45,757 bases of DNA. Source: Kiritimatiellales bacterium (GTDB taxonomy: Bacteria; Verrucomicrobiota; Kiritimatiellia; Kiritimatiellales; Pontiellaceae). The position numbers and the translations under genes are program-made. The DNA is taken from positions 1 to 45,757 of the forward strand of contig QKAU01000035.1 in NCBI GenBank assembly GCA_003246265.1, given 5' to 3'. Every line of letters begins with the position of its first letter. Position 1 is the stretch's first letter. The notes beneath the pieces are model-generated. The model ran no database searches and had not been told where the DNA came from. It saw nothing but the letters and a program-made list of their open reading frames with translations. Shown here piece after piece: positions 1 to 45,757 of the stretch.

Positions 1-758
1 GTGGTGCCGCTGGCCAGCGGGGTCCAGGTGGTCCCGGTATCGCTTCGCAGGACCACCCCCTGGTTGCCCACGGCATAGAACTTCCCCAAGCCGCCGAGGC
101 CCAGATATCGGACCCGGTTGAGATGCTGCGCGGTCCCGCTTGCCGTGGCTGCCCAGGAGGCGGCGCTCGTCGAGGAGCGCAGGATCTTGCCGTTTTCACC
201 CACCGCCACGAACGCGCCGCCGCCAAAGGCGACCCCCCGCAGCCATTCGGTCGTTCCGGAAGCCACCTGCGTCCAGGCCAGGCCGTTGGTACTGGTGTAG
301 ATCGTTCCATTGTCGCCAACGGCCACGGCCCGCTGCGAGGAGGCGGCCACCCCTTCGAACCAGTCGATGTCGTTGGCGGGTGAGAGCTGCGCAGGCAGGA
401 ACTGCTCGCCGTCATCCGACCAGAGGAGCGTACCCCCTTCGCCCGAGACCAGGATGCGGTCTCCCATCAGCGCAACCCCCCGCAGGTAGCGGTCGACGCC
501 GGTATCTACCGGAGCCCACCGCTCGTCCAGCCGCTGGATATGCACAGCACCTGCATCGCCGACCTGCACCGACAGCTCGCTGTTGGCCAGCATGTCCAGC
601 ACGTTGTTGCCATGGGGTAGCGGATTCGACCACCGCCACCGGTCGCTGCGGATCCCGCCCGCGCCGGAGCCCTGCAGCAGGACCAGCAGCACGGCCACCA
701 CCCATGCGCCGCGCCGGCGGATGGGAATCAAATGTATCGCTGCCGCTGCGCGCTTCAT
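1..758 (-). CDS. Secreted Ycf48/BNR-like beta-propeller protein, 3' end missing
   Basis: The frame is open from an ATG at 758 (rev strand) to the window edge, so about 252 residues are seen and the C-terminus is lost. An Arg-rich n-region and a hydrophobic core (VVAVLLVLLQG, about residues 19-29) make a signal peptide, so the protein is exported. The rest is a run of propeller-type repeats with recurring cores such as GVAFGGGAFVAVGENGKILRS and W-T-x-V/L-A-S-G-T, typical of Ycf48/BNR-like 'photosystem II stability factor-like' secreted proteins. In non-phototrophs the family has no fixed role; surface binding or assembly is a guess. A GAGG about 8 nt upstream supports the start. A hairpin at 784-823 separates it from the upstream gene on the same strand. 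Family assignment is fairly sure, function is not. Confidence 0.7.
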   Translation of the reverse strand, partial: MKRAAAAIHLIPIRRRGAWVVAVLLVLLQGSGAGGIRSDRWRWSNPLPHGNNVLDMLANSELSVQVGDAGAVHIQRLDERWAPVDTGVDRYLRGVALMGDRILVSGEGGTLLWSDDGEQFLPAQLSPANDIDWFEGVAASSQRAVAVGDNGTIYTSTNGLAWTQVASGTTEWLRGVAFGGGAFVAVGENGKILRSSTSAASWAATASGTAQHLNRVRYLGLGGLGKFYAVGNQGVVLRSDTGTTWTPLASGT

Positions 759-783
759 ATCCAGCCTCGTCCTGACGCGGGAA

Positions 784-823
784 GCCTCCGGAAAGGTCGC
801 CGAGACGGATCCTTTCCGGAGGC
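784..823 (-). terminator. 13-bp perfect hairpin, probable terminator
   Basis: GCCTCCGGAAAGG (784-796) and its exact complement CCTTTCCGGAGGC (811-823) enclose a 14-nt loop, 21 bp downstream of the stop of the secreted Gln/Asp-rich gene. There is no T-run after the stem on the minus strand, so it is not a textbook intrinsic terminator; it may instead protect a 3' end. Confidence 0.5.
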
Positions 824-843
824 CAGGGGGTAGGGATTCCAAA

Positions 844-1299
844 TTAGGCGTCGCCGCGCCGTTCGCGGTCCTGTTCGCGTGCCTGTTCCATCAACTGGTC
901 GTGGGTCGGGAGGCAGTCGCGCATTTCCTGAAGGCGTTCACGCAGCTGCTCGCGGTCCTTGGCCTGATCCTTGAGCTGTTCGCGGATCCTGTCGCGGAGC
1001 TGTTCGCGATCTTCTTCCGAGCATCCCTGCAGTTCCTTCTGCTGGTCGCAGATCTGCTGCTGGTACTGCTCGCGCGCCTGGGTCATGTCCTGAACGGCAT
1101 CCTGCACCTCTTCGGGCAGGCATTCCCGCAGCCGCGTGCGATCCTGTTCCAAGTCGGGGCTGCAGGTCTGGAGGCGATCCTGGTCCTGCTGCTGGACGCC
1201 CTGGGGTCCGGTTCCTGCCGGGCCGGTTCCGTCGCCGGCGTAGGCACCGCCTGCGCAGGCCAGGGCGGCGATGGTTGCGATGAATAGTCTCGTCTTCAT
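844..1299 (-). CDS. Secreted Gln/Asp-rich, five-cysteine helical protein
   Basis: This 151-residue protein starts at an ATG with GGAG 7 nt upstream. Residues 1-21 form a clear signal peptide ending AYA, so it is periplasmic or released. The mature part is extremely polar: runs of Gln, Asp, Arg and Glu in DRLQ/EQLRDR-type repeats that look alpha-helical or coiled coil, with five Cys spread along it (contexts TCSPD, ECLPE, ICDQQ, GCSEE, DCLPT). I recognise no named family; low-complexity QDQDR-type secreted proteins do occur near DUF2202 ferritin-like proteins, and one lies about 4.6 kb away here. A sigma-54 promoter at 1350-1365 gives a leader of about 40 nt and links it to the regulator at 4026-5429. 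Metal binding or a disulphide-linked periplasmic role is a guess. Confidence 0.75.
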   Translation of the reverse strand: MKTRLFIATIAALACAGGAYAGDGTGPAGTGPQGVQQQDQDRLQTCSPDLEQDRTRLRECLPEEVQDAVQDMTQAREQYQQQICDQQKELQGCSEEDREQLRDRIREQLKDQAKDREQLRERLQEMRDCLPTHDQLMEQAREQDRERRGDA

Positions 1300-1349
1300 G
1301 GTGGGTCTCCTTCCCAAGGTCTCGACGGCTCTATGCCTATCTCCCCAAT

Positions 1350-1365
1350 TGCATGCAATGTGCCA
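1350..1365 (-). promoter_or_regulatory. Sigma-54 promoter of the Gln/Asp-rich secreted protein gene
   Basis: On the minus strand TGGCACATTGCATGCA matches the sigma-54 consensus: GG (-24) at 1364-1363, exactly ten bases, then GC (-12) at 1352-1351. The start of transcription would be near 1339, about 40 nt before the ATG. It is preceded by GCCGTTGGCA, shared exactly with the promoter at 6512-6527. Two GGTTGGA copies further upstream (minus strand, about 1414-1430) could be activator sites, which is speculative. Confidence 0.75.
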
Positions 1366-1491
1366 ACGGCTTCCCCTTACCAAACCCCCGGTTTTATTGG
1401 CATTTTCTCCGTTTCCAACCCCGCTCCAACCGTCGGGCGGGCGCCACCGCCCAGCCGGTCCATGCCCGTGCCGGGCATCTGCGCCCAGCCG

Positions 1492-2922
1492 TCAGCACGG
1501 CGGATCGAGGCATACGGACATGGGCAGTTCCAGCAGGAAGACGCACCCCGCCGCAGAACTCTCCTCGAGGACGAGTTCCGCCCCCAGGAAATCGGCGATC
1601 TGCTTCGAGATGGCCAGCCCGATTCCGCTGCCGCCCTCGCGGCTCGACCTGCCGGGCAGGAAGAGATGCTCGCGCAGGGCTGACGGGAAACCGCCCCCCC
1701 CGTCCCGGATCCGGAAGCAGAGCCGGTCCCCGTCCCGCGACACCGAGAGTGCAACCACGCCACCGGCCGGCGTGGCCTGGATGGCGTTTTCGAGGAGGTT
1801 GACGAGGATCAGGCCGGCGAGGTTGGCCGTCCGGCTCGACACGGTGCAGTTTCCCTCCGCCTGGAAGCCGACCTGTACGCCGCGCGCCGCCGCCTCGGCG
1901 GCTACGCGCCGCCGCACGTCGTCGCCCATCTCCAACACGGTCAATTCGTAGGCGGGTTCGCCCCGCGCATCGCCGACCACCTCCACCGTCCGCTCGATCA
2001 GCGCCTGCATCCTGCGCGAGGCCGTCAGCGCATCCTGGATCTCGTCGCGATCCGTCCCTCCATCGCCGTCCCCTTGCCGCCGGATGAATTGCGAAAGGCT
2101 GGCGAGCGGGTTCCTGAGGCCGTGCATCAGATGGGCCGATACGGCCCCGACCGCCGAAACGCGCGCGGCAAGGGCCAACTCCTCGTTCGCGCGCTGCAGG
2201 CGCTGGGCATGCTGGGCCAGGGAACGGTTAAGCCGCTGCAGGCGCCGGAAGGCCGGCCAGAGCATGGCCATGAGGAGCAGGGCCGCCACCAGGAAGGTGG
2301 CCCCGGCAATGGCCGCCAGGCGGCGGTCCAGCCGGGCATACTCGTCGGCCACACGATAGCCCTCGATGACAAACTGGGCCGCGCCGAAGAACTCGTTCGC
2401 ACCATGACGGTGCAGGGGCACCGTCGCCAGCAGCGTCGGGACGCGGGAAACCTGGCCGGTGGCGAACTGCGGGAGATAGATGAAGATATCGTCCATGCGG
2501 GTATCGGGAACATAGCGTCCGTATGGCTCCAAGTTGCGCGCGGCACTGAACGCTTCGTTTCCCAGGGGTTGCGGCTGGATGGTTGGGGGAAAGGCGTCGT
2601 AGAAGCGTCCGGCGGCATCGTAGAAGCGGATGCCGAGCACGTTCCGCAGCCGCGAAGAGCGGACCGCCGCATCGAAGCTGACCTGCTCCCGGGTCCGGAG
2701 GCCGCCATCCTCCATCGCCTCGATGTCCAGCTGTTCCATCAGGGTCGTATCGTGGAGCGCCACCGCATCGCGCTGTACGATCTGGGCGCGCACCAGCGAA
2801 CGGACGAGGACGAGGCCGGAGAACACCGTGGCCGCCAGCACCGACAAGGCGATGGCCATGCCTAGGGCGAAGGCCTTCCTCGTCTGCGGGATATAGCGTT
2901 CGAAATGGTCTTGGAAATCCAT
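1492..2922 (-). CDS. Membrane-bound sensor histidine kinase (NtrB/AtoS-like)
   Basis: A 476-residue two-component sensor. TM1 lies at about residues 19-42 and TM2 at about 203-223, leaving a periplasmic sensor domain of about 160 residues (PDC/dCache-like in layout, not recognisable by motif). A short coiled linker leads to the H-box with His267 in HGLRNP, the form seen in NtrB-type kinases that pair with sigma-54 activators. The ATPase domain has an N-box (N375, N379), a G1 box DGGGGF (407-412) and a G2 box GGSGIGLA (430-437), so it should be active. It is the last gene of an operon with the response regulator (4026-5429) and the beta-barrel (2935-4029), 12 bp behind the latter. Its signal is unknown; the genes it likely controls code for envelope proteins. 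Confidence 0.92.
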   Translation of the reverse strand: MDFQDHFERYIPQTRKAFALGMAIALSVLAATVFSGLVLVRSLVRAQIVQRDAVALHDTTLMEQLDIEAMEDGGLRTREQVSFDAAVRSSRLRNVLGIRFYDAAGRFYDAFPPTIQPQPLGNEAFSAARNLEPYGRYVPDTRMDDIFIYLPQFATGQVSRVPTLLATVPLHRHGANEFFGAAQFVIEGYRVADEYARLDRRLAAIAGATFLVAALLLMAMLWPAFRRLQRLNRSLAQHAQRLQRANEELALAARVSAVGAVSAHLMHGLRNPLASLSQFIRRQGDGDGGTDRDEIQDALTASRRMQALIERTVEVVGDARGEPAYELTVLEMGDDVRRRVAAEAAARGVQVGFQAEGNCTVSSRTANLAGLILVNLLENAIQATPAGGVVALSVSRDGDRLCFRIRDGGGGFPSALREHLFLPGRSSREGGSGIGLAISKQIADFLGAELVLEESSAAGCVFLLELPMSVCLDPPC

Positions 2923-2934
2923 GCAGCTTCACCC

Positions 2935-4025
2935 TTAGAAATCGATCCCGGCACCCCCGCCCGCCATCCAGCTGTTGTATTCATCCAGCGGATCGTTGCT
3001 CGCATTCCATTCCTGCTCGGCCGCCAGATAGAGCAGCCAGCGGCTTCCGAGCTTGCGTTCGATCCTGACATCGGCCACCGCGTAGGAGCGCTCGCGGCGG
3101 TTGCCGTCGACACGCTGCAGCGCATAGCGGTACCAGCCAAAGCGGGCGTTGGCCGCCACCATCCATTTTCCATGGTCCCATCGGAGCTGCTGCCGGAAGA
3201 GCAGCCGGTTGTAGTCGAAATAGCCCGAGCCGTTGTCGCGGCTCTCCATGTAGGCCAGTCGGCTGGTGGCGCGCCAGTGCCGGACCGCATCGAAATAGTG
3301 CGACCACTTCGAGGACAATTCGTTGCGCGCATAGGCGAGCGACGAACCGGCGACCGGGTTTCCTGCCGCATCGTATTGTTCGCGCGTGTCGTAGTACCGA
3401 TGGAGATTCTGGAGGGCGACCGAGAGTTCCGACCGGTTGCCGTAGCCATAGGCCAGGCTGGCACGGCCGTCGCCCTCCCAGTAGTCGTCCAGGTCCTGCT
3501 CATAGATTTGCCGCATCGCGGTCGTGTCGAGCCGGAAATCGAGATGGTCGTTCAGCGCCACCTTCCACCGGGGCTGCAGGGAGGTACCATGGCCCATCAC
3601 CAGAAGCCGGCGCTGGTCCACTTCGGTCTCGGAGACATCGAGCACCTGGTGCTGGTGCAGGTAGGTGGCCGCCAGCCCGGCCTCATGGGTCTCCCCCACC
3701 GGAACGGACCATTCGGCGGTGCCCGAAAGGAACTGCTCGTAGTTGATCATGGGCACGTCGAAATAGCGGATGTCCTCCCCCAGCAGGTAGAAGACCAGCA
3801 GCGACCCCTCTTCCGTAAGGCGCATCAGGCTGGCATCGCCCGAGGTCTGGTAGAAGGCCCCTCCATCCGAGGCCACGGACGAACGGAGCACGTTGTCGCG
3901 GTAGCCGAAGCCGCCGAGCAGCTGTCCCGCCGAATCCCAGACCGCCAGCGACCCCTCGGCCCTGGCGGCGCCCGCAGACAGGGCCGCCAGGGCGATGCCC
4001 AGTGCGACCGGTCTAAACGAGCCCT

Positions 4026-4029
<4 letters not shown>
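2935..4029 (-). CDS. Outer-membrane beta-barrel protein of the two-component operon
   Basis: A 364-residue protein with a signal peptide (residues 1-24, cleavage after ARA). The remainder alternates polar and aromatic residues in short strands and ends in Phe (GAGIDF), the usual C-terminal signal for insertion by BamA, so an outer-membrane barrel of perhaps 14-16 strands is likely. The start overlaps the stop of the response regulator as ATGA, so the two are translationally coupled. The kinase follows 12 bp later. A barrel placed between regulator and kinase is unusual: it could be a porin for the sensed compound, or a partner feeding the periplasmic sensor domain. No substrate can be named. 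An in-frame start upstream (4209) lies inside the regulator gene and is unlikely. Confidence 0.85.
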
Positions 4030-5429
<1,400 letters not shown>

Positions 5430-5531
5430 AATACCCCCATCCCGGCCATGCGGCCCGATCAGTCCCCGCGCCCCCAGTCCCCGCTACTGCGGTGCAGGCG
5501 CATGACGGGTACACCACCACCCAGTAAAACG

Positions 5532-5801
5532 TCACAACCAGCGCGCTTTTTTCCTGGCGGGGCGGCATTTCGGCTTCATCCACAGGTGGGTGAACTGGTA
5601 GCGGGCAAAGGCCGCGATCAGGAAGATGCCAGACGTGGCGAGCGAGATCAGGACGAGTGCGCGAAGCCGCTCCTCGCCGATCTCGCCGCCCTGGACGCGC
5701 CGATAGATCATGCCGAAACAGAGCATCCCGCACAGCAGGCTGGCAAAGGCGCCCACCAGGGCAGGAAATGCGGGACGATGCCTGTACATCAATGGTTTCA
5801 T
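5532..5801 (-). CDS. Small two-TM membrane protein
   Basis: An 89-residue protein with two hydrophobic helices (about residues 12-32 and 48-66) and a strongly basic C-terminus rich in Lys, Arg and Pro, which by the positive-inside rule puts both ends in the cytoplasm. I recognise no family. The ATG at 5801 is preceded by GGAAG and lies 61 bp after the DUF2202 gene on the same strand, so it may be read from the sigma-54 promoter at 6512-6527 if the hairpin at 5814-5840 does not stop transcription. The response regulator follows 102 bp downstream, and that gap would hold the regulator operon's own promoter. Confidence 0.65.
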   Translation of the reverse strand: MKPLMYRHRPAFPALVGAFASLLCGMLCFGMIYRRVQGGEIGEERLRALVLISLATSGIFLIAAFARYQFTHLWMKPKCRPARKKARWL

Positions 5802-5813
5802 CGCAATGTCTTC

Positions 5814-5840
5814 CGGCCGCCGGTACCCGGCCGGCGGCCG
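5814..5840 (-). terminator. GC-rich hairpin between DUF2202 gene and small membrane gene
   Basis: A 10-bp perfect stem (5814-5823 with 5831-5840, core GGCCGCCGG/CCGGCGGCC) with a 7-nt loop lies just before the ribosome-binding site of the small membrane protein. No T-run follows on the minus strand. It may reduce read-through, or sequester part of the downstream leader. Confidence 0.4.
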
Positions 5841-5862
5841 AAAGCCCCTCCTCTTGGAAATC

Positions 5863-6465
5863 CTAGCGGCCCAGGATGGCGTCCACCTCCTCCTGGGGGA
5901 GCACCTGGGCCGTGTAGGACTCCCCGGTGATGGCTTCGATGTTGCGCACGAAGGCCCGAAGATGGTTTTCCGACCCGGCAACCAGATTGGTGTATACGTT
6001 CAGGATGTCGGCCTTGTCGGTCCGCGCCATGGCCTCGGCGAGATCCTCGATATCGACCTCCTCGATCAACGCGCCCGCCATCAGTGCATCGAGTTCCGAA
6101 CCTAGTCCGGAAGCGACCAGCGCATCGAACAGGGTCTGGAGTTCCTCGTTGGCAAAGAGGCCGAAGTCCAGCGCGGGATCATCGAGGCCGTAGGTTCCCA
6201 GCAAACCGAGCACCGCCTCCATGTGGCGCGACTCCGACTCCGATATGTTTTCGAATATGCGCCGTCCGTATTCCGCGTGGAGGGTTGCGTACACATCATG
6301 CGCCAGCTTCTCTTCTTCGCGCAGGAAGAGCAGGTCCCGGCTCTCGGCCTCGGTCAGGACGGGCTGCTTTACGCCACCCTTTCCCTTCGCGGCCACTACC
6401 GGCTCCAACGCCCATCCAACAACCAGTCCGCAGACCGCCAATATGATTGCCCAGCGCTTGCTCAT
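5863..6465 (-). CDS. Exported DUF2202 ferritin-like protein
   Basis: A 200-residue protein with an N-terminal signal peptide or anchor (residues 1-25, ending VVAAKG) followed by a DUF2202 ferritin-like four-helix bundle. Likely metal ligands are visible: the Glu cluster 50-52 with H56, an ExxH at E78-H81 and E166/H168. The family is related to ferritin and rubrerythrin folds, but its reaction is not established; diiron chemistry in the periplasm is an inference. The start is secure: GGAGG lies 5 nt before the ATG. A sigma-54 promoter at 6512-6527 places transcription start about 36 nt upstream, near-identical to that of the secreted Gln/Asp-rich gene, so both are probably controlled by the regulator at 4026-5429. 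Confidence 0.88.
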   Translation of the reverse strand: MSKRWAIILAVCGLVVGWALEPVVAAKGKGGVKQPVLTEAESRDLLFLREEEKLAHDVYATLHAEYGRRIFENISESESRHMEAVLGLLGTYGLDDPALDFGLFANEELQTLFDALVASGLGSELDALMAGALIEEVDIEDLAEAMARTDKADILNVYTNLVAGSENHLRAFVRNIEAITGESYTAQVLPQEEVDAILGR

Positions 6466-6511
6466 CCCATCCTCCCTCGGGTTGAAGTGCTTCATCCGGG
6501 AAAAACGCAAT

Positions 6512-6527
6512 TGCAGGCAACATGCCA
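6512..6527 (-). promoter_or_regulatory. Sigma-54 promoter of the DUF2202 gene
   Basis: On the minus strand TGGCATGTTGCCTGCA has GG at 6526-6525, ten bases, then GC at 6514-6513: a proper -24/-12 element. It shares the flanking bases GCCGTTGGCA and TGCAATTG with the promoter at 1350-1365, with only three mismatches over the 20 bases starting at TGGCA. Predicted start is near 6501. A GGGGTTGGG at 6551-6559 (plus strand) may be an activator site. Confidence 0.75.
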
Positions 6528-6580
6528 ACGGCCCGGAGGCTGTTTTTAAAGGGGTTGGGTCGATGCGCCCGGTTGCCGAA

Positions 6581-6627
6581 GGGCGTTTACGCCCGTTTTG
6601 CGGGGACGGGTACGGGCGCTGGCGCCC
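6581..6627 (-). terminator. Two small hairpins after the sigma-factor operon
   Basis: GGGCG-TTTA-CGCCC (6581-6594) and GGGCG-CTGG-CGCCC (6614-6627) lie in the 100 bp after the last gene of the sigma-factor operon. Stems are only 5-6 bp and no T-run follows on the minus strand, so their role as terminators is tentative. Confidence 0.3.
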
Positions 6628-6644
6628 AGCAGGCGGCGGTGCGG

Positions 6645-7334
6645 TTATCGCGGAGCTACCCACAGGGCGGCATGGATCGTTTCGAAATCCTTTCCTGCGC
6701 GCATCCCTTCCCGGATGGCTTCGACCATGCGCTCCACCTCCAGGCCCGTCAGCCCGCGGTCGAGGCAATCCTCCATGATCTGGAGTACCTGCGCCTCCGA
6801 CATCCCTTCGAGGGACAAGGTCTCGCCCGCCTCGATCGCGTGGATCAGCCGCCCATAGCGGAATCCGCCGGGCCGGCCAAAGAGCCGGGCAAACGCCTCG
6901 GCGGAAATCCCGCTCTCCATGGCCAGGCAGGTATGCATCACCAGATGCCCGTGCTGGCTGCCGCGCGTAGTGCGGACCGCCATGACCAGGGCGTCCGCCT
7001 TCCTGAGCCCTTCCAGCCGGAGCTGGGCCGCCGCGCGCACTTCGTCCCACGCCACCCGCTTGGCCAGGCCCTCTTCGATCCTCAGCAGGACGCCCTCGAC
7101 CGGCAGCTGTTCGCCAAATGCAGCGCGGAGCGGAGCCAGCACGCCTTCCGCCTGCTCCACGGTCCATCCCCCCTGGCGGCAGGAGTCCAGCAACCGGTCG
7201 ATCCGGCCCGTCTCGATGCCTAGGCCGACGCCCCCTTCCCGCACAGCGTCCCATGCCCGGCCCTGGCCGCCTCCTACAGCGGCCGCGCAACAAAGCAGCC
7301 AAGCCACCATCCCCGTTCTATGCCTTGTCGTCAT
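6645..7334 (-). CDS. Secreted helical protein of the sigma-factor operon, internally duplicated
   Basis: A 229-residue protein with a signal peptide (hydrophobic core about 9-20, probable cleavage near residue 26). The mature protein is helical and appears duplicated: about residues 45-105 and 163-224 both end in a run of the form (I/V)xEG(L/M)-x4-(W/F)-(D/E)-(E/T)-(V/I). A loop with SQHGHLVMHTC (126-136) between the repeats is His/Cys-bearing. I do not recognise the family. It is the third gene of the operon with the sigma factor and putative anti-sigma factor; its ATG at 7334 overlaps the upstream stop by 17 bp, and an in-frame ATG at 7310 is an alternative start. Context suggests a periplasmic partner or regulator of the anti-sigma protein. 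Confidence 0.7.
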   Translation of the reverse strand: MTTRHRTGMVAWLLCCAAAVGGGQGRAWDAVREGGVGLGIETGRIDRLLDSCRQGGWTVEQAEGVLAPLRAAFGEQLPVEGVLLRIEEGLAKRVAWDEVRAAAQLRLEGLRKADALVMAVRTTRGSQHGHLVMHTCLAMESGISAEAFARLFGRPGGFRYGRLIHAIEAGETLSLEGMSEAQVLQIMEDCLDRGLTGLEVERMVEAIREGMRAGKDFETIHAALWVAPR

Positions 7335-7821
7335 CCCCGTAGACCTTGATTACCGTGTTCACCCGCCCGAAGCCATCCGGGCGGTGGGTGGCCATCCTGG
7401 GATCGGCCATCCACTGCTGGCCGTCGACCAGGAAAATGTATTCATGCCGACCTTCCGGCAGCTCGACCGTGGCGGTCCAATGCCCCGAAGCGTCAGGACC
7501 GGAGAGGACGATGTCGTTCTGCCGCCACTGGTTGAAGGTGCCCAGCAGCTCCACCCGTTCCGCACCGGGAGCGTGGAGCTCGAAATGGATCGCCACGCGC
7601 CCATCGGCCGGGACCGGCCTACCCACCTTCCCGACGGCAAAGACGATGAGCAGCGCGGCCGCGGCACCGGCCAGGGCCGGCGCAATCCAGCGCCCCTGCG
7701 AAGGCCAGAGGCCCCGGCGCCGACGCCAGGCGGGCAGCCGCTCCATGATCTCCTGCGCAAAGCCTTCGGGCGCCAGGGTCCGGTGCCTTTCCAGCCGCTC
7801 GACCAGTTCCTTCTCGTTCAT
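7318..7821 (-). CDS. Putative anti-sigma factor with extracytoplasmic CBM48/AMPK glycogen-binding-like domain
   Basis: A 167-residue single-pass protein. Residues 1-46 are cytoplasmic, charged and helical; 47-64 form the membrane helix; about 75-161 form an E-set/CBM48 (isoamylase early-set, AMPK-beta type) domain, seen in FxLxAPxAxxVxLLGxFNxW, the WTATVELPEGRHEYIFLVDG stretch and the terminal strand NTVIKVY. It starts with ATGA overlapping the stop of the sigma-factor gene, the usual arrangement for a sigma/anti-sigma pair. No zinc HxxxCxxC motif is visible, so the cytoplasmic part is not a ZAS domain. The external domain may sense alpha-glucan or act as a protein-binding module. The sigma-inhibiting role is inferred from layout. 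Confidence 0.8.
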   Translation of the reverse strand: MNEKELVERLERHRTLAPEGFAQEIMERLPAWRRRRGLWPSQGRWIAPALAGAAAALLIVFAVGKVGRPVPADGRVAIHFELHAPGAERVELLGTFNQWRQNDIVLSGPDASGHWTATVELPEGRHEYIFLVDGQQWMADPRMATHRPDGFGRVNTVIKVYGDDDKA

Positions 7822-8342
7822 GGCTGCAACATCTCCATCAAAAGATTGCGCGCACGCAGGGTTCTCATCTTGGCTGCGCTCACCCCGATGCCCAGGATCG
7901 CGGCGATCTCCTCGTAGGGGAGCCCCTCCATGTGCTTGAGCCGGAGCGGGGCCCCCAGCTTCGGCGGCAGCCGGGCAAGCGCCACTTCCAGCTCGCCGTA
8001 ATCGGCCGGCTGCTCCGACGCGCGGACCTCCGCCTCGCGCACGTGGCCCTCCTCGGCCCGGCGTCGGCGCGTCCGGCTGCGGAACAGGTTTTTCGTCTGG
8101 TTCGCGCAGATCCGGAGCAACCAGGCCTTGAAGCTGTATTCGGGATTGTACTGCTCGAGTTTTCCATAGGCCCGGATGAACGCCTCCTGCGCCATATCTT
8201 CCGCATCCTCCCGGTTGCGCGCCAGACTCGCGGCCAGCCCGAACACGGCATCCTGGTGGCGGCGCACCAGTTCCTCGAACGCGCACCGGTTGCCTGCAAG
8301 GCTATCCTGCGCCAATGCCTGGTCTGTCCGTTCGTCGGCCAC
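7818..8342 (-). CDS. ECF-type RNA polymerase sigma factor
   Basis: A 174-residue sigma-70 family ECF factor. Region 2 spans about residues 15-85 (FEELVRRHQDAVFGLA, then NREDAEDMAQEAFIRAY and FKAWLLRICANQTKN); region 4 spans about 117-170 (LPPKLGAPLRLKHMEGLPYEEIAAILGI plus the recognition helix). I choose the GTG at 8342 because AGGAG lies 6 nt upstream and the reading begins at the usual ECF length; an in-frame ATG at 8411 would add 23 residues with no family resemblance. It heads an operon with the CBM48 anti-sigma candidate (ATGA overlap) and a secreted protein. A promoter with a perfect TATAAT lies at 8534-8562. Confidence 0.9.
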   Translation of the reverse strand: MADERTDQALAQDSLAGNRCAFEELVRRHQDAVFGLAASLARNREDAEDMAQEAFIRAYGKLEQYNPEYSFKAWLLRICANQTKNLFRSRTRRRRAEEGHVREAEVRASEQPADYGELEVALARLPPKLGAPLRLKHMEGLPYEEIAAILGIGVSAAKMRTLRARNLLMEMLQP

Positions 8343-8533
8343 TCCCCGCTCCTTCCGTACACCGCAGGCCCGCCATCCGTCACATGCATGGCCCACGAAA
8401 CGCCTACGCACCGATTATCCACCATCGTACCGCCCGCGCAAGGCTCCGGAGCCGCTTTTTCCTGCGACCGCCCCGGGCACCGACCGGCGCGGAGAACGCA
8501 TGACCGGATTTTTATATTTTAATGGTTTGACGC

Positions 8534-8562
8534 ATTATACTATTTGAATATGTTGATGAAAA
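8534..8562 (-). promoter_or_regulatory. Candidate sigma-70 promoter of the sigma-factor operon
   Basis: On the minus strand TTTTCA (8562-8557), a 17-bp spacer and a perfect TATAAT (8539-8534) lie in an AT-rich patch of an otherwise GC-rich region, about 190 bp before the sigma-factor start. Confidence 0.45.
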
Positions 8563-8570
8563 GGAAGGGG

Positions 8571-8605
8571 AAGGCCGGTACGGCAATTCGGCGCTTGGCC
8601 TTTTT
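8571..8605 (+). terminator. Hairpin plus T-run upstream of the MMPL operon
   Basis: AAGGCC (8571-8576) pairs with GGCCTT (8597-8602), with an inner GCCG/CGGC pair, followed by five T. It looks like a weak plus-strand intrinsic terminator in the divergent spacer; it could stop stray transcription or act as a leader attenuator. Confidence 0.35.
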
Positions 8606-8623
8606 CCCGTACATCGTTATAGG
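8595..8623 (+). promoter_or_regulatory. Candidate sigma-70 promoter of the MMPL operon
   Basis: TTGGCC (8595-8600), a 17-bp spacer and TATAGG (8618-8623) match the -35 and -10 boxes at four of six bases each. Transcription would start near 8630, just before the ribosome-binding site at 8637-8643. Confidence 0.35.
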
Positions 8624-8650
8624 TATTTAGGATTGCGAGGAGGCATTGGC

Positions 8651-11617
8651 ATGAAACGGCTTCGAATGACTTCGTTCAGCATCAGGTTCCCCTGGATCAT
8701 CGTGGCGCTGGCCCTGGGCACCACCCTCTTCTTCGGCGCGCAATTCCCGAAGGTTCGGTTCGACAACGATCCCGAAAACATGCTCGCGCACAACGAGCCC
8801 ATCCGCGTCGTCCACAACGCCGTCAAGGAGCGCTTCAGCCTCTACGACTTCGTGATCGTGGGCATCGTCAACGAAGCGGATCCCGACGGCATCTTCAACG
8901 TGCAGACGCTCGGGCGGATCGACGCGCTGACCCGGGAACTGCTCAGCCTGCACTGCAACGCGGACGGCCTGCCCGAAGTGGTGCGCGCCGGCGCCCCCTT
9001 TGCCCCCGACCTGCGCCCGGCCAGCGCCTGGAAGCGCGCCCTGGCCAAGGTGTTCGGCAACGACGTGAACCGGCTCTTCGACGGGAAGGGCGCCTCGGCC
9101 ATCATCGGACCGGAGATCATCAGTCCCGGCGTGGTCGACAACATCAAGCAGGCGGACCACGGGCAGCTGGCGATCGAATACCTGATGGAGCAGCCGCCGG
9201 CAACGCGCGAGGAGGCCCTCGCGATCCGCGCGGATGCGATGAACAATCCGCTCTACAAGGGGACGCTGGTCGCGGAGGACGGCAAGGCCATCGCGCTCTA
9301 CATCCCGATCAAGGCCAAGACCTACTCCTACAACGTCGCCAACCTCGTGGAGAAGCTGACCAGCGATTGGCCCGCCGAGGACCAGGTCTTCATCACCGGC
9401 CAACCGGTGGCACAGGACACCTTCGGCGTGGAGATGCTCGTGCAGATGGCGACCTCTGCCCCGCTGGCGGGACTGGCGATCTTCCTGCTGCTCCTCCTCT
9501 TCTTCCGGCGCATTTCCCTCATCGTTGCGCCGATGCTCGTCGCCATCATCAGCGTGGTTTCCACCATGGGCCTGCTGATCGGCCTGGGCTACGACGTGCA
9601 CATCATGAGCTCGATGATCGCCATCTTCCTCATGCCGATCTCGGTCGCCGATTCGGTGCACATCCTCAGCGAGTTCTTCGACAGCTACCACAAGTTCCGC
9701 GACAAGGCCCAGACGATCCGGCATGTCATCGGCCACCTCTTCATGCCGATGCTCTACACCTCGCTGACCACGATAGCCGGCTTTGCCTCGCTCGCCACGA
9801 CGCCGATCCCGCCGGTGCGGGTGTTCGGCCTCCACGTCGCCTTCGGCGTGGCGCTTGCGTGGGTGCTGACGATGACGTTCGTCCCGGCCTACATCATGCT
9901 CTTCGTCCGCACCCGGGCGCTGGAGGGCGTATGCCGCGTCCAGGAGCAGGAGAGTTGCGAAACCAGGCCGTCGCGGCTCGATGGGCTGCTGCGCTGGCTC
10001 GGCAGGTTCTCCTACATGTACTGGAAGCTGATCGTTTCGGCCACCTTGCTGGTGGTGGCGGTGTCGCTCTACGGCATCGGCCGCATCCAGGTGAACGACA
10101 ACCCGGTGAAATGGTTTGCGCAGTCGCACCGGATCCGCGTCGCCGACCGCGTGCTCAACGACCATTTCGGCGGAACGTACACCGCCTACCTCACCCTCAG
10201 GCCCGCCCAGGCCGCCGCCCCGACCTGCGCCGAGAGGCTGGCGGCCATGCGCATGGCCGCCCCGAAGCGCTTCGGCGAAGCCCTGCCGCAGGCCACCGCG
10301 CGGTTCCTCGGCCTGCTCGACGAAGTCGAGCGCAAGCTCCATACGCTGGGCCGGGCCGACGAGGAGCGCTGCTTCACCGACCTCGTCGCCCAGGCCGAAG
10401 CCCTCGACCACGAGGCCTCCGGCGCATGGAACGCGCTGGGCGACGCCATCGTCTACCTCGATCCGGAAGGATTGACCTACGCCCGGCTGGAAACCGCCGT
10501 CGCCGAAGCCGGCGATGCGGCGGTGCGCAGCATCTTCGCCGGGCGGATGGCGGCGTTCCGCAACATGGAGGGGTCGGAGCTGCAGGAGAAGGCGCTCGGC
10601 ATCGTCGACGGCTATGCCTCCCTCTCCTTCGCCGACTTCCTCTACGACATGCGGGCGGAACTCGAGGCCCCGGCCTTCAAGCGGCCGGAAGTGCTCGCCT
10701 ACCTAGCCTCGCTGCAGGACTATCTGCATGGCGTGGACGTCATCGGCAAGACCAGTTCCGCCGTGGACGCGCTGAAGAAGGCCAACTACGAGTTGAACTA
10801 CGAAGAGGGCGCCCCCGCCGCCCGCAACGAGGCGTTCTACGCCATACCGCCGACCCCCTCGGCGGTGGCGCAGGTCTTCACCCAGCTGGAGGGCATGAAG
10901 AAGAAGGACAGCCTGTTCCACCTGGTGACCCGGAGCTACGACGAGGCCAATCTCTGGGTGCAGCTCAAGAGCGGCGACAATGTCGACATGCAGGAGGTGG
11001 TCGCCGACGTGCAGGCCTGGATGGAGGCCCATCCGGCCCCGCAGGACCTGAAGGCGGAGTGGGCCGGACTGACCTACCTCAACGTCGTCTGGCAGAAGAA
11101 GATGGTCGCGGGAATGTTCAGTTCCCTGCTCAGCTCGTTCGCCGTCGTGCTCGTCATGATGATGGTGCTCTTCCGCTCCCCGCTCTTCGGCATCCTGGCG
11201 ATGCTTCCGCTGAGCGTCACCATCCTCTTCATCTATGGGCTGATCGGCCTCGTGGGCAAGGATTACGACATGCCGGTGGCCGTCCTCTCCTCGCTGACGC
11301 TGGGGCTGAGCGTCGACTTCGCGATCCATTTCCTGGAGCGGGCGCGCGAGCTGGCGAAGAAGCACGGCAACTGGCGGGAGGCGATCGTCCACATGTTCAA
11401 GGAGCCCGCCATGGCCATCAGCCGCAACGCGATCATTATCTCGATCGGCTTCACGCCGCTGCTCTTTGCGCCGCTGGTGCCCTACAAGACGGTCGGTCTC
11501 TTCCTCGCCGCCATCATGGCCGTCTCGTGGATCGCCACCCTCTTCATCCTGGCCGCGCTGATCACCGGCCTGCAGAAATGGTTGTTCAAGAAAACGGACC
11601 CTGCCGATTCGCCCTGA
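8651..11617 (+). CDS. RND-superfamily MMPL-type transporter
   Basis: A 988-residue inner-membrane protein with the duplicated RND layout: TM1 (about 13-32), periplasmic domain 1 (about 35-265), five TMs (about 268-420), TM7 (about 455-478), a larger periplasmic domain 2 (about 480-815) and five TMs (about 820-970). The TM4-type core with VADSVHILSEF in the first half and LSVDFAIHFLERA in the second carries the Asp residues expected for proton coupling in MMPL/HpnN/Dispatched relatives. Family members export lipids or other hydrophobic molecules. Periplasmic domain 2 holds a long helical insertion (about 510-715). GAGGAGG lies 7 nt before the ATG at 8651. It heads an operon with a LolA-like protein, a barrel and a solute-binding lipoprotein. 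Confidence 0.92.
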   Translation: MKRLRMTSFSIRFPWIIVALALGTTLFFGAQFPKVRFDNDPENMLAHNEPIRVVHNAVKERFSLYDFVIVGIVNEADPDGIFNVQTLGRIDALTRELLSLHCNADGLPEVVRAGAPFAPDLRPASAWKRALAKVFGNDVNRLFDGKGASAIIGPEIISPGVVDNIKQADHGQLAIEYLMEQPPATREEALAIRADAMNNPLYKGTLVAEDGKAIALYIPIKAKTYSYNVANLVEKLTSDWPAEDQVFITGQPVAQDTFGVEMLVQMATSAPLAGLAIFLLLLLFFRRISLIVAPMLVAIISVVSTMGLLIGLGYDVHIMSSMIAIFLMPISVADSVHILSEFFDSYHKFRDKAQTIRHVIGHLFMPMLYTSLTTIAGFASLATTPIPPVRVFGLHVAFGVALAWVLTMTFVPAYIMLFVRTRALEGVCRVQEQESCETRPSRLDGLLRWLGRFSYMYWKLIVSATLLVVAVSLYGIGRIQVNDNPVKWFAQSHRIRVADRVLNDHFGGTYTAYLTLRPAQAAAPTCAERLAAMRMAAPKRFGEALPQATARFLGLLDEVERKLHTLGRADEERCFTDLVAQAEALDHEASGAWNALGDAIVYLDPEGLTYARLETAVAEAGDAAVRSIFAGRMAAFRNMEGSELQEKALGIVDGYASLSFADFLYDMRAELEAPAFKRPEVLAYLASLQDYLHGVDVIGKTSSAVDALKKANYELNYEEGAPAARNEAFYAIPPTPSAVAQVFTQLEGMKKKDSLFHLVTRSYDEANLWVQLKSGDNVDMQEVVADVQAWMEAHPAPQDLKAEWAGLTYLNVVWQKKMVAGMFSSLLSSFAVVLVMMMVLFRSPLFGILAMLPLSVTILFIYGLIGLVGKDYDMPVAVLSSLTLGLSVDFAIHFLERARELAKKHGNWREAIVHMFKEPAMAISRNAIIISIGFTPLLFAPLVPYKTVGLFLAAIMAVSWIATLFILAALITGLQKWLFKKTDPADSP

Positions 11618-11687
11618 TGCCCACCCGCAAACAGGCGGATACGTGCCCTTTGGCGGGGACCAGGGGTCAACATAAGGAGAAATGGAA

Positions 11688-12470
11688 ATGGAAAAGTGGA
11701 TTGCAGCATTGGCAGCCATCGCGGCCACTACCGTTGCTTGCGCCGAACCGTCCGTGGATGACATCGTCAACAAGGCGAACGAGGCGGCATACTACACCGG
11801 CGACGACGGGCGCGCCGAGGTCGAGATGACCATCACCGACGGCAAGGGGGGGACGCGCACCCGCAAGTTCACCATCCTGCGCAAGGACACCGAGGGCGGC
11901 AACCAGAAGTTCTACGTCTACTTCAAGGAGCCCGCCGACCTCTACAAGCAGGTCTTCCTCGTCTGGAAGGAGACGGCGGATGGCAAGGACGACAGCCGCT
12001 GGATGTGGCTGCCGGCGCTCAACCTCAAGCGCAGCATCGCCCCCGGCGACAAGCGCACCTCGTTTGTCGGCTCCGATTTCGTCTACGAGGACGTCTCCGG
12101 TCGCAACCTCAAGGAGGACGAACACGAGCTGGTCGAATCCACCGATACGCAGTACGTGGTCAAGAACACGCCTAAGAAGCCGGGCGATGTCGAGTTCTCG
12201 TACTACACCGTGCGCATCGACAAGGAGACCTTCCTGCCGCGCAAGGCGGAGTACTACGACAAGAACGGCAAACTCTACCGCATCGTCGAAGCCACCCGGG
12301 TCGAGACGATCCAGGGATTCCCGACCGTGACCGAATCGGTCGTCAAGGACCTCAACACCGGTGGCTCGACCGTCAACGCCTTCAGCAACGTCCAATACGA
12401 CATCGGGCTGGACGAGAACATCTTCACCGAGCGCTTCCTCCGCCGGCCGCCGCGGGAAGTCACGAAATAG
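11688..12470 (+). CDS. LolA-like outer membrane lipoprotein-sorting protein
   Basis: A 260-residue periplasmic protein with a signal peptide (residues 1-19, cleavage after ACA). The mature part resembles the LolA_like family annotated 'outer membrane lipoprotein-sorting protein': VDDIVNKANEAAYY at the start, a MTITDGKGGTRTR strand pair, a WMWLPALNLKRSIA stretch and an SFVGSDFVYEDV segment. These half-barrel proteins bind acyl chains, and many are encoded beside MMPL transporters, as here. It probably carries the exported lipid across the periplasm. Two in-frame ATGs lie 6 bp apart; AAGGAG is 2 nt from the first (11682) and 8 nt from the second (11688), so the second is preferred. The gene is 70 bp after the transporter. 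Confidence 0.85.
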   Translation: MEKWIAALAAIAATTVACAEPSVDDIVNKANEAAYYTGDDGRAEVEMTITDGKGGTRTRKFTILRKDTEGGNQKFYVYFKEPADLYKQVFLVWKETADGKDDSRWMWLPALNLKRSIAPGDKRTSFVGSDFVYEDVSGRNLKEDEHELVESTDTQYVVKNTPKKPGDVEFSYYTVRIDKETFLPRKAEYYDKNGKLYRIVEATRVETIQGFPTVTESVVKDLNTGGSTVNAFSNVQYDIGLDENIFTERFLRRPPREVTK

Positions 12471-12494
12471 TCCTTGGTCTCCAGGGGGAACGTC

Positions 12495-13796
12495 ATGAAA
12501 ACAGTACCTGGCAAAACAGCCCTTGTCCCAAAGCCCATGGTCCCGGGCCTGCTGGCCGCAGCGCTTGCCGCCATGCCCGCCGCCGCCCTCGACACCGAAC
12601 TGCATGGCTTCGTCGACGCCCGCGGAGGGATGCGTACGCAGAACGATCCCCACGAGGACGAACGGAGCCTGGCGGAAACCCGCCTCCAGCTCGATTCGCT
12701 CACCTATCTCGGACCCGCCACGTTCCAGGCCCGGGCCGACTTCGTGTACGACGATCTCGTATCCGACCACGGCAAGGTGGATCTGGAGAACGGCGACGGC
12801 TTCTTCGACCTGCGCGAACTCAACCTGCTCTTTTCCCCGACCGCCGGCAGCGACCTCAAGATCGGCCGCCAGATCCTCACCTGGGGCACGGGCGACCTCC
12901 TCTTCATCAACGACCTCTTCCCCAAGGACTGGAACTCCTTCCTGCTCGGACGCGACGAGGAGTACCTGAAGGCCCCCTCCGACGCCCTCTTCGCCAGCTT
13001 CTTCCCCGCCATCGGCAGTTTCGACCTGACCTACATGCCGCGCATGGATGCCGACCGCTACGTCGACGGTCGCCGCATCTCCTACTGGAACCCGGCCCAG
13101 CAGGCGCTCGCCGGTCAGAACGCGGTCATCGACGCGGAACGAAGGGACGAATGGTTCCAGGACCACGAGATCGCCGCGCGCTTCTATCGGCCCTTGCTCG
13201 GCTACGAGGGCGCCCTCTACGCCTACCACGGCTTCTGGAAGAGCCCGGCCGGCTTCGATCCGTCCGTCGGCAACGCCTACTTCCCCAACCTCAACGCCTA
13301 CGGCGCCAGCCTCCAGGGATCCCTCGGCAGCGGTATCGCCAATGCCGAGGCGGGCTACTACGATTCGCGCGAGGACCGCTCCGGCACCAACCCCTTCGTC
13401 CCCAACTCCGAAGCGCGCTTCATGGCGGGGTATGAACGCGAAGTGGCCAAGGACCTGACGGCCGGGGCGCAGTACTACCTCGAATGGATGATGGACCACG
13501 ACGCCTACCTCGCCGGCGTGCCGGACCGCGATACCGCGCGCGACGAGTTCCGCCATGTACTGACCCTCCGGCTCACCCGGATGCTCATGAACCAGAACCT
13601 CGTCCTCGGGCTCTTCACCTTCTATTCGCCCAGCGACAACGACGCCTATTTCCGGCCCAACGCCACCTACAAGCTCAACGACCACTGGCAGCTCTTCGCC
13701 AACGCCAACCTCTTCATCGGCGAACACGACTATACCTTCTTCGGCCAGTTCGAGGACAACAGCAACGTCAACCTAGGCGCGCGATACAGCTTCTAG
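12495..13796 (+). CDS. Outer-membrane beta-barrel protein, DUF1302-like
   Basis: A 433-residue protein with a signal peptide (about 1-32, ending AAA) and a beta-barrel that ends in YSF, a standard outer-membrane insertion signal. Early strands include LHGFVDARGGMR and the segment LKIGRQILTWGTGDLLFINDL, close to the GRQ-x-x-x-WG motif of DUF1302 and related barrels that accompany MMPL transporters and LolA-like proteins. It is probably the outer-membrane end of the lipid-export chain. GGGGG lies 6-10 nt before the ATG at 12495; an in-frame start at 12474 is less likely. It follows the LolA-like gene by 24 bp. Confidence 0.82.
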   Translation: MKTVPGKTALVPKPMVPGLLAAALAAMPAAALDTELHGFVDARGGMRTQNDPHEDERSLAETRLQLDSLTYLGPATFQARADFVYDDLVSDHGKVDLENGDGFFDLRELNLLFSPTAGSDLKIGRQILTWGTGDLLFINDLFPKDWNSFLLGRDEEYLKAPSDALFASFFPAIGSFDLTYMPRMDADRYVDGRRISYWNPAQQALAGQNAVIDAERRDEWFQDHEIAARFYRPLLGYEGALYAYHGFWKSPAGFDPSVGNAYFPNLNAYGASLQGSLGSGIANAEAGYYDSREDRSGTNPFVPNSEARFMAGYEREVAKDLTAGAQYYLEWMMDHDAYLAGVPDRDTARDEFRHVLTLRLTRMLMNQNLVLGLFTFYSPSDNDAYFRPNATYKLNDHWQLFANANLFIGEHDYTFFGQFEDNSNVNLGARYSF

Positions 13797-13853
13797 GGCT
13801 TGCTTCCCGCCCGCCCGGTTGGAATACTCCCCCATCAACCTGGAGGTTTAACG

Positions 13854-14612
13854 ATGAAGCGAACGGCATTCCTGTTGTCCCTTTCCGCCATGCTCTCGGG
13901 CTGCGTGACCACCACCCCCGAACCCGATCCCTCGATCCTGCGCGTCGGCGTGACACCCGACGCGCAGCCCGTCATCTACAAGCAGGGGGGACAGATCCTC
14001 GGCATCGAAGCCGACTTCGCCCGCAAGCTGGGCGCGGCGCTGGGCCGCCAGGTCATCTTCGTCGAAGTCCCGTGGGACAAGCAGCTCGACTACCTCGAGC
14101 AGAACAGGACCGACCTCGTCATGTCGGGCATGACGATCACGCAGGCGCGCAACATCCGGGTCAACTTCTCCACACCCTACCTCCAGTCGGGGCTGACCGG
14201 CCTCTTCCGCCGCAACAACTGCGATCCCTCCGGACTGCCCGGCAGCACCATCCTGAACCAGACCAAGCGGGTCGGCTTCCTCAAGAACACCACCGGCGAA
14301 CTCTTTTCCATGCAGCGCTTCCCCCGGGCCGAAAAGGTGGCGCTCTCCAGCGTCGATGCCGCGGTCGCAGCCCTGAAGTCGGGCAAGATCGACATGTTCG
14401 TGCACGACGCCCCGGTGGTCTGGTGGCTCTTCGCCCGCAACGAGGCCGACCTCGTCGCCTTCCCCGACGTGCTCAACGTCGAGCCGCTCGCCTGGGCCGT
14501 GGGCAAGCACAACATGGCGCTGCTCGACCAGGTGAACGCGCAGCTCGCGCAGTGGGACAAGGACGGCACCAGCGCCGCCATCGTAGGGAACTGGCTTCCG
14601 AGCTTCCACTAG
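13854..14612 (+). CDS. Family-3 solute-binding lipoprotein
   Basis: A 252-residue lipoprotein: the signal peptide ends in a lipobox LSGC (Cys16), followed by a Thr/Pro-rich linker. The domain that follows is bacterial solute-binding family 3 (ILRVGVTPDAQPVIYK, then GIEADFARKLGAALGRQV, the PWDKQLDYLEQNRTDLVMSG stretch and ITQARNIRVNFSTPYLQSG), as in amino-acid ABC receptors and MltF-like proteins. There is no ABC permease or ATPase here, so it may be an accessory ligand sensor for the MMPL system rather than an importer part. GGAGG lies 9 nt before the ATG. It is 57 bp after the barrel gene and is probably the last gene of the operon. Confidence 0.85.
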   Translation: MKRTAFLLSLSAMLSGCVTTTPEPDPSILRVGVTPDAQPVIYKQGGQILGIEADFARKLGAALGRQVIFVEVPWDKQLDYLEQNRTDLVMSGMTITQARNIRVNFSTPYLQSGLTGLFRRNNCDPSGLPGSTILNQTKRVGFLKNTTGELFSMQRFPRAEKVALSSVDAAVAALKSGKIDMFVHDAPVVWWLFARNEADLVAFPDVLNVEPLAWAVGKHNMALLDQVNAQLAQWDKDGTSAAIVGNWLPSFH

Positions 14613-14675
14613 GCCGCCCGCCCTCGGGGTCGGCGAGGATGGATCCGGATGTCCCTACAACGAAAGTTTTGCGGA

Positions 14676-15250
14676 ATGAGAAGATACGCCCTGATCCTCC
14701 GGCTCATCCCCCCTTTTCTCCGCTCCATCGGAAGAGACCGCCATAACTCCCGAACGGCTTGTTGAGGTGATGAAGAATGCGGCGGATCGCTACGCCGACG
14801 AACCTCGTGGCGGTTGGATCAAGACCGCATTAATCGTTCACAACGTAAACAGCCATCCAGTTTGCCGGGATGCCATGCGGGCCTACGTGGAGGGGGAGAT
14901 GCTGCGCGATGCCGACGGGTGGCCTCAGTCGGTGCCGCTCCAGTTCGTCTAGGATCCCCGCGAAGCCGCGGGGCGGATCCGCGGCGGCGAGGTGCTGCGC
15001 GCCGTTGGGCTGCACAACGCGGAACCGGCCCGGATGATGGTGAGGGACCAGTACATTGAGGTCGAGGAGACCGGCATCGTGGCCAGCAACCTTCTGGAGA
15101 TCCAGCTTCCCGCCGCCAGGCCGGAGGCGGGCGATCCGCGCACCTTCTGGCCGGAGAGCGAGCAACGGCAATGGGATGCCGCCAGGGCACGGGCCGCCGA
15201 GCAGGAGAAGCAGACCGGTCCGGGACGCCCGGGAGGCCGGCGACACCCTA
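14676..15250 (+). pseudogene. Decayed gene with a frameshift and in-frame amber stop
   Basis: From the ATG at 14676 a possible N-terminus (MRRYALIL) reads to about 14700; dropping one base there joins it to a protein-like frame (EETAITPERLVEVMKNAADR and on) that runs to a TAG at 14950-14952. The same frame continues beyond the stop with credible coding sequence (GLHNAEPARMMVRDQYIEVEE, then WPESEQRQWDAARARAAEQE) to about 15240. Thus one frameshift and one amber codon interrupt what looks like a single gene of about 190 residues. I do not recognise the family. Alternatives are a short intact 61-residue product from the GTG at 14767, or sequence error. The extreme 3' part overlaps the convergent DapA-like gene and its end is uncertain. 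Confidence 0.55.
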
Positions 15251-16075
15251 GGCCGGAATCGGCGGTCCGCCGCGCCCTGCCGACCGCCCCAGCGGGCAAC
15301 GGACCCTGGCCGGATAATCCTTCAATTTGCGGGCAAGGGCCTGCTTGAGCGCCGGCACGCCGCCCGCGCTGAAGGGCGCAGTGTAGGAGCGCACCTCCTG
15401 CTGGAGGATGTCGGCCTCCTCGGTGCGGGCGGAGGCCAGCATGGTTTCGAGCGCGGCGTAGAGCTCGGGCCGCACGTTCGCCGTGGCGCAGACGAAACCC
15501 GCCGCCCCCTGCTGCACCGGACCGAAGATGCTGGAGCTGCTACCGACGAAGTAGCGCGGCGTGTGCTCGATCAGCTCCAGGTTCTGCGCGGAATCCTTGA
15601 TCGCAAAATGGGGTACCGCCCGGAGGATCTCCGGCGTGATCGCGTTGCCGCAATGCCTGGGGAAGTTGTAGAGGATGAACGGCAGGGAGGTTTCCGCCGC
15701 CAGGGCGTTGAAATAGTCGATGATGCCTCCGGCATCCAGCCCGGCGGGGTAGATGGGCGGCAGGGCCGCTATGGCGTCCGCTCCCAGATCGGCCGCGGCG
15801 CGCAGCTCTTCCAGGTTCTGCGCCAACCCCAATCCGCCCAAATGGAGAACAATTGTACCATCGAAAAAACCGCGGGACCAGTCCAGAACCATCCTGCGCT
15901 CCTCTGGCAGCAGCGAATGGAATTCGCCCGTCGTCCCGTTCACCATGATCCGCCGGACGCCGTGCCCCGACAGGAAATCGAGGTGCAGGCCCAGCGCGTC
16001 GCGGTCGATGCGCCCATCGGGGCCGAACGGCACCAGGAGTGGAACGATCAGGCCCTTGAGTTCGGTTGATTGCAT
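15248..16075 (-). CDS. DapA/NanA-family lyase (dihydrodipicolinate synthase-like)
   Basis: A 275-residue TIM-barrel aldolase of the DHDPS/N-acetylneuraminate lyase family. The carboxylate-binding GTTGE is at 47-51, the catalytic Tyr is Y136 in FILYNFP and the Schiff-base Lys is K160 in AIKDS. The segment after the Tyr reads YNFPRHCG rather than the YNVPSRTG of true DapA, so the Arg that holds the aspartate-semialdehyde carboxylate is displaced; the substrate may be another 2-oxo acid (a sialic-acid or KDG-type aldol). The C-terminus is Arg/Gly/Pro-rich and looks non-catalytic. I use the ATG at 16075; a TTG at 16084 is possible. No lysine or sugar genes flank it, so its pathway is open. Confidence 0.85.
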   Translation of the reverse strand: MQSTELKGLIVPLLVPFGPDGRIDRDALGLHLDFLSGHGVRRIMVNGTTGEFHSLLPEERRMVLDWSRGFFDGTIVLHLGGLGLAQNLEELRAAADLGADAIAALPPIYPAGLDAGGIIDYFNALAAETSLPFILYNFPRHCGNAITPEILRAVPHFAIKDSAQNLELIEHTPRYFVGSSSSIFGPVQQGAAGFVCATANVRPELYAALETMLASARTEEADILQQEVRSYTAPFSAGGVPALKQALARKLKDYPARVRCPLGRSAGRGGPPIPA

Positions 16076-16176
16076 GGCGCGCAAGATAGCGCTTTGCCTC
16101 CGGGCATAGAATCCGAAACTCCGGCTTTTGCCCGCCCGGCATTCCGTGTAGACTTCCGCACCTCAAGGAGGTTTGC

Positions 16177-16461
16177 ATGATTGGCCACATCATCGCCGAA
16201 GAACGGTTCCTGCACCAGGGCGTGGACCACCACCTGTTCGTCTCCGCCATCGAAGGGGCGGAAAACGAGTTCCGCTTCGAGGTCCGCCGGATCCCGCCGG
16301 GCGGGACCGAGCCCTCGACCGTGTTCGAAAAGACCGTCGACTTCACGGCGCTGCTGGACCAATGCCCCAACACCACCCTCGACCAGTTGATCGCGGCCGA
16401 ACTGGCGGCCGCCCGGTGCGAGGTGAACAGCGAAGAGGAGATCCACGCCCACGACCCTTGA
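16177..16461 (+). CDS. Small hypothetical protein
   Basis: A 94-residue cytoplasmic protein with no signal or membrane segment. AAGGAGG lies 5 nt before the ATG, a strong ribosome-binding site that supports it as a real gene. The sequence is acidic and mixed alpha/beta, with [12 protein letters not shown] and a C-terminal helix [14 protein letters not shown], ending in EEIHAHDP. I recognise no family. It stands alone, divergent from the DapA-like gene and convergent with gltD. Confidence 0.7.
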
Positions 16462-16466
16462 GAAGG

Positions 16467-16561
16467 AGGTCTTGGGCTTTGGCCCATGGGCTTGAGGCGC
16501 CAATGGGAAACCCCGGCGTCCGTCGATGGAACATCCGGGGTTCTTTCCGTTCCCAAGACCT
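16467..16561. terminator. Nested inverted repeats between converging genes
   Basis: An outer 10-bp perfect pair AGGTCTTGGG (16467-16476) and CCCAAGACCT (16552-16561) encloses an inner 8-bp pair AACCCCGG (16509-16516) and CCGGGGTT (16535-16542), the latter followed by TTCTTT. It sits between the small plus-strand gene and the end of gltD, fitting a two-way terminator. Confidence 0.55.
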
Positions 16562-16573
16562 GGGGACCAGGGC

Positions 16574-18040
16574 CTATCTGCGCGGCAGGTCGTCCGGCCC
16601 CTTGGTGGGCAGGTCGGATTCGCCCATCAGATATTCGTCGACGCAGCGCGCGGCTTCGCGGCCTTCCGAAATGGCCCAGACGATCAGCGACTGGCCGCGG
16701 CGGCAGTCGCCGGCGGTAAAGACGTTCTCGACGCTGGTCTGGTAGTTCCGACCGGTCTTGATATTGCCGCGCGGGTCGAGTTCGACCCCCAGCGCCTTCA
16801 CCACGTTGTCGCGCTCGGGACCGACGAAGCCGAGGGCCAGCAGGACCAGGTCCGCCTTCCACTCCTTCATCGTCCCTTCGATCTCGTCCATGGTGGCGTT
16901 GCCCGTCTTGCGCTCGCGGTTGAACTCGACGTTGACGGTGCGGACGCCGGTGACGTGCTTGCCGTCGCCGAGGAACTCCTTGGTCAGCAGGGCGTAGGAG
17001 CGGGGATCCTCGGCCGCTTCGCGGTGCGAGGAACTGGTGCGCAGCTTCATCGGCCAGTAGGGCCACGGCTGGTGGGCCGGCCGCTCGCCGGGAGGCTGCG
17101 GGAAAAGCTCGAAGTTGACCACCGACCTGCATCCCTGGCGGATGGAGGTGCCGACGCAGTCGGAGCCCGTATCGCCGCCGCCGATCACGATCACGTGCTT
17201 GCCCTTGGCGGAAATTTTTCCTTCGACCTCGTCGCCCGCCACTTCCTTGTTCTGCTGCGGCAGGAACTCCATCGCGAAGTGGATGCCCTCCAGGTCGCGG
17301 CCCAGCACCGGCAGGTCGCGCCCGGTCGTGGAGCCGATGGCGAGGACCACGGCGTCGAACGCCTTCAGTTCGTCGGCCGGAACATCGGTGCCCACGGCGC
17401 AACGGGTCCTGAAGACCACCCCTTCGGCTTCCATGACGGCCAGGCGGCGGTCGATCACGCTCTTCTCGAGCTTGAAGTCGGGAATGCCGTAGCGCAGCAA
17501 GCCGCCGACGCGGTCGGCGCGCTCGAAGACGGTCACGCTGTGCCCGGCGCGGTTGAGCTGGTCGGCCGCGGCCAGTCCGGCCGGGCCGGAACCCACGACG
17601 GCCACCTTCTTCCCGGTGCGGACGGAGGGCGGCTCGGGCTTGACCCAGCCGCTCTTGTAGGCGTGCTCGACGATCATCTTCTCGATGTTCTCGATCGTCA
17701 CCGGCGGTTCGTTGATGCCCAGCACGCACGACTCCTCGCACGGGGCCGGGCAGACGCGGCCGGTGAATTCAGGGAAGTTGTTGGTGGCCGAAAGGACCTC
17801 GTAGGCCTTCTTCCAGAGCCCCTTGTAGGCGAGATCGTTGAATTCGGGGATGATGTTTCCGAGCGGGCAGCCGATGTGGCAGAAGGGGATGCCGCAATTC
17901 ATGCAGCGCGCCGCCTGCTCCTGCAGCTTCTTCTCGGAAAACGGCTCGTAGACTTCCTTGTAGTCGTGGATGCGCTCCTCCACCGGCCGTTCAACCGGGG
18001 TCTCGCGCTTGAATTCCTTGAATCCCGTAGGCTTGCCCAT
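16574..18040 (-). CDS. gltD: Glutamate synthase small (beta) subunit
   Basis: This 488-residue flavoprotein feeds NAD(P)H electrons to GltB for glutamate formation from glutamine and 2-oxoglutarate. The N-terminal domain has the two [4Fe-4S] Cys sets (C46, C49, C54, C58 and C97, C101, C105), followed by the FAD site [13 protein letters not shown] (149-161) and a second nucleotide site [10 protein letters not shown]. Length and motifs are those of normal GltD. The ATG at 18040 is 2 nt after the gltB stop, so the two are an operon. The product 2-oxoglutarate/glutamate node connects to the KOR/TCA operon further right. Confidence 0.96.
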
Positions 18041-18042
18041 TG

Positions 18043-22605
<4,563 letters not shown>

Positions 22606-22651
22606 AGAAAACCTCGTCTCTCTCGGGAAAATTAGCGGGGTAATTTGTACA

Positions 22652-22709
22652 TTGACCCCCGTCAAGTCAACCATTAGCGCGCCTGAATATGCCCCGCGCA
22701 ATGCCGGGG
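22652..22709 (-). promoter_or_regulatory. lpxB-gltB spacer: palindrome and hairpin
   Basis: TTGAC-CCCC-GTCAA (22652-22665) is a perfect inverted repeat 47-60 bp before the gltB start, in a stretch with TTGACT/TTGACG -35-like boxes; it could be an operator or overlap the promoter. CCCCG-N8-CGGGG (22692-22709) is a short hairpin 38-55 bp after lpxB and may end its transcript; no T-run follows. Confidence 0.4.
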
Positions 22710-22746
22710 TTCCGGTACGGGATTGGCGCGGCCGACGCCGGGAGGG

Positions 22747-23874
22747 TCATTCGTCGCAAAGGATTGCGGCGACGCGGTTGGCGGCATTCCGCGCACCGAG
22801 GATTTCGCGGATGCGGCCGAAGCCCTCCAGCATGGCTCTCCGACCGGGCGCATCGCCTATCAGACGGGCGGTCTCGTCGGCCAGCCGTTCCGGGGTTGCC
22901 GCGTGCTGCAGGATCTCGGGGGTGACGTCCCGGCCGGCCACGATATTGACCAGCCCGATGTGCCGGATCTTCACCACCGACCGGGCGAACCAGTAGGTCG
23001 GGGCGCTGGTTTTGTAGACCAGGACGTGCGGCGTACCCACGAGCGCCGCTTCGAGCGTCGCCGTTCCCGACGCGACGAGCGCCGCCTCCGCCTGGCGCAT
23101 CACCTCCCGCGCCTGTCCGCTCACCACGCCGAGCCGCCGGGGCGCCTCGGAACATTGCCCAATTCCTTGGCGCACCAGCCGTTCGATCCGGTCGTTGGGC
23201 GAGGCGATCAGGAACGAAACACCGGGGAAGCGCTCCTCCAGCAGCCGGGCCGCCGCGAGCATGGCGGGCAGGATCCGCTCGATCTCCTGCGGACGACTGC
23301 CCGGCAGCAGGCCTATCCGCCGTTCCGTTGGCCACGGCAGCGGCCGGGGAACGGTGGAGAGGAACGCGTCGATCTGCTCCACCAACGGGTTGCCGACATA
23401 ATCGACCCGCAGCCCGCTGCCTTGGAAGACCTCGGCCTCGAACGGGAAGACCACCATCAGCCGGTCGATCGCCGCCGCCATCTTCGGGATGCGCCTCCGG
23501 TTCCAGACCCAGACCTTCGGGGAGATGTAGTAGAACACCTCCACCCCCCGCCGCTTGAGTTCGGCGGCCAGGCGCAGGTTGAAGCCCGGATAGTCCACCA
23601 GCAGGGCGGCCTCCGGCCGGCGGCGGTCCACCTCGTCGAGCACCTGCCGGAACACGGTCTTGAAGAAGCGGTACTGCCTCAGCACCTCGGCGACGCCCAT
23701 CACACCCATCCGATCGGTGTGCTGCAGCAGTTCGACCCCTTCCGCCTGCAGGCCGTCGCCGCCGATGCCCCAGAACGCCGTGGCGGGCGAACGGGCCTTG
23801 GCGGCCCGCACCACCTCGGCGGCATGCAGGTCGCCCGACACCTCCCCCGCCACGATGAGCACCGACTTCTTCAT
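22747..23874 (-). CDS. lpxB: Lipid-A-disaccharide synthase
   Basis: A 375-residue GT19 glycosyltransferase that joins lipid X to UDP-2,3-diacylglucosamine, giving the disaccharide of lipid A at the inner membrane. The family signature is clear: VLIVAGEVSGDLHAAEVV at the start, WGIGGDGLQAEGVELL, YYISPKVWVWNRRRIPKM, LLPGSRPQEI and VASGTATLEAAL. The ATG at 23874 is chosen because it sits directly before the conserved KKSVLIVAGE start; an upstream in-frame start (23916) adds unrelated residues. It lies 78 bp downstream of lpxI on the same strand, and the two act in consecutive steps. Confidence 0.95.
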   Translation of the reverse strand: MKKSVLIVAGEVSGDLHAAEVVRAAKARSPATAFWGIGGDGLQAEGVELLQHTDRMGVMGVAEVLRQYRFFKTVFRQVLDEVDRRRPEAALLVDYPGFNLRLAAELKRRGVEVFYYISPKVWVWNRRRIPKMAAAIDRLMVVFPFEAEVFQGSGLRVDYVGNPLVEQIDAFLSTVPRPLPWPTERRIGLLPGSRPQEIERILPAMLAAARLLEERFPGVSFLIASPNDRIERLVRQGIGQCSEAPRRLGVVSGQAREVMRQAEAALVASGTATLEAALVGTPHVLVYKTSAPTYWFARSVVKIRHIGLVNIVAGRDVTPEILQHAATPERLADETARLIGDAPGRRAMLEGFGRIREILGARNAANRVAAILCDE

Positions 23875-23952
23875 TCCGGAGTTAAACACCAACTTGTTCA
23901 GGACATGAAAGCACAAGGCTTCGCCGCCATGGTGCCTTTGTGTTTATGGATT

Positions 23953-24774
23953 TCACGTTTCAACGGCCACGAAGGCCAGGTCGCATTGGTCAGCCAGCGC
24001 CACGAGCCTCTCCTTTTCGAGCAGGATGGTCTTGCCGGCCTCCACCGCAAGGCAGGAGACCCGGGCCTTTTTCATCATCTGGAACGTCTTTACACCGACG
24101 ACCGGTATGTCGAACCGCATGTCGTGCCCCTGTTTCGGCACCTTTACGACCACCGCGCCCGGCCCCCCCACCTTTCCTGCCCGTCGGATGGTCTGGTTCG
24201 TCCCCTCGAACGCCTCGACCGCGACGATGACCCCTTCCTTGATCGCCACCGTCTGGCCGATCTCGAATTCGCTCGTGCCCTTCACCAGCCGCAGGCCGAG
24301 GGCGATGTCGGCCTCTTCGCGCGTCGTCGGCGCACGCCGGCCGAGCTGTCCGGCTTCCGGGGTGTAGCACTCCATGAAGGTATTGCCCGGCAGCACCTTG
24401 ATCCCGCGCGACTCGATGGCGCCGACGATGGCGCCGAAGATCGTGTGGGCGTTCTTGGTCTCCAGCAGGGCCATCATCTCGCGCGCCAGCTTGTCATACC
24501 GCAGGTGGAAGAGGTTGGAAGGCGCGATCTGCCCGGCCATCATGCACTGCCTGATACCGGTCGACTCGAGCTTGTCGAGGAAGGGCTTCATCGCGCCGAG
24601 GTTGGCCCAGAGCACCTCGTCGGCCAGCGGGAGTACCTCCCGGTTGGTTTCCCCCTTGAAGCCGAGCACCACGATGCGCTTCACGCCCGCTTCGCGCGCC
24701 GCCCTGGCCAGCATCGGCGGATAGGCCTGCCGCCCGGCAATGATGATAAGCGAATCGGGAACGTCCGGTTTCAT
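23953..24774 (-). CDS. lpxI: UDP-2,3-diacylglucosamine diphosphatase, LpxI type
   Basis: A 273-residue LpxI (DUF1009) protein that hydrolyses UDP-2,3-diacylglucosamine to lipid X. It begins with the family pattern LIIIAGRQAYPPMLARAA, has GQIAPSNLF (81-89) and a central GLRLVKGTSEFEIGQTVAIK stretch, and ends with the conserved DMRFDIPVVG (218-227), which contains the catalytic Asp region (D218/D222). LpxI replaces the unrelated LpxH of enterobacteria in alphaproteobacteria and several other phyla. Directly downstream is lpxB, the next enzyme. Full length, no visible defects. Confidence 0.93.
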   Translation of the reverse strand: MKPDVPDSLIIIAGRQAYPPMLARAAREAGVKRIVVLGFKGETNREVLPLADEVLWANLGAMKPFLDKLESTGIRQCMMAGQIAPSNLFHLRYDKLAREMMALLETKNAHTIFGAIVGAIESRGIKVLPGNTFMECYTPEAGQLGRRAPTTREEADIALGLRLVKGTSEFEIGQTVAIKEGVIVAVEAFEGTNQTIRRAGKVGGPGAVVVKVPKQGHDMRFDIPVVGVKTFQMMKKARVSCLAVEAGKTILLEKERLVALADQCDLAFVAVET

Positions 24775-24816
24775 TCAGCGCATCCTGCCAGAAAGCCGCC
24801 GCCCATGGAATTCTTT

Positions 24817-26169
24817 TTACGGAGAGGGGTCTTCATCGGCTGTACCGCCGGGCGAAGCTGCGCCGGGATGATCGCGGGCCTCGATCATCTCGATCAATCC
24901 CTGCAATTGCTTGCGGCGCATGAGGTCGAAGGCGGTTTCGCCCTTGGCGTTGGGGATGTCCACGCGGGCCCCGGCATTGATCAGGAAGCGGACGGAGCGA
25001 TAGTCGCGCGCCTCCAGCAGCTTGTGCATGAGGGTATCGCCTTCGGGGAGGATGCGGTTGATGTCGGCTCCGTGGTCGACCAGCAGCTGCGCGGCTTCAT
25101 ACTGCCGTGCCGGCAGGGCGGCCTCCAGGGGGGTGAAATCGCCTGTTTCTACAGGATCGGCGCTTCCCATGCGCCCCAGCAGCAGCTGGACCAGCCCGGC
25201 ATGCCCGTCAACGGCGGCAAGGTGCAGGGGCGAGGCGTGCGCGAGGTTGAAGAGGCCCGGATCGGCCCCCTTGTCCAGCAGCTGCGTGGCCATTTCGAGG
25301 CTGCGGCGACGAACGGCCTTGTGGAGCGCCGTATCGCCGCGCCGGTCGTAGGCGTCGGGGTTGGCGCCGCCATCCAGCAGCAGCCGGACAAGCTCGGGAT
25401 TGCCGGCATCGACGGCGCGCATCAGCGGCGTACGGGAGAGGGCATCGCGTGCATCGGCGTTGGCCCCGGCACGCAGGAGCGTGGAGAGTGCCCCGGACAG
25501 ATTGCGCTCCACCGCATAGTGGATGGGGGGGATGCCCTCGGCATCAGGGAGGCCGGGATCGAATCCGGCTTCCAGCAGGACCTTGAGCATCGGGGGATTG
25601 TCCAGCGAATCGAGGAGGGGGTTCCGCTCGCCCGCCGCCAGCTGGGCGGGATCGGCGCCCGACGCGACCAGCATGGCGACGCAGTCGGGGCGGTTTTCGC
25701 CGTAGGCCGTTTCCAGCAGCGTACCGCCGTTGCGCCCCTCCTTGCGCTGCAACAGCGCCGGATCTTCCGCGAGGCGGGTGCCCAGCTCCTCGAGTGCACC
25801 GGACCGCATCAACGCAAAGACGTCGCCATGACTGCCTGAAAGACGGTGTATGGCGTAGCCCAGCCCGCCAATGATCAGAACCAGGCCGAGGATCTTCACA
25901 TACCACCACGGAATGGAATCCAGCTCCTGCGGCGAGTGGTAGGCCGGGGCCTCGACGCGGCGGGTCGAAACGTAGAAAACCAGCAGCCCGACCCATGCGA
26001 TCACGAGGGCCCCGGTCACGGTGGCCGCCATCAGGAAGGATTCGCGCCCGTCGACCACATCCGCCTGCCGCCAGAAATGCCAGGTCGCCAGCCCGCCCCC
26101 TGCGACTCCAACCGCCACCAGCTTGAGCACGAAGCGCAGCCGTTCCTTGATGATGAATAGATCCGCCAC
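24817..26169 (-). CDS. Ankyrin-repeat membrane protein
   Basis: A 450-residue protein with three hydrophobic helices (about 14-33, 44-67, 89-110) and then eight or nine ankyrin repeats (about 115-440), seen as repeated G-x-T/P-L-x-x-A and L-L-x-x-G-A-D/N units such as TPLMRAVDAGNPELVRLLLDG. The C-terminus is Pro/Gly-rich and acidic. Ankyrin arrays bind proteins; the partner is unknown. I prefer the GTG at 26169 because it gives a normal first helix; an ATG at 26220 adds a Cys/Gly-rich stretch and cannot be excluded. It is 42 bp upstream of lpxI on the same strand, so it may be co-transcribed with the lipid A genes. Confidence 0.8.
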   Translation of the reverse strand: MADLFIIKERLRFVLKLVAVGVAGGGLATWHFWRQADVVDGRESFLMAATVTGALVIAWVGLLVFYVSTRRVEAPAYHSPQELDSIPWWYVKILGLVLIIGGLGYAIHRLSGSHGDVFALMRSGALEELGTRLAEDPALLQRKEGRNGGTLLETAYGENRPDCVAMLVASGADPAQLAAGERNPLLDSLDNPPMLKVLLEAGFDPGLPDAEGIPPIHYAVERNLSGALSTLLRAGANADARDALSRTPLMRAVDAGNPELVRLLLDGGANPDAYDRRGDTALHKAVRRRSLEMATQLLDKGADPGLFNLAHASPLHLAAVDGHAGLVQLLLGRMGSADPVETGDFTPLEAALPARQYEAAQLLVDHGADINRILPEGDTLMHKLLEARDYRSVRFLINAGARVDIPNAKGETAFDLMRRKQLQGLIEMIEARDHPGAASPGGTADEDPSP

Positions 26170-26316
26170 GGCCCCACTCTTACAGGATGTCCCGCGCCCG
26201 CCGCAATCCCGCAGGCACATCCCTTTTGGATTGCCCGCAATTCACCCTTGCGTTTTTTCCGCCGATTCCCATTATGTGGCGCTCATTTTCAACCCCTTTA
26301 ACCGAAAGGAATTCCA

Positions 26317-27543
26317 ATGGCCGTGAAGAAAGTCGCACTGCTTACCGCCGGGGGGCTGGCCCCGTGCCTCTCAAGCGCGATCGGGCGCCTGATCGAGCGC
26401 TACAGCGAAGTCTCTCCCGAAACCGAAATCATCGCCTATGTCGGCGGCTACAAGGGCCTGCTCAAGGGCGAATCGATCCAGGTCACCGGCGAGATCCGCA
26501 AGAACGCCGCCGTCCTCTACAAGCACGGCGGCAGCCCCATCGGAAATTCCCGCGTCAAGCTGACCAACGTCAAGGACTGCGAAAAGCGCGGCCTCGTCCA
26601 GCCCGGGCAGAACCCGCTCGAGGTCGCCGCCAACCAGCTCGTGAAGGACGGCGTCGACGTGCTCCATACCATCGGGGGCGACGACACCAACACCACCGCC
26701 GCCGACCTCGCCGCCTACCTCGCCAAGAACAACTACAGCCTCGTCGTCGTCGGCCTGCCCAAGACGATCGACAACGATGTCTTCCCGATCCGCCAGTCCC
26801 TCGGCGCCTGGACCGCCGCCGAAGAGGGGGCGAAATATTTCGAGAACGTCGTCGCCGAACACAACGCCAACCCGCGCATGCTGATCATCCACGAGGTGAT
26901 GGGCCGCAACTGCGGCTGGCTGACCGCCTACACCGCCAAGATCTACCGCGACCGCCTCCAAGAGCTCGACTTCCTGCCGCACATCGGCCTCTCCCAGGAG
27001 CGCAAGGACGTCCACGCCGTCTTCGTTCCCGAAATGGAGATCGACCTCGCCGCCGAGGCCGCCCGCCTCCGCAAGGTCATGGACACCGTCGACAACGTGA
27101 ACATCTTCATCTCCGAGGGCGCTGGCGTCGAAGCGATCGTGAAGGAGATGGAGGCTGCCGGCGAAACCGTTCCGCGCGACGCCTTCGGGCACGTGAAGCT
27201 CGACGCCGTCAATCCCGGAAAGTGGTTCGGCAGCCAGTTCGCCAAGTTGCTCGACGCCGAAAAGGTGCTCGTCCAGAAATCCGGCTACTTCGCCCGCGCC
27301 GCCGCCTCCAACGAAGCCGACCTCAAGCTCATCAAGGAGTGCGCCGACAAGGCCGTCGAATCCGCCATCGCCGGCATCGGCGGCGTGGTTGGCCACGACG
27401 AGGACCAGAACGACACCCTCCGTGCGATCGAATTTCCGCGCATCGCCGGCGGCAAGCCGTTCGACATCGACGCCCCCTGGTTCGGCGAGCTGCTCGCCGC
27501 CATCGGCCAGCCCAAGGGCGCCAAGGTGGAGGTTTCGCACTAG
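26317..27543 (+). CDS. pfp: Pyrophosphate-dependent 6-phosphofructokinase
   Basis: A 408-residue PfkA-family enzyme. The motif GGDDTNT (about 119-125) has Asp where ATP-dependent enzymes have Gly (GGDGT); with the catalytic PKTIDND (about 148-154) this marks use of pyrophosphate and a reversible reaction between fructose-6-phosphate and fructose-1,6-bisphosphate. MGRNCGWLTA (substrate binding) follows. AAGGA lies 7 nt before the ATG. PPi-dependent enzymes are common in anaerobes and save ATP in glycolysis. It is a single gene, divergent from the ankyrin gene and ended by a hairpin with six T at 27588-27618. Confidence 0.93.
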   Translation: MAVKKVALLTAGGLAPCLSSAIGRLIERYSEVSPETEIIAYVGGYKGLLKGESIQVTGEIRKNAAVLYKHGGSPIGNSRVKLTNVKDCEKRGLVQPGQNPLEVAANQLVKDGVDVLHTIGGDDTNTTAADLAAYLAKNNYSLVVVGLPKTIDNDVFPIRQSLGAWTAAEEGAKYFENVVAEHNANPRMLIIHEVMGRNCGWLTAYTAKIYRDRLQELDFLPHIGLSQERKDVHAVFVPEMEIDLAAEAARLRKVMDTVDNVNIFISEGAGVEAIVKEMEAAGETVPRDAFGHVKLDAVNPGKWFGSQFAKLLDAEKVLVQKSGYFARAAASNEADLKLIKECADKAVESAIAGIGGVVGHDEDQNDTLRAIEFPRIAGGKPFDIDAPWFGELLAAIGQPKGAKVEVSH

Positions 27544-27587
27544 ACGCGACCCGGAGGGCTTGGGGGCGCGCCCCATGCTCCCGTAGC

Positions 27588-27618
27588 GAGGGGCCGGTCA
27601 AATGGCCTGCCCTTTTTT
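27588..27618 (+). terminator. Intrinsic terminator of pfp
   Basis: A stem built on GGGGCC and GGCC-T-GCCC (one bulged base) is followed at once by six T (27613-27618). A second pair ATGGCCT/AGGCCAT around the T-run could serve the opposing oxyR gene, so the spacer may work in both directions. Confidence 0.65.
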
Positions 27619-27627
27619 AGGCCATGG

Positions 27628-28512
27628 TCATCGGGGGCCGGCATAGTCGCGCGAAAGGTCGTCGACAAGTTCGAACATAAGGGCGCGGCGTACGGAGCTC
27701 CTGCGCCAATAGAGCCCGATGGTGCGGCCGGGGCCGCCGCCTTTCAGGCGGGCGTAGTGCAGATGGGGATTGCGCTTCGCGACGCATTCGGGGATGAACG
27801 AAACGGCGCGGCCCATCGCGATCATCTGCAGCAGCGTCTCCATCGAGGAGGCGCGGAAGTTGAGGACCTCGCCCAGCCCGGCGGTTGCGCAATAGTCGAG
27901 CGCATGCCCGCGCATGCAGTGCCCCTCCTCCAGCAGCAGCATGTGTTCCCCCTCCAGCGCGGCGGGGTCGACCACCTTCCGCTTGCCGAGCGGATGGGAT
28001 CGGGAGACGCCGAGCAGGTACTCCTCCTCAAAGATCGTTCCGTGCGCGAGGGCGTCGTCCGGTTCCGGTTCGGCGAGGAAGGCGGCATCCAGCGCCCCGG
28101 ATTTGATCCGGTCGACCAATACCGCGCTCTTGTCCTCGAACAGGTTGACGTGGAGGTTCGGATAGGCCTCGACGAAATGGTCGAGAATGCGTGGGAAATA
28201 GTACGGGGCGAGCGTCGGGAATGCGCCGATAGAGAGTTCTCCGGCATAGGGATCGTTCCAGACCTTGGCCAGCTTGTCGATTTCCGCCACCTGCTGCATG
28301 ATGCCGCGCGCGCGTTCCAGTACCTCTGTGCCCGCCGGGGTGAAGACGAACGGCTTGCTCCCGCGCTCCAGCAGCAGGATGCCCAGCTCCTCCTCCAGCT
28401 TCCGGATCTGGATGCTCAGGGCGGGCTGGCTGACGTTGCACGCGGCGGCCGCGCGGTGGAAACCCCCATGCTCGGCCAGGGCCAGCAGATACTCGAATGC
28501 CCGCAGGTTCAT
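27628..28512 (-). CDS. oxyR: LysR-family peroxide sensor OxyR
   Basis: A 294-residue LysR regulator. The N-terminal helix-turn-helix (MNLRAFEYLLALAEHGGFHRA, then NVSQPALSIQIRKLEEELG) starts exactly like OxyR, and the effector domain carries EEGHCMRGHALDYC with Cys199 and Cys208, the same numbers and spacing as the peroxide-sensing pair of E. coli OxyR. It should therefore be oxidised by H2O2 and activate katG, which is divergently transcribed 142 bp away. The ATG at 28512 matches the family start; an in-frame start at 28539 is less likely. AT-rich repeated sites between the genes are candidate binding sites. Confidence 0.93.
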   Translation of the reverse strand: MNLRAFEYLLALAEHGGFHRAAAACNVSQPALSIQIRKLEEELGILLLERGSKPFVFTPAGTEVLERARGIMQQVAEIDKLAKVWNDPYAGELSIGAFPTLAPYYFPRILDHFVEAYPNLHVNLFEDKSAVLVDRIKSGALDAAFLAEPEPDDALAHGTIFEEEYLLGVSRSHPLGKRKVVDPAALEGEHMLLLEEGHCMRGHALDYCATAGLGEVLNFRASSMETLLQMIAMGRAVSFIPECVAKRNPHLHYARLKGGGPGRTIGLYWRRSSVRRALMFELVDDLSRDYAGPR

Positions 28513-28520
28513 GGCGCCAT

Positions 28521-30853
<2,333 letters not shown>

Positions 30854-30874
30854 CGGCGGAGGAAGGGCAAGGAT

Positions 30875-30910
30875 AATAACGGGCAGGCCCCAGGGCCTGC
30901 CCGTTATTTT
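30875..30910. terminator. Bidirectional terminator, 16-bp perfect stem
   Basis: AATAACGGGCAGGCCC (30875-30890) pairs perfectly with GGGCCTGCCCGTTATT (30893-30908) around two loop bases, followed by TT on one side and with an A-rich start on the other. It lies between the converging katG and gltA ends and serves both. Confidence 0.9.
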
Positions 30911-30913
30911 GCG

Positions 30914-32200
30914 CTAGCGCGCTTCCATCGGGACGTAGGGCCGCAACGTCTCGCCGGTGTAGATCTGGCGCGGACGGCTGATGCGGTGGCTCTGCACATG
31001 CATTTCGCGCCAGTGGGCGATCCAGCCCGGCATGCGGCCCATGGCGAAGAGCACGGTGAACATGTCGACCGGGATGCCGATGGCGCGCAGCAGGATGCCG
31101 CTGTAAAAGTCGACGTTCGGATAGAGGTTGCGCTCGATGAAGTAGTCCTCGGACCGCGCCATCTCCTCGAGCTCGTAGGCGATGTCGAGCAGCGGATCGG
31201 TAATGTGGAGGGCCTTGAGGACGTTCTCCACCTGCCCCTTGAGGATCCTTGCCCGCGGATCGAAGCTCTTGTAGACCCGGTGGCCGAAGCCCATGAGCTT
31301 CACGCCGGAGTCCTTGTCCTTCGCCTTTTCAACGAAGTCGCGCGGCTTGATTCCCCCGTCGTGGATGCCCTGCAGCATACGGATCACCTCGCAGTTGGCC
31401 CCGCCGTGGCGCGGTCCCCACAGCGCGCCGACGCCGGCGGCCACGGCACTGAAGAGGCTGGCGTGCGAACTGCCGACCATCCGGACCGTCGAGGTGGAGC
31501 AGTTCTGCTCGTGGTCGGCATGCAGGATCAGGAACAGGTCGAGGGCGCGCTCCACTTCGGGGAGCGGCTCGTACATGTCGAAGGTCTGCGAAAACATCAT
31601 ATGCAGGTAGTTGCCGCTGTAGCCGAGGTCCGGGCGCGGCGGCATGAAGGGCCGGCCCATCGAGGTGCGATAGGCCCAGGCCGCGATCGCGCGCACCTTG
31701 GAGATGATCTTGCTCGCCGGGATGGTGAACTTGGGACCTTCGGTGGCCGTGGTCAGCAGGTCCGTGTTGTAGCAGGCGAGGATGTTGAGCATGGCGGAAA
31801 GTACCGCCATCGGAGGGGCGTTGTCGGGGAATCCTTCGAAGTGGCTCTTCATGCCGTAGTGCAGATTGGATTCCTTCTTGATGCCGGTCTCGAACGCGGC
31901 CAGTTCGCCCTGGCTGGGCAGATGCCCGTAGAGCACCAGAAAGGCCGTCTCCATGAAGGTCGACTTTTCCGCCAACTCCTCGATCGCGTAGCCGCGATAG
32001 CGGAGGATCCCCTTTTCGCCGTCGATGAAGGTAATGTCCGACGTGCAGGAACCGGTGTTGCCATAGCCGGGGTCGAGGGTGATCATGCCTGTCTTCGACC
32101 GGAGCGGCCCGATGTCGATGCCCACTTCGGCCTCCGTACCGACAAGGGTATCGAGCTCCAGTTTCCTGCCCCCGTATTCCAACGTAACCTTGCTTGCCAT
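30914..32200 (-). CDS. gltA: Citrate synthase
   Basis: A 428-residue type II citrate synthase that condenses acetyl-CoA with oxaloacetate. Active-site residues are in place: His265 (GPRHGGANCE), His307 (MGFGHRVYKS) and Asp364 (VDFYSGILLRAIGIP), at almost the E. coli numbering; HADHEQNCSTSTVR precedes them. It is the last gene of the nine-gene TCA operon, 16 bp after sucD, and ends at the strong hairpin at 30875-30910. Its presence beside KOR and SDH argues that the citrate end is run oxidatively or for glutamate supply, though some citrate synthases are reversible. Confidence 0.96.
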   Translation of the reverse strand: MASKVTLEYGGRKLELDTLVGTEAEVGIDIGPLRSKTGMITLDPGYGNTGSCTSDITFIDGEKGILRYRGYAIEELAEKSTFMETAFLVLYGHLPSQGELAAFETGIKKESNLHYGMKSHFEGFPDNAPPMAVLSAMLNILACYNTDLLTTATEGPKFTIPASKIISKVRAIAAWAYRTSMGRPFMPPRPDLGYSGNYLHMMFSQTFDMYEPLPEVERALDLFLILHADHEQNCSTSTVRMVGSSHASLFSAVAAGVGALWGPRHGGANCEVIRMLQGIHDGGIKPRDFVEKAKDKDSGVKLMGFGHRVYKSFDPRARILKGQVENVLKALHITDPLLDIAYELEEMARSEDYFIERNLYPNVDFYSGILLRAIGIPVDMFTVLFAMGRMPGWIAHWREMHVQSHRISRPRQIYTGETLRPYVPMEAR

Positions 32201-32216
32201 ATGCTTGTCTCCAATT

Positions 32217-33095
32217 CTATTTGCTTAAAGCCAGCTTCACGGTGCGGCCGATTTCGGCCGGCGATTCCACCACGATGATCCCGCATTCGGCCATCAGCCG
32301 CTTCTTCGCCGCGGCCGACTCGTCGGTCCCCGACACGATCGCGCCCGCATGCCCCATCCGGCGACCGGGCGGGGCGGTCTGTCCGGCGATGAATCCGATG
32401 ACCGGCTTGGTCACGTGCTCCTTCGCATACTGTGCCGCCTCGATCTCCATCGAGCCGCCGATTTCGCCGATCAGCACGACCGCCTCGGTTGCGGGATCCG
32501 CCTCGAACATCGCCAACAGCTCCTTCATCGTGGTACCGATGATCGGATCGCCACCGATACCGATGCAGGTCGACTGGCCAAGCCCCTGCTGGACCAGCTG
32601 GTCCACGGCCTCGTAGGTCAGCGTCCCCGATTTCGAAATCACGCCGACCGCCCCCTTTTTGGCGATGAAGCCGGGCATGATGCCCACCTTCGCCTCGCCG
32701 GGCGTCAGCACGCCGGGGCAGTTGGGGCCGATGAAGCGCGAGCCGACCTTTTCCACGAATGCCTTCACTTCGACCATCTGCGCCACCGGAATCCCCTCCG
32801 TGATACAGACGACCAGTTCGATGCCCGCGGCGGCGGCCTCCATGATCGCATCGGCCGCGAACGGCGGTGGAACGAAGATGAGCGACACGTTCGCCCCGGT
32901 TTCCCGGCGGGCCTCCACGCAGCTGTCGAACACCGGCACCTTGCCGTCGAGCGCCGTCTGCCCGCCCTTGCCGGGCGTTACGCCGCCGACCACGTTCCCG
33001 CCATATTCAAGGCATTGCGCGGCGTGGAAGCTTCCTTCCGAACCGGTGATGCCCTGTACGATGATCCTTGAATCCTTGTTCACCAAAATCGCCAT
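32217..33095 (-). CDS. sucD: Succinyl-CoA synthetase alpha subunit
   Basis: A 292-residue subunit that binds CoA and carries the phospho-histidine. The Rossmann CoA site ([21 protein letters not shown]) is N-terminal, [10 protein letters not shown] follows and the phosphorylated His is H249 in [18 protein letters not shown] lies 8 nt before the ATG at 33095, which matches the family start. It follows sucC by 88 bp, the longest gap in this part of the operon, with an inverted repeat CCACGAA/TTCGTGG inside. The enzyme converts the succinyl-CoA made by KOR to succinate with ATP or GTP formation. Confidence 0.96.
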
Positions 33096-33133
33096 GATGC
33101 AACTTCCTTTTTGAACCGCGGAAAACACAAACT

Positions 33134-33183
33134 CCACGAAAACCAACCATGTTGCGTTCCCGTATATTCGGTCTATTTCGTGG
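33134..33183. repeat. Inverted repeat in the sucC-sucD spacer
   Basis: CCACGAA (33134-33140) and TTCGTGG (33177-33183) are exact complements framing 36 bp, directly after the sucC stop. The spacer is AT-richer than its surroundings. It may be a remnant of a dispersed repeat or a processing stem; nothing further can be read from it. Confidence 0.4.
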
Positions 33184-34365
33184 TTAGCCCTTTCCTCTCG
33201 CGGCCTCCACCACCTTGGTGGCGGCGTCCTCGAAGGAGTCGGCCGAAATTATCGCTACGCCCGAATTGGCCAGCAGTTCTTTCGCCACATCCGCATTCGT
33301 GCCGGCGAGCCGCACCACCACGGGGACGTTCAGCTCCAGCTCCTTCACCGCCTCGATGATTCCGTTGGCGATGCGGTCGCAGCGCACGATGCCGCCGAAG
33401 ATGTTGATGAGCACCGCCTTGACGTTGGGATCGGAGAGGATGATGCGGAAGCCGTTCTTGACCGTCTCCACGTTCGCCCCGCCGCCAACATCGAGGAAGT
33501 TGGCGGGCGCTCCGCCGTACTGCTTGATGATGTCCATCGTCGCCATCGCCAGCCCGGCGCCGTTGACCATGCAGCCGACGTTGCCGTCGAGCTTGATGTA
33601 GTTGAGGTGGTATTTGCCCGCCTCGACCTCCGAGGGATCCTCCTCGTCGAGGTCGCGCATCGCCTCGACCTCCGGATGGAGGTAGAGGCCATTGTCGTCG
33701 AAGTTGATCTTGGCGTCGAGCGCCAGCAGCTCGCCCTGCCCGGTCAGGACCAGTGGATTGATCTCCACGATCGAGCAGTCGTAGGCGCGGTAGAAGGCGT
33801 AGAGCTTCCGGAACATCGCGACCGCCTGCGTTGCGGCGGCGCCTTCCAGCCCCATCGCCGCCGCCAGGTTGCGCGCCTGGAAGGACCGCAGCCCGAAGCC
33901 GGGAACGATCCATTCCTTCACGATCTTCTCCGGCGAGCGCCTTGCCACCTCCTCGATCTCCATGCCGCCCTCGGAGGAGACCATGAAGAGATCCATCGCC
34001 TTCGACCGGTCGAGGGTGATCGCGGCATAGAACTCCTTGGCGATGTCAAGCGCCTGCGCCACCATCACCTTCCTGACCAGCCGGCCTTCGGGACCGGTCT
34101 GGGGGGTGACGAGCGTCATGCCCAGGATCTTGCCGATGTTGTCCAGGGCACTCTGCCGGTCCGGGCAGAACTTGACGCCCCCGCCCTTCCCTCGGCCACC
34201 GGCATGCACCTGCGCCTTGATGACAAATTGTGTCGCGCCAAACGACTTTTCGACCTGCGCCACCGCCGCTTCGGCTTCGCCGGGCGCCGAGACGGTCTCG
34301 CCATCCTGGATCGGAATCCCGTGGCCCTTGAGCAGTTGCTTGGCCTGGTATTCGTGTATCTTCAT
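33184..34365 (-). CDS. sucC: Succinyl-CoA synthetase beta subunit
   Basis: A 393-residue ATP-grasp subunit that binds nucleotide and succinate. Motifs include [17 protein letters not shown], the nucleotide loop [41 protein letters not shown] and [18 protein letters not shown], then FGGIVRCD near the C-terminus. The ATG overlaps the stop of the korB-CBS gene as ATGA, so translation of SucC is coupled to the enzyme that makes its substrate. Length is normal. Confidence 0.96.
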
Positions 34366-35927
34366 TGCAGTTCTTCTTCCTGTTTCACTACCTGTTGCAC
34401 GGTGTCGTGGATGAAACTCAGGATCTGCCGGACCGTCACCAGGCCGAAGCCGCCATCCTTCAGCCGGACCGGCACGTGCCGGTGGCCACTGATCGAAAGG
34501 ATGTTGATCACGTCGCCGAGGGAGTTCGATTCGTCCATGATTTCGTAGACCGGCCGCATGATCGCCGAAATCGGCATGCGGTCGCGGTCGATCGAGGTGA
34601 GCACGACGTTCTGGATGATGTCCCGCTCGGAGAGCATGCCGTAGAGCCGCTTCGTATCGCCCACCAGGATGCACTCGAGGCGCGCGGACTTGAAGTTGGC
34701 GATGGCCGTCGCGATGCTGTCGCGCGGGGAGAGCATCTTCGAGCGCTTGTAGTCGTAGTCGTAGAAGATCCGGCCAATCTTGGTCTTGAGGCTGGCGGTG
34801 AGTGGATCGGTCGACTTGAGCAACGCGTGGACCTGCTCGTCCATCACCTGCGACTCCTCGCGTTCCGGCGAGCCGACGGTGCTCGACCGCTTGATCGAGC
34901 TTCCGTTGCCGGAAACCGTCCAGTATTCCGACCCGCGCAGCAACGCCTGGAGGTTGCGGCGGCCCTTGAGGGCGGTCACCTGCTTGATCTGCTCCTCGAG
35001 CTCGTCTTCGTAGACCGGCTTCTTCACGGCGCGGAAGACGCCGACGGGCATGGGATAGGCGGGATACTCCATCTTCGCGAGCATGGCGGCGTAGACGGAA
35101 TCTTCGCGGTACATGTCGTGCACCACCAGGTCCGATGCCGTCACCCCCTGTTCCCCGATGGTGACCACCACGGGGTTGGTGCCGCGCAGCATGATCCCCT
35201 TGTTCCGCTTTTCGCCGAAGATCAGCGGCTTGCCCTGCTCAAGATAGAGAAGGCGGTCTTCGCGGCTGGCCCGCTCGGAGATGTCGGCCCACCCCTTCTT
35301 GTTGAAGATGACGCAGGTCTGGAGCACCTCGACGAAGGTTGCGCCCCGGTGCTCCGCCCCGGCGCGCAGCACCTCGGCAATATGCTTGGGATCGGTATCG
35401 ACCACACGCCCGAGGAAGGTCGCCTCCGAAGCCAGCGCGATGCGCAGCGGGTTGATCGGCTCGTCGATCACCCCGTACGGGCTGGTCTTGGTGACCTGCC
35501 CCTTCTCCGAGGTCGGGCTGTACTGCCCCTTTGTCAGGCCATAGATCTTGTTGTTGAAGAGGATGATGTTCAGGTCGAGGTTGCGGCGCAGCGCATGGAC
35601 CAGGTGGTTCCCGCCGATGCTCAGGCCGTCGCCGTCGCCGGTGACAACCCAAACCGACAGCTCGGGATTGGCGACCTTGATGCCCGTGGCAAGCGTCGGC
35701 GCGCGGCCATGGATCGAATGGAAGCCGTAGGTGTCGAGATAGTACGGGAAGCGGCTGGAGCAACCGATGCCGCTGACGAACACGTACTTCTCCTTGGGAA
35801 TGCCGAGCTGCGGCAGCACGTTCTGCACCGCGTTGAGCACGGCGTAGTCGCCGCAACCGGGGCACCACCGCACCTCGGAGGAGGAGACGAAGTCCTTGCG
35901 GGTCAAATATTCCTTCAATCCGTCCAT
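34362..35927 (-). CDS. korB: 2-oxoglutarate:ferredoxin oxidoreductase beta subunit fused to a CBS pair
   Basis: A 521-residue fusion. Residues 1-335 are a normal two-subunit-type KOR beta chain: [4Fe-4S] ligands C22, C25 (WCPGCGDY), C56 and C205, and the TPP site GDGDGLSIGG...NN (G97-N126). After a linker with an acidic/Ser-rich part (about 340-375), residues about 392-512 form two CBS domains (MLSPRDSIATAIANF, GMLSERDIIQNVV; then IMRPVYEIMDESNSLGDVIN, GHRHVPVRLKDGGFGLVTVR). CBS pairs bind AMP, ATP or SAM, so the domain probably tunes enzyme activity. Normal KorB proteins stop near 280-340 residues. Gene order and the sucC overlap favour 2-oxoglutarate as substrate over pyruvate. It starts 10 bp after korA. 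Confidence 0.93.
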   Translation of the reverse strand: MDGLKEYLTRKDFVSSSEVRWCPGCGDYAVLNAVQNVLPQLGIPKEKYVFVSGIGCSSRFPYYLDTYGFHSIHGRAPTLATGIKVANPELSVWVVTGDGDGLSIGGNHLVHALRRNLDLNIILFNNKIYGLTKGQYSPTSEKGQVTKTSPYGVIDEPINPLRIALASEATFLGRVVDTDPKHIAEVLRAGAEHRGATFVEVLQTCVIFNKKGWADISERASREDRLLYLEQGKPLIFGEKRNKGIMLRGTNPVVVTIGEQGVTASDLVVHDMYREDSVYAAMLAKMEYPAYPMPVGVFRAVKKPVYEDELEEQIKQVTALKGRRNLQALLRGSEYWTVSGNGSSIKRSSTVGSPEREESQVMDEQVHALLKSTDPLTASLKTKIGRIFYDYDYKRSKMLSPRDSIATAIANFKSARLECILVGDTKRLYGMLSERDIIQNVVLTSIDRDRMPISAIMRPVYEIMDESNSLGDVINILSISGHRHVPVRLKDGGFGLVTVRQILSFIHDTVQQVVKQEEELQ

Positions 35928-35937
35928 GGCCGCCCTC

Positions 35938-37776
35938 CTATACGTACTCCCTGATGCCTTCCATCAACTCGTCGATCCGGAACATGCGCCCCTGGATGCG
36001 GTTGAAGGACTTTACATCAACCAGATATTCCGCGCGCAGCACCCGCGAGAGCTGTCCAAGGTTGAGTTCGGCGCACACCACATGCTCGTACGCCCTGAGC
36101 ACGTCGCCGAGATTGGCCGGCAGTGGATTGAGGTGGCGCAGGTGCAGCTGCCCCACAGCGAGGCCTTCGGCGCGCAGCCGGTCGACCGCCACGGTGATGG
36201 CGCCGCGGGTACTGCCCCAGCCCACCACCAGCACCTTTCCATCGCGATCGCCGCGGACTTCGGCGGGGGGAATGTCTCCAGCAATGCGCGCCACCTTCTC
36301 CGCCCGGAGGCGGCACATCTTCTCGTGGTTATCGGCGTCGTAGCTCACCGCGCCGGTCTCGGTCTTTTCGAGTCCGCCGATGCGGTGCTCGAATCCAGGC
36401 CGCCCCGGTACCGCCAGCCGCCGTGCCAGCGTGCGCGGGTCGCGCCGGTAGGGAATGTACTGTTCGCCATGCTTGATCGGTTCCACGGAAATATCCGGGA
36501 TATCGGTCACGGCTGGAATCTTCCACGGCTCGGAGCCGTTGGCCAGGTAGGTGTCGGAAAGCATCACGACCGGCGTGCGGTACTTGAGGGCGAGGCGCGC
36601 CGCCTCGATCGCGCAGTCGAAGCAGTCGGCCGGCGAGTCGGCCGCCACGACCACCACCGGCGATTCGCCGTTGCGGCCATAGAGCGTCTGCAGCAGGTCG
36701 GCCTGCTCGGTCTTGGTCGGCATGCCGGTGCTCGGGCCCGCGCGCTGGACGTTGACGACCACCAGCGGCAGCTCGGTGATCACCGCCAGGCCCAGCGCCT
36801 CCGATTTCAGGCAGAGGCCCGGCCCGCTGGTCGTCGTTACGCCCAGCGCCCCGGCGAACGAGGCCCCGATGGCCACGCCGATCGCGGCGATCTCGTCCTC
36901 GGCCTGCACCGTCTTGACGTTGAAGTTGCGGTGCTTCGACAGGGTTTCGAGGATTGGCGTGGCGGGCGTGATCGGATAGCTGCCAAGCACCAGGTCGCGC
37001 CAGCTGTTCTCCGAGGCGGCGATCAGCCCGAGCGCCGTCGCTTCGTTGCCGGTGATCTTGCGGTAGATGCCGTCTTCGAGCATTCGCTTGTGCACCGTGT
37101 ACTGCGGGATGTCGACGTCCTTGTTCTCGCCGACGATGTAACCCGCCTTGAGCGCCAGGCTGTTGGCATCGGCCATCATCGGCAGGGTCTTGCGCCACTT
37201 GGCCTCGATCCACTCCAGGGTCAGGTCGAGCGGCCGGGAGAAGACCCAGTAGGCGACCCCCAGCGCGAAGAAGTTCTTGCAGCGCGCGCGCAACGCCGGC
37301 TTCAGCGGCAAATCCCTGAGCGCCCCGTCGGTCAGCGTGTTGATGTCGATCTTGATGACGCGGTACTCGTCCTCGAGGGCGGGGTCGTCGAGCGGATTGG
37401 TCTCGTAGAGCGCCTTCCTGAGGTTGGCCGGCGTGAATTCGCCGGTGTTGGCGATCAGCAGCCCCTTGGGCTCCAGCTCCCGCAGGTTGACCTTCAGCGC
37501 GGCGGGATTCATCACGATGAGCGCATCCGCCTTGTCGCCGGGGGTCATGATGCTCCCACTGCCGAAGTGCACCTGGAAGCCGGAGACGCCCGGGAGCGAG
37601 CCGGCCGGAGCGCGGATCTCGGAAGGAAAATCGGGAAAGGTGACGATCGCGTCGCCCAGCAGCGCGCTGGCGTCGGCAAAGAGTTCGCCGACCGTCTGCA
37701 TGCCGTCGCCGGAGTCGCCGGCAAAGCGGATGACCACCGCATCCCGCTCGATCAAATGGGTATCGCCTTTCGCCAT
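35938..37776 (-). CDS. korA: 2-oxoglutarate:ferredoxin oxidoreductase alpha subunit (gamma-alpha fusion)
   Basis: A 612-residue KorA in which the gamma domain (about 10-195, starting VVIRFAGDSGDGMQTVG, with FPSEIRAPAG) is fused before the alpha domain (about 210-610). The alpha domain has GSYPITPATPILETLS with the YPITP motif that contacts TPP and substrate, and VQAEDEIAAIGVAIGASFAG. With KorB it converts 2-oxoglutarate, CoA and oxidised ferredoxin to succinyl-CoA, CO2 and reduced ferredoxin, in either direction. GGGAGG lies 6 nt before the ATG at 37776. One nucleotide separates it from the CBS gene upstream. Confidence 0.94.
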   Translation of the reverse strand: MAKGDTHLIERDAVVIRFAGDSGDGMQTVGELFADASALLGDAIVTFPDFPSEIRAPAGSLPGVSGFQVHFGSGSIMTPGDKADALIVMNPAALKVNLRELEPKGLLIANTGEFTPANLRKALYETNPLDDPALEDEYRVIKIDINTLTDGALRDLPLKPALRARCKNFFALGVAYWVFSRPLDLTLEWIEAKWRKTLPMMADANSLALKAGYIVGENKDVDIPQYTVHKRMLEDGIYRKITGNEATALGLIAASENSWRDLVLGSYPITPATPILETLSKHRNFNVKTVQAEDEIAAIGVAIGASFAGALGVTTTSGPGLCLKSEALGLAVITELPLVVVNVQRAGPSTGMPTKTEQADLLQTLYGRNGESPVVVVAADSPADCFDCAIEAARLALKYRTPVVMLSDTYLANGSEPWKIPAVTDIPDISVEPIKHGEQYIPYRRDPRTLARRLAVPGRPGFEHRIGGLEKTETGAVSYDADNHEKMCRLRAEKVARIAGDIPPAEVRGDRDGKVLVVGWGSTRGAITVAVDRLRAEGLAVGQLHLRHLNPLPANLGDVLRAYEHVVCAELNLGQLSRVLRAEYLVDVKSFNRIQGRMFRIDELMEGIREYV

Positions 37777-37777
37777 G

Positions 37778-38254
37778 CTATCCTCCCGAGGTCCGTGCCG
37801 CAATCAGGCTGCTGTCCGGCGGGAGGTTGAGCACCTCGAGCGGAAGATGTTCACCAATGAAGGCCATCAGGCCCCGGATCGAAAGGATGCCCCGGATCGT
37901 GGAGCCGCTGAGGATCGGCAGGTGGCGGAAGGGCTGCGAATGGAAGATCTCGAGCGCCTCCTGCACGTTCAGTTCCGGCGTTGCGGTAAAGGGGTTCTTC
38001 GTCATGATGGTGTCGACGGGCGTGTCGCCGGGCAGCGTCGTTCCGACAAACTCGTGCAGCAGGTCGCCGTTGCTCAGGATGCCGAGCAGCGCGCCCTGGG
38101 CGTCGACCACCAGTACGCAGCCGATCTGGTTGACCTTCATCTCCCGCACGGCGTCGACGATGGTGGTACCCGAGCGAACCACCGCCGCACGCTGGAGTGC
38201 CACCTTCGCGATGGGCTCCGACCAGAACGTCTCCTTCTTCCGCACTGCCGGCAT
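37778..38254 (-). CDS. Stand-alone CBS-pair protein of the KOR operon
   Basis: A 158-residue protein made almost entirely of two CBS domains (about 15-75: IVDAVREMKVNQIGCVLVVD, GILSNGDLLHEF; about 80-140: IMTKNPFTATPELNVQEALE, HLPILSGSTIRGILSIRGL) plus a short tail. It has no enzymatic partner domain. AAGGAA lies 6 nt before the ATG. It ends 1 nt before korA, so it is made together with KOR, and KorB itself ends in another CBS pair. Adenylate sensing or formation of a CBS heterodimer with KorB is the natural inference; no direct proof is visible. An upstream in-frame start at 38419 lies inside sdhB and is rejected. Confidence 0.88.
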   Translation of the reverse strand: MPAVRKKETFWSEPIAKVALQRAAVVRSGTTIVDAVREMKVNQIGCVLVVDAQGALLGILSNGDLLHEFVGTTLPGDTPVDTIMTKNPFTATPELNVQEALEIFHSQPFRHLPILSGSTIRGILSIRGLMAFIGEHLPLEVLNLPPDSSLIAARTSGG

Positions 38255-38325
38255 GGCGTTCCTTTCTAGGTAGGGCGCGACGATTGAATCCCGGCCCCCT
38301 TGTTTGGCGGCTCGCGTTTCACTCT

Positions 38326-39084
38326 TCACTTCCCACTCTTCATACTCGCCTTGATGAATTCCCGGTTGAGCCGGGCGATGTTCTTCACGTCGATCCCCTT
38401 CGGGCAGGCTACGGCGCATTCGTATTCGTTCGAACAGTTGCCAAATCCCAGCTCATCCATCTTCGCCACCATGTTGCGTACGCGCTGCGTACGCTCGGGA
38501 TGGCCCTGCGGCAACAGCGCGTACTGTGAAACCTTCGCCGCCGTGAAGAGCATCGCCGCACCGTTCGGGCAGGCCGCCACGCAGGCGCCGCAGCCGATGC
38601 ATTCCGAGGCGTCCATGGCCGCCTCGGCCAGCTCCCTCCGCACGGGGATGGTCGCCGCCTCGGGCGCGCTGCCGGTCTTGACCGAGACGTAGCCGCCTTC
38701 GGCGATGATCCGGTCGAGGCCGGAACGATCGACGATCAGGTCCTTGACCACCGGGAACGCCTTGGCGCGGAAGGGTTCAATGGCGACCGTCTCGCCATCC
38801 TTGAACTTGCGCATATGGAGCTGGCAGAGGGTCGTCCGCTCGTGCGAGCCGTGCGTCTTGCCGTTGACCAGCGAGCCGCAGCAGCCGCAGATCCCCTCCC
38901 GGCAGTCGTGCTCGAAGGCGATCGGTTCAACCCCCTTGAGCGTCAGCTCCTCGTTGACGATGTCGAGCATCTCCAGGAAGGAGGCATCGGTGTCGACGCC
39001 CTTCGCCTCGTAGGTTTCGAAGCGTCCTTCCTCGCCGCGATTCTGGCGCCACACCTTCAATGTGAGATTGATCTTTTTCGACAT
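38326..39084 (-). CDS. sdhB: Succinate dehydrogenase/fumarate reductase iron-sulphur subunit
   Basis: A 252-residue subunit passing electrons from SdhA to the membrane. The [2Fe-2S] site is CREGICGCCG...C (about 60-86), the [4Fe-4S] set is CIGCGACVAACPNG and the [3Fe-4S] set is CSNEYECAVACPKG. These match the class found with single-subunit dihaem SdhC (Bacteroidetes, delta/epsilonproteobacteria). GGAAGG lies upstream of the ATG at 39084. The gene follows sdhA with a 73-bp gap filled by two hairpins (39106-39148). Confidence 0.95.
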   Translation of the reverse strand: MSKKINLTLKVWRQNRGEEGRFETYEAKGVDTDASFLEMLDIVNEELTLKGVEPIAFEHDCREGICGCCGSLVNGKTHGSHERTTLCQLHMRKFKDGETVAIEPFRAKAFPVVKDLIVDRSGLDRIIAEGGYVSVKTGSAPEAATIPVRRELAEAAMDASECIGCGACVAACPNGAAMLFTAAKVSQYALLPQGHPERTQRVRNMVAKMDELGFGNCSNEYECAVACPKGIDVKNIARLNREFIKASMKSGK

Positions 39085-39105
39085 GACTCGCCTTCCCATT
39101 GGCAG

Positions 39106-39148
39106 GGCGGGCAGTCCCTTGCCCGCCGGACGGCTGGGACAGCCGTCC
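39106..39148. repeat. REP-like double hairpin between sdhA and sdhB
   Basis: Two back-to-back perfect hairpins: GGCGGGC-N8-GCCCGCC (39106-39127) and GGACGGCT-N5-AGCCGTCC (39128-39148). Both loops contain a GGGAC/GTCCC core (GTCCC in the first, GGGAC in the second), as in repetitive extragenic palindromes. On the plus strand a T-run follows. It lies inside the operon, so it probably protects or separates sdhA and sdhB messages rather than ending transcription. Confidence 0.6.
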
Positions 39149-39157
39149 CTACCTTTT

Positions 39158-41071
<1,914 letters not shown>

Positions 41072-41085
41072 GGGACATCCTTGGG

Positions 41086-41748
41086 TCAGCGGAGAAAAGC
41101 GACGACGGGTATGATGGCGAAGGTGGCGGCCATGCCGCAGCCCACGAGGGCGCTGGCGAGTTTGAGCCGGCTACCCTCGCGCGGGACGAAAAGGCCGTAG
41201 GTCTGCAGTGCGCTCTGGAGCGCATGGCTGAGGTGGAGACCGACTGCGACCATGAAGAGCAGGTAGATGGCGACGTGCAGCGGATCGTCCTGGAAGCGGG
41301 CAAGGACCATGCCGTAGACGTCGTTCACCACCTCGCCGTGCAGCGTGGTTCCCGCCTTTTCATAGAACTTGAAGTCGAGCAGGTGCTTGACAATGAAGAG
41401 GAAGATCATCCCGCCCGACACCGGCATCAGGCGCGCCGCCAGCGAGCGCTTTCCGGACGACTTCTGCGTCAGCCGCGACCCGTGCGCGGCGCGGTTGGCG
41501 AAGACGACGCGGACGGCCATCGCCACGTGGACCGAGATCGAGACCAGCAGGACCGTTTCGACCGCCAGAAGGAGCGGCAGCAGCTGGTGGAGGTGGTGGG
41601 CATAGCTGTTGAAGATGTCCGGCCCGAAGAGGAAGAGGACGTTGCCGCCCATGTGGGGGATCAGGAAGATCAGGAACATCACCAGCCCGGAAGTGGCCAG
41701 CAGCAGCTTTTGTCCGATCGAGGAGAGCAGCGTCTGTTTTAAGCTCAT
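41086..41748 (-). CDS. sdhC: Succinate dehydrogenase cytochrome b subunit (single-chain, five TM)
   Basis: A 220-residue membrane anchor with about five helices (about 19-38, 58-84, 109-130, 155-178, 195-217). His residues placed in or near the helices ([34 protein letters not shown]) are suited to bind two b-haems, as in the single-subunit anchors of Wolinella- and Bacteroides-type enzymes. It is the first gene of the TCA operon. The ATG at 41748 has AGGAG 11 nt upstream. The 130 bp before it, especially 41770-41830, is unusually AT-rich and must hold the operon promoter, though no clear -35/-10 pair stands out. Confidence 0.92.
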
Positions 41749-41881
41749 TGCGGAATCCACTCCTGCCAATCTGCAACTGTTAATACTTAATAGCGAGTAT
41801 ACCTATAATATTTTCAGCTATTTGGGAACCGCTTTCTTTCCGATTATTCGGGAAAAATGGTTCGCGCCCTGTTTTCGCACC

Positions 41882-42439
41882 CTAGAACTCCCGCTTCAGG
41901 TTCAGAAAGGTTTTCGTTTCCCCCGTCTCCTCGTTCTTCTCGTAGCTGACGCCCATTCCCGAACTGGGCAGGAACACCTCGCCGCCGCTAACCCCGTAGC
42001 CCCCCTGTTCCGCCCGCTCCGAAACCGTCAGGCCCGCCTGGGGCAGGTTGGAGCCGCCGAAGAGCCAGCCGCTGCTCACCGAGTAGGAGGCCGGTCCCTG
42101 CTCCATCGCCTTCAGCTCCTCCATGGAATGCGAACCCTCGTACTTCTCGAGCCTGCCGACATCCACCGCCGCCATCAGCCGCTCCGCCAACGGCACCTGC
42201 CCCTCCACGACCAGGTTGGAATCGAGGGGCTTGAAGTCGCCGGCATAGAGCGGGTTTGTCGGGTAGAGGAGCGTACCGTCGAACGCGGCGGGGCCGACCT
42301 CGGGCGGGGACTCCCTCAAGGCCGAAGCCGGGGGCGTGGGCGATGCGGCGACGGGGTCTCGGCGCCCCCGCAACCCCGCAACGGCGGCCAGCAGCCCGGC
42401 CGCCAACACCAGCAGGAAGATGGTCCGTCCATTTTGCAC
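41882..42439 (-). CDS. Hypothetical single-pass membrane protein
   Basis: A 185-residue protein with an N-terminal membrane helix (about 7-25, IFLLVLAAGLLAAVAGL) and an extracytoplasmic Pro/Ala-rich linker, followed by a soluble part with YPTNPLYAGDFKPLD and GPASYSVSSGWLFGGSN. The last 40 residues (GMGVSYEKNEETGETKTFLNLKREF) look strand-rich. I recognise no family. The GTG at 42439 is chosen since it directly precedes the helix; a TTG at 42490 is possible. It lies upstream of the TCA operon on the same strand and is divergent from the malic enzyme gene. Confidence 0.65.
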   Translation of the reverse strand: MQNGRTIFLLVLAAGLLAAVAGLRGRRDPVAASPTPPASALRESPPEVGPAAFDGTLLYPTNPLYAGDFKPLDSNLVVEGQVPLAERLMAAVDVGRLEKYEGSHSMEELKAMEQGPASYSVSSGWLFGGSNLPQAGLTVSERAEQGGYGVSGGEVFLPSSGMGVSYEKNEETGETKTFLNLKREF

Positions 42440-42562
42440 GTTCCGATTATGGCATGCATCCGGCGCTTTGGAAACCCCGCATCCACACAAAGGCTATTGC
42501 ATTGATTTCCCGTCAGGCATCCCGCATAAATGGCGGCAAAGTTCCCAACCCCGGAGAATACC

Positions 42563-44020
42563 ATGGCCAAGATCGAAGACCTGAAACTTGAAAACCTCGA
42601 CGCCCTTTTCCCCGAAACCTTTTCCAAGGAGCAGGTTGCAAAGGCGAAGACACTCTTCCTCAAGGAGCTCTCCAATACCATGCACGAATTCTACGGCGGC
42701 AAGATGCAGACCGTCCCGAAGGCGGGCTACTACGGTTTCAACTGGTTCAACGTCTGGTACTCCCCCGGCGTCTCCCGCGTCTCCACCGAAATCCGCGACA
42801 ATCCCGAACGTTCTTTCGAGCTCTCCAACCGCGGCAATCTCGTGGCCGTGGTTTCCGACTCCACCCGCGTGCTCGGCGACGGCGACTGCGGCCCCTCCGG
42901 CGGCCTGGGCGTGATGGAGGGCAAGGCGTTCCTCATGAAATACCTTGGCGGCGTCGACGCCATCGCCCTTTGCATCGACTCGCGCAACGAAGCGGGCGCG
43001 CACGATCCGAAGAAGGTGATCGAATTCGTGAAGATGCTCGCGCCCAGCGTTGGCGCGGTGAACCTGGAGGACATCTCCCAGCCAAACTGCTTCGAGGTCC
43101 TCGACACCCTCCGCGAGGCGTGCGACATCCCCGTCTGGCACGACGACGCCCAGGGCACCGGCTGCGTCACCCTCGCCGGGCTGGTCAACGCCCTCAAGGT
43201 AGCGGGAAAGAAGATCGGCGACGTGCGGATCGCCATGCTCGGCGCCGGCGCTTCCAATACCACCATCGCCAGCCTCATCCTCCAGGCCGGCGGCGATCCC
43301 GCCAAGATGGTCGTCTGCGACTCCAAGGGCGGCCTGCACACCGACCGCAAGGATATCGAGGCCGACACCGCCTTCTACAAGAAGTGGGAGCTCTGCCAGA
43401 CCACCAATCCCGGCAAGATCGACTCCATCGCCGACGCCATGGTCGGCGCCGACGTGCTCATCGCCCTTTCGCGCCCCGGCCCCGACGTCATCAAGCCCGA
43501 ATGGATTTCGACCATGGCCGGCAAGGCGATCGTCTTCGTCTGCGCCAACCCGGTGCCGGAGATCTATCCCCACGCCGCCAAGGAGGCCGGCGCCTACATC
43601 GTCGCCACCGGACGCGGCGACTTCCCCAACCAGGTCAACAACTCGCTCTGCTTCCCCGGGTTGCTTAAAGGCGCCCTGATCGTCAAGGCGCGGAAAGTCA
43701 CCGACAAGATGGCCATCGCCGCGGCCTACGCCATCGCCGAAGTGGCCGAGAAAAAGGGGCTGCGCCCCGACTACATCTGCCCGCTCATGGACGAACCCGA
43801 AACCTTCCCGGCGGTTGCCCGCGCCGTCGCCATGCAGGCCCAGGTCGACGGCGTGGCCCGCGTGGTCCTCTCCGGCGACGAGGTCTACGCCCGCGCCAAG
43901 CAGGAGATCGACGACGCCCGCGGACTGGTCCACCACCTCATCGAGCAGGAGTTCATCAAGCGCCCCACCCCCGACATGCTCGAAGCGTGCCTCGAAAAGG
44001 CCATCGCGCAGGTGAAATAG
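42563..44020 (+). CDS. Malic enzyme (NAD(P)-dependent, decarboxylating)
   Basis: A 485-residue malate dehydrogenase (decarboxylating) making pyruvate from malate. The malic N-domain has YYGFNWFNVWYSPGVSRVS, VVSDSTRVLGDGDCGP and GVMEGKAFLMKYLGGVDAI; the metal site is in NLEDISQPNCFEVL and VWHDDAQGTG; the nucleotide site is MLGAGASNTTIASLIL; VNNSLCFPGLLKGALI closes the family pattern. It is longer at both ends than the usual short bacterial malic enzymes (about 390-440). GGAG lies 7 nt before the ATG at 42563. As a neighbour of the TCA operon it could supply pyruvate or, in reverse, C4 acids. Cofactor cannot be decided from sequence by eye. Confidence 0.92.
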   Translation: MAKIEDLKLENLDALFPETFSKEQVAKAKTLFLKELSNTMHEFYGGKMQTVPKAGYYGFNWFNVWYSPGVSRVSTEIRDNPERSFELSNRGNLVAVVSDSTRVLGDGDCGPSGGLGVMEGKAFLMKYLGGVDAIALCIDSRNEAGAHDPKKVIEFVKMLAPSVGAVNLEDISQPNCFEVLDTLREACDIPVWHDDAQGTGCVTLAGLVNALKVAGKKIGDVRIAMLGAGASNTTIASLILQAGGDPAKMVVCDSKGGLHTDRKDIEADTAFYKKWELCQTTNPGKIDSIADAMVGADVLIALSRPGPDVIKPEWISTMAGKAIVFVCANPVPEIYPHAAKEAGAYIVATGRGDFPNQVNNSLCFPGLLKGALIVKARKVTDKMAIAAAYAIAEVAEKKGLRPDYICPLMDEPETFPAVARAVAMQAQVDGVARVVLSGDEVYARAKQEIDDARGLVHHLIEQEFIKRPTPDMLEACLEKAIAQVK

Positions 44021-44059
44021 GGAGCCGCCGGCCGTCGTTAGCGATCCGCAGTCCGTATC

Positions 44060-44084
44060 GGCTATCCGGCTGCTGCCGGAAGCC
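44060..44084 (+). terminator. Bulged hairpin after the malic enzyme gene
   Basis: GGCT-AT-CCGG, a six-base loop and CCGG-A-AGCC form an imperfect stem 40 bp after the stop. There is no T-run, so termination here is tentative. Confidence 0.3.
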
Positions 44085-44096
44085 TGAACCCCATTT

Positions 44097-44753
44097 ATGC
44101 ACCTGAAACTCCACGGAAAACTGACCGCATGGGACGATGGAAGGGGGTACGGGTTCATCACCCCACTATCGGGTGGCGAGCGGATATTCGTCCATATCAA
44201 GGCGTTCAGGAGCCGAAGGGGCCGGCCTCGGTACGGCCAAGAGGTCTGCTACGCCATCGCGCGCGACCAGCAGGGGCGCCTTTGCGCGACCAGCGTTCAT
44301 GTTGTCGGCAAAACAGCGGCATTCCCTATGGGGAATGGCAGGATCCTGCTGGCCGCCATCATAGGAGGTTTCTTTCTGGCCCTTGTGGGCGGAACCGAAT
44401 ACTACATCAACCGTAGCGCGCTTATCGGCATCGTCTATCTGGCAGCCAGCCTGCTCTCGTTTGCCCTCTACGCGCGCGACAAGCAGGCGGCAATGCGTGG
44501 CAAATGGCGCGTACCGGAAGCCAACCTGCATCTGCCAGCCCTGCTGGGCGGCTGGCCGGGCGCCATGGTCGCGCAACAAGCCTGGAGGCATAAGTCAAAG
44601 AAGCGGGAATTCCGCACCCTATTCTGGACCACTGTGGCGATCAATTGCGCAGCCACCGCCTGGCTTATGACACCTCGCGGCATCCTGGTGGTGAAAACAG
44701 CGGAAACGACGCTCTTGCACTGGATGCACCAGATCCTGCAATGGTCGGGATGA
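44097..44753 (+). CDS. Cold-shock domain/DUF1294 membrane fusion protein
   Basis: A 218-residue protein. Residues 1-68 are a cold-shock (OB-fold) domain: GKLTAWDDGRGYGFITPLSG gives the RNP1-like KGFGFI equivalent, and ERIFVHIKAF the RNP2-like strand. Two or three membrane helices follow, then a DUF1294 domain (about 120-215: SLLSFALYARDKQAAMRGKWRVPE, LHLPALLGGWPGAMVAQQAWRHKSKKREFRTLFW). This CSD-DUF1294 combination is known in many bacteria, but its role is not established; nucleic-acid binding at the membrane is the simple reading. It is 76 bp after the malic enzyme gene. Confidence 0.9.
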   Translation: MHLKLHGKLTAWDDGRGYGFITPLSGGERIFVHIKAFRSRRGRPRYGQEVCYAIARDQQGRLCATSVHVVGKTAAFPMGNGRILLAAIIGGFFLALVGGTEYYINRSALIGIVYLAASLLSFALYARDKQAAMRGKWRVPEANLHLPALLGGWPGAMVAQQAWRHKSKKREFRTLFWTTVAINCAATAWLMTPRGILVVKTAETTLLHWMHQILQWSG

Positions 44754-44824
44754 ATCGACCTCCAAGGGCAAGCGTCGTCGGAATCCGCCAGCTTGCTGTC
44801 GTGCGATGGCTTTTCCGCTGCGGG

Positions 44825-45679
44825 CTACACCATGAACTTGCGGCGGATCACCAGCAGGGCGGCCCCGAAGGAAGCGATCATACCCAGCGTGGCCGGCTCG
44901 GGGATGGCCTGCACCGAAACATTGTCGATCAGCAACCCGTCGTTTTTCCCGCCGTTGTCCACGGAGTACCAGCGGAGGAAGAACGTCGCTCCATCCGCAA
45001 TGTTCAGGCTGCCGATCGAGCTGGAGATGCCCGCCGTCCGGTTCGCCGCGGCATTGCCGTCAAGGAGGGCGAACTGCGCGCCGTCCGCCGCCGAGAACCG
45101 ATTGACCGGCGACAGGAAATCGAGGGCCGGGACATCGGTCCATGTCCCGCTGGTCAGCGACGTGGCATCCAGGCTGTAGGCGAACTTCAGCGTATCCTTC
45201 GGCAATGCGAGGGTCTTGAATGCGCCGTGATACCACATTTCGCCATCGTAGCCGATATCCAGCTGCGTAATGGCGGATCCCGTGTTGTTTTGGAACTGGG
45301 CGCCAACGGCGGAGAAGGTGGTGGCGGCCTGTATTCCCGAACCGAACGCGCGGTCGGTGACCACGCCCGCCCCCGCGATTCCGGCGCTGAAGGTGTTGGC
45401 ATGGTTGGCGTCGCCGGTGGTATTGCGCACCGTCGTGGCGGTGCCGAACGACTGCCACCAACCGCTTCCGGACGTGCCCGCGGCGGTGGATGCGCCGCCG
45501 TTCCATGCATTGGCCGACAATTCCGTATTGGCGGGCGTGACCTTGTTGCCGGTGGTCGGCATCGTATCGAAGTTCTGGGTGTAGGCCGTGCTGTCCGTCA
45601 AGGAAACGGGTCCCGCATGGACCGAGACCGACAACAGCATGCCCACCGCCCCTGCCACCATGGTTCCTGTGCTTTTCAT
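44825..45679 (-). CDS. PEP-CTERM surface protein
   Basis: A 284-residue exported protein with a signal peptide (about 1-22, ending VHA). The mature part is rich in Gly, Ala, Thr, Ser and Asn with few Lys, as in secreted beta-sandwich proteins; a repeated-strand region around SLTSGTWTDVPALDFLSPVN precedes ATFFLRWYSVDNGGKNDGLLIDNVSV. The C-terminus is a PEP-CTERM sorting signal: PEPATLGMIA, a hydrophobic helix and a basic RRK tail. Such proteins are processed by an exosortase, not seen in this window. GGGAAG lies 9 nt before the ATG at 45679. Function unknown. Confidence 0.88.
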   Translation of the reverse strand: MKSTGTMVAGAVGMLLSVSVHAGPVSLTDSTAYTQNFDTMPTTGNKVTPANTELSANAWNGGASTAAGTSGSGWWQSFGTATTVRNTTGDANHANTFSAGIAGAGVVTDRAFGSGIQAATTFSAVGAQFQNNTGSAITQLDIGYDGEMWYHGAFKTLALPKDTLKFAYSLDATSLTSGTWTDVPALDFLSPVNRFSAADGAQFALLDGNAAANRTAGISSSIGSLNIADGATFFLRWYSVDNGGKNDGLLIDNVSVQAIPEPATLGMIASFGAALLVIRRKFMV

Positions 45680-45757
45680 GACTCGTTCTTCCCTCTTGTT
45701 ATACCCCGAGACTTTCCTGCCAACCCGTCGGCCCATCGTTCCGATCCAGGTTGAAAC

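Follow-up and report, generated by a model that had tools for sequence, protein, structure and literature searches.

The stretch of DNA analysed here (the window, 45,757 nt) comes from a Kiritimatiellales genome of the Pontiella group, little-studied bacteria of the seafloor and sediment. On its minus strand, three genes follow one another: a GTG-started gene for an ECF-type sigma factor of 174 aa (7818..8342), a gene for a 167-aa membrane protein with a CBM48/AMPK1_CBM domain predicted to face outward, which is our candidate anti-sigma factor (7318..7821), and a gene for a predicted secreted, all-alpha protein of 229 aa (6645..7334). The TGA stop of the sigma gene and the ATG of the CBM48 gene overlap as ATGA, and the CBM48 and secreted-protein genes overlap by 17 nt. 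A promoter-like motif, GTGAC-N16-GTGTA (8358..8383, minus strand), stands 15 nt from the sigma start codon.

The region 3' of this trio, also on the minus strand, encodes a ferritin-like secreted protein of the DUF2202 family (5863..6465; 1.1e-48), a small membrane protein of 89 aa (5532..5801) that is conserved in two related loci (L043/L158) and has no Pfam family above cut-off, and an AtoC-like response regulator with a sigma-54 activator domain (4026..5429). A second copy of the motif (5510..5535, minus strand) lies 80 nt upstream of the regulator gene, making the regulator a candidate regulon member, and a histidine kinase gene (HATPase_c, 1492-2922) lies on the same strand as the regulator gene.

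On the other side, an MMPL/RND-type transporter gene (start 8633) diverges from the sigma gene. Upstream of it, an AT-rich block (8500-8560) is conserved in relatives with the pattern AACATAT-TCAAATA..AATATGTCAAT..ATTAAAATATAAA and is probably the transporter gene's own promoter or operator. Elsewhere in the window, about 4.6 kb is open on both strands (18040-22635 plus and 18043-22701 minus), and a peroxidase-family gene (PF00141, 6e-71; 28523-30853, plus strand) has no motif upstream.

Domain content and co-inheritance of the trio

The sigma factor matches Pfam Sigma70_r2 (5e-18, residues 25-93) and Sigma70_r4_2 (5e-12, residues 117-166), as well as the NCBIfam sigma70-ECF model (2.7e-26, 92.2 bits against a cut-off of 42.9), and its gene is syntenic in all relatives. 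It has regions 2 and 4, no region 3 and fewer than about 200 aa, the make-up of an ECF sigma factor. With the ATGA overlap and the one transmembrane helix modelled in the second protein, these matches bear out an earlier sequence-only reading of the locus, which had described an ECF sigma factor ATGA-coupled to a single-pass protein.

That reading had also proposed a three-part transmembrane signalling unit, and conservation of the trio had been set beforehand as its test. Among 40 near relatives (own genome included), the membrane and secreted proteins were found in the same 14 genomes, side by side, a count that takes in full-length or contig-cut relatives. Across 387 genomes of the phylum, the full-length membrane protein occurs in 12, and all 12 also have the secreted protein; these full-length matches (E <= 5.6e-46) are cleanly separated from the next best (2.6e-20), which covers the CBM48 part only. 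The 12 carriers come from several families of the class, with one genome belonging to another class. One further genome has the secreted protein only, on a contig that starts inside the secreted-protein gene. The overlap in occurrence of the two proteins has a P of 7e-22, ignoring shared ancestry, and the order sigma, anti-sigma candidate, secreted protein is the same in every complete case. Because of this co-conservation across 387 genomes, the proposed unit is well supported as a genetic unit.

A plasmid search returned no similar trio. The few plasmid CBM48 matches have no annotated or recognisable adjacent sigma gene, and one of them adjoins a 4-alpha-glucanotransferase-like gene.

A common motif upstream of the sigma gene and of nearby genes

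The GTGAC-N16-GTGTA motif is present upstream of the sigma gene in all near relatives with sequence there, and also in relatives from other families, being degenerate in two of these and having a spacing of 17 in one. We trained a weight matrix on 16 sigma promoters only. All 16 upstream regions hold the exact motif, which ends 6-19 nt before the start codon, so that some transcripts may be almost leaderless. Applied to the fetched loci, the matrix found 39 sites, whereas column-permuted matrices found 0-2. Counted by hand, about 37 exact sites lie near the trio in the 14 carriers, and about 25 of them stand elsewhere than at the sigma promoter, against 0.3 expected from the site density elsewhere. 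In the window, only two sites score above threshold, those before the sigma gene and the response regulator gene, and this small number counts against the regulon reading. From this pattern, we infer that the sigma factor of the trio reads the motif, and the copy at 8358..8383 would be a putative autoregulatory promoter.

The motif-marked genes are of recurring types: a small Cys/Gly-rich secreted peptide, DUF2202, the response regulator and the small membrane protein. The peptide, rich in Cys, Gly and Lys, often ends in DGSC or GSC, and its gene lies directly 3' of the secreted-protein gene in the window's family and divergent from the sigma gene in others. DUF2202 relatives have the motif upstream in most related genomes, whereas the window copy lacks it; the protein has a PDB relative in MJ0754 (3q4o, 2.4e-38), and our literature search found no paper on DUF2202. 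For the 89-aa membrane protein, the motif lies 111 nt upstream in L043/L158. The response regulator gene is downstream of the motif in the window and in L156, and a similar site precedes its relative in L050/L156.

A twin-arginine-type [NiFe] hydrogenase small subunit gene is present in 3 of the 40 relatives. All three are carriers (genomes G021, G017 and G005), in which the gene has the motif upstream (L148 5145, L150 5512 and L155 719, respectively) and lies about 4-12 kb from the trio. Since its restriction to carriers has a P of 0.04, position and motif carry the weight of the hydrogenase argument. A further motif copy precedes hypB in G021 (L149), making HypB a target in one genome. In another locus (L046 7550-8050, plus strand), a motif copy lies upstream of a gene for a secreted 167-aa protein that is extremely Cys-rich and metallothionein-like; short relatives of this protein in other genomes are likewise Cys-rich.

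We recognised no carbohydrate-active enzyme in the set of motif-marked genes. Rather than to polysaccharide breakdown, the predicted outputs point to a periplasmic function of redox or metal type, and it is mainly this that speaks against a simple starch-utilisation switch.

Counting against our reading, DUF2202 or peptide genes that carry the motif are still present in G013, an 85% complete genome in which no trio was found, and in G009, whose sigma gene is truncated, so that another sigma factor may read the motif in these two genomes or the genes may be relics. In G009, the N-terminal part of the sigma gene (L157 2624-3169, minus strand) runs into a Lys-rich tail resembling the one on the small secreted peptide. 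Neither the membrane nor the secreted gene is present and the DUF2202 gene with its motif is still there, in what looks like a deletion of the unit.

The secreted protein

The product of 7334-6645 has a signal-like stretch at its N-terminus and falls into no Pfam family, in keeping with the secreted protein that had been read beside the sigma and CBM48 genes; Pfam searches with all members of its family gave scattered single weak matches only. AlphaFold2, run with 21 relatives, produced a 12-helix all-alpha model (pLDDT 91.3). Foldseek with this model gave zero matches at E <= 0.001, and a further structural look returned mainly designed helical repeats (Z <= 8.6, a range common for helical models); the protein thus has no clear natural relative in the PDB from which a known fold could be assigned. 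The internal repeat described in the sequence-only reading is not supported by the sequence: when five slices of the protein were compared as profiles in ten pairs, not one pair was significantly similar (the best had an E of 0.004 and a probability of 8%). The partner, called duplicated, is single-copy wherever found. The impression of repetition arises from the regular run of helices in the model.

It is possible, although we tend to doubt it, that the secreted protein belongs to the output of the regulon, as a structural protein of the periplasm or surface that stands outside signalling and whose place in the operon only sets its dose. Long Gly-rich C-terminal tails are found in many relatives from other families than that of the window, and other secreted regulon products are also Gly- or Cys-rich, as this explanation would have it. 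However, in the genomes examined, the secreted protein is never apart from the sigma factor and anti-sigma candidate, whereas other targets move or vanish, and in the window's family its gene overlaps that of the anti-sigma candidate. We favour a dedicated role for the secreted protein within the signalling unit.

The CBM48 domain of the membrane protein

A profile search confirmed the CBM48 domain that had been proposed in the 167-aa protein (residues 75-162, 7336..7599), with matches to AMPK1_CBM (PF16561, 4.7e-14) and CBM_48 (PF02922, 1.1e-8), both above curated cut-offs; the genome as a whole has no other AMPK1_CBM match. The fold agrees with the sequence: AlphaFold2 models one transmembrane helix (residues 46-66, 7624..7686) and, after it, a beta sandwich that in structure comes closest to AMPK-beta and other CBM48 domains (Z about 7 over 63-79 residues). 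Five Arg at 33-45 flank the helix on its N-terminal side, consistent with an N-in topology, and the CBM48 domain is predicted to face outward. The whole protein contains zero cysteine and so, as the sequence-only reading had noted, no zinc anti-sigma motif.

Within the unit, conservation is highest in the CBM48 part: mean pairwise identity there is 69%, whereas it is 63% in sigma region 2, 43% in the cytoplasmic part and 39% in the secreted protein. The proposed role of the CBM48 domain as the sensor is therefore plausible. W99, W137 and N155 are invariant in 21/21 sequences and correspond to AMPK W100, W133 and N150, which contact sugar and whose mutation disrupts glycogen binding (PMC4032982, PMC2642990). 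The AMPK K126 position is, by contrast, occupied by I/V/S/G/Q/L in the 21 sequences of the membrane family. Loss of this lysine is compatible with sugar binding, since starch binding was retained in a plant AMPK-beta relative that has neither K126 nor N150 (PMC4032982). Nevertheless, most of the soluble CBM48 proteins from the same phylum that we examined keep a lysine there, so that the sugar site of the membrane family appears altered. These soluble proteins have no membrane helix and no adjacent sigma gene, and we rejected them as further sensors. A glucan ligand, as proposed earlier, thus keeps three of four AMPK contact residues in its favour, and the lost K126 and the kinds of motif-marked genes count against it; we infer a glucan as a candidate ligand on this balance.

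Rather unlikely, in our estimate, is a related explanation in which the same sigma and anti-sigma pair operates and the CBM48 domain, engaging no sugar, is a protein-protein module that binds the secreted protein, the latter being the true sensor in the manner of RseB. The strict co-inheritance and adjacency of the secreted protein, the lost K126 and the lack of a recognised carbohydrate enzyme among the motif-marked genes would fit such an arrangement. It leaves unaccounted for, however, that in the AMPK sugar site the two surface tryptophans and the asparagine are all invariant, and that the secreted protein diverges much faster than the CBM48 domain (39% vs 69%), a difference that one would not expect if the CBM48 surface had adapted to this protein. 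We therefore favour sensing by the CBM48 domain itself.

The cytoplasmic part and the anti-sigma question

The cytoplasmic part of the membrane protein (residues 1-45, 7687..7821), a possible minimal sigma-binding domain, is modelled with two short helices (3-12 and 21-28) and carries a conserved motif, PxxF-x3-VM-x2-LP. Class I anti-sigma domains (ASDI) have four helices, a three-helix bundle and helix 4 (PMC7406223); about 45 residues with two short modelled helices do not make up that bundle. In E. coli RseA, the window that matches best is helix 4; F21, A22, V25, M26 and L29 align with RseA sigma-2 contact positions 55, 56, 59, 60 and 63 (PMC7406223), in an alignment that is not significant alone, 293/2000 shuffles scoring as well. 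We thus did not adopt RseA homology for the cytoplasmic part: helix 4 is the right place, but the match is not significant. Among Pfam anti-sigma models, none matched the cytoplasmic part; Pfam and NCBIfam searches gave no RsgI family match, and a PDB search with the longer N-terminus of the relative L103 gave no matches. Because the RseA match is not significant, an anti-sigma function is drawn mainly from gene arrangement and architecture, which suggest that the CBM48 protein probably holds the sigma factor shut.

That the CBM48 protein instead binds carbohydrate at the membrane and shares a transcript with an unrelated sigma factor is very improbable: a cytoplasmic part of only about 45 residues that no anti-sigma model matches would fit this, but its motif is conserved in a protein that is otherwise a helix and a CBM, the relative L103 has a longer N-terminal part, the CBM48 start codon overlaps or abuts the sigma gene end in several families, and the gene order is kept in all carriers.

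For the proposed anti-sigma factor, release of the sigma factor by proteolysis is possible and not specifically indicated, because this genome, like 14/14 control genomes, encodes a member of the site-2-type protease family (Peptidase_M50).

Discussion

Altogether, we consider it likely that the trio forms a self-regulating pair of an ECF sigma factor and a membrane anti-sigma factor, with sensing by CBM48, a dedicated third protein and a local regulon. In this model, the CBM48 protein would hold the sigma factor at the membrane, its cytoplasmic residues 1-45 binding the sigma factor, and the periplasmic CBM48 domain would read a signal, most likely a carbohydrate with an alpha-glucan-like stretch, which the helical secreted protein encoded alongside might present or compete for. 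Once freed by signal binding or by proteolysis, the sigma factor would act at GTGAC-N16-GTGTA promoters, those of its own operon (positive autoregulation), of the Cys/Gly-rich peptide, of DUF2202 and of the response regulator, and in some species that of the [NiFe] hydrogenase.

The closest parallel in design is found in the SigI/RsgI systems of Clostridium thermocellum, where, in the parts of the sources considered here, a sigma gene is likewise followed by that of a membrane anti-sigma factor with an extracellular C-terminal carbohydrate-binding module, and where autoregulation and a common promoter motif mark the regulon (PMC4711584, PMC6056542); the trio has a similar motif pattern, as judged from sequence. 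According to the same parts, SigI, which has no region 4, does not belong to the ECF sigma factors, whereas the sigma factor here has region 4, and RsgI-N has about 165 residues against about 45 cytoplasmic residues here, which sets the trio apart from the RsgI type. The RsgI modules described there are CBM3, PA14 or GH10 rather than CBM48, the regulons consist of cellulosomal enzymes whereas no carbohydrate enzyme was recognised among the trio's motif-marked genes, and those parts describe no conserved third secreted protein, which the trio has.

RpoE-RseA-RseB of E. coli is similar in another way, with an ECF sigma factor, a single-pass anti-sigma factor and a third exported protein in one operon. 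RseA, however, carries no CBM and has a class I domain of four helices. RseB differs from the all-helical protein of the trio and has no demonstrated relation to it; the model of the trio's protein has no clear natural match. With the glycogen-binding domain of the AMPK beta-subunit, the CBM48 protein has in common the sequence, the fold and the equivalents of W100, W133 and N150; it differs in being membrane-anchored and predicted to face outward, in the lost K126 equivalent and in having a sigma factor rather than a kinase as partner.

Our literature search found no paper on a CBM48 or AMPK1_CBM anti-sigma factor, a large ECF reclassification lying outside its scope, and no work on sigma factors in Kiritimatiellota. 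Tentatively, the trio may represent an undescribed three-protein ECF class of the Kiritimatiellia and a related class, combining a CBM48 domain as outward sensor, a minimal anti-sigma factor, a helical exported protein of a new family and a periplasmic regulon of redox or metal type instead of polysaccharide enzymes.

To our knowledge, the sensors of most ECF sigma factors are unknown. The CBM48 domain is known from energy sensing in AMPK, and it would here join a short list of carbohydrate modules on anti-sigma factors. With known contact residues, a fixed partner and promoters that can be read from sequence, the signal, its relay and the output each become testable, and the trio would thereby give a handle on gene control in Kiritimatiellota.
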